Positions 1-64,000 of a DNA stretch of 64,000 bases are shown piece by piece. The position numbers were made by a program, and so were the translations under genes. The notes under the pieces were generated by a model. It saw only the letters and a program-made list of their open reading frames with translations. It did no database searches and was not told the origin of the DNA. Source of the DNA: Paenibacillus bovis (lineage in GTDB: Bacteria > Bacillota > Bacilli > Paenibacillales > Paenibacillaceae); NCBI RefSeq assembly GCF_001421015.2, contig NZ_CP013023.1, positions 62,001 through 126,000 on the forward strand, in the 5' to 3' direction. Each line of letters starts with the position of its first letter. Positions within the stretch are counted from its first letter, which is position 1.

Positions 1-38
1 TATAGCTACTACATATTCACATATAAGGAGGCGTTATT

Positions 39-1004
39 TTGAAACGCTTGGTTAACCTGGATATTCTGCGCGGATTCGCATTGTGTGGAATTATCCTGAT
101 CAATATTATGCAGTTGGTACATTACAATATGGACTGGACCCCACTCGATAAGGGAATTTTGCAATTCTTGCATTTTGCTGTGGAGCAGCGTTTTTATGTT
201 ATTTTTGCATTTCTATTCGGGGTAGGTTTTCATATTTTTATTAGCCGGGCCGAGGCACGTGGCGACCGTCCGCGTCTCCGCTTTACTCGCAGATTAATTA
301 TTTTACTCGTGATTGGTATGATTCATCATTATTTTCAGCCTGGAGAGGCGCTGCTGGTATACGCGATACTCGGATTTTTTCTGATTCCTTTTTACCGGGT
401 CAAGCCGTGGGTGAGTCTGCTGATAGCGCTGTTCATTATCGGTATAAGTGTGGGCTGGTTGGGTATCGCCCAGCTGGAGACACTGGGCATGTTTTTCCTG
501 GGGAAATGGGCCGGCCAGATCAGGTTATTCGCCGAGCCAGAACGCTATCGCAAAGGACTCCGAATTACACAAATTGCAGCACTCGTGCTAATCTGGCCGC
601 TGCATCTGTCAGGTAACTGGATTCTGGACCAATTCGGATTGGTCGATATCTCCTCTATGTTAAGCGGACTGCCGGTGAGTGTATTCTATGTAACAACACT
701 GATCCTGCTGCTGCGTCAACCGCGTATTGAGCGTCTGTTGACACCACTCGGCAATCTTGGACGTATGGCATTGACCAACTATGTATCACAGACAGCTGTG
801 ATTCTGCTACTGTCTCATCTGCTGCATTGGCCGTCTCAGGTACATATTACTGTACTGATGATTGCTGCTCTATTTATTCTGATCATTCAGATGATTCTCA
901 GCAGCTGGTGGCTAAGTCGCTTCACTATGGGACCGATCGAATATATATGGCGCCTTGGTACGTATGGACAGAAGCCGCAGCGCTCGTCAATATCATCCTC
1001 CTGA
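39..1004 (+). CDS. DUF418 family integral membrane protein
   Basis: The 321-residue protein opens with the DUF418 signature LDILRGFALCGIILINI and ends with the family's C-terminal GPIEYIWRLGTYG-type block. Hydrophobic segments alternate throughout, so it is a polytopic membrane protein. The start is a TTG placed 6 nt after a strong AAGGAGG site at 26-32. DUF418 proteins (YeiB type) have no firmly established biochemical role. At 321 residues it is shorter than most members, which run near 380-400, so a loss inside the middle membrane segments is possible. It has no co-directional partner: it converges on the GH3 gene through a shared terminator. The family call is firm; the function is unknown. 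Confidence 0.85.
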   Translation: MKRLVNLDILRGFALCGIILINIMQLVHYNMDWTPLDKGILQFLHFAVEQRFYVIFAFLFGVGFHIFISRAEARGDRPRLRFTRRLIILLVIGMIHHYFQPGEALLVYAILGFFLIPFYRVKPWVSLLIALFIIGISVGWLGIAQLETLGMFFLGKWAGQIRLFAEPERYRKGLRITQIAALVLIWPLHLSGNWILDQFGLVDISSMLSGLPVSVFYVTTLILLLRQPRIERLLTPLGNLGRMALTNYVSQTAVILLLSHLLHWPSQVHITVLMIAALFILIIQMILSSWWLSRFTMGPIEYIWRLGTYGQKPQRSSISSS

Positions 1005-1017
1005 AATATTAAAATGT

Positions 1018-1053
1018 AAAAGGGCAGCTTCCACTGAGGAAAGCCGCCCTTTT
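1018..1053. terminator. Bidirectional intrinsic terminator
   Basis: AAAAGGGC and GCCCTTTT form the base of a hairpin with an inner GCTT/AAGC stem. The A and T tracts on both sides make it usable for the DUF418 gene (plus) and for the GH3 gene (minus). The rest of the gap up to 1171 holds a short TGCTTGC reiteration (about 1061-1080) and no gene. Confidence 0.75.
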
Positions 1054-1171
1054 AATTATTTGCTGCTTGCTGCTTGCTGCTTAATTGTGCATTCCGAGCC
1101 ATCTTATTGCCTAATCTGCACTTCCATTTAATCAACACATTAATCGAATGCTCACTATTCAAATCCTACAC

Positions 1172-4066
1172 TTACTCTCCAAACCAAAATTCACGAATAC
1201 GGGTGCCCTGGCTGAGCAGCAGATATACATCATGACGTCCAGTCACTGCCTGTATATCTATGCCAACATTCTGCCAGTTGGCTATACCGCCAGAGCCATC
1301 CAGTGTCAGCGTAGCGGCCAGCAGTCCATCCGGTGCATCCAGACGAATCTGCAGTTCGCCCGATTCGCCGGCAAACGCAGTACGCGCCTGGAAAGTCCTT
1401 ACACCGGTCTGACCAAATTCCGCATCGCCGAACAATATCCACGCTCCATCTCCCAGCGCTTCTACAGCTGCGCCACCTTCACTCGATTCGACCAGATGCA
1501 CCTGGCGATAGTCGTCATAGTTCTCGGCCAGTATCGGCTTGGTCAGATCCTGTGGCGGAATGACTTCTCCATTGACCTGAACTTCGGACTGCAGCTGGAT
1601 ATCTGCAGACGAACGGCCGACCATGAGCGTATAACTGCCTGTCTCTACACAATACCGGCTGCGGGTCACATCCCAGCAGGCCAGCTCGTTCACTGGCAGC
1701 TCAAAAGTAACTACACTCGACTGACCGGCTGCTAGATGAATACGCCGGAATGCCTGCAATGTACGCAGCGGCCGCTGGATACGCGATTGATCCAGCTTCG
1801 TATACAGCTGCACTACTTCATCGCTGTCGATTGTCCCGGTATTGCGGACAGTAACCGACAGACGGATGGTATCCTCTGCATCTACTTTTTCAGCGTCCAG
1901 TTCCAGATAGCTGTATTCCATCGGCGAATAGGTGAGTCCATGTCCAAAAGGATACAGCGCCTGGCCTTTGAAATACTGATAGGTGCGCTCAGAGCGAATA
2001 ATATCGTAATCCCTCAGATCACCGAGCTGATCCTCCGAGCGGTACCAGGTCATATTCAAACGCCCTGCCGGAGCGTAGTCTCCATACAATACATCCGCTA
2101 CCGCACTACCCAGCTCCGGCCCCGCATGGGACAGATACAGTATCGCCGGAATATGCTGCTCTACCCATTCCATAGCAAAAGGATAACTGCCGATAACAAC
2201 GACTACTGTACGCGGATTGGCTGCATAGACTTCCTGAATCAGCTTCAGCTGGGAAGCTGGCAGTTCCAGACTGGGACGGTCATTTTCTTCCTTACCGTTG
2301 ATCAATGGATTGTTGCCGACAAACACAATCGCCGTCTTCGCTGCTCGGGCAGCTGCTACTGCCTGCTCTATTCCATTTTCCAGAATATTCTTCTCAAACA
2401 GCGCCTGATCATCCAGTACGTCCGCTGTCTGTTCATCGGCGATAGCCAGATGGCCTTCTGCAACGGCCGTGCACACGGTACGTCCGTTCCACGTGCTGAT
2501 CGCTATCCGTCCATCGTTTTGCTGATTCAGACCAAATACTTCTTTGACATACCAGCCATAGGCTTCATCGGCTGAGGCGGTAATCCGCTGGCCTTCATCG
2601 TCGGCCGTCCAGTATTTCCCGCTTTCTGCTGAACGAATCGTGTAACTGCCAAATCCCCAGTCAGATACAGTGAACAAACTGCTAGCATCTGCTGCTACCG
2701 GATTGTCGGCAGTATCTGATGAAGAAGAGAAACCACTCTTGTCTGCCTGCACAATCGCTTTTTCTTCAGCGGCAGTTTGCCGGACAGACAGTACTCCACC
2801 ATGACCTACCGATTGGAAGCTCACCCGGTCATTGCCGTCATGATAATGCACCGTCCCTTTTAACTTGGCCTCGATACCCTGCAGACCGGTCACGGCATAC
2901 GGGAGTGTTCCCGAGTACCAATCACGGTAGACGATATTACCAAGTTCACCGATTACGGCTACATCATCGGTATCCTGACTGGACAGTGGCAGCATACTGT
3001 TATCATTTTTGAGCAGGACAATCGATTTGCGTACGGCTTCTGCTGCAATCGCCCGTGCTTCCTCGGTCATCATCGATTCTTCTCCAATCGAGGCATACGG
3101 ATTCAGCTCGGCCGGATCGAACTCTCCCAGCCGGAAGCGAACACGGAACGTATGGAACAAAGCGCGGTCGATATCTTCCCAGCTCAGCAGTTCCTGCTCC
3201 AGCGCTTCACGCAGCGCAGCTTTGGACAGGTCTGCATCATCGGTAATACTGTCGATGCCTGCCTTGATCGATTCGGCTACTCCAGGGGTGTGGGAATCAT
3301 AGTATCCATGATCATTCATAATGCCCATCACATCGCCGGCATCACTGACGATAAATCCATCCATTCCCCACTCGCCTTTGACTACTTCCTGCACGAGCGG
3401 GTGCAGCAGTGCAGGTGTACCATTGATCGAGTTGTAGGCGGTCATCATCGATTGGGCTTTGCCCTCGGTAAAAGGCAGTTCGAACGCTTTGAGATAATAT
3501 TCCCGCATATTGCGCGGATCGATACTTGATGAGCCGCTGCCACGATCGACTTCATTATTGTTGCCGAGAAAATGCTTCAGCGTCGCTACCGCTTTGAGAT
3601 ATGTAGGATGGTCGCCCTGAATGCCCTGTACAAGACGGGTCGCCAGTTCACCCGTCAGACGCGGATCTTCTCCATAGGCCTCTTCATTGCGTCCCCAGCG
3701 CGGATCACGTTCCATATCGACGGTCGGTGCCCATAGGGTCAATCCGTTAACTGCCGGATTACGCATATACATAACCCGTGCTTCATCCGAGATAACGTTA
3801 CCGATTCGGTGCATCAGCTCACTGTCCCAGGTGCAGGCCAGTCCGACAGGCTGCGGGAAAAAGGTGGCTTCGCCCAGCCAGGCAATACCGTGTGCGGCCT
3901 CGGTCCCGTGCTTGTATGCGCCTATGCCCAGCCGCTCTACAGCTGGCTGATACTGCAGCATGGATTCAATTTTTTCCTCCTCGGACAGACGGGATACCAG
4001 ATCATGAACCCGCTCATCCAGCTCCAGTGTATGATCCTGGAAAGGATACTTGGTCGTTTGTTCCAT
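1172..4066 (-). CDS. Glycoside hydrolase family 3 beta-glycosidase with inserted and C-terminal accessory domains
   Basis: This 964-residue protein is a retaining exo-beta-glycosidase of family GH3. The N-terminal TIM barrel carries KHF (164-166) and the nucleophile motif VSDAGDV with Asp242. The alpha/beta sandwich domain follows, then a fibronectin-III-like domain (about 700-800). Two additions stand out. About 150 residues between roughly 410 and 560 interrupt the second domain and read like a beta-trefoil (fascin or ricin-like, with GSYTIRSAESGKYWTADDEG). The last 120 residues look like a CBM6-type sugar-binding module. There is no signal peptide, so it is probably cytoplasmic and acts on imported oligosaccharides. 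The start follows a GGAGATATAAC site. Substrate could be beta-glucosides or beta-xylosides; the sequence does not decide. Confidence 0.88.
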   Translation of the reverse strand: MEQTTKYPFQDHTLELDERVHDLVSRLSEEEKIESMLQYQPAVERLGIGAYKHGTEAAHGIAWLGEATFFPQPVGLACTWDSELMHRIGNVISDEARVMYMRNPAVNGLTLWAPTVDMERDPRWGRNEEAYGEDPRLTGELATRLVQGIQGDHPTYLKAVATLKHFLGNNNEVDRGSGSSSIDPRNMREYYLKAFELPFTEGKAQSMMTAYNSINGTPALLHPLVQEVVKGEWGMDGFIVSDAGDVMGIMNDHGYYDSHTPGVAESIKAGIDSITDDADLSKAALREALEQELLSWEDIDRALFHTFRVRFRLGEFDPAELNPYASIGEESMMTEEARAIAAEAVRKSIVLLKNDNSMLPLSSQDTDDVAVIGELGNIVYRDWYSGTLPYAVTGLQGIEAKLKGTVHYHDGNDRVSFQSVGHGGVLSVRQTAAEEKAIVQADKSGFSSSSDTADNPVAADASSLFTVSDWGFGSYTIRSAESGKYWTADDEGQRITASADEAYGWYVKEVFGLNQQNDGRIAISTWNGRTVCTAVAEGHLAIADEQTADVLDDQALFEKNILENGIEQAVAAARAAKTAIVFVGNNPLINGKEENDRPSLELPASQLKLIQEVYAANPRTVVVVIGSYPFAMEWVEQHIPAILYLSHAGPELGSAVADVLYGDYAPAGRLNMTWYRSEDQLGDLRDYDIIRSERTYQYFKGQALYPFGHGLTYSPMEYSYLELDAEKVDAEDTIRLSVTVRNTGTIDSDEVVQLYTKLDQSRIQRPLRTLQAFRRIHLAAGQSSVVTFELPVNELACWDVTRSRYCVETGSYTLMVGRSSADIQLQSEVQVNGEVIPPQDLTKPILAENYDDYRQVHLVESSEGGAAVEALGDGAWILFGDAEFGQTGVRTFQARTAFAGESGELQIRLDAPDGLLAATLTLDGSGGIANWQNVGIDIQAVTGRHDVYLLLSQGTRIREFWFGE

Positions 4067-4159
4067 ATTGTTATATCTCCTTTAAGATTAATGAGAATAA
4101 GGTCTGCTGCTGCAATCCATCACTTTTTTAACTGTATAATCCGTACTGCTACATTTTTA

Positions 4160-4180
4160 TGGTAATGCAATCTTTTACCA
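4160..4180. promoter_or_regulatory. Possible operator upstream of the GH3 gene (TGGTAA-N9-TTACCA)
   Basis: A perfect 6-bp inverted repeat, TGGTAA-N9-TTACCA, lies about 95 bp upstream of the GH3 start in the 340-bp gap between GH3 and telA. Sugar-utilisation genes often carry LacI- or AraC-type operators here, but no cognate regulator is adjacent. The rest of 4067-4406 holds only the telA terminator. Confidence 0.3.
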
Positions 4181-4339
4181 AAAGAAAGCCCTTTCAATGC
4201 GAATTGTCAGTTCATAATTAGCGTAATAATTAGTGATGATTTCTGGCAGTTATTCTCTATCTCCGGGAGATACAAAGTTCTATCACCATAGCGCCTGTAT
4301 TGCTCGTCTGTTTCTTGCACAGGGATAACCACATAACAA

Positions 4340-4370
4340 AACAACCCTTTGATATGCGCAAAGGGTTGTT
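4340..4370 (-). terminator. Terminator of the ter/xpaC/telA operon
   Basis: AACAACCCTTT and AAAGGGTTGTT pair over 11 bp around a 9-nt loop. On the minus strand the hairpin is followed by TTTGTT. It lies 36 bp past the telA stop and closes the long minus-strand stress operon. Confidence 0.75.
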
Positions 4371-4406
4371 TGATCTGGAAACTATTTATTTCTTTTTGAA
4401 CGGGTC

Positions 4407-5516
4407 TTATCTCAGCAAATCAGCCAGCGGATCACGCGCTAATTCTGAAGTATTGGTACTGGATGCAGCAGAAGCTTCCGCTTTTTCCAGTCCCAGACGA
4501 CGGGTCATCTGTTCGTTGATAGTGGACAGCTTGGCTGTGTAGTCCTGACAGCTGCTGATGATCTCGCGGTTGGAGCGCTCGGATGTATCCAGCGCAGACA
4601 TGAGATCGGAGATCGCCTGATTGACCGATTCCAGCGACATGGTCGGCTTTTTGAGTAGCTCGGCAGACCGTTCGCTATTCGTTTTCAGCATCTCGGCATT
4701 GCGCTTGAACTGATCTTCGATCGTCTGGTTGACGCTCTCCACTGCATTGGCTACACGATCCTGGTCTTCGATCGCCAGTGCGATCATGGCGGAGATTTTG
4801 ATCAGATTGGCTGCCTTGTAGACCGAATCATTGACCGAATCAATCAGTTTGTCATTCGTATCATTGACGATATCGGTAGCGGCAATCGCCTGGTTGAACA
4901 GCATAATATTCTCGGTCATCGACTGGATGCGGGTAACGACTTTGCGCAGACCGCGTTCCAGATAGACTTTGCGATGTTCATTTTCCGGCTTTTGAATCTC
5001 TGCTTCAAACAGGGTCTTCAATTCGCCGCCCATAGCAATTTTGTACTGGAGATTGTAAATCTCCTGCAGGGAATTGCGCTTGAGTGTACGCATGCTGATC
5101 ATATTCTCTTCCAGCGTATCCTTGCCATCGCGTAGTCCCTGTACAATCGCGTCTACATTTTTGCTGACAGACTGGTATTTGTAGACATAGTTTTTGATCG
5201 GAGACTTGCGCAGCAGCTTGCCAAACAGACTAACATTTTTGCTCTGCTGCAGGGCTTCACATTCGTCACGCAAGGACAGAATCAGATTCGATACCTGCTT
5301 GGATTTGCCGGACATCAGATCATTGACCGGACGATCCAGCATCTGCAGGGTCTGTGTCGCACGCTCCTGGGTTTGCATACCCAGCTTGCCCACTTCATCC
5401 ATTAGCACATCCAGACTCATACTGTCTGCCTGAGCGACTTTCTGGATAATGGTGCTTGCCTCGCGAGTGAGCTTTTGTTCATCTTCTTTTTTGAGACTTA
5501 ACGGTGGAGTTGCCAT
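4407..5516 (-). CDS. telA: TelA/KlaA family toxic-anion resistance protein
   Basis: The 369-residue protein is almost entirely alpha-helical and soluble. It matches the TelA family: the central LEENMISMRTLKRNSLQEIYNLQ-like region and the C-terminal ALDTSERSNREIISSCQDYTAKL repeat region are characteristic. TelA proteins are linked to tellurite, bacteriocin and envelope stress resistance, but no molecular activity is settled. The ATG at 5516 (MATPPLSL) is preferred over one six codons upstream because GGGGAG sits 6 nt before it. It is the last gene of the minus-strand ter locus and follows xpaC. The same pairing (xpaC-yaaN) occurs in Bacillus subtilis, which supports a joint envelope-stress role. 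Confidence 0.88.
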   Translation of the reverse strand: MATPPLSLKKEDEQKLTREASTIIQKVAQADSMSLDVLMDEVGKLGMQTQERATQTLQMLDRPVNDLMSGKSKQVSNLILSLRDECEALQQSKNVSLFGKLLRKSPIKNYVYKYQSVSKNVDAIVQGLRDGKDTLEENMISMRTLKRNSLQEIYNLQYKIAMGGELKTLFEAEIQKPENEHRKVYLERGLRKVVTRIQSMTENIMLFNQAIAATDIVNDTNDKLIDSVNDSVYKAANLIKISAMIALAIEDQDRVANAVESVNQTIEDQFKRNAEMLKTNSERSAELLKKPTMSLESVNQAISDLMSALDTSERSNREIISSCQDYTAKLSTINEQMTRRLGLEKAEASAASSTNTSELARDPLADLLR

Positions 5517-5587
5517 CGCTTTCTCCCCTTTCATCTGGTCAGCAGTTCATCGTATACAGCAGAACAGCCTGGATTTTCTTTCACGGA

Positions 5588-6319
5588 TCAAGAGTAACGC
5601 TGATGGATAATTTCTGCGCGGGATTGCAGTTCGATCAGGTCTTTATGTTCAATCGTTTTAACGATCTGAGTAATACGTTTATCAACATCTTTGATTCCGT
5701 CGAGTAGGATACGGCGGTTTTTGGTTTTGGCTTCACCGCTTAGACGCAGGAACGGATTGATCACGCTGTTCAGATCTTTCAGCACCAATCGTTTGACGGT
5801 ATGGTTAATATCATCATTGTGCATCTCGGCCAGCATTGGAATAACGCGCTGCAGACGCAGGAACAACGAGCAGGATTTCTCCACGATTTCGTTATCAAGA
5901 TTATGCTTCTGCCCTTCCGAAATGATCATTTCTTCCAGCACATTTAAATACTCCAGCACGGGCTGGAATACCGGCGGAATCTCCGTCAGTTCCTGAGCCG
6001 GTACGCCGGCGGCGGAAGCTGCTGTTGCAGGCTGAGGAGTTGGCGGGGCAGCATTTCGGACAGGACGTTCCGGTACCGTGTTTCTTCCGGGTTCAGGCAG
6101 CGGATTGCTGCGTTCCGGCCGAATCTGAGGCTCTGGCTGTGTAAATTCCATAGTCGGACGTGCTTTGTGATCTGACCGTGCAATCCCGTAGATAGAGCCT
6201 GCCAGCGGGAACAACAGCGTAATATATTCAGGCACATCCCATATACCCAGCACACATCCGACGAGATAACCTGCACCGCCAGCCAGTAACGTTCTGCCGA
6301 TCATTTTGCCTTTACTCAT
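5588..6319 (-). CDS. xpaC: XpaC-like 5-bromo-4-chloroindolyl phosphate hydrolysis protein
   Basis: This 243-residue protein starts with a short N-terminal membrane hairpin (about residues 8-46, two hydrophobic stretches). A Pro-rich linker follows (60-115) with many PEPxxRPE and PxPQP units, then a helical C-terminal domain typical of XpaC proteins. XpaC was named for a phenotype on BCIP indicator, and its true activity is unknown. The gene lies 32 nt after the ATP-grasp gene and 71 nt before telA, so it is co-transcribed with both. The xpaC-telA pair is conserved in Firmicutes. I infer a membrane-attached partner of TelA in the stress operon. Confidence 0.78.
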   Translation of the reverse strand: MSKGKMIGRTLLAGGAGYLVGCVLGIWDVPEYITLLFPLAGSIYGIARSDHKARPTMEFTQPEPQIRPERSNPLPEPGRNTVPERPVRNAAPPTPQPATAASAAGVPAQELTEIPPVFQPVLEYLNVLEEMIISEGQKHNLDNEIVEKSCSLFLRLQRVIPMLAEMHNDDINHTVKRLVLKDLNSVINPFLRLSGEAKTKNRRILLDGIKDVDKRITQIVKTIEHKDLIELQSRAEIIHQRYS

Positions 6320-6351
6320 CCATATTCACCTGCCTTTCCAGCTGAATCTAT

Positions 6352-7392
6352 TTATTGTGCAGGCTGTCCCTCCATAAGAACAGGCTGCTCGACATAACTG
6401 GTTAACAATCCATATTCCGGTGTTTGCGGATCGACTTTGTAGCCGAGAGCCATTTTGACAGCGAGATAAGGGAAATTCACACCACTCAGGCACGTCATAT
6501 GCAGGCCGCCCGACATACGCGGATTGATTTCCAGCGCTTTGGGAACATTTCCCTGATAAATCAATTGTAGATTATAATTATACGGAATCTTGTAAAACTG
6601 TGCCACTTTTCGGGCGATTTCCAGCAATTCAGGCACTTCTTCCAGAAGACGGGAACGTCCTCCGGCTTTGCGTCTTGGTACGGCTGCCAGCAGTTCTCCT
6701 TCCGGCGATGCCAGACAGTCGATACTGTATTCATACCCTTCCAGCAGTTCCATGACCATCAGTTCCGGAAAAGAATCTGTCTGTGACAGTGCATGATACG
6801 CCTGTTCATAGGACATCTTGGCGCTCACGGTATCGAACAGCGCTGTCAGCGGATCGTAGTTCGGATCGATAATCCGAAAGCCCACTCCGCCTTCCATCCG
6901 TGTCGGCTTGAAACATACGCTTAGTCCCATATCTCGTAGCTCTTCATAAGCCTTTTTGAACTCATTCGCCGTATGCACCAGACGATACTCCGGCACGATC
7001 ATTAGATTGTTTTCTTCGGCAGACAGGAAGAAGTTTCCTTTATCCTCCACCTGATCCAGCAGTGCCCGATCCGTGCAGCAGACCAGCTTCACACCCATTT
7101 CCGCAAAAGCATCCGCTGCCGCGACCACATAGCGCATCCCCCAGCGCGGTACGAATACCTCGATCTGATGACGGCGGCAAAAGTCCAGACAATACGCCGC
7201 ATAGGCTTCGCCTGACAATACAGGCTCTACCTCGGTGTAATCACAGGCCCGCAAAGATACATGCTCCGGATCACGATGTGTCCCGTAGATTTCAAATGCC
7301 ATGCCGTCCTCATTATGACGTACTGCATTAATGTAATGGTATCCCACCGCAAAGCTGCGGTTGAACCAGATTCTAACTTTCCGTCCGCTCAT
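6352..7392 (-). CDS. ATP-grasp ligase of the ter-associated metabolite module
   Basis: The 346-residue protein has an ATP-grasp fold: a preATP-grasp Rossmann part (1-110), the ATP-binding loop region around CFKPTRMEGGVGFRI (about 165-180), and a C-terminal catalytic segment with ALEINPRMSGG, whose Glu and Asn are the usual Mg-ATP ligands. Such enzymes join a carboxylate to an amine or thiol through an acyl phosphate. It overlaps the HAD gene by 20 nt. ATP-grasp, HAD phosphatase, PRTase, StiP/PELOTA and CitE-like genes together form the module that comparative genomics has proposed to make a nucleoside-like metabolite in ter loci. The substrate is not known. Confidence 0.8.
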   Translation of the reverse strand: MSGRKVRIWFNRSFAVGYHYINAVRHNEDGMAFEIYGTHRDPEHVSLRACDYTEVEPVLSGEAYAAYCLDFCRRHQIEVFVPRWGMRYVVAAADAFAEMGVKLVCCTDRALLDQVEDKGNFFLSAEENNLMIVPEYRLVHTANEFKKAYEELRDMGLSVCFKPTRMEGGVGFRIIDPNYDPLTALFDTVSAKMSYEQAYHALSQTDSFPELMVMELLEGYEYSIDCLASPEGELLAAVPRRKAGGRSRLLEEVPELLEIARKVAQFYKIPYNYNLQLIYQGNVPKALEINPRMSGGLHMTCLSGVNFPYLAVKMALGYKVDPQTPEYGLLTSYVEQPVLMEGQPAQ

Positions 7393-8215
7393 AGCTCATG
7401 ATTCCTTCCCTGTTCATGATATCCATTACAAATTGCACAATATCTTCGGCTGCCCGAATGCCCGAGTGTGCCGTGAATCCATAGTTGCCCTGCAGCTCGC
7501 CACTGCGGAAGCCCCGGTACAACTCTCCATGTGCAGGAGCAATCGCATAATCCGCTGCATCCAGCAGTCCGCGGTCGAGCAGGGAATCGCCGGAAGCAAT
7601 CACTTGCTTGACTCCCGCCAGGTACTTCACATGCTCGATCGCCCGATTTTTACTAACCGGAAAAGGCACCAGATACACCTTTCTGCCCTGAATGGACAAT
7701 CCCCAGCCCAGCTGCTCCAGCTCTGGCTGAATCGCCATCACCTGTTCATCCGGCATTCTGTCCCGGTCAACCAGTACCGAGAAAAATGTATCTTCCCAGT
7801 AGCTTTCCCGGATAATCCATTCCGGATCGGAGACCCGGTGAAAAGCCGCTATCGCTTCGCTCGGCGGGGCTGCCTGATCACGAACATCCTGCATAACCTG
7901 TTCATGCCATTCCCTGTTCACCTGACCATCGATCAGAATATGTGCTCCATTGCTTGTAATCGCATATTTGGGAACAATCTGTTCACGAAAAATATGAATA
8001 CGATGATACAGATCCAGTACCCGCGTCGTTACCGGTACAAAAGGAATCGACTCGGCAATCTGCTTCAACTGTTCCAAAGCCCGAATAGAAATATGGGAAA
8101 TTACGCGTCCGTCTACCTGTTCAGCCGGTATCATGATCCGGTCGTCCACATCCATGCCGCGGGAACGCTCCGAATAAATCAGGGTCTGGTCCAGATCACT
8201 TGCATAGATCAGCAT
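7373..8215 (-). CDS. HAD superfamily hydrolase (Cof-like phosphatase) of the ter module
   Basis: Starting at the ATG at 8215 gives 280 residues opening with MLIYASDLDQTLIY, the HAD motif I (DxDxT; nucleophile Asp7, acid/base Asp9). Motif III and IV appear near the C-terminus as VIASGDSLLDRGLLDAADYAI, typical of type-IIB cap (Cof/SPP-like) phosphatases. The stop of the upstream StiP gene and this start share one base (TGATG), so the two are translationally coupled. A longer reading to 8275 exists but lacks a ribosome site, while AGAGGAG precedes this start. It probably dephosphorylates an intermediate of the ter metabolite pathway; that role is inferred from position. Confidence 0.82.
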   Translation of the reverse strand: MLIYASDLDQTLIYSERSRGMDVDDRIMIPAEQVDGRVISHISIRALEQLKQIAESIPFVPVTTRVLDLYHRIHIFREQIVPKYAITSNGAHILIDGQVNREWHEQVMQDVRDQAAPPSEAIAAFHRVSDPEWIIRESYWEDTFFSVLVDRDRMPDEQVMAIQPELEQLGWGLSIQGRKVYLVPFPVSKNRAIEHVKYLAGVKQVIASGDSLLDRGLLDAADYAIAPAHGELYRGFRSGELQGNYGFTAHSGIRAAEDIVQFVMDIMNREGIMSYERTES

Positions 8216-9363
8216 CAGCCATGCTCCTCTCTGGGCTTGATAATACCGCAGCAGGAATAGGTCAGCTGCGGACATACTTCAATCTGGGCCTGGCGCTCAC
8301 GGGCCAGCAGCAGAATATGACGCAGATTTGGATTGTCTTCCCGATCGATCAGTATTTTCCATGGTACCCGGCGCAGCAGTACCCGCGTCGTCTCGCCTAC
8401 ACCTGGCTTAATCAGATTAATGTCATGAATCTGGTATTCCTGTTGAATCCAGCGGATATCTTCGATGCCCTGCCAGTTTGCCGGCTCGGGATGCTCCAGC
8501 AGTTCCTGTGCACGCAGCTCAGCCTGCTGCGCCACTGCCGGGAAATAGCGGCTGACCTGATCTACAAACGTATTCGACAGATCCTGATCCAGCCAATGTC
8601 TGTAGAACTTTGATCCATGGAAATCATCTTCACCGATCAGATCGTCCCGCAGCACCGTACGGCTCATCAGACCGGATACCGTCGAATTCAGACAGGCACT
8701 CGGAATCAAAAAGTCTTCCCGTGTTCCGTACGTATCCGATGAACCTGCCGGATCAGCTAGCACCGCCAGATCATCCTGCAGAGCAGTGCCATACTGCTCG
8801 TTGAACTCACGGCAGGACTGGATCAGTACATTGCGAATAGCCCCTTTGCCTGTCCAGCCATCGATAAACTGAATCTGCTGATCCACACCATGCTTTTGTA
8901 AAATATATTTAAGAGCATTGGTGTCGATCCCTTTGCCCCGGATAATCGAAATACTGTAATGCGGCAAATCCAGGTTATATTTGTGCAGTATATAACGCTT
9001 GATGAGTACGCCAACCGGTGTACCTGCCCGGGCCAGAGAGACCAGCACTGTCTGACGACCGCGCTTGCTCAGAATAAGCTCGCTGACCACACCTGCAGCC
9101 AGCGCTACCTTTTCGGCGGAATCAGCCAGCGTACGCTGGAACAGATCTACATACTCGGCAGTCGGCTGGTATTCCTGCGGCAGCATTTCGGAATAGTGAG
9201 TACCGGTCTGAATTGCCTCTTCCCTCTCTTCTGTTCCGCGCTCCAGATTCACATCGCTCAGATCTTTGAGCAGAAAGACAGCATCGGCAGGAGCGTAGCT
9301 GCCCAGCGGCTTCGGATCAGCCAGCCTGGGCTCCTGCCAGGTCTGGTGCATCTCGGTTGTCAT
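8215..9363 (-). CDS. StiP-like predicted cysteine protease with C-terminal PELOTA RNA-binding domain
   Basis: The 382-residue protein matches the two-part architecture known only from ter-type loci. The N-terminal StiP domain (about 20-280) includes VLVSLARAGTPVGVLIKRY and the conserved FIDGWTGKGAI stretch. The C-terminal PELOTA-like domain (about 295-375) ends in a Cys-rich YSCCGI tail. StiP was predicted to be a cysteine protease, but its SLARAGTPVG part also resembles a PRTase-like fold and the activity is untested. PELOTA domains bind RNA in other proteins. The gene overlaps the PRTase gene by 4 nt (ATGA) and the HAD gene by 1 nt, showing tight coupling. Confidence 0.8.
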   Translation of the reverse strand: MTTEMHQTWQEPRLADPKPLGSYAPADAVFLLKDLSDVNLERGTEEREEAIQTGTHYSEMLPQEYQPTAEYVDLFQRTLADSAEKVALAAGVVSELILSKRGRQTVLVSLARAGTPVGVLIKRYILHKYNLDLPHYSISIIRGKGIDTNALKYILQKHGVDQQIQFIDGWTGKGAIRNVLIQSCREFNEQYGTALQDDLAVLADPAGSSDTYGTREDFLIPSACLNSTVSGLMSRTVLRDDLIGEDDFHGSKFYRHWLDQDLSNTFVDQVSRYFPAVAQQAELRAQELLEHPEPANWQGIEDIRWIQQEYQIHDINLIKPGVGETTRVLLRRVPWKILIDREDNPNLRHILLLARERQAQIEVCPQLTYSCCGIIKPREEHG

Positions 9364-10778
9364 ATGGACGTTCCTCCCTGTTCCGGACCACAGATCACGA
9401 TATGAATTTGTGCGAATAACCCGCCCTGCAGGCTGTGAATCAATGAATCCAGATCTCCCGCAGGCACCTGACGCTCCAGAAATACGAATACCTCATCATA
9501 AGCGCCCGGTACGAGATTGTATACATAATTGGTCACACTGCTGTCTTCCGGCGAATCAAAAGAATGTCCCGTACGAATCGGATAATCCGGCACCTTAGAC
9601 CGGTATACCGGGCTCCGCGTAGTGGAATGGTAAAAGACACCCTCGCCCAGCTCTGCACTGATCCTCATAGGAATATACATAAATTCTTCCGTACCAAGAC
9701 AGAGCGTACGTGTTCCCTGTCGCTGTCCACGCAGTAATGCAGCCGCCTGGTGGATACTGTGTGCGGTTCGAAGATTATCCTGTTCATCTACACCGAATCG
9801 GCCGGTTCCCGCAATAAATGGAGCGTTATGCACGGTTCCCGATCCATCGACCGAATGGCGATCTTCCAGCAGTTCGAACAGATGTCCCATTTCGATCCGG
9901 TTCACCGGCGTCTCGGCTGTCAGACTGGAAGGAATGGCTGCAGGATGAGAAAGATCCGGCTTGCCTTCCACCTTGATCTGCCCTTTGACCAGCGATATCG
10001 GAGTAATGGTAATTCCCAGTTCCTGCTCCAGTTCGGCATATCGGCGAATATTGTCCTCACTCCGCCAATCGAGCAAGGAAGCGACATAATAGACATGCCG
10101 CGGATGCTGTTCATGAATCGCGCGAATAATATTCAGCGCCGTCTTGCCTGTCGTAATCTCGTCATCCACGAGTACGATCGGATGCTCTCCGGCAATCATC
10201 CGCGCTTCTCTCGCATAGCAGCGGTGAGAGACCGCATGGGAGTGCTCCTCTTCGAACTGGATAAATGGTTCCTGGCCGACAATCTGGTGCCGGGTCGTAT
10301 GTACATAGGTAGCTCCCCGGTTAAATGCCTCATACATGCTATGTCCGAGTGCGGTGGCGGTCTCGGCGAATCCGATAAAAGCCAGCGGCACAGGAGCAGT
10401 CAACTTTAGCTTCATCAGCTGTTGATAGGCTTGATCTACGTGCTCGCCCGAGGACAATGCTGTGATGATCTCCGGCAGCAGCTGTTCTACGGCAGGATCG
10501 GCTTCTGCGTTCATTTCACGATACAGCAGCAGAGATAATGCTGCGCCGCTCAGGAGCGACTGATACGGATTGACTGCCAGATGCTTGCCCAGTACCTTGC
10601 TGACAAACAAAAAGGATCGCTTGGGATTCACACGGGCAGCCATTTCAAACAGCTGCTCCATGGGAAGTCCGAACGGATTATGGTCCACCTGTACATGTAC
10701 CGTCAATCCATCCAGAATGTTATACGTATACGTGCCGTTCTTGCTCTGAGAGTAGAGAGATGAAATGTTGTTGTTCAT
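9360..10778 (-). CDS. Phosphoribosyltransferase with TRSP domain (ter-associated)
   Basis: The 472-residue protein has a PRTase_2 domain with a canonical PRPP loop at about 202-216: LVDDEITTGKTALN, with the acidic pair and GK as expected. A C-terminal TRSP domain follows (about 330-470), containing the LCLGTEEFMYIPMRIS and FYHSTTRSPVY blocks. Such fusions occur in ter gene neighbourhoods, where they are thought to attach ribose-5-phosphate to a base-like acceptor. The start overlaps the end of the CitE-like gene by 59 nt, yet GGGGTG stands 6 nt upstream of it, so the overlap is probably real. It is co-transcribed with the CitE-like and StiP genes. Confidence 0.84.
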   Translation of the reverse strand: MNNNISSLYSQSKNGTYTYNILDGLTVHVQVDHNPFGLPMEQLFEMAARVNPKRSFLFVSKVLGKHLAVNPYQSLLSGAALSLLLYREMNAEADPAVEQLLPEIITALSSGEHVDQAYQQLMKLKLTAPVPLAFIGFAETATALGHSMYEAFNRGATYVHTTRHQIVGQEPFIQFEEEHSHAVSHRCYAREARMIAGEHPIVLVDDEITTGKTALNIIRAIHEQHPRHVYYVASLLDWRSEDNIRRYAELEQELGITITPISLVKGQIKVEGKPDLSHPAAIPSSLTAETPVNRIEMGHLFELLEDRHSVDGSGTVHNAPFIAGTGRFGVDEQDNLRTAHSIHQAAALLRGQRQGTRTLCLGTEEFMYIPMRISAELGEGVFYHSTTRSPVYRSKVPDYPIRTGHSFDSPEDSSVTNYVYNLVPGAYDEVFVFLERQVPAGDLDSLIHSLQGGLFAQIHIVICGPEQGGTSI

Positions 10779-11928
10779 GCAGCACCCCGTATATTTGTGA
10801 TCGGGCCATAATGCGACGGGCCCAGTTAAGATGTGGTTTGATCTCGTTCATTTTGTTGGCATATCCGCTTTTAAAGACGCCGAGTTCGCCCGTATTGTTG
10901 GCGATAATCCCCTGCGCATCTTCATATTCTTCCTGCCGGACTGTATACAGCGACTGGACCAGCCCAATATGGGAAGGATGGATAATCGTTTTGCCGATCA
11001 TGCCATTTTCCTTATCCATGATGACTTCGCGAATCAATCCGTCCACATGATGGTTGATATATTCATTACGCAGCTTGCGCCCATCGGCGCCCAATGCTTC
11101 TTCGAATGGAGACTGGCGAATCTGCGGCTTCAACACACGTTCTCCACTGGAAAAGTATTCCCAGACCGGACCCGAGATTACATAAGGCGATTCCATCCGT
11201 CCAAACAGATTGATAATATCCGAGATACAATCCCGGATCGTGGTAATATCATAGATCGTCATATCCGAGCTGCGTCGCAGTCCGAACAGACTGGAAAAGT
11301 CCGTTGCTCCGATACGCACATTCAGCACGTAATCCTGATAAGCATCCAGCACCCGCTTGATCGATAGCAGCTCATCCAGACGGCTCTCCCGGTAAATAAC
11401 AGCAGCGGTCTCCAGAATCGGCAGACCGTATAGTACAGGAGCTCCTTCATGCCGGCTATGATTATATTCCGCAATGACTTGCAGATACTGTTCACCGATG
11501 ACAGCGTTGAACTTGGGCAGCATAATACCGGTGATTTGCTGCATTCCCTCTCCCATATACCGGATAATTCGCTGCAATTGCTCCACACTTCTCACCCGGA
11601 TAAATAGCAGCGGAATACGGGACCGAACAGAAGAGTCCTTATCCATAACTTCCTGCAAATAGTGCACTTGCTCCACCAGTGAATGTTCAGCCGCTTCCAC
11701 TTGTTGATCCCCGATCGCATCCTCCAGATCGAATACCCAGGAAGTCAGACCACGATGACGCTGCGTCAGGATATCCCGGGCAATCGTCGGCCGGGTAGCC
11801 GGGCAATACAGCGCCGGTCCAATCGCATAGGCCAGCAGCTCCCGCTCGGAAGCATTATCATAGTGAACCGGGACGGAGTAGAATAATTCCTCTTCTTCCG
11901 CCTGTGATAAATAATTAAAGTAACGCAT
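10720..11928 (-). CDS. HpcH/HpaI aldolase / citrate-lyase-beta-like protein of the ter module
   Basis: The 402-residue protein shows the CitE/HpcH TIM-barrel signature. TSWVFDLEDAIGD (about 62-75) carries the Mg-binding acidic residues. LFIRVRSVEQL and GIMLPKFN match strands 2-3, and IGATDFSSLFGLRRSSDMTIYD is a second conserved block. Family members cleave or form C-C bonds of CoA thioesters or 2-oxo acids. In ter loci this gene is the first of the biosynthetic block, as here: it sits 74 bp downstream of a terminator-like hairpin that follows terA. GGAGGGGTGTT precedes the ATG. The reaction in this pathway is not known. Confidence 0.82.
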   Translation of the reverse strand: MRYFNYLSQAEEEELFYSVPVHYDNASERELLAYAIGPALYCPATRPTIARDILTQRHRGLTSWVFDLEDAIGDQQVEAAEHSLVEQVHYLQEVMDKDSSVRSRIPLLFIRVRSVEQLQRIIRYMGEGMQQITGIMLPKFNAVIGEQYLQVIAEYNHSRHEGAPVLYGLPILETAAVIYRESRLDELLSIKRVLDAYQDYVLNVRIGATDFSSLFGLRRSSDMTIYDITTIRDCISDIINLFGRMESPYVISGPVWEYFSSGERVLKPQIRQSPFEEALGADGRKLRNEYINHHVDGLIREVIMDKENGMIGKTIIHPSHIGLVQSLYTVRQEEYEDAQGIIANNTGELGVFKSGYANKMNEIKPHLNWARRIMARSQIYGVLHEQQHFISLLSEQERHVYV

Positions 11929-12001
11929 AACACCCCTCCTGAATAGGCCACGCTCCGGCTGCCGATGTTGTCGTCTGGCTAACCTTACAGATAAAATAAG
12001 C

Positions 12002-12027
12002 CCCTCCTGTATCGATCAGCAGGAGGG
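12002..12027 (-). terminator. Hairpin terminator between terA and the metabolite module
   Basis: CCCTCCTG and CAGGAGGG pair over 8 bp with a 10-nt loop. On the minus strand it is followed by GCTTATTTTA. It lies about 60 bp past the terA stop and 74 bp before the CitE-like gene, so part of the transcription entering from terD/terA should stop here. Confidence 0.65.
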
Positions 12028-12086
12028 ACGACAATGGTGCTTTACTAACGCACACAATAACAGAGGTGAATCACATGCTTTTCGGT

Positions 12087-13370
12087 TTACTTTCTTCCGG
12101 CTGTCCAGCGCATTCCCCAGCGGAATGCTTCATCCATCTGACGATGGCCGGCAAAGTACTGCACGATTCGCTCAATGCTAAATGTCTCATTGCCTACATT
12201 TTGAATCATCGCAATCGCACACATCGGCTTGCCGTTATCATGCTCGTCCAGACGCACGATAATATCCGGGCCATCCTTTTGATAAATGGTGACGACTCCG
12301 TCCGCTTCTGTCCAGCGCGAAATGCCTTCGTAGATAAAGGAAAAGACCAGAATACGCTGAATATGCGAAATCTTGTTGCCATTGATTCGCATATTCTCGC
12401 CGCCTGCGCGCGCACCTGTACGGTCATCCGCATCAAGCGCTACATACGGCTCGTAGTCCATATGTCCAAAGCTATTGCCTAGCGCCTGCACTACGCCTTT
12501 GGTACCATCCTTGAGCTCGTACAGACAGCCCAGATCCAGATCGGTTCCGCCGCTTCCCCGATTGAAGAAGCCTTTCTTTTGTACGCGGTTCCAGTTCAGA
12601 TTGATCAGCAGCTCGCCCAGCGTACCGGTGGCCTTTTTCTGGAGGTTGATTACATCGCCTTTTTTCTTGAGTTCAATCTTGCGCAGATTCAGCGGCGCCG
12701 ACTGTGGAGCAGGCACCGGTGGCGCTGGTGATGAAGCAGGCGTTGGTGGTGGAACTTGCACAGGAGCCTGCTGTACAAGCGGCGGTATCGGCGGAGACGA
12801 TGAAGGCGCAGCCGAAGATGTATCTTCCACGTCTACGCCGTAACTTCCGCACAGCTCTTTGAGCCCGCCAAAGTAACCAGCTCCTACAGCAGAAAATTTC
12901 CATTCGGACTGATATCTATATAACTCTCCAATAACGATAGCCGTTTCATTGGAGAAATGATTGTCAAGATCATAGCGGAAAATCTCCGCTCCGGTACGCT
13001 CGTCTGTAGCGCGCAGGTACATCCCGCTCGCCTGACTGAACGTATAATTACCGGTATCACTGTTATAAATCGTTAGGGTGATCGCGATTTTATGAACGCT
13101 CTGCGGCAGCGCGTTCATCGTAACCTGGAACTGACGCTGATCCTGACCTGCAGGGTTCTCCTGGTATGTAATAAATGCATTACGGGGATTGCCATAAAAG
13201 ATCAGATCCTCGTCACTGCTTACCCGACCATCCTGCTGCAGCAGAAATGCGGAAGTATCCAGTTCCAGCGCTGCTGGCGCCTGCCAGCCCAGCAAAATAT
13301 TCAACTGACTTAATCCCGGATGTGGTTTGGTAACATCTGTTTTTTGCCCTTTGACTATGGATACACTCAT
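12087..13370 (-). CDS. terA: TerA-type two-domain tellurium/stress resistance protein
   Basis: This 427-residue protein has an N-terminal TerD-like domain (1-190, starting MSVSIVKGQKTDVTKPHPGL). A Pro/Ala/Gln-rich linker (about 190-230, runs such as PPTPASSPAPPVPAP) leads to a second TerD-like domain (about 235-427) with GGTDLDLGCLYEL and LDADDRTG. The acidic TerD calcium sites are weak in the first domain, where the GDNxTGxGxGDDE loop is absent. In the second they are altered to LDADDRTGARAGGENM. That matches TerA rather than TerD. TerA and TerD proteins are cytoplasmic, calcium-linked and associated with tellurite, phage and envelope stress responses. It follows three terD paralogs and is separated from them by a hairpin. 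Confidence 0.85.
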   Translation of the reverse strand: MSVSIVKGQKTDVTKPHPGLSQLNILLGWQAPAALELDTSAFLLQQDGRVSSDEDLIFYGNPRNAFITYQENPAGQDQRQFQVTMNALPQSVHKIAITLTIYNSDTGNYTFSQASGMYLRATDERTGAEIFRYDLDNHFSNETAIVIGELYRYQSEWKFSAVGAGYFGGLKELCGSYGVDVEDTSSAAPSSSPPIPPLVQQAPVQVPPPTPASSPAPPVPAPQSAPLNLRKIELKKKGDVINLQKKATGTLGELLINLNWNRVQKKGFFNRGSGGTDLDLGCLYELKDGTKGVVQALGNSFGHMDYEPYVALDADDRTGARAGGENMRINGNKISHIQRILVFSFIYEGISRWTEADGVVTIYQKDGPDIIVRLDEHDNGKPMCAIAMIQNVGNETFSIERIVQYFAGHRQMDEAFRWGMRWTAGRK

Positions 13371-13430
13371 CCTTGGACCTCTTCTCTGGAATCTGTCATG
13401 GAACTACCATAATATCGGCAGATGGTAAAA

Positions 13431-13464
13431 TGGAATACAGGGCTGGTATGCACCCTGTATTCCA
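13431..13464 (-). terminator. Hairpin between terD and terA (partial terminator or attenuator)
   Basis: TGGAATACAGGG and CCCTGTATTCCA are a perfect 12-bp inverted repeat with a 10-nt loop, followed on the minus strand by only a short TTTTACC. The poor U tract suggests partial termination or mRNA stabilisation rather than a full stop. Confidence 0.5.
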
Positions 13465-13484
13465 TTGCATCATTCTATTCAGTC

Positions 13485-14063
13485 TTAAACGTCCAATCCA
13501 TAATTGCGGCAAAGTGCAGCCAGGCCGCCCGTAAATCCGCTACCTATCGCCTGGAATTTCCAGTCGCTGCCATGCCGGTAAAATTCACAAAATACAACAG
13601 CTGTCTCGGTCGAGAAATCTTCACCCAGATCAAAGCGCAGCAGCTCCCTGCTGTCCGCTTCGTTGGCAACACGAACGAACGCGGAGCTGACCTGACCAAA
13701 ATTCTGGCCGCGGCTGTCTCCTTCATGAATCGTCACCGTAATGCCTACCCGTGAAATATTCGGCGGCACCAGGCTGAAATCGACCACAATCTGTTCGTCA
13801 TCTCCATCGCCCTCACCGGTACGATTGTCACCCGTATGCGCAACCGCTCCGCCATAGGCAATCAGATGATTGTAGAATACGAAGTCTTCTTCGGATTTGG
13901 CTTTGCCATCCTCATGTAGCAGGAAAGCACAGGCATCCAGATCAAAATCGGTGCCGCCGCTGTATTTGTTAATATCCCAGCCCAGACCGACGACGACTTT
14001 GGTCAGTCCGGGATTGGTTTTGGTTAGATCAATACGCTGTCCCTTGGCCAGGTTGATCGTCAT
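13485..14063 (-). CDS. terD: TerD family calcium-binding stress protein (third of three)
   Basis: The 192-residue protein starts [23 protein letters not shown] and has both TerD calcium-site loops: [10 protein letters not shown] (about 40-50) and [15 protein letters not shown] (about 78-92), with the conserved acidic side chains. The usual C-terminal [37 protein letters not shown] block is intact. It is full length for TerD. It is the third terD of the operon, 52 nt after the second. TerD proteins are cytoplasmic and linked to tellurite and oxidative or envelope stress resistance, but their biochemical action is not settled. Confidence 0.93.
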
Positions 14064-14115
14064 GATAAGTTCGCCCCCTGCTCAAAAAGTTACAGTGATA
14101 TGGGAATGCTGCCGA

Positions 14116-14694
14116 TTAGGCTTGCAGACCGTAATCGCGTACCAGACCTGACAGACCATCTTTGTAGCCATTACCGATTGCGCTGAATTTCCATTCGCCC
14201 GCATGACGGTACAGTTCGCCGACAACAACGCCTGTCTCGATGGAGAAATCTTCTCCCAGATCAAAGCGGATCAGCTCTTCGCCACTCAGTTCGCTCAGAA
14301 TACGCACATAGGCATTGGATACCTGACCGAAGTTCTGGTTTCTGGTATCTGCTTCGTAAATAGTAATCGTAAACGCAATTTTTTCCACTTCAGCAGGTAC
14401 GGATGGCAAATCTACTTTTACCTGCTCGTCATCGCCGTCACCTGCGCCTGTACGGTTGTCACCGCTATGCACAACAGAACCATTGGCGTTCTGTGGGTTA
14501 TTGAAATAAATAAAGTCTTTGTCGCTTGCTACTTTACCGGCAGCATTGGCACAGAAAATGGATACGTCGAGGTCAAAATCTCCGCCGCCATCGTATTTGT
14601 TAGTGTCCCAGCCCAGACCGACGATTACTTTAGTCAGCCCCGGATTTGTTTTTGTCAGATCTACTTTTTGACCTTTGCTTAAGTTAATTGCCAT
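14116..14694 (-). CDS. terD: TerD family calcium-binding stress protein (second of three)
   Basis: This 192-residue TerD paralog begins [23 protein letters not shown]. It contains [15 protein letters not shown] and [15 protein letters not shown], the acidic loops that bind calcium in characterised TerD proteins. The C-terminal half ([53 protein letters not shown]) is typical. It is most similar by eye to the third copy. Copies two and three share long identical stretches, suggesting a relatively recent tandem duplication. A clear AAGAGGGAATTC-type ribosome site precedes the ATG at 14694. Confidence 0.93.
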
Positions 14695-14781
14695 TGTGAA
14701 TTCCCTCTTTCGTTATAAGTATAGGTTAGAGTTATCTATTCGACTTCCGGAGATGACAATGAATGCCTACCGGATGCCGGC

Positions 14782-15381
14782 TTATACATATTGATTCGCG
14801 AGGATATCAACATGGGCTGCCTGTTTGCCTTGACCAATTGCATTGAATTTCCATTCGGAACCGTTACGGTAGATTTCACCGGTAATCAGTGCGGTCATGC
14901 CCGAATAATTATCTGTCAGATTGAAACGTACCAGCTCTTCACCACTTTGTGCATTGGCTACCCGGATATAGGCGGACGCAATCATGCCAAAATCCTGCTT
15001 GCGCTGCTCTGCCTGATAGATGTTAACCACAACCAATACTTTATGAACATCTGCCGGTATTCTGGACAGATCAATAGCGATTTGTTCATCATCGCCATCT
15101 CCTTCACCTGTCCGGTTATCACCGCTGTGTTCTACCGATCCGCACTCGCTGCGCAGATTGTAGAAGCAGACCAGATTTCCTTTTTTGGCAAGCTTGTCAT
15201 GTTCATTCAGCATCAGAGCAGAAGCGTCACAGTCGATATCCGCTTTGGCTTTTTTCATGCCGAACAATCCGCGGGATTTGGTTTCTATCGGGTCCCAGCC
15301 CAGACCAACTGTCAGTTTGGTAAGACCACTTCTGCCTTTTGTCAGATCGATCTTCTGTCCTTTGACCAGATTAATACTCAT
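14782..15381 (-). CDS. terD: TerD family calcium-binding stress protein (first of three)
   Basis: The first gene of the minus-strand ter locus encodes a 199-residue TerD protein. It has the family start MSINLVKGQKIDLTKGRSGL, an eight-residue insertion (KSRGLFGMKKAKAD) before the first acidic loop DIDCDASALML, and an intact second loop [15 protein letters not shown]. The first loop is less canonical (DIDCDAS in place of FDLDAS), so calcium binding at that site may differ from the other two copies. GGAGGCTCTAATCC precedes the ATG. As promoter-proximal gene it should be the most transcribed of the locus. Confidence 0.92.
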   Translation of the reverse strand: MSINLVKGQKIDLTKGRSGLTKLTVGLGWDPIETKSRGLFGMKKAKADIDCDASALMLNEHDKLAKKGNLVCFYNLRSECGSVEHSGDNRTGEGDGDDEQIAIDLSRIPADVHKVLVVVNIYQAEQRKQDFGMIASAYIRVANAQSGEELVRFNLTDNYSGMTALITGEIYRNGSEWKFNAIGQGKQAAHVDILANQYV

Positions 15382-15634
15382 AAATGGATTAGAGCCTCCT
15401 CTTCGTGTTTCTATGTAATACTATGCTTGCGTGCGTAACGTTTCATCCATTTTTAATTTTCTGCTTTTTTGCGGCAATTCCTGCATCCCAATGACCCTGA
15501 TCCATACACAATTAGCAAAAGTTCGCGGTATCGATTAGGTCATTAGTATTATAACGCCATGGAGATTGCCAAGTCCATTTTCACATACGTTAGTAAAAAG
15601 AAGATCATCGGCTTTTGACTATACAGCATCTGGG
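15382..15634 (-). promoter_or_regulatory. Promoter region of the ter locus with an ECF-like -35 (TGAAAC)
   Basis: This 253-bp gap separates the first terD from the end of bsdA and must hold the ter promoter. On the minus strand TGAAAC (15440-15445) fits the -35 of sigma-W/M-type ECF promoters, which drive the related yce operon of Bacillus subtilis. The expected CGTA/CGTC -10 at 16-17 nt spacing is not clear, so the assignment is weak. No gene is seen in the gap. Confidence 0.25.
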
Positions 15635-16519
15635 TTAGCTGGGAATTATACGCTGGATCAGCTGCCTTGCCGCCTTGCTCATATAGCGATTTTTGAGCCA
15701 TACCAATGCCGGACGGGTACGAATGATCGCTTGCTGCAAGGGAATCACACATAGACGATCTGCATATACCTGCTGGATTTCCGATTCGGGTATCAGGGTC
15801 AGTCCCATTCCGGCAGCAGCAAATGAGAAAAGGGCCGATATATCCGGACAATCCAGCACAACTCGTGGCTGCAATCGACGCTGTTCAAATTCCCCGATAA
15901 TGTTCTCGTAGGCGCCTTCTCCCGACATCCGGCGAGCGAGCAGCAGTGGATATTCGGCGATCTGCTCCAGCGTCAGCGATTCCGCCTGGCACAGCTCGGT
16001 CCATTCTCTCGGAACTACAGCAACAAACGGATCATCACTGAGTGGCATGATCTCGTATGCCTGTTCATCCTCTACCGGCAACAGCAATAGAGCAAAATCA
16101 ATTTTGTGCTGCTGCAGCAGTTCTTCCAGATGCGAAGTATCCCCGTATAGAATTTTGTGATAGACCTCCGGATAATCCCGATGAAATTCACTGATATGCC
16201 GGGATACACGCGAGATACAGATCGAGGATGTACCGATTGTAATCGAACCGGTCAGTCCCCGATCTACATCGCTGATCTCCTGCTGTATATTCTCCATCTC
16301 CCGCAGTAAATAACGGGCACGCTCGTATAGACGCTGTCCGGCCTGCGTCACTTCCCAGCGTTTGCCTTCCCGGTAAATCAATACGACGCCCAATTCTTCT
16401 TCCAGCAGCCGCAGCTGCTGACTGAGCGGCGGCTGCGCCATATGAAGAGTGCGTGCAGCTCTGGTGATTTGTCCTTCTTCTATAATCGTGCAGTAATAAT
16501 GCAGCTGACGAATATCCAT
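15635..16519 (-). CDS. bsdA: LysR-type regulator of the bsdBCD operon
   Basis: The 294-residue protein is a full-length LysR-type transcriptional regulator. The N-terminal winged HTH (MDIRQLHYYCTIIEEGQITRAARTLHMAQPPLSQQLRLLEEELG, residues 1-60) is followed by a linker helix and a substrate-binding domain from about 90 (SITIGTSSICISRVSRHISEF). It lies divergent to ubiX/ubiD-type genes with a 246-bp intergenic region, exactly the arrangement of bsdA (yclA) with bsdBCD in Bacillus subtilis. There BsdA activates the operon in response to phenolic acids such as salicylate. That effector range is inherited by inference only. Confidence 0.85.
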   Translation of the reverse strand: MDIRQLHYYCTIIEEGQITRAARTLHMAQPPLSQQLRLLEEELGVVLIYREGKRWEVTQAGQRLYERARYLLREMENIQQEISDVDRGLTGSITIGTSSICISRVSRHISEFHRDYPEVYHKILYGDTSHLEELLQQHKIDFALLLLPVEDEQAYEIMPLSDDPFVAVVPREWTELCQAESLTLEQIAEYPLLLARRMSGEGAYENIIGEFEQRRLQPRVVLDCPDISALFSFAAAGMGLTLIPESEIQQVYADRLCVIPLQQAIIRTRPALVWLKNRYMSKAARQLIQRIIPS

Positions 16520-16549
16520 CCCTCTGCCTACTTTCCTTAAAATGTTTAT

Positions 16550-16568
16550 TTAACCACTAAATTGTTAA
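16550..16568. promoter_or_regulatory. Candidate LysR-type operator (TTAAC-N9-GTTAA)
   Basis: A perfect dyad TTAAC-N9-GTTAA lies 31 bp upstream of bsdA and about 200 bp before bsdB. It has the size and internal T-N11-A character of LysR-type binding sites and sits where bsdA autoregulation would occur. The region downstream to 16765 is AT-rich and should contain the bsdB promoter. Confidence 0.4.
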
Positions 16569-16765
16569 TTATAACTAGGATCTGTTATTGCTTACCCCCG
16601 ATAAGCTTCAGTATCGCCTACTTATATGAACAGAATATTCTTTCTGACAGGAGGAGGTCATTCATATGTAAAAGGTATGCGTTTTATACTTTATATATAT
16701 TTTACATATGTATAGCTTCATTCTACACTATTAATATGACAACAATGACACAAGGAGATGCAAAA

Positions 16766-17329
16766 ATGAAGATTATTGTAGGCATTACCGGTGCGACCGG
16801 TGCTATCTTCGGCATACGCATCCTGCAGATGCTCAAGGAAGCCGGTGTGGAGACACATCTGGTGATGTCCTCCTGGGCTGCTGCTACTATTCAGCTGGAA
16901 ACTCCCTATTCGGTCAAAGAGGTCGAGCAGATGGCTGATCATCATTATTCCTATAAAGATCAAGCAGCACTGATTTCCAGCGGTTCTTTTCGGACAGACG
17001 GGATGATCGTAGCACCCTGCAGCATGAAGTCGCTCGCTTCGATCCGGATGGGACTGGCAGACAATTTGCTGACCCGATCGGCTGACGTTGTACTCAAAGA
17101 ACGTAAAAAGCTGCTTCTACTAACCAGGGAGACGCCGCTGAACAATATCCATTTGGAAAATATGCTGGAACTGTCGCGTATGGGCACGATCATTATGCCA
17201 CCGATGCCGGCCTTTTATAATCTGCCAGCCAGTATTGATGAGCTGGTTGACCATATCGCTTACCGCGCGCTGGATCAGTTCGGAATTCATCGTGACGATG
17301 CCAAGCGCTGGAACGGGATCACCAAGTAA
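16766..17329 (+). CDS. bsdB: UbiX-type flavin prenyltransferase of a hydroxyarylic acid decarboxylase
   Basis: The 187-residue protein starts MKIIVGITGATGAIFGIRIL, the UbiX/Pad1 flavoprotein signature, and contains APCSMKSLASIRMG and the C-terminal MPPMPAFYN segment that line the FMN and dimethylallyl-phosphate site. UbiX makes prenylated FMN, the cofactor of UbiD decarboxylases, and is normally a dodecamer. The start at 16766 is chosen because AAGGAG lies 9 nt upstream. An in-frame extension to 16562 has no ribosome site and no family similarity. It is the first gene of the bsdBCD operon, about 100 nt before bsdC. Confidence 0.95.
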   Translation: MKIIVGITGATGAIFGIRILQMLKEAGVETHLVMSSWAAATIQLETPYSVKEVEQMADHHYSYKDQAALISSGSFRTDGMIVAPCSMKSLASIRMGLADNLLTRSADVVLKERKKLLLLTRETPLNNIHLENMLELSRMGTIIMPPMPAFYNLPASIDELVDHIAYRALDQFGIHRDDAKRWNGITK

Positions 17330-17427
17330 AAAAGGCTACTACGGATCATACAGGGATGGTATTCCATATCCCTGTTCTACTTAAGGAATTCATCTTCATC
17401 CATAATATCTATACAAAGGAGCAATGC

Positions 17428-18867
17428 ATGATGGCTTACCAGGACTTTCGTGATTTTCTGAATACACTGCAAAAAGAAGGACAGCTGCTGAACGTCGACG
17501 AGCAGGTCAATCTGGAACCGGATATTTCCGCTGCCACACGGGCGCTGAACAATCTGGGAGATAAATCCCCTGCTCTGCTGTTCAACAATATCAACGGGTA
17601 CGAGAAAAATAAAACACAGATCGCGATGAACGTGATCGGCTCCTGGCCGAACCATGCGCTTATGATGGGCATGCCCAAAAATACGCCACTCAAAGAGCAA
17701 TTTTTCGAATTTGCCCGGCGGTATGATCAGTTCCCTGTGCCGGTACAGCGTGAAGAAACGGCTCCCTTCCATGAAGTGGAATTAACCGAGAATATCAATC
17801 TGTTCGATATCCTCCCTCTGTTCCGTCTTAATCAGGGAGACGGCGGTTTCTATATCGACAAAGCATGCGTGATCTCACGGGATCAGGAAGATCCTGAGCA
17901 TTTTGGCAAGCAAAATGTAGGTATCTATCGCCTGCAGGTTAAAGGCAAAGACCGTCTCGGTATTCAGCCGGTGCCGCAGCATGATATCGCGATCCATCTG
18001 CGTCAGGCCGAAGAACGCGGTCAGAATCTGCCGGTTGTTATAGCGCTGGGCTGTGAGCCTGTGATTACTACCGCGGCTGCTACTCCGCTCAAATACGATC
18101 AATCCGAATACGAAATGGCCGGTGCTATCCAGGGCGAGCCTTACCGGATCGTCAAAGCCAAAGATGCGGATCTGGATATTCCATGGGGCGCCGAGGTGGT
18201 GCTGGAAGGCGAAATCCTGTGCGGAGAACGTGAATTTGAAGGGCCTTTCGGTGAATTCACCGGCCACTATTCCGGCGGCCGCAGTATGCCGGTGATTCAG
18301 ATCAACCGTGTATATCATCGCCAAAATCCGATTTTTGAACATTTGTATATCGGTATGCCATGGACCGAGACGGACTATATGATCGGCGTCAATACCAGTG
18401 TGCCACTCTACCAGCAGCTCAAGGAAGCTTTCCCTAATGAAGTAGTAGCGGTCAATGCCATGTATACGCATGGTCTGGTCGCGATTATTTCGACCAAGCG
18501 CCGTTATGGCGGCTTTGCCAAAGCGGTCGGCATGCGCGCTCTGACAACGCCGCACGGTCTCGGATACTGCAAAGTGGTTATCGTCGTCGATGAGGATGTC
18601 GATCCATTTAACCTGCCACAGGTAATGTGGGCGATCTCGACCAAGCTGCATCCGAAGCATGATGCCGTGATTATTCCGGATCTGTCCGTGCTGCCGCTGG
18701 ACCCTGGCTCCAATCCGGCCGGTATTACCCACAAAATGATTCTCGATGCCACTACACCGCTCGCACCGGAGCAGCGTGGTCACTATTCCCAGCCGCTTGA
18801 TTCCCCTCCGGGTGTCGACCAATGGGAAAAGAAAATTATCGACCTGCTGAATCGCCAACAGTCCTGA
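17428..18867 (+). CDS. bsdC: UbiD-type non-oxidative hydroxyarylic acid decarboxylase, subunit C
   Basis: The 479-residue protein is a full-length UbiD enzyme. Conserved blocks include INGYEKNKTQIAMNVIGSW, the EGPFGEFTGHYSGG motif (about 270-285) with the Arg-Glu-Glu-type catalytic acids, and VVIVVDEDVDPFNLPQVMWA. It uses prenylated FMN supplied by BsdB for reversible decarboxylation of aromatic acids. The BsdBCD type acts on vanillate and 4-hydroxybenzoate. Two adjacent ATG codons (17428 and 17431) follow AAAGGAG, and either is possible. The neighbours bsdB and bsdD and the divergent LysR gene support the phenolic-acid detoxification role. Confidence 0.94.
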   Translation: MMAYQDFRDFLNTLQKEGQLLNVDEQVNLEPDISAATRALNNLGDKSPALLFNNINGYEKNKTQIAMNVIGSWPNHALMMGMPKNTPLKEQFFEFARRYDQFPVPVQREETAPFHEVELTENINLFDILPLFRLNQGDGGFYIDKACVISRDQEDPEHFGKQNVGIYRLQVKGKDRLGIQPVPQHDIAIHLRQAEERGQNLPVVIALGCEPVITTAAATPLKYDQSEYEMAGAIQGEPYRIVKAKDADLDIPWGAEVVLEGEILCGEREFEGPFGEFTGHYSGGRSMPVIQINRVYHRQNPIFEHLYIGMPWTETDYMIGVNTSVPLYQQLKEAFPNEVVAVNAMYTHGLVAIISTKRRYGGFAKAVGMRALTTPHGLGYCKVVIVVDEDVDPFNLPQVMWAISTKLHPKHDAVIIPDLSVLPLDPGSNPAGITHKMILDATTPLAPEQRGHYSQPLDSPPGVDQWEKKIIDLLNRQQS

Positions 18868-18969
18868 TTCATCCTAGTTGCCGCGGAGTATAATCCTGCT
18901 TACCGCAGCACATGATCGTGCTCTCATTTATACGCATTCAACCACTTTACGAACAAGGAGTGTATTTCT

Positions 18970-19197
18970 ATGACTATCTGCCCTCGCTGCGGTTCGCAGC
19001 ATACAGAACAGGTCGCTGCCTCTCCGGTAGCCGGCGTATGGACGGTGCATATGTGCGCCACCTGCATCTTCACCTGGCGTTCGACCGAGCCGGAACATAT
19101 TACGAATCCGGATAAATATCTGCCTGCCTTCAAAGTTAACCAGGCAGACATTCCCCATGCAGCCCATGTACCGCCTATTCCGCCGCGTCTGGTTTAA
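18970..19197 (+). CDS. bsdD: Hydroxyarylic acid decarboxylase small subunit D
   Basis: This 75-residue protein matches the small BsdD/VdcD subunit. It has two CxxC pairs (CPRC near the start, CATC near the middle) typical of a zinc ribbon, followed by FTWRSTEPEHITNPDKYLPAFK, which is characteristic of the family. ACAAGGAGTG precedes the ATG. Subunit D is required for full activity of the bsdC enzyme in several Gram-positive systems, though its chemistry is unclear. It is the last gene of the operon, about 100 nt after bsdC and followed by a strong terminator. Confidence 0.9.
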   Translation: MTICPRCGSQHTEQVAASPVAGVWTVHMCATCIFTWRSTEPEHITNPDKYLPAFKVNQADIPHAAHVPPIPPRLV

Positions 19198-19250
19198 CAA
19201 GTATCCAGTATCTGCTCGCTGCTTGGCAGCTGTACATCTGAGATATAACA

Positions 19251-19283
19251 AAAAGCACCTGTCCCTAAGAGACAGGTGCTTTT
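19251..19283 (+). terminator. Terminator of bsdBCD
   Basis: AAAAGCACCTGTC and GACAGGTGCTTTT pair perfectly over 13 bp around a 7-nt loop, followed by TTTTT. Flanking A and T tracts make it usable from both sides, so it may also serve the converging small gene at 19360-19584. Confidence 0.85.
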
Positions 19284-19359
19284 TTCGTTGTATTCCTGTA
19301 TGGTAATCAGCTCGTGTGACTGATGACATGTAATGATTCGGTAGCTGGTAATCTACTTG

Positions 19360-19584
19360 TTAACCTACGTGCTTTTTATGTTTGGCTGAGTTTTCGAAAA
19401 AGTACAGGGACACCATATCTCCGATCGACAACAAAATAAATGCAACAATCGCTGTACCGATCGAATCTTCCATACTGGCCTGCAATCCGTAAAACCAGAA
19501 CAAAAGGATAACTACCGCCGGAATGACATTGCCCATCAGACGCTTTTTCAAAAATGCAGCAAAGGCTATAAACAGCCTATTCAT
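19360..19584 (-). CDS. Small two-helix membrane protein, unknown function
   Basis: The 74-residue product (MNRLFIAFAAFLKKRLMG...) has two hydrophobic helices (about 19-35 and 42-60) joined by the acidic loop SMEDSIG, and a basic C-terminal tail (KHKKHVG). I do not recognise the family. The ATG at 19584 is used because GGAGGG stands 6 nt upstream; a longer reading to 19638 has no ribosome site. It is a single gene that converges on the bsdBCD terminator. Confidence 0.6.
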   Translation of the reverse strand: MNRLFIAFAAFLKKRLMGNVIPAVVILLFWFYGLQASMEDSIGTAIVAFILLSIGDMVSLYFFENSAKHKKHVG

Positions 19585-20186
19585 GGTGAACCCTCCATAA
19601 GATGTAATGTGCTCCAGAATTTCATTTACCCCGGACAACGAATGTATAAACAGTAAAAAATGGTTTTTACAGGAAATTGTAAAATAAATATTAAAGTTGC
19701 TGTTACGTGGACGTTTTATTCGTTATCCATCTCGTGATTATCGCAGTATACAAGGCTTAGAATAGCCTCTCACCGCTATTGATGTATTTGCAGCAGAATC
19801 TCATTATTATGTATTTCCAACCCCAAAACCAGTGTATATTTTACCAAATCACAGCCGTATTTCTGTCGAAATTTAGCTATCTGCGCAGAAAGAGCGCTGC
19901 ACAGCCCAAACAGACCCTCTCCAGCGCTCTAGGTACTGGTGACAGCCTGCTATTGCGATAACATCATTATTCTGTATGAAGGCACAGCAGTGCCCGGGAA
20001 CGGACGTCGTGACAAATAAAATCCGGCTTGGTTACCATCAACGAAAACGAGCATGCACAGTTAAACTGGGGCGCGTAACCGGGCAGAGCCTTATTCCGTG
20101 GAATTACTCTTGTAGACGATTATGCCAGATGTTTTCAAAAAAACGCATTTTCAAATTTTATCAACAGTCATTATTTTTTGCAGCCC

Positions 20187-20256
<70 letters not shown>

Positions 20257-20457
20257 AATAAATGATGCCGGATGAATTCTATTTTATCCAATCCCTGGCG
20301 CTTTATGAAATGCGCATTGTATATACCATGTAAAAAAATAATACTTAATCCTACTTTTTAAAACGTTTCCGGCTGCTTATCCGTCTATATAGAGGGAAGA
20401 AGAACTCCATTTCCGCAAGCCTGGAGAAGAACCGGATTATTCAATATAAAAGAAAAG

Positions 20458-20478
20458 GCCTGATCGCTGGGATCAGGC
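20458..20478. terminator. Short GC hairpin, possible terminator remnant
   Basis: GCCTGATC and GATCAGGC pair over 8 bp with a 5-nt loop. It is preceded by an A tract (AAAA) but followed by TT only, so it would work best on the minus strand, where no gene precedes it. Function is doubtful. Confidence 0.35.
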
Positions 20479-20926
20479 TTCACTCGGTACTGCTCTATTA
20501 TTCAGGGAATGTTATTGGTGTTCTATGATATAAACTGCTGTACTACTTATGTGGTTAGGCTACTTGTACTGCTTACTTGCTACGATGAATCTACTGGCTA
20601 CGGTCTTGCTACAACTTGCTAAGCAATGCTCTACAATCTAATTTCACCGCTATGTCAAAAAGCTTCGTTCTTGTGTGGTTCATCCTCTGCCGCCCCCGCG
20701 GTATCGATCCAATGCGGTGAAATCATAGTGGCAGGTGAAACGTTACGGCAAATAGAGTGACAAGTCGAAGGTATCAGAATTCTATCTGTATGCTGCCTGA
20801 TTACCATCGCCTGTATGTCTATTATTGCAGCAGTTTACAAAAAACAGACTTATTTTTTTTGTAATCACTCCCTTTTTTTTCATGTAATGATTCTATTATG
20901 GAATTAATATGCGCAATTATGTAACG

Positions 20927-20994
20927 TTACCAAAAACGAACCCGGCAGCTTTTGAGTAACCTGTATAATAATAAAAATTATCTTTTTTTGGTAA
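20927..20994. promoter_or_regulatory. Inverted repeat TTACCAAAAA / TTTTTGGTAA flanking a -10-like hexamer
   Basis: Two perfect 10-bp inverted arms (20927-20936 and 20985-20994) lie 48 bp apart and bracket TATAAT at 20964-20969. They lie about 220-290 bp upstream of the first regulator gene. No good -35 is seen. The spacing suits a dimeric DNA-binding protein bridging a promoter, and the array's own HTH proteins are candidates. This is inference only. Confidence 0.3.
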
Positions 20995-21216
20995 AGTAAG
21001 GTGGAATCATCCATAGATATCTCTGCTAATAACGCATCTATGCTCTACTGTATCCGCGTATATAAAAGCAGAATAGATACAGATTCACCTATTTAGCAAA
21101 TAATTTTTGGAACGTATTAGATCGGTCACTACGTAAAAGGTGATATAGGTCGTACAATAAATGGCAGCTCTGAATATAGCAACGTCTATGTTAATTCAGG
21201 AAAAGAGGTGATCCGC

Positions 21217-22566
21217 GTGAATAATCTAATCACATTACGAACCGAACTAGAGCAGGAGATTGCACGGCAGGGTTATTCTCTGAGCAGCTTCAGCAAAGCC
21301 TCAGGAATCAACCGGGGAATTCTGAGCGCTACCCTGAACGGCAATCCTCCTAAACCCATGTCGATCAACCAGCTAGACCGGATGTCCGCTACTCTCGGTA
21401 AGCCCGAAGGCTGGCTGTATGAACAGTTTATAGAAGAAAGCTTTAGTGAGCAGGGCAAAGCCAATTGGCGTCGTATCCGGCCACTGCTGCTGCGATGTAT
21501 GGAGATTCATCGAAACGATTTGATCGAGCGTACCCTGTATCTGTTGATGGAAGACCCCAACCATGTTGGACACGTCTTCGAGCTGGCCGAAGAACAAGTC
21601 CAAGCTGGCGCTACAGTGGAAACGGTTCCTTTTTATAAATGTGTAATTGAGAATGAGCGGAATTACCAGTCGGAGCGTCTGGCGATCAGCCAGTATAGGA
21701 TTTTCCGGGCTTCTCTGGGGCATAATATTGAAGATAATCTGAAAGCGGCATTGATTTTCGAGCCATTTCGGCATCGGCTGCCGGATTATTTGAAGCTGGA
21801 TGCGCTGCTTAAACTGTCTATTGTAAATTATACCGTTCGAAATTGGGATATAGTTATCAAATTATCACAAGAGTTATATGACATATCCAGTCGTCTTCAT
21901 AAGCAAAAACTGCAAGCAAAAGAAAAAAGTAAAGAATTTAAAATTCCCTTTACTGAACGCCCTCTTATCGTGTACTACGGTCAAAGCCAGTTGATGCAAT
22001 TCGTTGCTAATGAACATTTGGAAGATTATGAAAAAGCAAGCGTGCATCTCAAAAAGTTCTCTAACCTTCACTGGTTTGAAGATGATCATCCTGAAAATCA
22101 AAAGTATATTGAACGCTTCGACTTCTTTGCTATGCTTAATGCGTTGAACCTAGAGATATTAACTGGCAATCAGGACAAATTAAATGAGTATTTTGATCTA
22201 CTAAAAAAATATCCTGAAGAAGTTCTACCTAGTCTTTTGATTATTATCAAAGCAGCCAATACTCATGATTACGACATTGACCATTTTCTTACTTATTATG
22301 ACGATATCATCTATCCAGAAGATATTATGGAATTTTTATTTAGTGAACAGGATGGCAATCGACTTTACTATGAGGTCTCAGTAGGAATTACTCGGTACGT
22401 CAACATGTATTATCAATTGGCTATCTATCACTGTAATCGCAAAATGTACGATGAAAAACTGGAGAAGGTTCTATATAGGTTGGAATCCACTGTCGAAAAA
22501 TACAATCGTGGACGGATTATGGATTGCCTTAACCTTTTCAAAAAATTAAGAGAATTCACAAAATAG
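21217..22566 (+). CDS. AimR/Alo-like RRNPP-type regulator 1 (HTH plus TPR-like sensor)
   Basis: This protein of about 449 residues has an N-terminal HTH of XRE type (residues 5-60, SLSSFSKASGINRGILSATLN) followed by an all-helical region of degenerate TPR-like repeats to the C-terminus. The central RPLIVYYGQSQL block and the C-terminal YNRGRIMDCL block recur in all or most paralogs. The architecture is that of RRNPP peptide-sensing regulators, and by size and layout it resembles AimR and the Alo receptors reported from Paenibacillus. The GTG at 21217 follows AAGAGGTG by 6 nt; a GTG at 21208 is the alternative. The 3' half is more AT-rich than the 5' half. No peptide gene is visible at its end. 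Confidence 0.75.
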   Translation: MNNLITLRTELEQEIARQGYSLSSFSKASGINRGILSATLNGNPPKPMSINQLDRMSATLGKPEGWLYEQFIEESFSEQGKANWRRIRPLLLRCMEIHRNDLIERTLYLLMEDPNHVGHVFELAEEQVQAGATVETVPFYKCVIENERNYQSERLAISQYRIFRASLGHNIEDNLKAALIFEPFRHRLPDYLKLDALLKLSIVNYTVRNWDIVIKLSQELYDISSRLHKQKLQAKEKSKEFKIPFTERPLIVYYGQSQLMQFVANEHLEDYEKASVHLKKFSNLHWFEDDHPENQKYIERFDFFAMLNALNLEILTGNQDKLNEYFDLLKKYPEEVLPSLLIIIKAANTHDYDIDHFLTYYDDIIYPEDIMEFLFSEQDGNRLYYEVSVGITRYVNMYYQLAIYHCNRKMYDEKLEKVLYRLESTVEKYNRGRIMDCLNLFKKLREFTK

Positions 22567-22629
22567 CAGCATGAATAAGACAATATGGTTACTACACTCT
22601 ACAGAATGCGTAGAGTACGAGGTGAAAAC

Positions 22630-23994
22630 ATGACGCAATTAAAAACCCTGCGACACGAATTAGAGAAAGAGATCCTTCAGCGGGGTTACAGTCTGAGCAG
22701 CTTTAGCCGTCTATCCGGTGTGAATCGCGGCGTATTAAGTGCTACGCTTAATAGCAAAATTCCCAAACCTATCTCCATCCATCAGCTGGATCAGATGAAT
22801 CTGGCTTTAGATAAACCTCCAGGTTGGCTATACGATTTATTTATTGAAGAATGCTTTTCTGCAGAGGAAAAGTCCAATTGGCGGCGTGTTCGCTCACTAA
22901 TCATACGCTGTGTAGAATTGCAGCGAAGTGACCTGATAAATCGTATCTTATATTTACTTTTGGACGATCCATCTTATATCGACGAGGTATTTCGTCTCGC
23001 CGAGAACCTGATCCAAAAAGAAGAAAATCTGGCGATTCTACTATACAAATACGTTATTGAATACGAGCGTAATTCACACTCTGAACGTCTTGCTGTGAGT
23101 CATTATCGTATCTTTAAATCATTGATTGGAAATAATATCGAAACCAACCTGAAGGCAGCTTTAACTTTTGCTCCTCACCGCAATCTTCTACCGGTTCCGA
23201 TGCAGTTGGATGCCTTGCTAAAACTTGCTAATATTTATTACTCACTGCAAGATTGGGAGCAGGCGGTAAACATGGCAGATGAGCTTTACCGACTTAGCTC
23301 CAAGGCATATCAACTAAGAATGCAAGCCAGACAAAATCATGGAGTCATTCCTTTTCTTGATCTGGAACGACCTCTTGTTGTGTATTATGGACAGGGATTA
23401 TTACTTAAATGTGCTGTATACGAAGAAGAAGAAAAGTATGACAAAGCACAGATATATGTAGATTTATTTGCAGATTTGCAATGGTTTGAGGATGAGCATG
23501 CCGAGAACCAATACTATATTGATCGTTTTCGATTCTACTCCATAATTCATACTATGAATCTGGAACTGCTAACCGGCAAGGAACAGGTACTCGACAGGTA
23601 CCTTCAGATTCTGGAACAGCATCCACAGGAAGTTTTGCCTTCTACGTTAATCATTATCGAAGCAGCCAACAAATATGGCTACAATGTTGACCCACTGCTT
23701 AGTCGCTATGAAGATATTATTTATCCTGCTGATATTCTGGATTATCTTATAGCAGGAAGCAAAGCCAGATACAACTATCAGGACGTGACCATAGGTATTA
23801 ACCGATATATAGACCTCTATTATCAATTGGCTATCTATTACTGCGATCGGAACGTATACGACGAACGGCTGGAAAAAATCCTGTATACACTCGAATCTAC
23901 AATTGAGCAGTATAATCGTGGACGCATTATGGACTGCCTTCATCTTTTCAAAAGGCTCCGTAAATTAACCGAGTCCTTGGAAAAACAAGTATAA
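22630..23994 (+). CDS. AimR/Alo-like RRNPP-type regulator 2
   Basis: This 454-residue paralog of the first regulator lies only 63 nt downstream. The HTH is SLSSFSRLSGVNRGVLSATLN, and the sensor part carries the RPLVVYYGQGLL and YNRGRIMDCLHLFKRLRKL blocks. The ATG at 22630 is supported by GAGGTG six bases before it; an upstream in-frame start at 22585 lacks a site. The helix predicted to read DNA differs from copy 1 at only a few positions, while the helical sensor is much more diverged, so it probably recognises related DNA but a different ligand. It may be co-transcribed with copy 1. Confidence 0.75.
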   Translation: MTQLKTLRHELEKEILQRGYSLSSFSRLSGVNRGVLSATLNSKIPKPISIHQLDQMNLALDKPPGWLYDLFIEECFSAEEKSNWRRVRSLIIRCVELQRSDLINRILYLLLDDPSYIDEVFRLAENLIQKEENLAILLYKYVIEYERNSHSERLAVSHYRIFKSLIGNNIETNLKAALTFAPHRNLLPVPMQLDALLKLANIYYSLQDWEQAVNMADELYRLSSKAYQLRMQARQNHGVIPFLDLERPLVVYYGQGLLLKCAVYEEEEKYDKAQIYVDLFADLQWFEDEHAENQYYIDRFRFYSIIHTMNLELLTGKEQVLDRYLQILEQHPQEVLPSTLIIIEAANKYGYNVDPLLSRYEDIIYPADILDYLIAGSKARYNYQDVTIGINRYIDLYYQLAIYYCDRNVYDERLEKILYTLESTIEQYNRGRIMDCLHLFKRLRKLTESLEKQV

Positions 23995-24145
23995 GGTATT
24001 ACTCTATATCTATACTTTAGCGATTCAACACAGGATTGGGGTAAAATCTTCAGGTACTAAGTTATCAAATCCTTGGTATGTCATTTCTACTACAAATGTC
24101 ATTATTGCATAAGTTGTCTTTCTGTAAGAAAAGGGGAGATCCAAA

Positions 24146-25516
24146 GTGAACCGTATCCTGACCGTTCGTGAAATCTTGACAAAAGAAATGCGTTCACAAT
24201 ACTACACCATTAATTCTTTTAGCAAAGCATCCGGAATTAATAGAGGTGTGTTAAGCGCCACTATAAATGCTGATCCACCTCGCCCCATTTCAGTGAATCA
24301 ACTCGATCGCATGGGAGAGACACTGGGTAAGCCGGAAGGATGGCTTTATGAACAATTTATTGAAGAAGCCTTTTTGCAGGATACCAAAGTGAATTGGAGA
24401 AGGGCACGTCCCTTGCTCCTTCGCTGTATACAACTAAATCGCATTGAACTCATAGACAAAATAATGGATTGGATAATGAAAGATGTATCTTATCTGTCCC
24501 AGATTTTCGAATTAGCAGAGCAGTTAACAGCTGATAGCCAACTGCGAGGTGCCCTTCCTCTCTATAGGAATATTATTCAATATGAGCGGAGTTACCAGTC
24601 AGAGCAATTAGCAGTCAGCCAATATCGTATCTTCCAGGCTGCAGCTGGAGAAATGATTGGTCAGAGTTTCAAAGCTGCGCTGATATTCCAGCCTTATTGT
24701 GCCCATTTGCCTGAGCATTTAATGCTGGACGCTCTTCTTAAGCTCTCCAATATTTATTTTACAGTCAAAGACTGGGAAGCCATGTCCGACTGTGCCGACA
24801 AATTAATGGAACTTAGTCACTCTATATATGCTCGCGAATATAAGCATCAATCAGCAAAGCATCGTACTCTCCACGTCAATACCAGTCGGCCTCTGGTTGT
24901 TTACTATGGTCAAAGTTATTTGATTAAGTTTACGGCTGCCGAATTCACCCAGAATTATCAGGAAGCAAATGATTACCTTTCCAAATTCTCGGATTTAAGC
25001 TGGTTTGAAGGGCTGGATGAGGAAGGACGTAATGAAGTCGCAAAGTTTACAATGTATGCGGATATAAACTCCCTGAATATCGAACTGCTGCAAGGCAACC
25101 ATAACGTATTACCTGAATACAAAGAACTTTTATTCAAGTATCCTGGTGAAATTTTGGCCAGTGTGAATGTGATCTTGTACGCGGCTAATCTGCATGGATT
25201 TAACGTAGGCGACATTCTGGAGACTTTTCACGAACATATCTATTCATTCGATTCGGTCAATTTAATAGCAAGGTTTGAAACAGTAGAACATAATTATAAA
25301 GATCTATCGATAGGAGTTAGCCGCTATATCAATCTGTATTATGAACTTGCTGTATATCACTTTGACCAGAAATTGTATAACCATGACTTGGAAGCTATTT
25401 TGAATATATTGGAGCATGTTGTTCAAAACTATAGCTACGAGCATATATTAAACAGCCATACCCTTTTGCAAAAAATCAGAGAGATGAATTCAAATTTATT
25501 CACACCATATAAGTGA
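24146..25516 (+). CDS. AimR/Alo-like RRNPP-type regulator 3
   Basis: The 456-residue paralog begins at a GTG 8 nt after AAGGGGAG. The HTH reads TINSFSKASGINRGVLSATIN, followed by the PPRPISVNQLDRM and GWLYEQFIEEAF segments shared across the array. The helical sensor includes RPLVVYYGQSYLIKF and DLSWFEGLDEEGRNEVAKF; copies 4 and 5 share the second block as GLDEAGKKEVHKF and GLDEDGEKEVHKL. Copies 3-5 thus look like one subgroup, separate from 1 and 2, which have EDDHPENQ/EDEHAENQ there. A 151-bp gap precedes it, enough for its own promoter. No cognate peptide gene is seen. Confidence 0.75.
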   Translation: MNRILTVREILTKEMRSQYYTINSFSKASGINRGVLSATINADPPRPISVNQLDRMGETLGKPEGWLYEQFIEEAFLQDTKVNWRRARPLLLRCIQLNRIELIDKIMDWIMKDVSYLSQIFELAEQLTADSQLRGALPLYRNIIQYERSYQSEQLAVSQYRIFQAAAGEMIGQSFKAALIFQPYCAHLPEHLMLDALLKLSNIYFTVKDWEAMSDCADKLMELSHSIYAREYKHQSAKHRTLHVNTSRPLVVYYGQSYLIKFTAAEFTQNYQEANDYLSKFSDLSWFEGLDEEGRNEVAKFTMYADINSLNIELLQGNHNVLPEYKELLFKYPGEILASVNVILYAANLHGFNVGDILETFHEHIYSFDSVNLIARFETVEHNYKDLSIGVSRYINLYYELAVYHFDQKLYNHDLEAILNILEHVVQNYSYEHILNSHTLLQKIREMNSNLFTPYK

Positions 25517-25558
25517 TCTGGCACCTATATGTAAAACAAGCTGTTGGAGATGATAATT

Positions 25559-26908
25559 GTGCAGCAGGCTTACTGTTTGAACCATATAATCAAAAAAGAA
25601 ATTCGGCAGCAAGGCTTCTCCTCGATCAGTCATTTCAGTAAAGTATCCGGCATCAATAGAGGCGTATTAAGCGCTACGCTGAACGAACATTCACCCAAAT
25701 CCATTTCGATTCAGCAGCTCGATCAGATGAGCAAAGCGCTGCACAAGCCTCCAGGCTGGCTGTATGATGAATTTCTCATGGAGTCTTTCCCATCCAACGA
25801 TAAACTGAACTGGCGCAAGCTAAAGCCTTTTCTGGTACGCTGTATACAGCTGAACAGAACGGCTAATCTTCATGCCCTGCTGGATAGGCTCGCTTCCCTT
25901 CCCGGGCAGCTTAATCACATATTTGAACTAGCCGAAGAGCTGGTGCAGGAGAACGATTATATAGCTATTCGTGACTTGTATGAGACGATTATCCGTCATG
26001 AAAAGGATCATCATTCCGAGAAGCTCGCTATCAGCCATTATCGTATATTTAATATGGAGATCGGGCTGGATCTAGAGAAAAATTATCGGGTAGCTATCAG
26101 CTTTGAGCCGTTTTATCAGAAGCTGCCTATCCATCTGAAACTGGATGCGCTGCTGCAGCTTGCTTTTCATTCGTATATTTTGCAGGATTGGGAACGGGTC
26201 AAAAAGTATGCTGTCGAGCTGCATCAATTGTCCCGTTCGCTTTATGAGCAGTTGTACACTCAAGAATCGACTGGCGAATCGGCTGTTCTCTCTTCCCTGC
26301 TTCGGCCTTTGGTTGTCTATTATGGGCAGAGTTACTTACTGCGCTTTTGTTCGCTTGAACTTGAAGGAAAGTATGAAGAAGCTCGACAATATCTGGAGCC
26401 ATTCAGAGACCTGAGCTGGTTTCGCGGCCTGGACGAAGCTGGCAAAAAAGAAGTACACAAATTCAGTCTGTACGCCAAGTTCAACGAATACAATCTTGAA
26501 CTGCTGCAAGGTAATCAACAAGCACTTCCTCGTTACCTGAAGCTTATGGAAGAACATCCTCTGGAGATCCTTCCGAGTCTGTTCATCCTGCTCAAAGCAA
26601 GCAATATTCACTACTGGAATATCGATCCTGTACTTGCCCAGTATGAGGACGTGATTTATCCTGCAGATATGCTGGAAAGTATTAATATTCGGCAGTCCTA
26701 TACGGCTCAAGCTGACTTGAATCGCCATGTTCATATTTATTACCAACTGGCACTGTATCACCTTAATCGTGGCAAGCCGCTGGAGCAGTTGGATGTCATT
26801 TTATCCGCTATGGAAGAGACGATTAAGAACTTTAATAACTCCAGAATTGTGGATTGTCTGGCCTTGCTGCATAAGTTACAGACGATTCCTAAAATGGAAA
26901 CCAAATAA
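25559..26908 (+). CDS. AimR/Alo-like RRNPP-type regulator 4
   Basis: This paralog of about 449 residues follows copy 3 after 42 nt. The GTG at 25559 aligns with the other N-termini and follows GGAG; a TTG at 25544 and an ATG at 25550 are in-frame alternatives. The HTH is SISHFSKVSGINRGVLSATLN, and the sensor has RPLVVYYGQSYLLRF and GLDEAGKKEVHKF. The gene is less AT-rich than copy 5. It is followed by its own terminator at 26923-26949, which ends the transcript containing copies 3 and 4. No exported peptide frame is visible before that terminator. Confidence 0.75.
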   Translation: MQQAYCLNHIIKKEIRQQGFSSISHFSKVSGINRGVLSATLNEHSPKSISIQQLDQMSKALHKPPGWLYDEFLMESFPSNDKLNWRKLKPFLVRCIQLNRTANLHALLDRLASLPGQLNHIFELAEELVQENDYIAIRDLYETIIRHEKDHHSEKLAISHYRIFNMEIGLDLEKNYRVAISFEPFYQKLPIHLKLDALLQLAFHSYILQDWERVKKYAVELHQLSRSLYEQLYTQESTGESAVLSSLLRPLVVYYGQSYLLRFCSLELEGKYEEARQYLEPFRDLSWFRGLDEAGKKEVHKFSLYAKFNEYNLELLQGNQQALPRYLKLMEEHPLEILPSLFILLKASNIHYWNIDPVLAQYEDVIYPADMLESINIRQSYTAQADLNRHVHIYYQLALYHLNRGKPLEQLDVILSAMEETIKNFNNSRIVDCLALLHKLQTIPKMETK

Positions 26909-26922
26909 CCATTTCATTTCCC

Positions 26923-26949
26923 GCCGTCTATCCTCCGTGATAAGACGGC
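26923..26949 (+). terminator. Terminator after regulator 4
   Basis: GCCGTCT and AGACGGC pair over 7 bp with a 13-nt loop, followed by TTTTG. It lies 14 nt past the stop of regulator 4 and isolates regulator 5 and its peptide gene as a separate unit. Confidence 0.65.
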
Positions 26950-27101
26950 TTTTGATTTATGATACCTAAATTTGTACCAATCCATTAAAAGTAATTGACC
27001 GCAGTTCAAAGCCTAATATATAATGTAATAAATTTGAAGATCATGGGTTTACTGGGGCGCAACAAACGGGAAACTTTCGGAATAAAGGGGTGTGTTCGGT
27101 T

Positions 27102-28514
27102 ATGATTACCAACACCACAACCATACGACTTGAGATTGAAAAAGGTATTCGACAAAAAGGACATTCACTTAGCAGCTTTGGTAAACTGGCTGGAATTAAC
27201 CGTGGTATTATCAGCGGTATTTTGAATGGTAATCCGCCCAAATCGATTTCCATCCGCCAACTGGATCTAATGGCCGAAGCACTGGGTCACCCTGAAGGCT
27301 GGATGTATGAGTATTATGTGGATGAATGCTTTATCAATGAAAAGGCTGACTGGCGGCGGATTAAAGCATTTTTGTTAAGGTGTACAGAGATTGGAAGATA
27401 TGACTGCATTCAGGCGGTGTTGGATCGCTTGATGGAAGATTTATCGAATACGGTTTCTGTATTTGGTTTGGCTGAGGAATTGTATGAAGAAGGCAAAGTA
27501 AAAGAATCTCTGCCTTTTTATGAATGCGTTATCGAGAATGAGAAACATCAACATTCGGAGAGACTGGCAATTGCTCATTATCGGGTTTTTAGAGCATCTA
27601 TTGGTGAAAATACAGAAGAAACTTTTAGAGCAGCAGTACGTTTTGAACCATTCCGGGATCGCCTCCCTGAAAATTTTATGTTAGATGGATTATTTTATCT
27701 CGCTAATATTTATTATTTATTACAGAATTGGGATACAGTAGAGAGGTATGCAGAGGAGTTATCTAATTTAGTTACAATGGTTTATAATATTGAGTCAAAA
27801 AAAATAGATAATGACAATTGTTATTTACCTATAAAAACTGAAAGACCTTTGGTTTTTTATTATGGTCAATCTTCGCTAATTAAAGGTGTAGCTTTAGAGC
27901 ATAAAGGCCATTATGAAGAGGCAAAAAAATACATTCTTCAATATATGGATTTAAGTTGGTTTAAAGGTTTGGATGAGGATGGCGAAAAAGAGGTTCATAA
28001 GCTTACTTACTTTGCAACAGCTAACATGTATCTTATGGACGTAATGATGGGTAATATTACTGTTCTACCTCAGTATATAGGATTTTTAGAAAATCATCCT
28101 GAAGAGATTCTTCCTGCAATATCTAATATTTTAAAAGCTGCTAATGAATATGAGTTTGATATAGATGAAATATTATCTAAATTTGCTAATGTTATCAAAA
28201 ATGATTTTGTATACAGCAAATCACAAAGCAAAATTAGTCTTACAAGTCGATATATTAATTTACATTATCAACTTGCAATTTATAATTTAAGAAAACAATC
28301 GAATAATGAAGGTATTAGTAATTTAATTGAAAGCTTAAAGCTTTCAATTAAAATATATAATAAAAATAAAATATTAGATATTATAGCATTAATGCAACAA
28401 ATAAAGTCTATAGCAACTTCTGAACAATTAGCTGAATATGAGAATTTGTTGAAAGGAGTCGGCTCAGATGAAAAGATTAACAATTTCGTTCATTCTTTTT
28501 TTAGGTCTAATTAG
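27102..28514 (+). CDS. AimR/Alo-like RRNPP-type regulator 5, coupled to an exported peptide gene
   Basis: This 470-residue paralog has an HTH (SLSSFGKLAGINRGIISGILN) that is the most diverged of the five. Its TPR-like sensor has RPLVFYYGQSSLIKG and GLDEDGEKEVHKL. Its C-terminus runs about 20 residues beyond the others. Base composition changes sharply near 27690: the HTH half resembles the neighbours, while the sensor half is strongly AT-rich, pointing to a recombined sensor. The ATG at 27102 is preferred; a GTG at 27090 is possible. Its last 47 bases overlap a 39-codon gene for an exported peptide in the +1 frame. That is the usual receptor-pheromone arrangement of RRNPP systems. Confidence 0.8.
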   Translation: MITNTTTIRLEIEKGIRQKGHSLSSFGKLAGINRGIISGILNGNPPKSISIRQLDLMAEALGHPEGWMYEYYVDECFINEKADWRRIKAFLLRCTEIGRYDCIQAVLDRLMEDLSNTVSVFGLAEELYEEGKVKESLPFYECVIENEKHQHSERLAIAHYRVFRASIGENTEETFRAAVRFEPFRDRLPENFMLDGLFYLANIYYLLQNWDTVERYAEELSNLVTMVYNIESKKIDNDNCYLPIKTERPLVFYYGQSSLIKGVALEHKGHYEEAKKYILQYMDLSWFKGLDEDGEKEVHKLTYFATANMYLMDVMMGNITVLPQYIGFLENHPEEILPAISNILKAANEYEFDIDEILSKFANVIKNDFVYSKSQSKISLTSRYINLHYQLAIYNLRKQSNNEGISNLIESLKLSIKIYNKNKILDIIALMQQIKSIATSEQLAEYENLLKGVGSDEKINNFVHSFFRSN

Positions 28515-28587
28515 CATTTTACCTGTTTCTCCTCTTACCAATATGAATTCAGAGATAAATACTAAAGACCATGGTATGGGATTCTAA
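28468..28587 (+). CDS. Exported 39-residue peptide pheromone precursor (Phr/AimP/AloP-like)
   Basis: This small gene starts inside the 3' end of regulator 5 and runs in the +1 frame. AAAGGAG at 28452-28458 stands 9 nt before the ATG. The product begins MKRLTISFILFLGLIS, a basic N-terminus followed by a hydrophobic core up to about residue 23, as in secretion signals. It continues with a short polar tail ending NTKDHGMGF. In RRNPP systems the mature signal is cut from the C-terminus of such a precursor outside the cell and re-imported by an oligopeptide permease to bind the adjacent receptor. The stop is followed within 4 nt by a strong terminator. The mature peptide is not determined; the last 5-10 residues are the best guess. 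Confidence 0.72.
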   Translation: MKRLTISFILFLGLISILPVSPLTNMNSEINTKDHGMGF

Positions 28588-28590
28588 AAA

Positions 28591-28627
28591 AACAAAGTCC
28601 TTTAAAAGTTATTTAAAGGACTTTGTT
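28591..28627. terminator. Bidirectional terminator between the peptide gene and the ABC-F gene
   Basis: A perfect 16-bp stem (AACAAAGTCCTTTAAA and its complement) with a 5-nt loop is flanked by seven A on the left and eight T on the right. It ends the regulator 5/peptide transcript on the plus strand and the ABC-F transcript on the minus strand. Confidence 0.92.
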
Positions 28628-28641
28628 TTTTTTGTGATTAT

Positions 28642-30264
28642 TTATCTTGGATAATCCTCATAGTTCCCCAACGTTACTCTAAGTTCCCCATCCTCCAGAC
28701 TCCATATCTGGCCCGCAATCCGGTTAATAAAATACCGATCATGCGACACTGTCAAAATCGTCCCTGGAAACTCCTCCAACGCCTCTTCCAATGCTTCTCT
28801 TGAGGAAATATCCAGATGATTCGTCGGTTCATCCAGAATCAGCAGATTCGGACGCTGGTGCATTAGTATCGCCAAACGCAAACGGCTCCATTCGCCACCC
28901 GACAATCCTGATACTTTCTTGAATACATCTGCTCCATAAAATAAGAATTTCGCCAGCTGCCCTCTTGCCTGGCCTTCTTCCATCCGAGCTTCCAGCTTGA
29001 ACCACTCCAGCACCGTCTCGCCACGATCTGGCGGAGCGGCCTCCTGAGCGAGGTAACCGACATCGGTACGGGAGCCTAGTGTTAGGCTTCCTGCATCCGG
29101 TTCTTCTTGTCCGAGCACCATGCGCAGCAGGGTTGTTTTGCCTGCTCCATTGCCGCCGATAATTGCGGCATGCTCCCCATACCGCAGCAGCGCAGACGCT
29201 TCCTGCAGCAGAATCTTGTCGCCATAGCCTTTCCATACCTGATCCAGCACGAGTACCCGGTTACCCGAGCGGTCGCGTTGACGCCAATCCAGATCCATCT
29301 GGGCACGGTCCATGACCGGGCGTTTGACCTTTTGCATCCGATCCAGTGCTTTTTGCATAGAAGCAGCTTTTCGGTGGAATCCAGGGTTCGGCGGATTGGA
29401 GCGGTTGCCCCATTCGATCAGGCGCTTGATCGATTCCTGGATACGTTTGATCTCCTTTTGCTGTTCTTGGTAGTCTTCGAACTGGCGAACAAGTCGGCGC
29501 TGCTTTTCTTCTCGGTACGCAGAATAGTTCATCGGGTAGGTGGTTGCTTCGCCGTCTTCCAACTCGATGATCTCTTGTACGACCTTATCCAGAAAATAGC
29601 GATCGTGCGAAATAATAACTACTGTCGCCGATGATCCGGTGATAAACTGCTCCAGCCAGACGACCGCTTCCATATCCAGATGGTTGGTCGGTTCATCCAG
29701 CAGCAGGATATCCGGATCGGTGAGCAGCAGCGCTGCAAGACAGACTTTGGTCTTCTCGCCGCCGGATAATCCATTGAACAGACGGTCGTAACGATCTGTT
29801 CCAATACCGAGACCATTGGCAACGGCATCGATCCGGGCAGATATGGCATAGCCGCCCGCTTCTTCAAATTGATCCAGTGCTTCGCCATATTGACGAAGTA
29901 CTTTTTGCATATCTTCTTCGGACAGACTGCTATCTGCCATTTGTATGGTCAGCTCTTCCATCCGCTGCTGCAAAGCAAGCAGTTCCCGGAAGCTGCCGCG
30001 CAGTACATCCAGAATCGTGGTACTGTCTTCGTAGGCAGGAACCTGCGCCAGATAACCTACACGGGCGCCTTTTTGAATATGCAGACTGCCCTGATATGGA
30101 CGTTCCTGGCCGGACAGCATGCGGAACAGAGTGGTTTTACCGGCACCGTTGAGACCGATCAGGCCGGTTTTGCGGCCGCTGTGAATTTCGAGGGTAACGC
30201 TGGACAGGACCTGCTGGGCCCCATAATATTGTTGAACCTGCTGACAGGCAATCATAATCGACAT
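28642..30264 (-). CDS. ABC-F family ATPase (ribosome-associated type)
   Basis: The 540-residue protein has two fused ATP-binding cassettes and no membrane segments. The first has Walker A GLNGAGKTT (about 37-45), signature LSGGEKTK and Walker B LLLDEPTNHLD. The second has GGNGAGKTT, LSGGEWSRL and LILDEPTNHLD. The linker between them is the charged helical hairpin of ABC-F proteins, with EWGNRSNPPNPGFHRKAASMQKALDRM. ABC-F ATPases act on ribosomes as translation factors, and some members displace antibiotics; which class this is cannot be told here. GAGGAG precedes the ATG at 30264. A long heptanucleotide repeat lies about 105 bp upstream, close to where its promoter should be. Confidence 0.88.
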   Translation of the reverse strand: MSIMIACQQVQQYYGAQQVLSSVTLEIHSGRKTGLIGLNGAGKTTLFRMLSGQERPYQGSLHIQKGARVGYLAQVPAYEDSTTILDVLRGSFRELLALQQRMEELTIQMADSSLSEEDMQKVLRQYGEALDQFEEAGGYAISARIDAVANGLGIGTDRYDRLFNGLSGGEKTKVCLAALLLTDPDILLLDEPTNHLDMEAVVWLEQFITGSSATVVIISHDRYFLDKVVQEIIELEDGEATTYPMNYSAYREEKQRRLVRQFEDYQEQQKEIKRIQESIKRLIEWGNRSNPPNPGFHRKAASMQKALDRMQKVKRPVMDRAQMDLDWRQRDRSGNRVLVLDQVWKGYGDKILLQEASALLRYGEHAAIIGGNGAGKTTLLRMVLGQEEPDAGSLTLGSRTDVGYLAQEAAPPDRGETVLEWFKLEARMEEGQARGQLAKFLFYGADVFKKVSGLSGGEWSRLRLAILMHQRPNLLILDEPTNHLDISSREALEEALEEFPGTILTVSHDRYFINRIAGQIWSLEDGELRVTLGNYEDYPR

Positions 30265-30369
30265 ATTGTATATTCTCCTCTATAGACTGCAGAGAAGATC
30301 AGGATGAACGGTACGAACAGGAATTGCATCATTCGCCAGTGGAAACCGGATTAGACTCATGGTCACTTT

Positions 30370-30500
30370 CAGCGATCAGCGATCAGCGATCAGCGATCAG
30401 CGATCAGCGATCAGCGATCAGCGATCAGCGATCAGCGATCAGCGATCAGCGATCAGCGATCAGCGATCAGCGATCAGCGATCAGCGATCAGCGATCAGCG
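30370..30500. repeat. Heptanucleotide tandem repeat, (CAGCGAT)18
   Basis: Eighteen perfect CAGCGAT units plus a partial CAGCG span 131 bp. Since 7 is not a multiple of three, all three frames stay open and cycle, giving a false repeated peptide. Adjacent units create a GATC every 7 bp. It lies 106 bp upstream of the ABC-F start on the opposite side from its gene body. Confidence 0.96.
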
Positions 30501-31176
30501 GAATTGTAATGATGGCTCCTCTCCTTTGGAAGAGGTAAAATCCTGTTTCGTACGCATATTTACGAATAACAGGCTGTTTGTTCGGCATACCTGTTACTGT
30601 TTATTGTTCATTCTGTCTGTTCGTATCTGCAGCTGTGTGTATTTTTGAAGGAGAAATGCGCTGCTGCCTGTCAGCCCGGCGGAATCGCCGGAATCCCATA
30701 TGTTCATTTGCCAATTGTATACATGAACATACGAAAAAACCGCAGGGAAATGTCCCTACGGCTGTACGATAAAAGATATCCCCGGATTACCGGGCATCTC
30801 TGGGTACAGACGCTTCATGCGCCGATACGGATCACAGAGATGTAGATCGCATGAAACAAGCAGGCATAAGAGTCATCTGTAGAGAGCATTATACTCTATT
30901 ACAGATACCCCTCACAGGCTGCTGATGATCATGCTACATGTCCGACCGAGGCTGAAGGCAGGAGCGGCATTTCGCCATTGTACGAGTATTCATTTTTGGA
31001 CAGACTTCTCCCGTCTTCACGAAATGAATGTACAATACTACAGCTGCCCAGCGGTCTGCGCTCCAGCGTAATAAATAATGGGAAAGTTAACATCCTGCCT
31101 CACCTCCTTGGTTGTAACGGATCAGGAATAGCCCAGGCTCCTTCCCGGGAGCGGTGGATTCGCTGATTCGTTGTGA
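30501..31176. other. Intergenic stretch without a supported gene
   Basis: The 680 bp between the heptanucleotide repeat and the VanZ gene hold several short open frames (30578-30772, 30645-30845, 30978-31166), none with a family match or a sensible ribosome site. One hairpin is visible at about 30741-30764 (CCG-AGGGA / TCCCT-CGG). Its surroundings AAAAAACCGCAGGGA suggest a minus-strand terminator of a lost gene. Confidence 0.5.
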
Positions 31177-31764
31177 TTATTTACTTTTTAACACACCCGG
31201 CAGCCAAATGGCAAGCTTTTTCTGTCCGATCGATGTATGCAGCAGCACGTTCAGCAGCCCCCAGCCCAGCATCGACCCGGTAAAATTGAAGATAATATCG
31301 TTGATATCTACCGTACGATACGTGTACCCAAGCAGCAGATTCAGCAGTCCCTGCAAAGCCTCGATGACCAGCCCGATCCCCAGTCCCAGCCATATCATTC
31401 TCGCCCGGTGCTGCCGAACGGGAATTAGGAATGGCACCATAAGTCCATATGGAACGGTCATCAGGATATTAAGATAATTGGACTTGTCATCCAGAATGGA
31501 ATCGTAAAACTGGGAATGAAAAGGAATCCAGTTGAACCGCACCATGCCCGGCTCGCTACCAGCCATGCGCATCAGTGTCAGCAGCTGCGGATCCACCGGA
31601 AACGGGAAAAAGGTATAGCGGATCACATTCAGCATATATATCCCGAAAATGCCGGCGATCAGCAAATATATCCCGTCTTTGCGGTACACACGATGCAGAA
31701 TAAATAATACCAAAGTAATCAGGATCAGTCCGCCGATCCAGAATCGGCTATCAAATAGCAGCAT
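31177..31764 (-). CDS. VanZ family membrane protein
   Basis: The 195-residue protein has five or so hydrophobic segments and the VanZ core: FNWIPFHSQFYDS, NYLNILMTVPYGLMVPFL, EALQGLLNLLLGYTYRTVDINDIIFNFTGSMLGW. The last block is the family's most conserved region. VanZ-type proteins are named for teicoplanin resistance in enterococci, but most members, including chromosomal ones like this, have no proven role. AGGAGGGATGAT precedes the ATG. It is a single gene, divergent from the PNPOx-like gene, and no glycopeptide-resistance genes are nearby. Confidence 0.87.
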   Translation of the reverse strand: MLLFDSRFWIGGLILITLVLFILHRVYRKDGIYLLIAGIFGIYMLNVIRYTFFPFPVDPQLLTLMRMAGSEPGMVRFNWIPFHSQFYDSILDDKSNYLNILMTVPYGLMVPFLIPVRQHRARMIWLGLGIGLVIEALQGLLNLLLGYTYRTVDINDIIFNFTGSMLGWGLLNVLLHTSIGQKKLAIWLPGVLKSK

Positions 31765-31945
31765 ATCATCCCTCCTGTCCCATAGTCATGCCTGCAATAT
31801 AACAGTGATATGATATATAGAGGTATTATAATTTTAACTGCTTCTCCTGCCTCTATGCAAAATGCCATATCGGCAGAAGAACAGACAGACTATGCTATAT
31901 ATCTATGGATACGCAATCACACGACTGGAAATGGAGTGAATCTCG

Positions 31946-32407
31946 ATGGAACATACTATACTTACACCTTCCTTGATGCAGCTGCTGAACGGACAGGACC
32001 TTCACAGCAAGCAGCATCTGGCTATGCCTTTACTCACGATCGGAGAAGACGGTTATCCTCATCAAGCGATGGTCAGTGCAGGTGAAGTACTAATGCTGGA
32101 TGAACAGCATGTACGGCTCGCGCTCTGGCAGGGAACGACGACGACAGGCAATCTGCTGCGCAGCGGCAAGGGACTGCTTACTTTTGTCCGGGAAGGTGTA
32201 TCCTATGCACTTCGCCTCTCCTGCACACCTCTGCCGGAGCTGACAGATGCCGTCTATCCACGGGCACGGTTCGAGGCTGTTGTGGAGCATGTACGGGAAG
32301 ATACCGCCAAATATGCGGAGCTGACATCGGGCATTACGATTCGGCTGCTTCAGCCGGACGACGTGCTCGCCCGCTGGGAAGAAACACTGGCCGAGCTGCG
32401 TCGATAA
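31946..32407 (+). CDS. Pyridoxamine 5'-phosphate oxidase family (FMN-binding split barrel) protein
   Basis: The 153-residue protein looks like a small split beta-barrel flavoprotein: HLAMPLLTIGEDGYPHQAMVSAGEVLMLDEQHVRLALWQGTTTTGNLLRSGKGLLTFV matches strands 1-5 of the PNPOx-like fold, with the TTTTGNLLRS loop where FMN phosphate binds. Such proteins reduce or bind flavins, F420 or haem; true pyridoxine oxidases are longer and carry extra active-site residues, so a pyridoxal role is unlikely. GGAG lies 10 nt before the ATG. It is a single gene, about 100 nt upstream of the FAD/Rieske gene, and may be co-transcribed with it. Confidence 0.65.
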   Translation: MEHTILTPSLMQLLNGQDLHSKQHLAMPLLTIGEDGYPHQAMVSAGEVLMLDEQHVRLALWQGTTTTGNLLRSGKGLLTFVREGVSYALRLSCTPLPELTDAVYPRARFEAVVEHVREDTAKYAELTSGITIRLLQPDDVLARWEETLAELRR

Positions 32408-32507
32408 TTCCTCCGGTTCAATTCTTCGATTAGCGCCCTGCTGCCAGTGGTAATGAAAGGGTATGTTTGGTTACCCTATAACTTACGATCTGACAGGAGG
32501 GACAATT

Positions 32508-34076
32508 ATGAAAGACGATACGAACAAGGATATCACCCGCAAAGCTGCCGAAACGGAACTGCCGGATCAATCCTACTCTTTTTGGCGTGCCACTACAGAG
32601 CTGCCTTCTTTTCCACCGCTGCGTGAAGAACTCGATGTAGAAATTGCTGTTGTCGGTGCCGGTATTACGGGGATTACCGCTGCCTATCTATTAGCCAAGG
32701 AGGGTAAACAGGTCGCCCTGTTCGACGCTGGCAAAGTACTGGATGGCACAACCGGTTATACCACTGCCAAAGTCACGTCCCAGCATGGCCTGATCTACGA
32801 TCATCTGCGTAAGCATGTGGATGACCAGAGCGCTATTTTGTATTATGAGGCTGCCGAAGAAGCCAAGCGGTTTATGCAGCAGATGGTCGAGGATAACCAG
32901 ATCGACTGCGACTGGCAGGAAGAGACTGCCTACGTCTATGTCGAATCGGATGACAAAGAGTTTAAGAATCTGGAACAGGAAATGGAAGCCTACCGGGAAC
33001 TCGGTATTCCCGGTGAATGGGTAGAGTCCCTGCCAATCCCGCTGCGTGTCAAAGGCGCTATTGCCCTGCCCGGACAGGCACGCTTTCATCCACTGCAATA
33101 TCTGAAATTCCTGCTGATGGAATTCCGGGTGATGGGTGGACAGGTATATGAAAATACGATGATCGAGGAAGTCGAGGATGGCGACCGTCCACGACTGCTG
33201 ATCCAAGATCAGGAATTTGGCGTCACCTGCGACAAAGTCGTGTCCGGCTCGCACTATCCGGTGACGGATCAGAACGGATTTTACTTTGCCCGCTTGCAGC
33301 CGCAGCGTTCGTACACACTGGCGATTCGCGCGGAGACTCCATTCGAGGGTGGCATGTATATCAGTGCGGACGAGCCCAAGCACTCTCTGCGCTCGGCTAC
33401 CTTTGACGGACAACAGTATGTAATTGTCGGCGGCAAAGGGCATCGTACCGGTCAGGAAGAAGAGACCACGATGCATTACGCGGATCTGGAGACCTTTTCC
33501 GGTATGCTGCTGGGCATCAAGGATATTCCGTATCGCTGGTCGGCGCAGGATCTGTATTCGCTGGACCGGATGCCCTGTATTGGCTATGTGACCAGCGACA
33601 AGCCCAATATTCTGGTCGGTACCGCTTATGCCAAATGGGGTATGACATCCGGTACACTGGCAGCGATCATGATGACCGATATGATCATGGGCCGGGAAAA
33701 TCGGTATACCGATCTGTTCTCCCCTTCCCGCAAAATGCCGCTGCTGGAACGGATCAAAACGGCGGTCAGTCATAACGCGACGGTCGCCAAGGAACTGGTC
33801 ACCGGCAAGCTTGATTTCAACCGGCGCAAAGCGGATGATCTAGAGCCGGATCAAGGCGCGATTATCTGGCATCATGGCAAACGCACTGGCGCTTACCGGG
33901 ACCCGGATGGCAAGCTGCATGTAGTGGACACGACATGTACCCATATGGGCTGCGAAGTCGGCTGGAATGAAGCCGAACGCTCCTGGGACTGTCCTTGTCA
34001 TGGCGGACGGTTCAGCTACACGGGTGAAGTGCTGGAAGGCCCGCCAACCGAGCCGCTAAAGCAGATCAAGTCCTGA
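32508..34076 (+). CDS. FAD-dependent oxidoreductase with C-terminal Rieske [2Fe-2S] domain
   Basis: The 522-residue protein joins two modules. The DAO-type FAD domain has the dinucleotide motif VVGAGITGITAAYLLAKEG (GxGxxG at about 50-55) and a C-terminal FAD contact near NILVGTAYAKWGMTSGTLAA. The Rieske domain uses Cys477 and His479 with Cys495 and His498 (CTH and CPCHGGRF) to hold a 2Fe-2S cluster. This fusion is common in Firmicutes and is thought to oxidise an unknown amine or sugar acid, passing electrons to the cluster. AGGAGG lies 7 nt before the ATG at 32508; an in-frame start at 32463 is not supported. A strong terminator follows. Confidence 0.9.
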   Translation: MKDDTNKDITRKAAETELPDQSYSFWRATTELPSFPPLREELDVEIAVVGAGITGITAAYLLAKEGKQVALFDAGKVLDGTTGYTTAKVTSQHGLIYDHLRKHVDDQSAILYYEAAEEAKRFMQQMVEDNQIDCDWQEETAYVYVESDDKEFKNLEQEMEAYRELGIPGEWVESLPIPLRVKGAIALPGQARFHPLQYLKFLLMEFRVMGGQVYENTMIEEVEDGDRPRLLIQDQEFGVTCDKVVSGSHYPVTDQNGFYFARLQPQRSYTLAIRAETPFEGGMYISADEPKHSLRSATFDGQQYVIVGGKGHRTGQEEETTMHYADLETFSGMLLGIKDIPYRWSAQDLYSLDRMPCIGYVTSDKPNILVGTAYAKWGMTSGTLAAIMMTDMIMGRENRYTDLFSPSRKMPLLERIKTAVSHNATVAKELVTGKLDFNRRKADDLEPDQGAIIWHHGKRTGAYRDPDGKLHVVDTTCTHMGCEVGWNEAERSWDCPCHGGRFSYTGEVLEGPPTEPLKQIKS

Positions 34077-34115
34077 CTTTCCTTACCCACCGATACAATC
34101 TGCACATAAAAAATG

Positions 34116-34140
34116 AACCCTGGCTGCTGCAGCCGGGGTT
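34116..34140 (+). terminator. Terminator of the FAD/Rieske gene
   Basis: AACCC-GGCTG and CAGCC-GGGTT form a compact hairpin followed by TTTTG, 40 bp past the stop. The A tract on the left side also fits termination of the converging YrhK-like gene. Confidence 0.75.
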
Positions 34141-34198
34141 TTGTATTTTATATATCCATCTTAATGGAAGCAGGCTTGTTCCAAATGCTGCATATCTG

Positions 34199-34534
34199 CT
34201 ATTTTTCGGCCGTCTGGCTCTGTTCATTCATCCATTCCACATGGATTTTGCGTACCAGTGACAGGATGGCTCTAAATAATGTGTTGGCATTGCCGATAAC
34301 AAACATGATTGTTCCGGTCTTGGTCTGGCTGGTAAAGAAAAAATAGCTGCCCACCAGAAAACAAATGGTCGTAATCATATCATTCAGCAGACTGATCAGC
34401 TCGTAACGGTTCTCGGCGACCAGACGACGTTTTTTGAAATCTACAGCCAGTTTGTAGGAGTCCGGCTTGTGTATTCGCATCCGGCGGCTTCTGACCGGTG
34501 CTTGAGCGGAACGATTGATCCGATGTTTGCGCAT
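34199..34534 (-). CDS. Small YrhK-like membrane protein
   Basis: The 111-residue protein has a highly basic N-terminus (RKHRINRSAQAPVRSRRMRIHK) and two hydrophobic helices around LLNDMITTICFLVGSYFFF and TGTIMFVIGNANTLFRAI, which match the YrhK domain pattern ENRYELISLLNDM...GxxLFxxGS. The function of YrhK-like proteins is unknown. The ATG at 34534 follows GAGGAGG; a start eight codons upstream lacks a site. It is a single gene, convergent with the FAD/Rieske gene and divergent from the glycosidase-like gene at 34732. Confidence 0.6.
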   Translation of the reverse strand: MRKHRINRSAQAPVRSRRMRIHKPDSYKLAVDFKKRRLVAENRYELISLLNDMITTICFLVGSYFFFTSQTKTGTIMFVIGNANTLFRAILSLVRKIHVEWMNEQSQTAEK

Positions 34535-34731
34535 GATGTATCGCCTCCTCTGTTGCACTTACCCTCTATCATTGCAGTGACAACAATTTAGCCGAAATTT
34601 GAATAAAATTGTAAGATTTGCAGATGTTCAGCCACCATTTTATGTAAGGTAATGGTTTTAATGATATATTATGGTTCCTTTGTGGTACTGTATGAATACA
34701 GGCAATTCATTATGAAGTAAAGGATGACAAT

Positions 34732-37011
34732 ATGCGATCCCGAAAAAAATCACATCAACGTCCAAACCGTCCATTGATCATCACTGTTGTGGCGGCGGTT
34801 ATCGTCATCGCCGCATTCTCCTTCTGGCTGCTGCGCGGCAGTCCGGCAGGCGCTCCTGCTGCCGATAATGATCCTACCGGCAAAGGCGGCTCGTATACGG
34901 TACCTGTCGTCGACAAGGACGGGATCAAACGCACCTCCACCGTCGTCGGCGAGCAGCTGGCTGTCTATGATGGCAGCACATGGCAGCCTTCCTTTTGGGC
35001 AGGAATCAACCTTGGTGCCACTACACCTGGTCACTATCCCGGAGAGCTGAATCCGACCAAGGAGGATTATTTACGCTGGTTCCCGGAAATGAAAGCGATG
35101 AATATCCGGGTACTGCGGATTTATACAATCCTGCCTCCTTTTTTCTATGAAGCGCTCAAAGAGTATAACGAGACGCAAAAAGAACCGCTGTATCTAATGC
35201 AGGGGGTATGGTCGCCGGAGGAAGAGCTGATCGGTGAAGATTCCCGTGGCCGCGATGCCTATACACCGGAGATTACCCAATCCTTTACCAAGGAGATTCA
35301 GGAAGCGGTCGGAGCGATTCACGGACAGATCACGATTGACGAGACTCCCGGACATGCGCATGGACAGTATACAGCGGATGTATCTCCGTATTTGCTGGGC
35401 TGGGTAGTCGGTACCGAGTGGTTCCCTTATGCGGTGGATGTAACGGATAAGGCACACCCGGATCAACCACCTTATAAAGGCAAATATTTTAGCGCGGATG
35501 CGGATGCTACGGCTTTTGAGAGCTGGGTCGCCAGCATGCTCGATGTAGCTGCAGAAGCCGATATGAAATACGGCTGGCAGCACCCGATGTCTTTTACCAA
35601 CTGGGTGACTACCGATCCGCTCAAGCATCCGAATGAACCGCTGGAACAGGAAGATCTGGTATCGGTCGATCCGATGAATATCAAGCCTGTAGCCAGCTCC
35701 TGGCAGGCCGGCTATTTCTCTTCCTACCATATCTATCCGTATTATCCGGATCTGCTGCGTCAACAGCCGGAATACAAAAAGTATAAAAAAGCGGATGGTA
35801 CCGTGAATCCGTATGCCGGTTATCTTCATGATATGCGCAAGCATCACAAAGGCATACCGCTGGTAGTTGCCGAGTTCGGGATGCCCAGTTCACGTGGAAT
35901 GGCTCACTACGGTCCGCTTGGACGGAATCAAGGGATGCATACCGAAGAGGAGCAAGGCAAGCTCGATGCCGGACTGGTCAAGGATATTTATGATGAAGGT
36001 CTGGATGGCGCCCTGCTGTTCGAATGGCAGGATGAATGGTTCAAATTCACCTGGAATACGATAGATCTGGAGCCGGCAGACCGCCGAGCCATGTGGCGCA
36101 ACCGGCTGACCAATGAAGAGCATTTTGGTGTGATCGCTGTCGAGCCGGAAGCCAGTGTGGACGATATGATTCACCTGGATGGCAAGACGGAAGACTGGGC
36201 TAAGAATCAGACCGCCATTACTCAGGACTATCCGGATATGACGATGCAGATGACGCATGATGCCGCCAACCTGTACGTCAAACTGGAAAAGAAAAACGGC
36301 AACTGGGATTTCAGCCAAAATAATCTGTATATCGGCTTTGATACGAATGGTGAAGGTAGCCTCAAATCGGATAAAGCGCCAGGTGTCACTTTTAACCAGC
36401 CGATCGAGTTCCTGGTGAGTATCCAGGGCAATACAGAAAAAGACAGTCATATCTACATTAACAGCGGCTATGATCAGCATACGTATCTGTATGGTGCTTC
36501 CCGCAAAGAAATTCCGTATGATCCCAAATATGCGGATGGAGCGGCCGGTTATTTCCTACCGTGGAAACTTGCACTGAACCGGGAGCTGTATTTGCCGCAG
36601 ACCAAAGTCACTATGCCGTTTGAAGAACTGGAAGTCGGCAAGCTACATCATGGCATCAATGATCCAAACAGTCCGGAGTTCAACAATCTGTCGGACTGGT
36701 ATGCCAAAGATAACGTGATTGAGTTCGCGATTCCGTGGATGCTGCTCGGCTTTATAGACCCAAGCTCACTGACAGTCTGGGAAAATCCGTATCAGGCCAA
36801 AGGAGTCGCTCCGCAAAAAACCGATGGCGTCAAAGCTTCTCCTGTACTCGTACCGAAAAACAGCCAGGCCGCGGTCAATGCACCGGCGTTTGGCAGCTAT
36901 ACCTGGGAACCATGGAACGAACCGGTCTCCCATGAACGTCCAAAGAAAAGCTATGCGATCTTGCAGGAAGCTTATGCACAATACGCAAAGCCTGCCAAGA
37001 AAGAACAATAG
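34732..37011 (+). CDS. Membrane-anchored glycosidase-like exoprotein with CBM9-like C-terminal domain
   Basis: The 759-residue protein starts with a basic stretch and one transmembrane helix (about 15-35), so it is an anchored extracellular protein. Residues 80-460 look like a clan GH-A (beta/alpha)8 barrel. VVGTEWFP places a Glu near 228 (acid/base) and VVAEFGMPS a Glu near 381 (nucleophile), with the spacing expected for retaining enzymes. Residues about 480-740 resemble a CBM9/DOMON-like beta sandwich (IHLDGKTEDWAKNQTAI, VIEFAIPWMLLGF). I cannot assign a GH family or substrate. Similar proteins are usually annotated as hypothetical. It is a single gene with its own terminator. Confidence 0.6.
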   Translation: MRSRKKSHQRPNRPLIITVVAAVIVIAAFSFWLLRGSPAGAPAADNDPTGKGGSYTVPVVDKDGIKRTSTVVGEQLAVYDGSTWQPSFWAGINLGATTPGHYPGELNPTKEDYLRWFPEMKAMNIRVLRIYTILPPFFYEALKEYNETQKEPLYLMQGVWSPEEELIGEDSRGRDAYTPEITQSFTKEIQEAVGAIHGQITIDETPGHAHGQYTADVSPYLLGWVVGTEWFPYAVDVTDKAHPDQPPYKGKYFSADADATAFESWVASMLDVAAEADMKYGWQHPMSFTNWVTTDPLKHPNEPLEQEDLVSVDPMNIKPVASSWQAGYFSSYHIYPYYPDLLRQQPEYKKYKKADGTVNPYAGYLHDMRKHHKGIPLVVAEFGMPSSRGMAHYGPLGRNQGMHTEEEQGKLDAGLVKDIYDEGLDGALLFEWQDEWFKFTWNTIDLEPADRRAMWRNRLTNEEHFGVIAVEPEASVDDMIHLDGKTEDWAKNQTAITQDYPDMTMQMTHDAANLYVKLEKKNGNWDFSQNNLYIGFDTNGEGSLKSDKAPGVTFNQPIEFLVSIQGNTEKDSHIYINSGYDQHTYLYGASRKEIPYDPKYADGAAGYFLPWKLALNRELYLPQTKVTMPFEELEVGKLHHGINDPNSPEFNNLSDWYAKDNVIEFAIPWMLLGFIDPSSLTVWENPYQAKGVAPQKTDGVKASPVLVPKNSQAAVNAPAFGSYTWEPWNEPVSHERPKKSYAILQEAYAQYAKPAKKEQ

Positions 37012-37022
37012 CATCTGCTTGA

Positions 37023-37050
37023 CAGCCGCAGTATTTAACCGCTGCGGCTG
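37023..37050 (+). terminator. Terminator of the glycosidase-like gene
   Basis: CAGCCGCAG and CTGCGGCTG pair over 9 bp with a 10-nt loop and TTT after it, 11 bp past the stop codon. Confidence 0.75.
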
Positions 37051-37119
37051 TTTGGTGTATTCAATTTTTCTATACGGCATAGAATATTGCCGAAATGTAA
37101 TTTGCTGCTTGAATATTGA

Positions 37120-38535
<1,416 letters not shown>

Positions 38536-38612
38536 AAGTCTTTTTAAAATAAATCTAATATCTAGCTGCGTTATTAAAACATTATATTTTTGAATCCACT
38601 AGTTTAATTGCA

Positions 38613-38664
38613 AAAAAACCGTAATAGATCATTATAGTTTAATAATGATCTATTACGGTTTTTT
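38613..38664 (+). terminator. Strong terminator at the left edge of the Hachiman island
   Basis: Perfect 22-bp arms with an 8-nt loop begin with six A and end with six T. It lies about 80 bp after metY and 155 bp before hamA. It ends metY transcription and insulates the defence genes. Confidence 0.92.
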
Positions 38665-38818
38665 ATGTCTAAATATCTATTATTTATTAAGTACTTATAG
38701 TAATAACAAGCTTATAAATATTATGAACTGGTGCAAAAGTCCTTGTTTTCCATCTAAAAAAGAGTTTATAATTCATAAAGTACTATTTTATGAAAATTAA
38801 GCCAAAAGAGGTCTTTAA

Positions 38819-39775
38819 ATGCCAACTATATTTGGTTCTGAAAAAGTAATTATACAACAGATATCAGAAGTTAAATTAAGAAGCTACTTAGTAGGATTTG
38901 ATATACAAGATGATAATACTTATAAATACCGATTTAGTCACCTCATCAATTTACTTCAATCTGCATTACCTGAATTTGCTTTTGGTTTTCACGAAGGCGA
39001 AGTAATTCCTATTTCTCAGTCAATAAATTTAATATGTGAAGCTGCTAATGCTATTTATAAAATAGATGAATTCAAAGAAGCTAAAAAGATTTATATTGAT
39101 GGTAACAGTAACATTGGAGACGACGATATCGATAAAAAATATCTTAAACGAGGTGAATTTGGAGAGCTGATTCTTCATCTTTTACTAAGAGATTATTATG
39201 AAACTATTCCTTTGCTCTCAAAAATTTATTTTAAAGACTCGCTAGGAGTGCCAGTACATGGATTTGATGCTGTCCATATTCATCCCGCTACTAGAACTTT
39301 ATGGCTTGGCGAATCAAAACTTTATACAAATGGCCAAAAGGGAGTTGAAGCATTAATTGAAGATATAGAATCTCATTTTAAACATGACTATTTAAATCAA
39401 GAATTCACTTTAATATCTAAAAAAATAAAACATCTTCCCGCTGACAATATTCCTGAAAAAGAATATTGGCTTGATTTAATGGATCGTAATCAAACTCTTA
39501 AAAATGTAATTAGTTCTATAAATATACCTTTAATTTGTACTTACTCTAGTGAACTATTCACTAAATATAATAATGAAGAAGATTTAGATTTTTTAAAAGA
39601 ATATGAGCAAGAAGTTCGCTCGCTATTACAACATTTTGATACTAAAAATCTTCACCCATTAAAAACACAATTAAATTTTATTCTTTTACTCTTTCCAGTC
39701 CAGTCAAAAAATGAATTGGTAAAGAGAATGCATAAAAAACTTTATACTTTACAGGGGATTTATGATGATGAATAA
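38819..39775 (+). CDS. hamA: Hachiman defence nuclease HamA (DUF1837)
   Basis: The 318-residue protein matches HamA, a DUF1837 protein with a PD-(D/E)XK nuclease fold. Visible catalytic candidates are Glu113/Glu116 (RGEFGE), Asp150 (GFDAVH), and Glu165 with Lys167 (LWLGESK), in the order expected for this fold. HamA works with the helicase HamB and degrades DNA once the complex is triggered by phage infection, causing abortive defence. The gene is much more AT-rich than the flanking metabolic genes, a sign of transfer. AGAGG precedes the ATG. It overlaps hamB by 14 nt. Confidence 0.88.
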   Translation: MPTIFGSEKVIIQQISEVKLRSYLVGFDIQDDNTYKYRFSHLINLLQSALPEFAFGFHEGEVIPISQSINLICEAANAIYKIDEFKEAKKIYIDGNSNIGDDDIDKKYLKRGEFGELILHLLLRDYYETIPLLSKIYFKDSLGVPVHGFDAVHIHPATRTLWLGESKLYTNGQKGVEALIEDIESHFKHDYLNQEFTLISKKIKHLPADNIPEKEYWLDLMDRNQTLKNVISSINIPLICTYSSELFTKYNNEEDLDFLKEYEQEVRSLLQHFDTKNLHPLKTQLNFILLLFPVQSKNELVKRMHKKLYTLQGIYDDE

Positions 39776-41984
39776 CCATGAACATGTTGATTTCATAGTT
39801 AAAAACTTACGCACAAAAGATTCATATGAATTAAATGAGCTTTTTTCTTATGCTCAATTATGTTCAAAATTGCTTAGAAGAAAAGAAACTGAAGATTTGG
39901 GAAGAAGAATATTAATAAATGTTTTAGATAATTGGAATAAAATCGAAGAATCATATTATGAGATTTGGAGTGATCTAGTAGAAAGCGCCGGCTTTTATCC
40001 ATATCTAGATAAAGATAGAATTTCATCCAACTTAAAATCCACTTCTTCTAATATAAGAAAAAATTATCATTCTTCTAAATTTTTAGAAAAAAAACTTCTT
40101 CATGAAGAACAATTTCTTTTAAAAAATTATATAAATCAAGGTGGAAATTTAATAGTAAGTGCTCCAACGAGCTTTGGAAAGAGTCTTCTTATAGAAGAAG
40201 TAGTAGCAAGTCTTAAATATAAAAATATAGTTATAATTCAACCTACTCTAGCTCTATTAGATGAAACAAGAAAAAAGCTTAACAAATATAAAAATGATTA
40301 TAAAATTATTGTGAGAACTTCTCAAGAAGCATCTTTTGATAAAGGCAATCTCTTTTTATTAACAGCCGAAAGAGTAATGGAATATAAATCACTTCCTAAA
40401 ATTGACTTTTTTGTAATAGATGAATTTTATAAGCTTAGTTCTAGACGTGGCGATGAAAGATCAGATGTACTTAATAATGCAATGAATTTACTGTTAAATA
40501 AACATCAAGCAAATTTTTATTTATTAGGTCCTAATATAAGCGGTATATCAGAAGGGTTCGCCCAGCAATATAATGCTAAATTTTATCGAACAAATTATTC
40601 ATTGGTAGATAATATCTCTATAGATATTTTCCAAGCTCATGAAGGAAAATTTGGTCAAAGTGGAAACAAAAAAATATATAAAGAATCTGTACTTTTTAAC
40701 CTTTTAGATAGCTTGAAATCAGAGCAGTCATTAATATACTGCTCATCACCTGCTAGAGCTAGAAAACTAGCAGCAGCTTATCAAATTCATTTATCACAAA
40801 AAAATACCATTCAGTTAAGCTCAAATAATTTAAGTTTAATTGAATGGATTGAAATGAACATTAGTAAAGAATGGTGTTTAAGTAATTGTTTGAAATATGG
40901 TATTGGATTTCATGATGGTGCTCTTCAAAAACATATTTCTTCCTCTATAATTGATTACTTTAATAGCAATAAGATTAATTTCTTGTTTTGCACTTCAACT
41001 ATTATTGAAGGGGTCAATACTAGTGCAAAAAATGTGATTTATTTTGATGAGAAAATTGGAAAGAAACATGCGATAGATTTCTTCGACTACAATAATATTA
41101 AAGGACGTTCCGGAAGAATGATGGTTCATTATATTGGTAAAATTTACAATTTTAACAAACCTCCTAAAATGCAAGAAGTTATCATTGATATTCCATTTTT
41201 TGAACAAAGCCCTATATCCGATGAAATATTGATTCATTTAGACGAAAAACAAATACGAGATAAAAATAGTGATCAGTATGAAAAAATGATGAAAATTCCA
41301 CTTAGAGAACGAGAATTATTTAAAAAAAATGGTGATTTAGTTCAAGGACAAAAAAATATCTTAAATACTTTAAGAAGTGAAATTGAAGTACAGTACTATA
41401 ATTTAAATTGGACTACTTATCCTAACTATCAACAATTATCCTACGTTCTTAATTTGGCATGGAATAATCTAATACGTGAAAATGAAAACGTAGCACCAAT
41501 GACTATAAAAAAACTAGTAAAAGTTACTATGGATTATAGTCATTCTCAGAGCATTATGAAATTAGTAGAGAATAATGTGAATTATTATAAAACCTTACCT
41601 TCATACAAATTAAAAAATGATAATGAGATCCTTGACTTAGCAATACAAGAAGCTTTTCAAACATTAAGGCATTGGTTTCAATACAAAGTTCCTAAATGGT
41701 TAAATGTCATTAATGAAATTCAAAAATTTGTTTGTAAAGAAAAAAATCTAGTGGCTGGAGACTTTTCTTTTTTTGCTAGTCAAATAGAAAATGATTTTAT
41801 AAGAGAGAATTTATCTATCCTTATTGAATACGGAATACCTAATTCTGCTATTAGAAAACTCGAAAAGATCCTTCCTTCTCAGATATCAGAAGAAAATATT
41901 ATAAAAATGATACAGCAAAATGAATATCATAGCATTCAAACTTTAATTAAATATGAAAGAGATAAACTAAAAGAACTTTTTTAG
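39762..41984 (+). CDS. hamB: Hachiman defence helicase HamB
   Basis: The 740-residue protein is a superfamily 2 helicase. Motif I is SAPTSFGKS (about 133-141) and motif Ia IIQPTLALLDE. Motif II is VIDEFYK (about 218-224, a DE-F/Y variant of the DEAD/H box). Motif IV is IYCSSPARARK, motif V CTSTIIEGVNTSAKNVIYFD and motif VI KGRSGRMM. The long C-terminal region (about 540-740) is helical and typical of HamB. It starts at one of three consecutive ATG codons after AGGGG, inside the end of hamA, so the two are translationally coupled. Known Hachiman complexes sense damaged or phage DNA through HamB, which releases HamA. Full length and apparently intact. Confidence 0.9.
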   Translation: MMMNNHEHVDFIVKNLRTKDSYELNELFSYAQLCSKLLRRKETEDLGRRILINVLDNWNKIEESYYEIWSDLVESAGFYPYLDKDRISSNLKSTSSNIRKNYHSSKFLEKKLLHEEQFLLKNYINQGGNLIVSAPTSFGKSLLIEEVVASLKYKNIVIIQPTLALLDETRKKLNKYKNDYKIIVRTSQEASFDKGNLFLLTAERVMEYKSLPKIDFFVIDEFYKLSSRRGDERSDVLNNAMNLLLNKHQANFYLLGPNISGISEGFAQQYNAKFYRTNYSLVDNISIDIFQAHEGKFGQSGNKKIYKESVLFNLLDSLKSEQSLIYCSSPARARKLAAAYQIHLSQKNTIQLSSNNLSLIEWIEMNISKEWCLSNCLKYGIGFHDGALQKHISSSIIDYFNSNKINFLFCTSTIIEGVNTSAKNVIYFDEKIGKKHAIDFFDYNNIKGRSGRMMVHYIGKIYNFNKPPKMQEVIIDIPFFEQSPISDEILIHLDEKQIRDKNSDQYEKMMKIPLRERELFKKNGDLVQGQKNILNTLRSEIEVQYYNLNWTTYPNYQQLSYVLNLAWNNLIRENENVAPMTIKKLVKVTMDYSHSQSIMKLVENNVNYYKTLPSYKLKNDNEILDLAIQEAFQTLRHWFQYKVPKWLNVINEIQKFVCKEKNLVAGDFSFFASQIENDFIRENLSILIEYGIPNSAIRKLEKILPSQISEENIIKMIQQNEYHSIQTLIKYERDKLKELF

Positions 41985-41990
41985 CTGTTT

Positions 41991-42016
41991 AGAAGCCAGA
42001 AAATTTTCTGGCTTCT
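41991..42016 (+). terminator. Hairpin after hamB
   Basis: AGAAGCCAGAAAA and TTTTCTGGCTTCT form a perfect palindrome seven bases after the hamB stop. The trailing TATATGG is a poor U tract, so termination may be moderate. It marks the right edge of the AT-rich island. Confidence 0.65.
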
Positions 42017-42073
42017 ATATGGTGATTTGTCTAAAGTGTTTTTTTTCTATACCATCCTAATTAAGGTTGTTCT

Positions 42074-42535
42074 CTACCTATAGACCCCTTTGCGTCCTTC
42101 ACGGAAATCCGCCAGCATATCCACATTCTGCCGGTTAAACAGCGGCGGTGCCGATTCCGGTGCAAAAAAGCGCAGCTCACGAGTCTCTTCATTCTCCTGC
42201 AGCCGCTCTCCGCCGGTAATCCGGCATACAAAAGCAACCAGCATCGTCTGCGACCGGTCTCCATTCAGATACGTATAATCGTACTTGGTGTATACTCCCT
42301 GAAGATAATGGATCTCGATCGTATGTCCGGTCTCCTCCATAACTTCGCGTTTTACCGTATCCTCTGCCGATTCGCCCAGCTCCATCGCTCCGCCAGGAAA
42401 TCCCCATTGTCCGTTATCCCGGCGCTTTTGCAGCAGAATCTCGCCTTTGTCATTGGTAATAATCGCTCCGGCAAAATTAGTAATGATATGCTCCGGCCCT
42501 ACTTTTGAACGTATCCAGCCGATATAGTCTGCCAT
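42074..42535 (-). CDS. Nudix hydrolase
   Basis: The 153-residue protein contains a perfect Nudix box, GGAMELGESAEDTVKREVMEETG (Gx5Ex7REUxEExGU), whose REVMEE glutamates bind the metal. The N-terminus (IRSKVGPEHIITNFAGAIITNDKGEILLQKRRDNGQWGFPGG) matches ADP-ribose or nucleotide pyrophosphatases of the YjhB/MutT kind. The substrate is unknown. The ATG at 42535 follows AGGAGCG; a longer frame to 42667 is not supported. It is a single gene, convergent with hamB, and belongs to the host composition, so it is not part of the defence island. Confidence 0.88.
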   Translation of the reverse strand: MADYIGWIRSKVGPEHIITNFAGAIITNDKGEILLQKRRDNGQWGFPGGAMELGESAEDTVKREVMEETGHTIEIHYLQGVYTKYDYTYLNGDRSQTMLVAFVCRITGGERLQENEETRELRFFAPESAPPLFNRQNVDMLADFREGRKGVYR

Positions 42536-42681
42536 AAATATATCGCTCCTCTCGTCTGCTTTTTTTGATAAAGCTATCTGTATAATTTTTACATAATCAT
42601 CTTTACCTTTACCATACCTTATTCCTGACGGTTCACCAAGTCCGAATAGGCTAGCGTCCCTTTTCACCCGAACAAAACAAA

Positions 42682-42720
42682 AAAACAGACCGCCTTATCG
42701 TCTCCGAGGCAATCTGTTTT
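42682..42720 (-). terminator. Terminator of the HExxH protein gene
   Basis: AAAACAGA and TCTGTTTT close a hairpin with an inner GCCT/AGGC stem, followed on the minus strand by TTTTTTTGTTTTG. It lies about 85 bp past the stop of the gene at 42807-43292. Confidence 0.7.
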
Positions 42721-42806
42721 CTAATGGATCATCTTCATGATGATATGCTCCATATAGGGCTTGGTCGTCCTATCCGCTTTTGCAAAGCAATATACTAATC
42801 CAGTCA

Positions 42807-43292
42807 TCAGGCAATCACTTCAAGCCCCGTACTCTGAGCGGTAGCACGCCGAATCGCTGCATGATAGCCTTCCAGCGAACGTTCTACAATCTGTTCGAAT
42901 ACATAGCTGCTCACTTCCGGAACAAGCTCACGGGCGAATTCCCATGCGTTTTCCTCGATCCGCAGCGCGATCCGTGCACGCAGCAGCGAGTCGTTACACT
43001 CGTCGAGATCGTCTGCCAGCTGTTCCAGCATCGGATCATGGGCATGGCCGAGTTCATGAGCCATAATAATCGTAAAATAATCATTTACATGACTGAGGGA
43101 ACCGAACATATTAAAGCACTGCTCCTCAATCTCATGGATATACAATGTGATCATGCGGCTGTTCATTCCGAACTTGCCACCAACGGAACGGGGACCCGGA
43201 AATTTTTTTCTGGTGCGAACCCGTACATCACTGTTAGCGCGATGAAGAAGAGTCTGAATGGTTGTTTTGATGTAACGCTGGTCCACAGGCAT
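42807..43292 (-). CDS. Predicted zinc metallopeptidase-like protein (HELGH motif)
   Basis: The 161-residue product (from MPVDQRYIKTTIQ) contains MAHELGHAHD, an HExxH zinc site with a further His/Asp, in the setting YFTIIMAHELGHAHD seen in ImmA/IrrE-type and related peptidases. Downstream Glu residues (RIEENAWEFARELVPE) could supply the third ligand, as in IrrE-like enzymes with E-x-x-A-N/W-x-F-A. I do not recognise an exact family. The ATG at 43292 follows GTAGGG; a frame to 43412 adds a non-similar N-terminus. No HTH partner gene, as in ImmA/ImmR mobile-element pairs, is adjacent. Confidence 0.6.
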   Translation of the reverse strand: MPVDQRYIKTTIQTLLHRANSDVRVRTRKKFPGPRSVGGKFGMNSRMITLYIHEIEEQCFNMFGSLSHVNDYFTIIMAHELGHAHDPMLEQLADDLDECNDSLLRARIALRIEENAWEFARELVPEVSSYVFEQIVERSLEGYHAAIRRATAQSTGLEVIA

Positions 43293-43483
43293 CCCTACAC
43301 TTTCCTGAAATTTAGCTCCTATTTCAAACGATGAAATTATTGAACTATTATACAAGAATATGTCGGAATATGTAACCAATTTGATTACCCTTTTGTAAAT
43401 ATAACGAAACATTTTTTTCGCGGGAATATTAGTAGTATACTATTCCAGTAGGATATTAACGTGAAAATGGAGGTTGAATCATC

Positions 43484-44203
43484 ATGGAATTACGTAACAA
43501 AACAGCCATTATTACTGGTGCCGGTAAAGGTATCGGCAAAGCCATCGCCGAATCCCTGGCACGCGAAGGTGTGAATCTGGGTCTCCTGGCGCGTACGGCT
43601 GCCGATCTGGACGAACTGAAAAACACTTTGTCCGAGCAGCACGGTGTGCAGGTATTTACTGCTGCCGCTGACGTATCGAACTCCCAGGAAGCCCGCGCAG
43701 CCGTATCCGAGCTGGCAGCTTCACTCGGTCATGTGGATATTCTGATCAACAATGCAGGGACAGCTTCCTTTGGCAAACTGGCAGAAATGGACCCGGAACA
43801 GTGGGAACAGATTATCCGTGTCAACCTGATGGGCGCTTATTATGTGACTCATGAACTGCTGCCTGCCATGATTGAGCAGGGAAGCGGAGACATTATCAAT
43901 ATTGCTTCGACAGCCGGTGAACGCGGCTTTGCGACAGGTTCGGCGTACTGCGCTTCCAAGTTCGCTCTGCTGGGCATGACCGAAGCGCTGATGCAGGAAG
44001 TACGCAAGTCCAATATCCGCGTAACTGCCCTGAATCCGAGTACGGTCAATACACCGCTGGCTGTAAATGCCGGTCTGCCGATCGGCGATGAAGACCGCAT
44101 GCTGCAGCCGGAAGATGTAGCCGAGCTGGTACTGGCCGGTCTCAAGTTGCCATCCCGTGTGGTACTGAAAACAGCCGGTATCTGGACGAACAATCCTCAA
44201 TAA
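43484..44203 (+). CDS. Short-chain dehydrogenase/reductase (3-oxoacyl-ACP reductase-like)
   Basis: The 239-residue protein is a classical SDR. It has the cofactor motif TGAGKGIGKAI (about 12-22), the NNAG motif, the catalytic Ser in NIASTAGERGF, and Tyr-x-x-x-Lys in SAYCASKFAL. The Asn in RVNLMGAYY completes the tetrad. It resembles FabG-like reductases of Firmicutes that sit outside fatty-acid operons; the substrate is not known. GGAGG precedes the ATG. It is a single gene with a strong terminator. Confidence 0.92.
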   Translation: MELRNKTAIITGAGKGIGKAIAESLAREGVNLGLLARTAADLDELKNTLSEQHGVQVFTAAADVSNSQEARAAVSELAASLGHVDILINNAGTASFGKLAEMDPEQWEQIIRVNLMGAYYVTHELLPAMIEQGSGDIINIASTAGERGFATGSAYCASKFALLGMTEALMQEVRKSNIRVTALNPSTVNTPLAVNAGLPIGDEDRMLQPEDVAELVLAGLKLPSRVVLKTAGIWTNNPQ

Positions 44204-44292
44204 CATCATTCCCTGCTGTCTGCTTTGCAGAAGAATATATTTGTACCCTGGTTTAGGGGTACAGATGACTTTGCAAATACAGGAAACAGGCT

Positions 44293-44325
44293 ATCCCCTG
44301 CCCGGCGCTAATGCTGGCAGGGGAT
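44293..44325 (+). terminator. Terminator of the SDR gene
   Basis: ATCCCCTGCC and GGCAGGGGAT pair over 10 bp with a 13-nt loop and TTTTT after it. The remaining gap to 44493 is AT-rich and should hold the promoter of the LOG-family gene. Confidence 0.85.
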
Positions 44326-44493
44326 TTTTGCGATTGTCGTCTTCCTTTTCACAGCAGGCGTATCTATCCGATATATACGCAGATAACCGTTATTATTTTT
44401 TGCACAAAGCTGTATTTCCTTATGAATAGCGTAAATAAAGGTTATATATACTATGGTATACTGTAAATTATTCCCTTGTGAGGAGTGAACAGC

Positions 44494-45078
44494 ATGAAGT
44501 CGATCTGTGTATTTGCAGGATCAGCAACAGGACATCATCCCGAGTATCTTCAGTCTGCTACACAGCTGGGCACCCATATAGCCGGACTCGGATACCGTCT
44601 GATCTATGGCGGTTCGCGTCTGGGATTAATGGGGGCAGTTGCCGACGCAGCGCTGGCTTCCGGCGGAGAAGTAACCGGTATTATGCCGGGCGGACTGCTC
44701 CACGGTGAACGGGTACATCAGGGATTAACAGAAATGATACAGGTAGGCAGCATGCATGAACGCAAAGCCATGATGCAGGAGCAGGCCGATGCTTTTATCG
44801 CACTGCCCGGCGGACTGGGTACACTCGAAGAATTATTCGAAGTATTATGCTGGTCGCAGATCGGCATTCACAATAAACCGCTGGGTCTGTACAATATTCG
44901 CGGCTATTATGATCCGCTGCTGGGCATGATCCGGCACAGTATGAACGAAGGCTTTACCGGAGAATCCTGCCTGAGCCGATTGTTCGTCTCGGCTGATCCC
45001 GAAGAGATTATTCAGGCGGTTAGCCATGAACTTCCACTTACTTCGGACGTGCGCTGGAATCCGACCGGCTGTCAGTGA
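44494..45078 (+). CDS. LOG family protein (TIGR00730, nucleotide 5'-monophosphate phosphoribohydrolase-like)
   Basis: The 194-residue Rossmann-like protein has both LOG signatures: GGSRLGLMGAVADAAL with the SICVFAG-type N-terminus, and LPGGLGTLEELFE, the PGGxGTxxE motif that binds and cleaves ribose monophosphate conjugates. Members release free bases such as cytokinins or hydrolyse AMP; in bacteria the physiological role is usually unclear. The ATG at 44494 follows GAGGAGTG by 8 nt; a GTG three codons upstream is inside the ribosome site. It is a single gene. Confidence 0.9.
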   Translation: MKSICVFAGSATGHHPEYLQSATQLGTHIAGLGYRLIYGGSRLGLMGAVADAALASGGEVTGIMPGGLLHGERVHQGLTEMIQVGSMHERKAMMQEQADAFIALPGGLGTLEELFEVLCWSQIGIHNKPLGLYNIRGYYDPLLGMIRHSMNEGFTGESCLSRLFVSADPEEIIQAVSHELPLTSDVRWNPTGCQ

Positions 45079-45281
45079 AGATCATCTCTGGACGGCTGTT
45101 CAGTAGATCGCAGATCTCCGGAATGTCCGGAATACCGGCTTAGAAATAGCGGCTATGGCAACAATCCGTACTTCTCACCTTCCCTTTACGCACCATCCAA
45201 AATGAGTGTTGGATGCGTCGATACCTGTATCGATACAGCAGCCCGGTTCGTATCATAATTCATACTCATAGTTCGTACCAA

Positions 45282-45326
45282 AATGCCCGCTGACACGGTG
45301 AGAAGATCACCGGTTCAGCGGGCATT
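45282..45326 (-). terminator. Terminator of the chemoreceptor gene
   Basis: AATGCCCGCTGA and TCAGCGGGCATT form the outer 12-bp stem, and CGGTGA/TCACCG an inner stem. It lies 13 bp past the stop of the chemoreceptor gene, with TTTTGG on the minus strand. Confidence 0.75.
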
Positions 45327-45338
45327 GTCATGTCATGC

Positions 45339-47045
45339 TCAGGATAATACTTTGGATACGGCAGACTGCAGCTGGGTAGACATGGCATCCAGCTCCTCCG
45401 AGCCGGCTGCCAGTGTCTCCAGTTCATGGGCTACCGTCTCGGAAATAGTCAGTACCTGGCTGGAAGCAGACAGTGTATGTTCCACTGTATTTTCCAGCTT
45501 ACTCATCATACCACTTACCTGCTGGGCATATTCGACTTTCTGACGGGCAATAACAGATACTTCCTGTATACTGGCAGCTGTTGTACCGACAGCCTGCCAG
45601 ATCGCTTCCAGAGCCTCTTCAGAAGAATGGGCTGCTTCGCGCCCGGTATCCAGATGCGTTTTGCCCTGCTGAAGCATATCGACCGCCTGTTGCAGCGATT
45701 CACCCATTTTGGCGGTAAATTCTTCTACCGAGCTAGCTCCTTCGCTGGCTTGTTCAGCCAGCTTGCGTACTTCAGAAGCGACCACTGCAAATCCGCGACC
45801 TGCTTCTCCCGCACGTGCCGCTTCTATTGAGGCGTTCAGTGCCAGCAGATTGGTAGAACCGGCGATACCGGAAATGGTATGGGCAATCGACTTGATTTCT
45901 TTGGAGTACTTTTCCAGTTGACCAACGATACGGGCATTTTCCAAAGAAGATTCAGCAAAGCTGTCCAGTGCACGAATCGTCTGCGCCATCGTCTCCTTGC
46001 CCAGCTGCGCAGTTTCACGGGTGTACTGTGAATCCTGTACTGCACCATCTACACGTACAGCCGCCCGATCGATCAGCTGGGTCAGTGTATTCATCGTTTC
46101 CATCGAATCATGCAGCATACGGTTGCCGGCTTCGGCATTTGTGTTCATCTCTTTGTTGCTGGCTACAACCTGGCTGTAGGAACTGCTCATCTCCTCCAGC
46201 GAACGGGAAAATTGCTCGGACGAAGAGCTGATCTGACTGGCGGACGAATACATATTCTGACGGATATCCTGCATCAGATGGGACAGATTATCCATCATTG
46301 TGCGAATAGAGACCGATAGTCTGCCGATCTCGTCTCTGCTGTGTACATCCGGCAGCTTCACCTGCAGACTGCCACCGGCAACCTGCTCGGCTGCGCGTGT
46401 AATCATAACGAGCGGACGCAGCAGCCGCTTGGTCAGCAACCAGATCATAATAATGGCAGCAATCACTTCAAAGACGATAAACAGGATGATTCCCCGCTCA
46501 AATTCATTACTCGCCTGCTCATACGGAGCGTTCGGTACACCTACATACCAGATGCCGATAATATCACCGACTGCATTATGCAGCGGTATATAGGCAGCCT
46601 GATTGACCTGACCGACAACCTCGGCTTCACCGGTATAGGACTGTCCCTGCTTGAGTACAATATTGCCTACCTTGTCGGAAATCTTCGTACCGACTGCCCG
46701 GCTGCCATCCGGCTTGATCACGTTGGTCGCTACACGCGTATCCTGCAAAAACAGGGTCGCCGTATCACCGGTTTTCTTGCCGAAGTTATCCAGCCAATCA
46801 AAATTATCGTTCATTACCGTTGTGCCTTTGTACAGCTTGCCATCACGTTCGGACCACTCGCCCGGATACATGGCATCAATCAACAGCATTCCGGTATCCA
46901 GATCACTGAGTAGTTTTTTCTGCGCAGCCCCCACGATCTGACTATCTGCTTTTTTGACGGCATAATAGCCGAGCAATCCGCTGCCGATAATAATGACCAG
47001 ACTGATAAAGATCACCATTTTCTCCCTGAATCCCAATCTTTTCAT
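45339..47045 (-). CDS. Methyl-accepting chemotaxis protein with extracellular Cache domain
   Basis: The 568-residue transmembrane receptor has TM1 (about 8-28) and an extracellular Cache domain (about 30-185) with [28 protein letters not shown] and [18 protein letters not shown], the single-Cache pattern. TM2 (about 188-208), a HAMP domain with [27 protein letters not shown], and the signalling hairpin [42 protein letters not shown] follow. It senses a small molecule outside the cell and controls CheA; the ligand is unknown. The methylation helices flank the tip. It is a single gene with its own terminator. Flagellar or che genes are not in the window. Confidence 0.94.
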
Positions 47046-47381
47046 AAATCTCTTTTTCCCCCTTGGACATGACCCTGTCCTTTTATCAAAACGATTGCTG
47101 GCTTTTCATAAATTAAGAATGTTCCTGCTGCTAGAAGATGAGTGAATGAATAAGCCTTGAAGTTACTGGTAAATAACCAGCTTACCCCTAACTTATCGGA
47201 GAGAAAGGTAAATTAGTTAATGTCTTTTTGCTTAAAATTTGAAATTCAGCAAGCATTTCAGCAGTTTTCAGCATACTTACAGCAGTAGTTGTACTTGATC
47301 GCAACGGAAGTTATATGTGGTTTGGAGTGCAATATCTTTTGTTTGTTGAACGATTTATACTCTCTTGTGTACCATGTCATG

Positions 47382-47427
47382 CCAAAAAGCAATGCCGCGG
47401 CTTGAGAGCTGCGGCATTGCTTTTTGG
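47382..47427 (-). terminator. Terminator of the aminopeptidase-PucR-LRR operon
   Basis: Perfect 17-bp arms with a 12-nt loop start with AAAAAGCAATGCC. They lie 44 bp past the LRR gene stop and are flanked by A and T tracts. The remaining 340 bp up to the chemoreceptor start hold no gene; its promoter must lie there. Confidence 0.9.
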
Positions 47428-47470
47428 TATAGCTATTTAGGAAAGGACAGCGCGAGATGAGAAGCTTCGA

Positions 47471-48370
47471 TCAAGAAAACTGGATATCAAGCGTCTCATA
47501 ACGAGCAGCGTCAAACAGATGCTGTATGCCTTTTAGCGGCTTGCCGCAGTCTATAATGGTCAGTCTGCTCAAAGACAGCTCGGCCAGCCGCTCTGTATGG
47601 GTCCAGGATCTTGAATTTAGGATTTCCAGCTCGCGAAGCGAGGTTAGATCGGCGAGTGCGGCGACGTCCAGGCTTTTTATACTGTTTAGCAGCAGCGTCT
47701 CCAGTGCATGAAGATGAGACAAACGCCCAAGATTACAACCGCGGTCTGCTCCGATCAATCCCAGAGCTTTGAGCCCGGCAGGAATATCCGGCAGCCAATC
47801 GCCATTACCGGCACTGGACACGACCAGTACTTCCAGATTCAAAGCGCCGAATACCAAATTACCATTTTGGCGTCGATCATAGCTAAGATAGCGAAGACGC
47901 GGCAGCAGATCTTCGATGCCCTGCAGCACATGGGAGCAGTCTGCTGAGCCTCCATCATTCAGGATGGTCAGGCTATCGATCGACGTCTCGCCAAGCACCT
48001 CCCAATTCACTTTCCCATCCGGCAGTGGATCTTCGGTGTTAATAATCTGCAGCTTGCGCAGGCTCTGCGGCAGCTCGCCGGGTTGAAAATGGGTCAGCAT
48101 GGCCAGCGGCAGCTGCAGGAAATCAAGATCGCTGCATGCTGCGAGTGATACAGGCAGGCGAAATTTCGCTTTCTGCATTTGCCTGTATGTCGGCATCAAC
48201 CGAAGAGCAATGGTCTGGGGATCGATGGACAAATCCTGTGTCCACCGGGCTCCTGCCGCACCATCCTGGACAAACATATGGCAGTCGTTCGCACTGCCGA
48301 TACATCTATATCCTGTACGCTGTATATGAGTATAGGGAGCTGCCAAGCGATTGAACAAGCTGTCCAACAT
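47471..48370 (-). CDS. Leucine-rich-repeat-like protein of unknown function
   Basis: The 299-residue protein has irregular repeats of about 22 residues with LRR spacing, for example LSHLHALETLLLNSIKSLDVAALADLTSLRELEILNS and LSLSRLTIIDCG. An all-beta or leucine-rich repeat solenoid over residues 100-299 is likely. There is no signal peptide, so it is cytoplasmic. I do not recognise a family. It starts 18 nt after the pucR gene with an AAGGAGG site, so it is the last gene of a three-gene operon. No function is suggested by the family, and a protein-interaction role is the only reasonable guess. Confidence 0.6.
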   Translation of the reverse strand: MLDSLFNRLAAPYTHIQRTGYRCIGSANDCHMFVQDGAAGARWTQDLSIDPQTIALRLMPTYRQMQKAKFRLPVSLAACSDLDFLQLPLAMLTHFQPGELPQSLRKLQIINTEDPLPDGKVNWEVLGETSIDSLTILNDGGSADCSHVLQGIEDLLPRLRYLSYDRRQNGNLVFGALNLEVLVVSSAGNGDWLPDIPAGLKALGLIGADRGCNLGRLSHLHALETLLLNSIKSLDVAALADLTSLRELEILNSRSWTHTERLAELSLSRLTIIDCGKPLKGIQHLFDAARYETLDIQFS

Positions 48371-48388
48371 AAGAAAGCCTCCTTGGGT

Positions 48389-49933
48389 CTATTCATCTTC
48401 AGGATGCTCCATCAGATAATAATAAATCAGGCACATATGCATAATGAACTGCTCGTGTGGATCATTCAGGTCTATACCGGTCATTTCGCGTATCCGATCC
48501 AGCCGGTATTTGACCGAGTTACGGTGAATAAACAGCTGGCTTGCTGTATCCATCAAGCTGCCGCGACTGTCCAGATAAAAGAACAGCGTGCGCAGCAACT
48601 CACTATGATGCTCTTCATCGTACTGCTTGAGCCGCCCCAGCTTGCGATCGAACAGTTCACCAAATCCACGTTCATCGACCGAACCGCGCAGCAGATGATA
48701 AATCTCCACATCCTGATAGGCCGTGAGCGAACCACCGCCGCTCAGACGGCGCGAGATCGTAAGCGCACTGCGCGCCTCACTGTATCCATGATGAATATCC
48801 CACAGCCATTTCGGCCGCCCGATACCAGCCCGATAGCCATGCAGACGTCCTTCACGATCATTCAGCCAGCCCGCGACAATCGTATCCCAAGGAATCTCCT
48901 GCTCCCCGTCAACGTTAGCCTGTTCCTGCTCGGCAGGCGGGGTAGGCAGGAACAAAATCGCACGGTTGCTGCGGAATTCGATATGAGGACGAACTCCGTA
49001 TTTCTCCGCCTCGATCGCCAGCAGATGGTTCATCCATTCTTCTTCGGGAGCAGTCTGGCCCTCGATCACGACAATCTCCCACTGCTGCGCCGGATTCATA
49101 CCTAGCTGACGGCCGCGCTGCTCTACTTCTGACCGCGGTGGAACAGGCGGCGTCATCAGTTCATCGATAAAGTTGCCGCGCAAACGACTCTCGGTATCCT
49201 CGATAATCCGGTTGCGCATCAGCTCCAGTGCCAGCACAAGCCGTGCCTGCTCGACACCAACCTCTTCCATCGTGTCCAGCTTTTCTTTATCTACGATCAG
49301 ACGGGCGACACTGCGCCGATCCACATTGATATTCCAGCTAAGTGGATCGGATGCCTGTCTATAATCCCAGCCTGCCGGAGAGGAGACAATAGTTACCCCG
49401 GTATTGTCAATGACTGCGACCGGTGCCTTGAGCAGCTCGGATACATGATCATTGACTGCCTGAATACCGATATTCTCCAGCACCATCATCGTCAGCTTGC
49501 GGTACACCTCGTCCGAACGCCGCAGGATAGAGGCCTGACGGTCCAATACCTGCTCCATGACGGCCTGTGTAATCTCGGTATACGGGATATCCGGTGGCAG
49601 CTCAATAAGCGGCAGGCCGTATTGTTCGCTTACCTGGATCGCTGCCTCCGGTATTCCCTGGAGAAAGTGCGCAGGCTTGATCGCAAGCGCTGCTGCCTTG
49701 CCTTTTGACAGAGCTATAATCATATCCACCAGTCGTTCCGGCTCATGGCGGATCGGATAGGCTGTTGTCATCAGCAGCACACCTTCCCGTATCCCGCCTT
49801 CCAGATCAGGCGTCTCCATAATATCAATACATTGCACCGCTCGCTCCAGTCCACGCTCTCCACTAATAACACGGGCGCTTTGCAGCAGCGGAATCTGCAG
49901 CAGCTCGCGCAGCATAATTCCTGTTGTCTTCAT
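48389..49933 (-). CDS. PucR family transcriptional regulator
   Basis: The 514-residue protein has a PucR N-terminal domain (about 7-130: MLRELLQIPLLQSARVISGERGLERAVQCIDIMETPDL). A middle region follows, with a CdaR/GGDEF-like domain at about 290-410 and the C-terminal HTH_30 domain (about 450-510: TASQLFIHRNSVKYRLDRIREMTGIDL), the hallmark of PucR/CdaR activators. PucR of Bacillus controls purine catabolism; relatives sense many metabolites. It lies 46 nt after an aminopeptidase gene and before the LRR gene, so it probably autoregulates this operon. No purine-degradation genes are present. The effector is unknown. Confidence 0.88.
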   Translation of the reverse strand: MKTTGIMLRELLQIPLLQSARVISGERGLERAVQCIDIMETPDLEGGIREGVLLMTTAYPIRHEPERLVDMIIALSKGKAAALAIKPAHFLQGIPEAAIQVSEQYGLPLIELPPDIPYTEITQAVMEQVLDRQASILRRSDEVYRKLTMMVLENIGIQAVNDHVSELLKAPVAVIDNTGVTIVSSPAGWDYRQASDPLSWNINVDRRSVARLIVDKEKLDTMEEVGVEQARLVLALELMRNRIIEDTESRLRGNFIDELMTPPVPPRSEVEQRGRQLGMNPAQQWEIVVIEGQTAPEEEWMNHLLAIEAEKYGVRPHIEFRSNRAILFLPTPPAEQEQANVDGEQEIPWDTIVAGWLNDREGRLHGYRAGIGRPKWLWDIHHGYSEARSALTISRRLSGGGSLTAYQDVEIYHLLRGSVDERGFGELFDRKLGRLKQYDEEHHSELLRTLFFYLDSRGSLMDTASQLFIHRNSVKYRLDRIREMTGIDLNDPHEQFIMHMCLIYYYLMEHPEDE

Positions 49934-49979
49934 TTTCTTTCACCGCCGTTATCGCAAATTAATACCTTGCAGCTGCTGT

Positions 49980-50927
49980 TTAACCCAGCAGCTCGCCGGC
50001 ACGCATAATCAGCTGGTCATCCAGATACACATCAGGCTGTTTCACCACGATATCGATATGTACGCCAGCCGCGACAGTACCGCCAAACGTATTGTTGCTG
50101 CCAAAAGCAACATGAATCGTTCCGTATACTTTCTCATCTTCCAGTACGATGCCGGTGATACGGGCTTTGTCATTGGTACCAATACCGAATTCTCCCAGCA
50201 TCCGCCCCTGATCATCGCCAAGCATACGCAGCAGTTCGTCGCCTTTGTCTCCTTCGGCAGCGATCAGTCTTCCATCCGCTACGGTCAACAGCAGCGGACT
50301 GTCCAGTGCACCCAGACCGGCTACCGAGCCATCTGCCAGAATTTTCCCTTCGGCTGTTCCTTCCAGCGGTGCAATATAGGCTTCACCCGAGGGCAGATTA
50401 CCGGATTCACCGGGGTTCAGGTACAGGCCGGTGCTCGGTACTCCCTCTCTGCTGTCGATAGAGAAGTTCAGGCTGTAGCCGTCCTTTTCGATGCGTACGC
50501 TGGAAGCGCGAGTCAGCAGCTGTGTTACTTTTTCCGTCAATTCCTTGACCTTGGAATATTCGGCGGTGATCGCTCCATGAGTGAACATATCCTCGGTAAT
50601 GCCCGGCATTGTCGCTACGCGCGCACCGGCAGCTGCGGCCTGCTTGCGCGCTGATGTATGGGTCAGGGAGTAGCGTGTCACACAGACAGCTACCGAAGCA
50701 TTCATCATTGCCATCGCGATAGAAGCCGGTGGTTCCTCGCCCGACTTGCTGCGCTCCTGCATCACCATCAGCATCGATTCGGCACCAAGACGCTTGCCCG
50801 CTTCATAGAGGGATTCCGCCAGTTCCTTGCGGCTGTCATCGGTTACGACGACCAGCGTTTCGCCGGGCTGAAGACCCAGGCAGTCGATCAGTACATTTTT
50901 GCTAATTTCTATTCGTTGTTCGTTCAT
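49980..50927 (-). CDS. M29-like leucyl aminopeptidase
   Basis: The 315-residue protein fits the shorter thermophilic-aminopeptidase-like group: QPGETLVVVTDDSRKELAESLYEAGKRLGAESMLMVM at the N-terminus, GEAYIAPLEGTAEGKILADGS with the metal-ligand Glu, LGEFGIGTNDKARITG, and VYGTIHVAFGSNNTFGGTVAAGVHIDIV, with His and Asp ligands. These residues form the two-metal site of M29 peptidases. It is shorter than classic M29 enzymes (about 410), as is usual for this subgroup. GGATGGAG precedes the ATG. It is the first gene of the aminopeptidase-PucR-LRR operon. Confidence 0.82.
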   Translation of the reverse strand: MNEQRIEISKNVLIDCLGLQPGETLVVVTDDSRKELAESLYEAGKRLGAESMLMVMQERSKSGEEPPASIAMAMMNASVAVCVTRYSLTHTSARKQAAAAGARVATMPGITEDMFTHGAITAEYSKVKELTEKVTQLLTRASSVRIEKDGYSLNFSIDSREGVPSTGLYLNPGESGNLPSGEAYIAPLEGTAEGKILADGSVAGLGALDSPLLLTVADGRLIAAEGDKGDELLRMLGDDQGRMLGEFGIGTNDKARITGIVLEDEKVYGTIHVAFGSNNTFGGTVAAGVHIDIVVKQPDVYLDDQLIMRAGELLG

Positions 50928-51147
50928 TGGTCTCCATCCTTTACGTTCTTGTTCTCTGCTCTTGCAGGCAGGTTCTACCTATATTGTTCCATAACTACGC
51001 CCAAAACGCTAATCATTCGGCAGACAGGCGGTGATATGGATCAGCCATAACGCTGCGCAGAAATGATCGGCAGTGACAGCTGTCTATTTTCAGGTATAAT
51101 AAATGCTTATTACATACTTTATCGTACTAAAGGAAGGATGGATGGGA

Positions 51148-51684
51148 ATGAAGCAGGCACTGATCATCATCGATATGCAGGAGATTTTTTTCATGGGGGA
51201 AGAAAATGCATTATACCGCCGCGATGCGCTCATTACCCATGTCGAGCAGTGGATTGAAAAAGCGCGTCAAAAACAGGTTCCAATTGTATTTATTCAGCAT
51301 ACCAGCTATACCGCGGGAGAAGAGCTCTACGTAGATACACCGGAATGGCAGATTTGCAGTCGCCTGTCCCGTACAGCAGACGATACAGTAATCCGCAAAA
51401 CCCGTTGGGATGCCTTTTATAATACCGAATTGCTGGAATGGCTGGATCAGCATAGGATCGAGCAGCTCATTTTCGCTGGTGCGCAAACGGAATTTTGCAT
51501 GGATACCACGATTCGCGCGGCATACAGTCTCGGCTATCAGGCTAATATTGTCGCTGCCGACAGCCATAGTACACTGGATAGCAATGAATTGACTGCCCAA
51601 CAGATTATTCAGCATCATGAACATATATGGAATGGCAGATTTGCTAACCTGCAATCTATAGATACTGCCTTTCCATCTGCATAA
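51148..51684 (+). CDS. Isochorismatase-like cysteine hydrolase
   Basis: The 178-residue protein has the catalytic triad of the family: Asp9 in LIIIDMQEIF, Lys84 in IRKTRWDAF, and Cys117 in GAQTEFCMDTT, with the usual cis-peptide region before the Cys. Such enzymes hydrolyse amides or vinyl ethers (nicotinamidase, isochorismatase, N-carbamoyl compounds); the substrate is not predictable here. GGAAGG lies upstream; ATG codons at 51142 and 51148 both fit, and the family alignment favours 51148. It is a single gene. Confidence 0.9.
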   Translation: MKQALIIIDMQEIFFMGEENALYRRDALITHVEQWIEKARQKQVPIVFIQHTSYTAGEELYVDTPEWQICSRLSRTADDTVIRKTRWDAFYNTELLEWLDQHRIEQLIFAGAQTEFCMDTTIRAAYSLGYQANIVAADSHSTLDSNELTAQQIIQHHEHIWNGRFANLQSIDTAFPSA

Positions 51685-51805
51685 CACGTTCTTAAAATTA
51701 AATATATGTAAAATAAACTAACATTTATCTTATAATTATATTGTTATCCCTACTATTTCTTGTTAGAATCTCTCCTATACATCCAAAATATTAGGGGGTT
51801 ACATA

Positions 51806-52650
51806 ATGAACAAGGGGTATCTGTTAGCTTTATTTACATTACTTATTGGTGTATTAACTGCATGTGGGCAGCCACCTGCTCAGGACCCTGCTCCTCTGCC
51901 AGCAGCGAGTCCAGTACGCCTGCAGCAGCCAGTGGACCTGTCAGATTTGCTACCGATGCTTCCTATGCACCGATGGAATTTATGGATCTGGATCAGGTCA
52001 AAGGTTTTGATATCGACTTTATTGCAGCCGTCGCCAAGGAAGCCGGGCTTGAACATGAAATAACCAATGTAGGCTGGGATACCATGCTGGAGAGTGTGCG
52101 TCAGGGAACAGAATATCAGGCGGGCATCTCATCGGTGTCTATTACCGACGAGCGCAAGGACAGTTATGACTTTTCCCTGCCTTATTTTGAATCGACCAAT
52201 ATTATTATGGTCAAACAGGGTAGTCCGGTAAAATCGGCACTGGATCTCAAAGATAAAAAAGTCGCTGTCCAGAATGGTACCACCGCCGATATCCTGATGT
52301 CCGGCATTATGGGCGCGAACAATCCGGGGCTCAGCAAATTCGAGAGCAATGCACTGGCACTGATGGAACTGGACAGCGGCGGTGCGGATGCGGTTGTCGC
52401 GGATATCGCTGTTGTCCGTGAATATATCAAAAATAACCCGGACAAAAACCTGGTGAGTATCGCAGACTCCCAGAATTTCGATTCCGAGTATTACGGTATT
52501 ATTTATCCCAAAGGTAGCGAACTAAAAGCCAAGCTGGACCCTGCGATACAGAAAATCATCGACAACGGAACTTACGCAAAAATCTACAAAACATGGTTTG
52601 GTGAAGAGCCGGATCTTACCCATCTCAAAGCAGCCATGGCCAAAGGTTAA
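51806..52650 (+). pseudogene. Amino-acid ABC transporter substrate-binding lipoprotein, frameshifted near its N-terminus
   Basis: The lipoprotein signal (MNKGYLLALFTLLIGVLTACG, lipobox LTAC) starts at 51806 after a GGGGG site. The mature binding domain (VRFATDASYAPMEFMDLDQVKGFDIDFIAAVAKEAG...) is read in another frame that is open to 52650. The switch must fall between about 51865 and 51900, in a Pro/Ser/Ala-rich linker. One inserted or two deleted bases explain it. The binding domain is otherwise full length and intact (SBP_bac_3, polar amino acid type), so this is either a recent mutation or a sequencing error. The permease gene follows 3 nt later. Confidence 0.75.
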
Positions 52651-52653
52651 GCT

Positions 52654-53307
52654 ATGCAGGAATTCCGCTTTGATATCATTCTGTATTATCTGCCCATGCT
52701 GCTGCAGGGAACCCTACTGACGATCGGAATCTCCATTCTTTCTATTATACTGGGCTCTGTTCTGGGATTGATTGTTGGCTTTGGCCGGATGTCCGCTCAT
52801 GCCTATTTCCGTCTGCCGGCAGCCTGTTACATCAACTTTTTCCGTGGGACACCGCTGCTGGTGCAGATTCTGATTGTGCATTTTGGCGTGGTGCCCGCGC
52901 TGGTCGGTCATACCGATGTGATGATTGCCGCTGTGTTGTCGATGACGCTCAATTCCGCTGCGTATACGGCGGAGATTTTCCGGGCCGGTATCCAGTCCGT
53001 CGAGAAAGGCCAGACCGAGGCTTCGCTGTCGCTGGGCATGACGCACCGTCAGACGATGAGATATATTATCCTACCCCAGGCGATCAAGCGAATGGTGCCG
53101 GCTTTTGGTAATGAATTTATTGTGTTGATCAAGGATTCGTCCCTGCTCACCGTGATCGCAGCCAAGGAACTGATGTACTACGCCAATGTGATGCGCGGAC
53201 AGTATATGCGCATCTGGGAACCGTATCTGACCGCAGCGATTATTTACCTGATCCTCACCTATTCCCTGAGCAAGCTGCTGAACTGGTGGGAACGACGGAT
53301 GAACTGA
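52654..53307 (+). CDS. Polar amino-acid ABC transporter permease
   Basis: The 217-residue protein has five hydrophobic segments and the HisM/GlnP pattern: YINFFRGTPLLVQILIVHFG and the EAA loop EASLSLGMTHRQTMRYIILPQAIKRMVPAFGNEFIVLIKDSSLL, which contacts the ATPase. It lies 3 nt after the binding-protein gene, so the two are one operon. No ATP-binding subunit follows: the next gene is a convergent potassium transporter. A shared ATPase elsewhere, or a damaged transporter, must be assumed. Confidence 0.93.
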   Translation: MQEFRFDIILYYLPMLLQGTLLTIGISILSIILGSVLGLIVGFGRMSAHAYFRLPAACYINFFRGTPLLVQILIVHFGVVPALVGHTDVMIAAVLSMTLNSAAYTAEIFRAGIQSVEKGQTEASLSLGMTHRQTMRYIILPQAIKRMVPAFGNEFIVLIKDSSLLTVIAAKELMYYANVMRGQYMRIWEPYLTAAIIYLILTYSLSKLLNWWERRMN

Positions 53308-53528
53308 AGCCAGCTCACTTTAGCTCGTGTAGACGATAGAGTATGCTGCCTAGGCACTTATGATCTAGCAGAGCAGATTATCCTTCTATAAAGTATTACC
53401 TCTACGCAATCGGCAATTTATCACCGGTTACGCAGTTCGTAAACCATACCATGCTGCAGATGAACAAGTGGATTTATCATTCTTCTGCCCGCACATTTAT
53501 TCACCAGCTCTATACCTTATTTCGTAGC

Positions 53529-53586
53529 AAAAAAGCCTGTTTTCCTGCCAGGGTCGCAGCCCTCAAGCAGGAAAACAGGCTTTTTT
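53529..53586. terminator. Bidirectional terminator between the ABC permease and the potassium transporter genes
   Basis: Perfect 20-bp arms starting AAAAAAGCCTG enclose an inner AGGG/CCCT stem; six A and six T flank it. It can end both converging units. The 220 bp before it hold no gene. Confidence 0.92.
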
Positions 53587-53611
53587 ATGTGATGCGCTCT
53601 CACTGCGCAGG

Positions 53612-54988
53612 CTAACCGATCAGTACTTTTTCCTCCGGGTAGCTGTATTTCGGCGGTCGTCTCGTCTGTGCCAGTGCAAATGCCAGTGCCAGCGGACCGA
53701 GACGTCCGATAAACATCGTGATGATGATGATCAGTTTACCCGCAGGAGACAGATTCGGCGTGAGTCCCATCGAAGAACCTACCGTACCGAATGCAGATAC
53801 CGATTCATAAAAAATCGCCAGAAAAGTAGCACTGGAACCATGCTCGGTAATCGTCAGCAGGATCGTCAGCATGCAAACAATACCAAACGAGATCATGATC
53901 ACCGCCAGCGCCCGAAAAGCCATTTCAAAGCTAATCTTCCGCTGAAACGCATGAATCTCTGTCCGTCCGCGTACTACACTGTACAGACACAGAATCAGGA
54001 TCGCAAATGTATTGATCTTGATCCCGCCACCTGTCGATCCACTCGCTGCCCCGATAAACATCAGGATAATAAATACAAACTGGGTCGCTGCCATCAGTCC
54101 GGCGATATTGACCGTATTATAGCCCGAGGACCTTGGCATAACGCCCTGGAACAAAGCTGCCCAGATCTTGTCTCCCAGACTGAGCGGTCCGAGGGTAGCC
54201 GGGTTACTCCACTCTGCCACCAGTACGAATACTACACCGAATACGGTAGCAATCAACGAAGCGGTCAGCACCAGCTTGGTATTGAGCGAGAATCGGCGCC
54301 AGCGGCGCTTCTGGATAATATCGGTCAAAACGATAAAGCCCAGTCCACCTATCACAAATAGCGTAATGACAACCGTATTCACCACCGGATCCCCCACATG
54401 GGCAGACAGACTATCCGGACGCAGCGCGAAGCCTGCATTGTTAAATGAAGAAATCGCATAAAAAGCGCCATAATACCAGGCGCGCTTCCATCCCAGCTCC
54501 GGCGTCCAGTGCAGCGCCAGCGTAATCATCGCCACCGATTCCAATACAAACGCAATCAGGAAAATGTTCAGCGACAGCTTGACCAGTCCCTGTGTAGAAA
54601 AGGCATTGGTCGCCTGCTGAATCATCAGCCGCTGCTTGAGCCCGATCTGCTTGCCCAGTAGAACAGCAAACAGCACCCCGAATGTCATAAAGCCCAATCC
54701 ACCTATCTGGATCAGCACCATGATCACGACCTGTCCAAATAAGGAAAAGGCGGTACCCGTATCAAGCACCGCAAGCCCGGTCACACAGACTGCCGAAGTG
54801 GCGGTAAAAAGGGCATTCAACCAGCCTACGGAATGTCCGTGTGCACCCGATACCGGCAGACGAAGCAGCAGCGTCCCGATCAGGATCAGCACTGCAAAGC
54901 CCAGTGGAATCAGCCGTGCCGGATTAACAAAGCTGTGCATCTGCTGGTTCATCCGATAAGGGCCCTTGTTCCTTCCGAATCCTAGCAT
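53612..54988 (-). CDS. TrkH/KtrB-type potassium uptake channel subunit
   Basis: The 458-residue membrane protein has the fourfold P-loop pattern of Trk/Ktr channels: TSAVCVTGLAVLDTG, SSFNNAGFALRPDS, GVMPRSSGYNTVN and SAFGTVGSSMGLTPNLS, each with the filter Gly. Its size and lack of a TrkH-long N-terminus fit KtrB/KtrD. It needs a KtrA/KtrC-type regulatory subunit, which is not adjacent. The gene starts 19 bp after the NO synthase gene on the same strand, so they may be co-transcribed; a functional link is unclear. The ribosome site is weak at the chosen ATG. Confidence 0.92.
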   Translation of the reverse strand: MLGFGRNKGPYRMNQQMHSFVNPARLIPLGFAVLILIGTLLLRLPVSGAHGHSVGWLNALFTATSAVCVTGLAVLDTGTAFSLFGQVVIMVLIQIGGLGFMTFGVLFAVLLGKQIGLKQRLMIQQATNAFSTQGLVKLSLNIFLIAFVLESVAMITLALHWTPELGWKRAWYYGAFYAISSFNNAGFALRPDSLSAHVGDPVVNTVVITLFVIGGLGFIVLTDIIQKRRWRRFSLNTKLVLTASLIATVFGVVFVLVAEWSNPATLGPLSLGDKIWAALFQGVMPRSSGYNTVNIAGLMAATQFVFIILMFIGAASGSTGGGIKINTFAILILCLYSVVRGRTEIHAFQRKISFEMAFRALAVIMISFGIVCMLTILLTITEHGSSATFLAIFYESVSAFGTVGSSMGLTPNLSPAGKLIIIITMFIGRLGPLALAFALAQTRRPPKYSYPEEKVLIG

Positions 54989-55007
54989 GTTCTAGTTATT
55001 CATCCTC

Positions 55008-56144
55008 TCAATGAAACGGGCAGCCGCCTCCATCCTGCGATCCGGTCTCGCTCCGCTCATATTTTTTATCCTGATAAAAGAAGTTCGGCGTCACTGTCCG
55101 ATTGGGATACGGACGATGGAAAATATGCGTAGTCGCCGGAGACATGGGCGGAATCAGCCATACCCAGTTCCCGGTCACTTCACGTCCGGCTGCCGCTTCG
55201 CGTTCTTCGAATTTCTGAAATTGGGAAGCTGCCGTGTGATGATCGACGATACTCACGCCTGTCTGCTTGTAGGAATGCAGAACAGCCGCATTCAATTCCA
55301 CAAGTGCACGATCCTGCCACAGCGTCGACTTGCTGACCGTGCTCAGCCCCATGATCCGGGCCATCACCGGCAGCAGATTATACCGGTGCTCATCGGCAAA
55401 GTTACGGGCACCAATTTCCGTACCCATATACCATCCGTTAAACGGAGCAGCCGTATATTGAATCCCGCCAATATTCAGCCGCATCTCGGACACAATGGGA
55501 ACAGCATACCATTTCAGCCCAAGCTCTGTAAATTCCGGATAATCCGGATGAATCATCGGCACTTCCAGTACATCCTGCGGCGGAATCTCGTACCACCGGG
55601 GCGCACCGTTATTCTCACTTATAACCAGCGGCAGCACATCAAAATCAGTCCCTGCCCCCTGCCAGCCCAGATGCTGACAGAACCGGGTGAACGACAGGGA
55701 CGATGAATCTCCGCGAATCCCCTGATCGGTCTCGTAACCGGCATACCGGATCAGCTGATGATTCCAGATACGTGTCTCCCGTCCATCCACATCACGCGGA
55801 CGGAAAATGGTGATCGTCGGACGGATTTTGCCACCATTGGTCGCATACCGGATATGCTCCAGCAGCTCGGCAGCAATCTGGTCGGTACCTTCCGCTTGCC
55901 GGGCATCGCGCACATCCAGATGATCCCAGAACAGCCTGCCAATACAGCGATTACTGTTGCGCCATGCCATTTTGGCACCATGACTGAGTTCTTCCAGCGT
56001 ATGGGTATAGATGCCGCTACGCTCAATTTCTTCATATATTTCCTCCAGCCGTGCGGCTGTCTGTTCTTCACTGTGACCCAGCTCCTGATAACATACACGG
56101 ATAAAGGATTCTGCTTCCTGAACAAGCGGATAAGTTACCGCCAT
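55008..56144 (-). CDS. nos: Bacterial nitric oxide synthase (oxygenase domain only)
   Basis: The 378-residue protein is a full-length bacterial NOS oxygenase. The haem-ligand Cys67 lies in [13 protein letters not shown], and Glu243 in [12 protein letters not shown] binds the arginine guanidinium. The pterin-side sequence [18 protein letters not shown] is intact. There is no reductase or calmodulin region, as in all Firmicute enzymes; a general flavodoxin or reductase must supply electrons. NO made by it protects against oxidants and some antibiotics in related species. The ATG at 56144 follows GAGGTGG; a GTG nine bases upstream is an alternative. It is on the same strand and upstream of the potassium channel gene. 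Confidence 0.96.
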
Positions 56145-56375
56145 AGTGTCCACCTCATTATTTGATGAATTTCGCTTATCGGGCAGCTTCGCCCTGTTTA
56201 TACTTTTTACATACGGATGAACGGCTCTTCTGGATGAAAGCCGCTGTTATTCTATATTTGGGGATCAAACGAACTTACTTAATATAAGTGTCTATCCATT
56301 ATACGTGAACGCAAGGTGATCTGGCAGTAACCAGCGCAAACTGTCACAAAATCAGCACATAAAACAATAGCAAAA

Positions 56376-56410
56376 AGCCTGCCATGTAGCATCAATCTAC
56401 ACGGCAGGCT
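56376..56410 (-). terminator. Terminator of dps
   Basis: AGCCTGCCATGTAG and CTACACGGCAGGCT form a stem with one mismatch and a 7-nt loop, with TTTTTG on the minus strand, about 115 bp past the dps stop. The 235 bp between it and the nos start hold no gene, only the nos promoter region. Confidence 0.75.
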
Positions 56411-56523
56411 GGTATGGGGTAATCTATATGCGCAGCATTGATCATCATGGGGTATGAACCGGGCTGCTTTAGTTATTTGCTGTATAACAAGGGGGCTTGG
56501 TACAGACAGTGGACACTACGGGA

Positions 56524-57006
56524 TTAACGGCCCAGGTAAGCGTTCAGCATCCATGCAGCTTTTTCCACTTCACCACGGATACCGGTCAACAGGTCAGCTG
56601 TAGGTTGATCAGCAAGCTCTTCAGCCAGTGTGATCGCTTCGCTCATCTCGCCAGCCAGTGTAGCAAAGTCTTCTACGACCGAAGTTACCATCTGGTTAGC
56701 AGATTCGCTGCCTGTTGCTTCCAACAGTGTGGACAGCTCCAGCTGTTCTTTGATTGTAGCGACCGGACGGCCACCGATAGCCAGCAGGCGCTCTGCCACA
56801 TCATCCATATACACAGTTACCTGAGTGTACAGTTCTTCGAATTTGGCATGCAGGGTGTAGAAATTCTCGCCTTTTACATACCAGTGGAAGTTATGCAGCT
56901 TGGTGTACAACACAGACCAGTTGGCGATTTGGATATTCAGTGCATTATAGAGGGAATCGATCTGTGTTGTCTCGGATGTATGGGTTTGGTTATTTACAGT
57001 TGTCAT
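56524..57006 (-). CDS. dps: Dps/ferritin-like DNA-protection protein
   Basis: The 160-residue protein has the intersubunit ferroxidase residues of Dps: His41 (KLHNFHWYVKG), His53 (FYTLHAKFEELY), and Asp68/Asp69 with Glu72 (YMDDVAERLLAIGG). It forms a 12-mer that oxidises iron with peroxide and stores it, protecting DNA. The N-terminal tail is short and uncharged, so direct DNA binding may be weak. AGAGGAATTAACC precedes the ATG. A PerR/Fur-like 7-1-7 box overlaps the promoter region, which would place it under peroxide control like mrgA. Confidence 0.95.
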   Translation of the reverse strand: MTTVNNQTHTSETTQIDSLYNALNIQIANWSVLYTKLHNFHWYVKGENFYTLHAKFEELYTQVTVYMDDVAERLLAIGGRPVATIKEQLELSTLLEATGSESANQMVTSVVEDFATLAGEMSEAITLAEELADQPTADLLTGIRGEVEKAAWMLNAYLGR

Positions 57007-57035
57007 GGTTAATTCCTCTTTTCTTTATTTTAAAT

Positions 57036-57050
57036 TTAGACTTATTCTAA
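57036..57050. promoter_or_regulatory. PerR/Fur-type 7-1-7 operator upstream of dps
   Basis: TTAGACT-T-ATTCTAA is a 7-1-7 inverted repeat with one mismatched pair. It is close to the PerR consensus TTATAAT-N-ATTATAA and lies 30-44 bp before the dps start. PerR, Fur and Zur boxes are alike, but dps/mrgA genes of Firmicutes are usually PerR-controlled, which favours that reading. Confidence 0.6.
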
Positions 57051-57146
57051 TTCCTGATATAATCATAACAGATCATTTGATATTTGGCTAGTGCTTTTTT
57101 ATATTTTCATAGCAGTTTCTGAAAAGGTTGTCTGGCCGCCTCCAAA

Positions 57147-57914
57147 TCAGCTGTAGGCAGCCAGCGGTGCGAGCCACACCATACCGGTACCACGGTATAC
57201 GTTGACCAGTCCTTCACCGGAAGCTGCCGATCCCAGACGCGTTTTACCGGAGCGCTCTACCGTAAAGTTCAGCGAATTCGACCACATCATCGCAAAGTTG
57301 CCGTCTACTTTGAGTTCATCATTTTGCAGCTCGACAACAACAGCCTCTTCGGATGGAATCGGCGCTTCCAGAGCGATCACCCCTTTGCCGCTGGCGCTCA
57401 TATTGAACAATCCTTCTCCGCCAAGTACAGCCGAGGACAGATTGCTGCGCGCTGTCACGCCGATCCGCAGTGATGTCTCGCAGGCCAGGAACAGTCCGTC
57501 TTCGATCACGACCTCATCATTATCCACATCAATCAGCCAAATATACTTGTACGTAGGCTCTAGCAGAATCGTACCTGTTCCTTTATAAAGAGGCTTAATC
57601 GCTCCCGTGCCACTTGCCGCTCCGCCAAAAAAGCTGCGTACAGCTCCACCAGCGTCCTTGATCCCTGTCGTCATCTCCATGCGGCCGACCGTATACTGCA
57701 TAGCGCCTGCTTTCATCATAATCTCGCTGTTGTTCAGTTCGATCATAAGCTGCTTGCGATGCATATTGCTGTGGGACATATAATACTGCGCCGTAGCGTC
57801 CGTTACCGAGGTGGTACTCAGATCCTTTATGTATTCCAGTACTGTGAAGCTGCCCAGTTTTTCCTTGATCACCGTATTGCTGTTATCCAGCAGATTATTA
57901 ATAACAAACGTCAT
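57147..57914 (-). CDS. AIM24 family protein
   Basis: The 255-residue protein matches the AIM24 beta-rich fold: GAMQYTVGRMEMTTG, GTGTILLEPTYKYIWLIDV, IEDGLFLACETSLRIGV, GGEGLFNMSASGKGVIALEA and GEGLVNVYRGTGMVWLAP. Glycine-rich turns recur about every 40 residues, giving a trimeric barrel-like structure in related proteins. Bacterial AIM24 proteins have no defined activity. AAGGAGTG precedes the ATG. It is a single gene upstream of dps on the same strand. I see no terminator between them, and the dps operator lies in the gap. Confidence 0.85.
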   Translation of the reverse strand: MTFVINNLLDNSNTVIKEKLGSFTVLEYIKDLSTTSVTDATAQYYMSHSNMHRKQLMIELNNSEIMMKAGAMQYTVGRMEMTTGIKDAGGAVRSFFGGAASGTGAIKPLYKGTGTILLEPTYKYIWLIDVDNDEVVIEDGLFLACETSLRIGVTARSNLSSAVLGGEGLFNMSASGKGVIALEAPIPSEEAVVVELQNDELKVDGNFAMMWSNSLNFTVERSGKTRLGSAASGEGLVNVYRGTGMVWLAPLAAYS

Positions 57915-58381
57915 GTTAAATCACTCCTTCGGGATAATGGGATATACAGACATTGTATCGGGCTGAAGAGACAATAGCGAAGTATTCAGAGAACTTATTT
58001 CTATATTACCGGAAGTATATTCAGAAGTAATGTTGCGGATTTTAAAATTTCTTTCTTTTTGTCACAAATGAATGAATCGACAGCTTTCGACTGTATTCCT
58101 ATTGAAAAGTAACCTTCAATTCAAATGTAAGCGATTCCTTTTGCTGAATAACTAATCTGTCCTAGTGCTTTCAGTTCACCCCCTGGTCCAGCAGACCAAA
58201 AGCCCTGTCTGTCAACCGACAGATGGCAAATTGACTGCCGCCTACTTTTTCTCATACTATGGTAGAAGCGTAGTTTGCTTTGTGCAAACCAAACATCATG
58301 TTGGCCATGGAATTGAAGCTGTTGCAAACCAAGCCAGGTATTTGCCTTCTGTGCAAATACACATTTAAAGGAGGTCCATTC

Positions 58382-59218
58382 GTGGATATTATTTCAGCCA
58401 TTATTATGGGTATTATCGAAGGGCTCACCGAGTTCCTTCCCGTGTCCAGTACAGGTCATATGATCCTGACCGCTTTTTTGCTGGGACTGGACGAGAATTC
58501 CGAGCAGGTCAAATCATTTGAAATCGTTGTACAGCTCGGTGCCGTACTCGCCGTTGTAGTGCTGTACTGGCGTAAATTTATCGACATCTTGATGACCATT
58601 CCCGATCTGTTCCGTGGACGTCTCAAGCAGGACAATCGTCCGGGTGCTCCTCATCGTCTTAACATCTTACATATCGCACTGGCCATGCTGCCGGCTGTTG
58701 TAGTGGGACTGCTGCTGCATGATGTAATCAAAAAGTATCTGTTCGGCCCTCAGACGGTTGTCTACAGCCTCGTGGTCGGTGGTCTGCTGATGATCTATGC
58801 CGAGTGGCGCAAAGGCCGCAGTGCCGGCAATATGACCGTCGATGATATTACGTACAAGCAGGCTTTTGGTATCGGTCTGTTCCAGTGTCTGGCGCTGTGG
58901 CCGGGCTTCTCCCGTTCGGGATCGACGATTTCGGGTGGTATCCTGCTCGGCGTATCTCACGTCGCTGCAGCTGAATTTACCTTCCTGGTCTCTGTACCGG
59001 TTATGTTCGGTGCTACCGGCTATGATCTGTACAAGAGTGCCGAGTTCCTGAGCATGGATGACTTTGGATTCTTTGCTGCCGGATTTATCACGTCCTTTAT
59101 CGTGGCGATGATCGCGATCAAGACATTCCTGAATCTGCTCAAGCGTCTGTCCCTGACTGTATTCGCCATCTACCGTTTTGTACTGGCGATTGTATTCTTT
59201 ATCCTGCTGGCAATGTAA
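58382..59218 (+). CDS. uppP: Undecaprenyl-diphosphatase UppP/BacA
   Basis: The 278-residue membrane phosphatase has both active-site motifs: [16 protein letters not shown], with the catalytic Glu/Ser region, and [13 protein letters not shown], with the PGxSRSG phosphate loop. It recycles undecaprenyl diphosphate to the lipid carrier for cell-wall synthesis and confers bacitracin tolerance. The GTG at 58382 has a perfect AAAGGAGG site 7 nt upstream. A longer frame to 58280 has no site. It is a single gene with its own terminator. Confidence 0.95.
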
Positions 59219-59221
59219 AAT

Positions 59222-59257
59222 GCAGCACGCTGGTCATGTCAATGGCCGGTGTGCTGT
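59222..59257 (+). terminator. Terminator of uppP
   Basis: GCAGCAC and GTGCTGT close a stem with an inner TGGTCAT/ATGGCC part, followed by a run of nine T, directly after the uppP stop. Confidence 0.85.
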
Positions 59258-59407
59258 ATTTTTTTTTACCTTTAGGGGATGTAAATTGCCTGTCTGCCGA
59301 AAAACGAAACAAAAAGAACATTGGTTTTTGAAACGATATCCTGTAGAATACGTATAACTTTAATTAATGTCATTTTTGTGCCTGAGCGGCACTTGAATTA
59401 CGATAAC

Positions 59408-59424
59408 GGACGGTCTAACCGTCC
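59408..59424 (+). promoter_or_regulatory. Hairpin in the leader of the small protein gene
   Basis: GGACGGT-CTA-ACCGTCC is a perfect 7-bp stem with a 3-nt loop, about 20 nt before the start of the next gene and just before its GGGAG site. A similar hairpin precedes the following gene. It may influence translation or mRNA stability; no known riboswitch class is recognised. Confidence 0.4.
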
Positions 59425-59444
59425 CGACAAATGGGAGATGCTAC

Positions 59445-59816
59445 TTGGATAATTTACCTTCACGAAGGCGGCAGATGAGTGCACTGCTCTTTAGCCTGAT
59501 CATGCTGCTGTTTTGTCTGCCGTTTCAATCGACAGACGAGACAGATTATGATTTTGCCGTAACCAACGGTATCAATCCGTGCAATATGTCATTCGGAACG
59601 GCACGTTACGCCTGCAATACAGATGACGGCAATCCTTTGCCCAATCTGCCGGCGCTCATGTCGTTGACTGCCCTTTTTGCGGGCATGACACGGATTGTAG
59701 CGATAGACCGCACTCATCTGCTTTCCTCTATACCCCTTCTGCTTAAGCGTCTGCTTCTGGCTGCGCTCAAGTACCGGTCCAATTACATGGATGATTTGCC
59801 CGTGCGTTATTCATAG
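59445..59816 (+). CDS. Small membrane protein of unknown function
   Basis: The 123-residue product starts at a TTG preceded by GGGAGATGC. It has an N-terminal hydrophobic helix (about 11-28, LLFSLIMLLFCLPF) and a second hydrophobic stretch around LMSLTALFAGM. Two Cys residues (PCNMSF, RYACNTD) face the same side and could form a disulfide. I do not recognise a family. It lies about 95 nt upstream of the CNNM-type gene on the same strand and may be co-transcribed with it. Confidence 0.4.
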   Translation: MDNLPSRRRQMSALLFSLIMLLFCLPFQSTDETDYDFAVTNGINPCNMSFGTARYACNTDDGNPLPNLPALMSLTALFAGMTRIVAIDRTHLLSSIPLLLKRLLLAALKYRSNYMDDLPVRYS

Positions 59817-59838
59817 CGAAACGTATGGTCGTAACGAA

Positions 59839-59895
59839 GCCGTCCAATGACGGCAGCTTATCCTAACTCAAATTGTATCGGTGCGCACAGCGCAC
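59839..59895 (+). promoter_or_regulatory. Two small hairpins upstream of the CNNM/CorC gene
   Basis: GCCGTC-CAAT-GACGGC (59839-59854) and GTGCGC-ACA-GCGCAC (59881-59895) are perfect stems. The second ends one base before the GAAGGGAGAG ribosome site of the next gene, so it is placed to affect translation start. Confidence 0.4.
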
Positions 59896-59912
59896 GAAGG
59901 GAGAGAATTTTT

Positions 59913-61253
59913 TTGTCAGACGGTGGTATAAATATAGGTCTTAATCTGACCTTGTTCGTTATTTTGATTATTTTCACGGCGTTTTTCGTTGTAGTGGAAT
60001 TTGCTATTGTAAAGGTACGTCCGAGCCGGATCGATCAGCTCATTGCCGAGGGTAACAAAAAAGCCCGCTCAGCCAAGGAAGTAATATCCAATCTGGATGC
60101 TTACCTGTCTACGTGTCAGCTGGGGATTACCATCACGGCGCTCGGTCTTGGTATGCTCGGGGAGCCGACTGTTGAAGCGGTACTGGAACCGGTATTCCAC
60201 GATCTGAACGTGCCTGCGGCATTATCACATATTCTGTCGTACGCGATTGCTCTTATTCTGGTTACCTATTTCCACGTTGTTGTTGGTGAATTGACACCGA
60301 AAACCGTCGCTTTGCGCAAAGCCGAGCTGGTTACACTGTATACAGCACGCCCGATCATTATTTTCAACCGCATCATGTACCCGTTCATCTGGTTGCTCAA
60401 TGGATCGGCGAACGCACTCTGTCGCATGATCGGTCTGAAGCCTGCCAGCGAGAATGAAGAAGCCCACTCCGAAGAAGAACTTCAGATCATTCTGAACGAG
60501 AGCTACGAGAGCGGCAAGATTAACCAGAGCGAATTTGGCTATGTTAGCCGTATCTTTGCTTTTGATGAGATGATCGCCAAGGAACTGATGGTACCGCGTA
60601 CCGATATGGTCTGTCTGTTTACCGATAAATCCCCTGCAGAGAATCGCGAGATTATCCGCAGAGAACAGTACACCCGTTTCCCGGTTGCCGAAGGCAGCAA
60701 GGATAATATCGTCGGTATGATCAACACCAAGCAGTTCTTCCTCGCTGCCGAAGAGCAGGCGAATCTGCATGTGGCTTCCTTGATTCATCCGGTCATGTCG
60801 GTATCCGAGACGATTCCGGTCAAAGACCTGCTGAAACGGATGCAGCTGGAAGGCACGCATATTGCGATTCTGGTCGACGAGTACGGTGGTACATCCGGTA
60901 TGATTACGATCGAGGATATTCTGGAAGAGATCGTCGGCGAGATCCGCGACGAGTTCGATGCGGACGAAGAAGATGAGATTCAGCGTATTGACGAGAACCA
61001 TCTGATTGTGGACGGTAAAGTATTTATCAACCGGGTCAACGATATTCTCAATATTGAACTGGACGATGAAGAACTTGATACAATCGGTGGCTGGTTATAT
61101 GGACAGCGTCCCGACCTTCCGGCAGGTGCCGTGTACGAATTCGAGAATCTGAGTATTCGCGTTCTGCGCCGCGGTGTACGTCGTTACCGCAAGCTGGAAA
61201 TCACCCGTAATCCGGTCGCTTCCAAAGAAGAGACCCATGAAGAAAATGAATAA
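59913..61253 (+). CDS. CNNM/CorC-HlyC family membrane transporter (hemolysin-like)
   Basis: The 446-residue protein has a CNNM (DUF21) membrane domain with four or so helices (about 1-190: NLTLFVILIIFTAFFVVVEFAIVKVRPSRIDQL). A pair of CBS domains follows (about 205-335: MVPRTDMVCLFTDKS, YTRFPVAEGSKDNIVGMI, HIAILVDEYGGTSGMITIEDILEEIVGEI), then a C-terminal CorC_HlyC domain (about 350-430). Such proteins move or sense Mg2+ or Co2+, with ATP or Mg-nucleotide binding at the CBS pair; hemolysin is a historic name. The TTG at 59913 follows GAAGGGAGAG; a longer frame to 59847 is not supported. Confidence 0.92.
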   Translation: MSDGGINIGLNLTLFVILIIFTAFFVVVEFAIVKVRPSRIDQLIAEGNKKARSAKEVISNLDAYLSTCQLGITITALGLGMLGEPTVEAVLEPVFHDLNVPAALSHILSYAIALILVTYFHVVVGELTPKTVALRKAELVTLYTARPIIIFNRIMYPFIWLLNGSANALCRMIGLKPASENEEAHSEEELQIILNESYESGKINQSEFGYVSRIFAFDEMIAKELMVPRTDMVCLFTDKSPAENREIIRREQYTRFPVAEGSKDNIVGMINTKQFFLAAEEQANLHVASLIHPVMSVSETIPVKDLLKRMQLEGTHIAILVDEYGGTSGMITIEDILEEIVGEIRDEFDADEEDEIQRIDENHLIVDGKVFINRVNDILNIELDDEELDTIGGWLYGQRPDLPAGAVYEFENLSIRVLRRGVRRYRKLEITRNPVASKEETHEENE

Positions 61254-61335
61254 CAGTCATCATATCGACGGGGTTACTGCTTGCAGGATCTGAATCCTTT
61301 CGGTACCGATGATATTGAATACAACGCACCATCCA

Positions 61336-61371
61336 AAAAGGCGCTTCCCGATTTTCGGTGAAGCGCCTTTT
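61336..61371. terminator. Bidirectional terminator between the CNNM and TrpD2-like genes
   Basis: AAAAGGCGCTTC and GAAGCGCCTTTT with an inner CCG/CGG pair form a strong hairpin. It ends the CNNM transcript (plus) and the ANTAR-TrpD2 transcript (minus). No gene lies in 61372-61479. Confidence 0.85.
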
Positions 61372-61479
61372 GGCGTGATATGGAGCAGTCAGGAAGACTA
61401 CAGATTTGGGATATTGAAAGGTATAGATATATAGAGCCTTGCCTGGTCCATAGATACGCTCGCTGGCAGACGGCATCTT

Positions 61480-62544
61480 TTAATGAATACTGCCGGTTGG
61501 CAGCATATTCGGCTGCTCTCCACGCATCAAGCTGCTCCACCGCAGATACAATTGGCGGGCTTGTCCGCTTTCCAGCAGGACTTTGGCATCGTAGACTCCC
61601 TGCTCAATCGAATCGGATCTGCCGGCCAGGTAGAGACGGTAAGCGCTATTCAGCAGCACCTGATGGATAAAGGCCCGATCAGCTGTACCGGTCAGCACCT
61701 GCTCGGTTACACGGATCTGCGCCGCTGCGGTCCAGTCCATTTCCGGTACGGACATATCGAGAAAGTAGGCTTCGGGATCAATGATCTCCAATTGGGCCTC
61801 TCCATTCTCTACCCGGTAGGTACGGGTCGGACGGTCGATAAACAAATCTTCCGATCCTTCCGGACCCTGTACGATAAAAGCTCGCTCATAATCCAGCCGC
61901 AGCAGCAGTTTGGACATCCGCTCAAAAAAGGTATTATGAAAAACGCCATAAACCAGATAAGGCGCCTGACTGTAATTCATCAGCTTCTCCGCTGTGTTGA
62001 GCACGGTACGCACACCGATTTCTTCACGCAGCACTCGCAGATCGCCAAGCGGCGGACACCACTGCTCCGCTGCGACGAACAACAACCCGGTCTCATCTGC
62101 TGCATGCAGCGCCTGATCACGGGTCAGCTGCTGTGTATCCACACCCATTTCCCGCAGCAGTACCGGCAGGGTTACGCCCCATTTGGGTGGCAGCGGCTCA
62201 CTGCCGTGCAGGGTGACCGGTACGCCTGCCGCTGCCAGAACAAAAGAAGTGGCGAACCCGGCAATAAAGGATTTGAGCCGTCCATCATATGGACCGGCAC
62301 AATCCAGCCCGCCTCGGCGAAGAGGTGTACGCCTGGAGAGTTGACGGCATACATCTACAAAAGCCTGCAATTCATCGACATTCTCCATTTTCATGCGTTC
62401 TGCCATAAAGAAGGCACCGATCTGCACATCGGAGGCCTGTCTGTTCATTATCATGCTGGCGACATGCAGTGATTCTTCGTAATTCAGATCACGGGAACCA
62501 CGTTTGCCGCGCCCGACTTCCTTGAGTATCTCGGTCATATTCAT
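61480..62544 (-). CDS. TrpD2/YbiB-like anthranilate phosphoribosyltransferase homolog
   Basis: The 354-residue protein has the TrpD fold: an N-terminal helical cap (LNYEESLHVASMIMNRQASDVQIGAFFMAERMKMEN) and a Rossmann-like body (DCAGPYDGRLKSFIAGFATSFVLAAAGVPVTLHGSEPLPPKWG). The PRPP-binding GTGGD of true TrpD is replaced by GPYDGR, as in TrpD2 proteins, which lack transferase activity and in one case bind nucleic acid. The gene follows the ANTAR regulator by 20 nt, and AAGGAGG precedes its ATG. That pairing beside nir genes suggests a link to nitrogen control or molybdopterin or RNA biology. The role is unknown. Confidence 0.78.
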   Translation of the reverse strand: MNMTEILKEVGRGKRGSRDLNYEESLHVASMIMNRQASDVQIGAFFMAERMKMENVDELQAFVDVCRQLSRRTPLRRGGLDCAGPYDGRLKSFIAGFATSFVLAAAGVPVTLHGSEPLPPKWGVTLPVLLREMGVDTQQLTRDQALHAADETGLLFVAAEQWCPPLGDLRVLREEIGVRTVLNTAEKLMNYSQAPYLVYGVFHNTFFERMSKLLLRLDYERAFIVQGPEGSEDLFIDRPTRTYRVENGEAQLEIIDPEAYFLDMSVPEMDWTAAAQIRVTEQVLTGTADRAFIHQVLLNSAYRLYLAGRSDSIEQGVYDAKVLLESGQARQLYLRWSSLMRGEQPNMLPTGSIH

Positions 62545-62564
62545 GTCAGATTCCTCCTTCTGCG

Positions 62565-63164
62565 TTACGATTGCAGCAGCTGATGGGCTTTGACGATTGC
62601 TGTTGCCACGTCGACCATGCGTTTGCGTTCATTCATGGCCTTTTTGCGAAGCAGATCATACGCTTCCGCTTCGGAAATGTTTTTCATGTCTGCCAGGATA
62701 CCTTTGGCCATATCAATCCATTTGCGTTCTTCTAGCCGGGACTGGAGCTGCTTGCGCTCACTGGCCCACTGCTGACGCTCCATGCACTGTTTGGCGGCAA
62801 AATGCAGTGCCCAGTGCAGCTCACGATCACGCATGGAGGGAGTCAGAATACCATCGATCGCAATCTCGGTCTCGCAGGCTTCTGCCGAGGAAGAGGCTGT
62901 CTGCGGACTGCACCACCACAGTACGGGTATGGGCCGGGATTGCGACAGGAGCTTTTCCCATTCGGGAATCTCCTCGATCGGAAGATCCAGTACTGCGGCA
63001 TCCGCTTCACCGAGCAGCCGGAGCACACGAGCCGAGCTGTCTCCATCTGCAATCTGTACCTGATAACCGTTCTCTTCCAGCATTATCTCGGGAAACAAGC
63101 CCGATGTCGCCTGATCCGGATCATTTATGATATTTTCCATTCGAATAACGAGTAAGGAACGCAT
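62565..63164 (-). CDS. ANTAR-domain RNA-binding antiterminator with degenerate receiver (NasT-like)
   Basis: The 199-residue protein has an N-terminal receiver-like fold (1-115) and a C-terminal ANTAR domain (about 135-195: QLQSRLEERKWIDMAKGILADMKNISEAEAYDLLRKKAMNERKRMVDVATAIV), the three-helix RNA-binding unit. The receiver lacks the paired acids at the end of strand 1 and the conserved Lys, so it is probably not phosphorylated and senses something else, or acts with a partner. NasT-type proteins bind two hexaloop hairpins and block termination in nitrate or nitrite operons. It diverges from nirB, whose leader carries exactly such hairpins. Confidence 0.88.
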   Translation of the reverse strand: MRSLLVIRMENIINDPDQATSGLFPEIMLEENGYQVQIADGDSSARVLRLLGEADAAVLDLPIEEIPEWEKLLSQSRPIPVLWWCSPQTASSSAEACETEIAIDGILTPSMRDRELHWALHFAAKQCMERQQWASERKQLQSRLEERKWIDMAKGILADMKNISEAEAYDLLRKKAMNERKRMVDVATAIVKAHQLLQS

Positions 63165-63334
63165 TATACAGATACTCCCTCCTGTCCCGGTCTATCTATA
63201 CAGCAGAAAAGGTTACATGTTATTGAAGAATAAGCTTTTATAGGGATGAATACATGTTTGAAACGAAATGAAATCGATCATTTTCTATTTTTCATGTAAA
63301 CATAATTAACTTATAATTTCAAATAAAATTTTTA

Positions 63335-63351
63335 TGTTATTTATATTGACA
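63335..63351. promoter_or_regulatory. TnrA/GlnR-type nitrogen box (TGTTA-N7-TGACA)
   Basis: TGTTATTTATATTGACA matches the TGTNA-N7-TNACA consensus of TnrA and GlnR at every specified position. Its right half is the -35 hexamer of the nirB promoter, so a protein bound here would block RNA polymerase, suggesting repression under good nitrogen supply. Confidence 0.75.
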
Positions 63352-63374
63352 CGTAGTTACACATGTCTTATAGT
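63346..63374 (+). promoter_or_regulatory. Sigma-A promoter of nirB
   Basis: TTGACA-N17-TATAGT is a near-consensus vegetative promoter. The expected start is near 63381, giving a 220-nt leader before nirB that contains the ANTAR hairpins and the terminator. Confidence 0.8.
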
Positions 63375-63393
63375 TAGCGCATAAGTAACGAGA

Positions 63394-63437
63394 GGATACA
63401 ATGATGTATCTGATAGGACGGCAATGAAGCCTGTTCC
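63394..63437 (+). promoter_or_regulatory. Tandem hexaloop hairpins, candidate ANTAR target RNA
   Basis: Hairpin 1 is GATAC-AATGAT-GTATC (63395-63410). Hairpin 2 is GGAC-GGC-AATGAA-GCC-T-GTTCC (63416-63437), with a bulge. Both loops are six nucleotides with A at position 1 and G at position 4, the pattern required by ANTAR proteins, and a 5-nt linker separates the stems. The 3' half of hairpin 2 is also the 5' arm of the terminator below, so the two structures exclude each other. Confidence 0.78.
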
Positions 63438-63494
63438 GTTATACTGCATGCTGCGCCATATCTGCGCCTGCCTGCCGTGTAACCGGACAGGCTT
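63427..63494 (+). terminator. Regulated leader terminator of nirB
   Basis: AAGCCTGTTCCGTTA (63427-63441) pairs with TAACCGGACAGGCTT (63480-63494) with small bulges, followed by TTTATTTT. It lies 105 bp before the nirB start and overlaps ANTAR hairpin 2, so antiterminator binding should prevent its formation. Confidence 0.8.
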
Positions 63495-63599
63495 TTTATT
63501 TTATCCGCTCATCTCATCTGTCGTCCGTTCAGTCCGCACGCAGTCGCTTAGCCACAGAAAAAAGATAGATAAATGAAATACCTGGAGGGAGAGATTCGG

Positions 63600-64000
63600 A
63601 TGAGAGAGACCAACCAACCGATCAAAAAACTGGTACTGACAGGCAATGGAATGGCTGGTGTACGCATGCTGGAACATCTGCTCAAACTGGCTCCGCAGAC
63701 TTATGAAATTACCATTTTCGGTGCAGAACCGCATCCTAACTATAATCGTATTCTGCTGTCTTCCGTACTTGCAGGTGGAGCGGATATGAACGATATCATT
63801 ATTAATCAGCTGGACTGGTACACCGACAATGCCATCACGCTGCATACCGGTGACCCGGTAGTACAGATCGACTCGGCCGCACGCCGGGTAATCTCTTCCA
63901 AAGGAATCATTGCCGATTATGACGAACTGATTCTGGCAACCGGCTCCAGCGCCTTTATCCCCCCACTGCCCGGTTCGGACAAAGATGGCGTTATCGGCTT
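63600..64000 (+). CDS. nirB: Nitrite reductase large subunit NirB/NasD, N-terminal part (runs off the window)
   Basis: The visible 133 codons encode the FAD/NAD-binding N-terminus of assimilatory or dissimilatory NADH nitrite reductase: KLVLTGNGMAGVRMLEHLL (GxGxxG-type), YEITIFGAEPHPNYNRILLSSVLAGG, and the YDELILATGSSAFIPPLPG motif. The rest, including the sirohaem and Fe-S domains, lies beyond 64000. The ATG at 63600 follows GGAGGGAGAG. The nitrogen box, the ANTAR leader and the divergent ANTAR gene all point to nitrate/nitrite assimilation control. Confidence 0.9.
   Translation, partial: MRETNQPIKKLVLTGNGMAGVRMLEHLLKLAPQTYEITIFGAEPHPNYNRILLSSVLAGGADMNDIIINQLDWYTDNAITLHTGDPVVQIDSAARRVISSKGIIADYDELILATGSSAFIPPLPGSDKDGVIG

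Follow-up and report, generated by a model that had tools for sequence, protein, structure and literature searches.

A peptide gene, aloP, is encoded at the end of a tandem array of regulators in Paenibacillus bovis, as the signal partner of the fifth regulator, R5. Probably, R5 and aloP form one unit in which the sensor half of the receptor and the peptide gene have been replaced jointly by recombination across species, giving rise to different signal types (pherotypes). The window, i.e., the whole 64,000-nt stretch analyzed, lies in a 5.35-Mb contig (G000:C1), and its array of five regulators (R1–R5), already noticed in the earlier note, accounts for five of the 10 AloR matches in the genome (Table 1).

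Table 1. Features of the R1–R5 array and the R5–aloP unit, with positions in the window.
Feature	Position	Strand	Remarks
R1, AloR-type orphan (no detectable downstream peptide gene)	21208..22566	+	41% to R5; in lineage adjoining R5
R2, AloR-type orphan	22585..23994	+	38% to R5; no peptide called
R3, AloR-type orphan	24146..25516	+	39% to R5; no peptide called
R4, AloR-type orphan	25544..26908	+	41% to R5; no peptide called
Terminator-like hairpin between R4 and R5	26923..26949	+	T-rich tail to about 26961; −13.6 kcal/mol, z −3.0
R5–aloP promoter-like site	26995..27024	+	TTGACC-18-TATAAT; 11/12 match
R5, AloR-type regulator paired with aloP	27090..28514	+	best P. polymyxa match AloR13, 46%
Putative exchange cassette with approximate limits: sensor part of R5 (codon 170 or so onward), aloP, terminator	27600..28680	+	identity breaks vs P. 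dauci
aloP ribosome-binding site	28452..28458	+	AAAGGAG; 9 nt 5′ of ATG
aloP, 39-residue propeptide gene	28468..28587	+	predicted signal DHGMGF = residues 34–39
R5–aloP terminator-like hairpin	28586..28632	+	71-nt stretch folds at −23.9 kcal/mol

The aloP frame runs for 39 codons plus a stop and translates to MKRLTISFILFLGLISILPVSPLTNMNSEINTKDHGMGF. As the earlier note had described, it lies +1 relative to the R5 frame, overlaps the end of R5 (by 47 nt), is preceded by AAAGGAG, and is followed directly by a strong terminator, for which the 71-nt stretch scored z −6.6 against 200 shuffles, none of which folded as well. A ribosome-binding site was also seen in the six other R5 orthologs. With a 12-residue hydropathy peak of 2.75, the N terminus is predicted to resemble a signal peptide, and the 39-residue product falls within the Alo definition of a 32–50 aa ORF located directly downstream and starting with a hydrophobic helix. 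We therefore regard 28468–28587 as a real aloP gene encoding the signal-peptide partner of R5, with export and signaling as predicted properties.

To see whether such pairing exceeds chance, peptide ORFs were called by fixed criteria (30–70 aa, Lys or Arg near the start, a hydrophobic core, a ribosome site, and a start between −135 and +150 of the upstream stop). A search of 98 genomes gave R5 relatives in 28, counting that of the window. The four named loci found belong to the Paenibacillaceae species P. wulumuqiensis, P. nuruki, P. hunanensis, and P. dauci. The AloR sample comprised 153 distinct ORFs of at least 380 aa, drawn from the genomes with R5 relatives, P. hunanensis, and the genomes G191 and G174; it is a part of all matches and leaves out receptors broken by internal stops. 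Peptide ORFs accompanied 68 of these 153 AloR genes, compared with 2 of the 176 non-AloR genes taken from these loci. Judged by their tails, three of the 68 are spurious (L056 3672, L078 4458, and L155 7233), leaving 65. The R5 clade (FastTree support 1.00) contains seven orthologs, all with a peptide ORF; conservation of the frame in relatives retaining regulator 5 was a check that the earlier note had proposed. Within the 31-member clade around R5 (support 0.995), the remaining 24 members, namely R1–R4 and 20 relatives, all lack a detectable peptide gene. The clade uniting R5 and AloR13 has weak support (0.67).

These counts bear on the most skeptical interpretation, a chance frame or a leader devoid of signaling function, which is highly improbable. 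The ORF is indeed short, and HMM libraries returned no family for its product except a PHROG of function unknown (E 0.098). Against this stand the seven of seven orthologs, the excess of peptide ORFs behind AloR genes, and a start position and tail conserved among orthologs. Relative to P. wulumuqiensis, aloP has a dN/dS of 0.11, a value resting on one amino-acid change. The P. wulumuqiensis allele matches 38 of the 39 residues, with the sole difference (K33T) just outside the C-terminal hexamer. This shared allele, together with similar pairs in further species, within the genus and across the family, rules out a strain-specific peptide, which the earlier note had thought probable.

The survey also revealed several loci of separate interest. 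Two aloP genes, resembling a signal-gene duplication, follow the R5 ortholog in P. nuruki and in the genome G005 (L041:10379-10631 and L047:8605-8858; tails LEHGIGIKK and TLEHGMG). Propeptides carrying the presumed signal twice were found in G013, G014, and G015 (SNGSGG) and in G063 (SHGDGY), with ORFs that overlap the end of the paired AloR (loci L052, L053, L056, and L063). The third P. hunanensis receptor (L042:7381-8715) is broken by an internal stop codon and was excluded by the ORF filter; a 45-aa ORF behind it was rejected, as it extends across the R5 promoter and lacks a ribosome site. A second contig (163 kb) of the genome studied here harbors its own AloR–AloP pair (L067, G000:C2:62000-68000; tail MIHGEGA) with a Spo0E-like match nearby, and the part compared with PLSDB gave no match at megablast sensitivity. 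Brevibacillus phage SecTim467 (KT151957.1:67447-68790) encodes an AloR relative with 35% identity to R5 over 96% of it.

The closest characterized system is AloR13–AloP13 of Paenibacillus polymyxa, in which the mature peptide, SHGRGG, constitutes the C-terminal six residues of the propeptide, is active from 10 nM, and shuts off a target reporter (Voichek et al. 2020, PMC7425212). In the same study, mass spectrometry detected fragments of 9 of 14 AloP peptides, and some receptors lacked peptides. The AloP13 propeptide stretch given in that study is encoded, residue for residue, by the genome G191, which we take to be P. polymyxa and in which AloR13 is the protein that matches R5 best, at 46%. 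AloR13 and the AloP13 gene share 50 nt, and an adjacent receptor, taken to be AloR14, has no peptide call. R5–aloP thus shares with AloR13–AloP13 a homologous receptor, an overlapping downstream propeptide with a hydrophobic N terminus, a C-terminal xHGxGx hexamer, and a neighboring receptor that lacks an intact peptide (AloR14 in the published case), in keeping with the RRNPP-type arrangement of receptor and overlapping propeptide that the earlier note had recognized. Aligned tails read TKDHGMGF in the window, LEHGIG and LEHGMG in P. nuruki, and SSHGRGG in AloP13. An HGxG or NGxG tail is present in six of the seven R5-ortholog peptides, P. dauci having ENGMNG, and the first aloP of P. nuruki and of G005 ends in IGIKK. 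Because mature SHGRGG is the C-terminal six of its propeptide and the tails are alike, the signal most likely resides within the last residues, as the earlier note had suggested, with DHGMGF, by analogy, as the probable hexamer. The window differs from Alo13 in its tail, in having four tandem orphans instead of one, and in lacking a Spo0E-like gene, a frequent though not defining companion of Alo systems. Five PF09388 matches score above the cut-off in the genome, none of them in the window or beside R5–aloP, and two of the five lie near other AloR genes. A target gene for R5 was thus not found in the window.

R5 likely starts at the ATG at 27102, behind AAAGGGGTG. Its HTH_3 match is barely above the Pfam cut-off (23.1 vs 23), and its TPR matches are below theirs. 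The structure model (pLDDT 88.7) consists of helical repeats, and in a fold search with it generic TPR proteins scored as high as RRNPP receptors. Together, the 46% identity to AloR13, the tree, the HTH_3 match, and the model place R5 among AloR proteins, with homology, an N-terminal HTH, and a C-terminal TPR-like domain. AimR–AimP likewise pairs an HTH-bearing TPR receptor with a short signal gene that follows it. The "AimR-like" label of the earlier note nonetheless fails at the sequence level, where the regulators are AloR relatives and phmmer against PDB sequences returned no AimR chain at E ≤ 1, although a published structure tree places AloR and AimR in one clan (PMC12700828). An arbitrium lysis–lysogeny system in a prophage remnant is scarcely credible, given this lack of an AimR chain and the presence of R5 relatives in more than a quarter of the genomes searched.

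R5–aloP is most likely transcribed separately from R1–R4, because a hairpin and then a conserved promoter stand between R4 and R5. One of 200 shuffles folded as well as this hairpin, which is absent from the general terminator-scan listing; the change seen in P. wulumuqiensis and P. dauci is a paired one that leaves its stem intact, and P. nuruki has a different hairpin. The promoter call rests on conservation, since scanning the region found about as many sites as expected in shuffles (30 vs 28.6), and the hexamers are identical in seven species (all six aligned plus G001). A search for this promoter pattern in the genome matched only the R5 locus itself. Beyond the promoter, the R5 5′ leader (27025–27101) is strongly conserved between species. 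Rfam yielded no match at E ≤ 1 around the array (20900–28700). Upstream of the array, at 20188–20257, about 11 units of the hexanucleotide GCTGTT would translate into stretches of Leu, Cys, Ala-Val, or Asn-Ser.

The mosaic became apparent upon comparison with related species, each represented by one genome. Relative to P. dauci, identity in 60-nt windows is 0.90–1.00 in 26941–27600, 0.33–0.73 in 27601–28680, and 0.90–0.98 from 28681 to 29000, where the comparison ends, placing the breaks near R5 codon 170 and just beyond the terminator. Codons 1–170 of R5 are 99% identical in amino acids (dS 0.24, dN 0.003), vs 43% for the sensor from codon 171 onward (dS 1.73, dN 0.49), and aloP is 34% identical over 35 aligned codons (26% in a nine-row alignment). 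The flanking gene at 28642–30264, which by our reading of the sequence encodes an ABC-F-type ATPase, is 96% identical (dS 0.55), and the sensor halves of R1–R4 are 80–90% identical, with no R5-like fall in protein identity. Upstream of this flanking gene, a tandem repeat (30359–30509) gives (SDQRSAI)n in one frame. Relative to P. wulumuqiensis, the N half of R5 is 100% and the sensor 95% identical (dS 0.30 and 0.21), with 66–92% for R1–R4 (dS at least 0.75) and a dS of 1.07 for the flanking gene. Around R5–aloP the window mostly resembles P. dauci more closely than P. wulumuqiensis, yet it has the signal type of the latter, from which we infer that the R5–aloP mosaic arose by replacement through recombination.

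Codons 1–165 of R5 are 91–100% identical in seven species, even where dS is saturated, and the sensor is 42–61% identical between signal types but 95–96% identical within the two that are shared (the window with P. wulumuqiensis, and P. nuruki with G005). This pattern suggests that cassettes of signal and sensor, or "pherotypes," are exchanged under a frozen DNA-binding half. Low G+C content was discarded as proof of transfer, as most AloR genes listed show a lower G+C content toward their C-terminal end than in their N-terminal part.

Could a genuine AloP and its receptor have co-evolved rapidly in place, under positive selection and with no recombination? We consider this quite improbable, although it would accommodate the high sensor dN (0.49) and the known tendency of receptor–signal pairs to diversify. 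A rise in dS along the gene is also seen in orphans compared with P. dauci: from 0.58 to 1.87 in R1, where no swap is evident, and from 1.24 to 2.64 in R4, with sensors that are 82–84% identical. Within R5, however, dS jumps sevenfold at a sharp edge, to well above the flank, and the sensor dS of 0.21 between the window and P. wulumuqiensis compares with values of at least 0.75 for R1–R4 and the flanking gene. Both observations favor joint replacement of sensor and aloP.

Similar breaks were found elsewhere. Between the genomes G015 and G006, two different paired receptors show an N-half dS of 0.33 and 0.27 and a sensor dS of 2.99 and 1.77 (sensor dN 0.49 and 0.38), with identity falling near codon 160 at one locus and in the range of roughly codons 180–210 at the second. 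Two nearby orphans (L053 5244 and 6598) have a sensor dN of 0.03 and about 95% sensor identity, and the orphan closest to the paired receptor (L053 3600-4931) sits in diverged DNA (0.58–0.83). We scored as swap-like any cross-genome comparison, at an N-half dS of up to 0.8, with a sensor dS more than twice that of the N half and a sensor dN of at least 0.25. This applied to 12 of 28 comparisons of paired receptors vs 1 of 13 of orphans, the comparisons being overlapping and non-independent; three loci are clearly swap-like by this pattern. The split also occurs outside paired receptors, because one orphan pair (L046 2780 / L047 2959) qualifies, with an HTH dS of 0.62, a sensor dS of 1.70, and a sensor dN of 0.373.

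The four orphans raise a different question. By the fixed criteria no peptide genes were found behind R1–R4, only weaker frames without a ribosome site, which were set aside; with dN/dS of 0.04–0.21 relative to P. dauci, R1–R4 appear to be tandem relatives kept under purifying selection. It is conceivable but unlikely that all five receptors hear the same AloP. Their tandem arrangement and HTH parts (47–66% alike) would fit such sharing, as would the near-invariant sensor asparagines 312 and 352, both kept in R1, R3, and R4 and the latter in R2. Yet a hairpin and promoter divide R1–R4 from R5–aloP, and the sensor type of R5 differs between the window and P. dauci while those of R1–R4 remain 80–90% identical. 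Position 343, a lead only, is Ser in R1–R4 and Ala in R5. Ser343 is present in all 10 receptors paired with an NGx[G/N/A/D] peptide tail and absent from 33 of 34 with an HGx[G/N/A/D] tail, tail classes being assignable for 44 of the 68 peptides. This column was the best of 474 scanned, and four independent contrasts, all in agreement, give p 0.125, so the association with the tail may serve as a lead. A more speculative proposal, and a long shot, for which position 343 supplies the lead, is that the array acts as a listening post: R5–aloP would be an exchangeable "own dialect," and the orphans would sense the peptides of rival strains and report to related promoters. If true, the four orphans would be tuned to signal types other than that of R5.

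Returning to the exchangeable R5–aloP unit, we propose the following model. R5 and aloP would be transcribed as one unit from their own promoter, bounded by terminators. The signal-peptide-like N terminus of the propeptide would direct its export, and cleavage would free a C-terminal peptide, in all likelihood DHGMGF, which an oligopeptide permease would re-import. Bound to the TPR half of R5, the peptide would alter the action of the HTH half at its promoters; as with the effect reported for AloR13, this would probably be a switch-off. With the DNA-binding half near-fixed across species, joint replacement of sensor and aloP by recombination would yield different pherotypes for one regulatory output.

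Comparable specificity groups have been described in other receptor families. The B. cereus group has four for PlcR–PapR and seven pherotypes for NprR–NprX, with PlcR specificity set by a few residues of peptide and sensor (PMC4147580). R5 belongs to another receptor subfamily, and most of its sensor half differs between signal types. Rap–Phr systems have spread horizontally and undergone signal-gene duplication (Even-Tov et al. 2016, PMC5199041), to which the two aloP genes of P. nuruki may be compared; R5 has an HTH, unlike the Rap subfamily, which lost this DNA-binding domain (PMC12700828). AloR13–AloP13, as described in the text available to us, does not include a sensor-plus-peptide mosaic between species such as that of the window, and the word "pherotype" is absent from that main text (PMC7425212). 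Likewise, titles and abstract openings in the mainly open-access literature contained no description of sensor-plus-peptide exchange in Alo systems. Within that literature, the mosaic is an apparently undescribed variant architecture for Alo, and the pair itself, by sequence, adds to the Alo systems a new member akin to AloR13.

Together, these findings provide DHGMGF as a new predicted signal for the Alo family. Near-identical DNA-binding halves joined to differing sensor-plus-signal cassettes represent a natural experiment on how peptide–receptor specificity changes, one open to direct tests in which native alleles of the receptor are combined with synthetic hexamers. They also suggest that the dialect diversity of PlcR, NprR, and Rap may extend to Paenibacillus, a genus used in agriculture.
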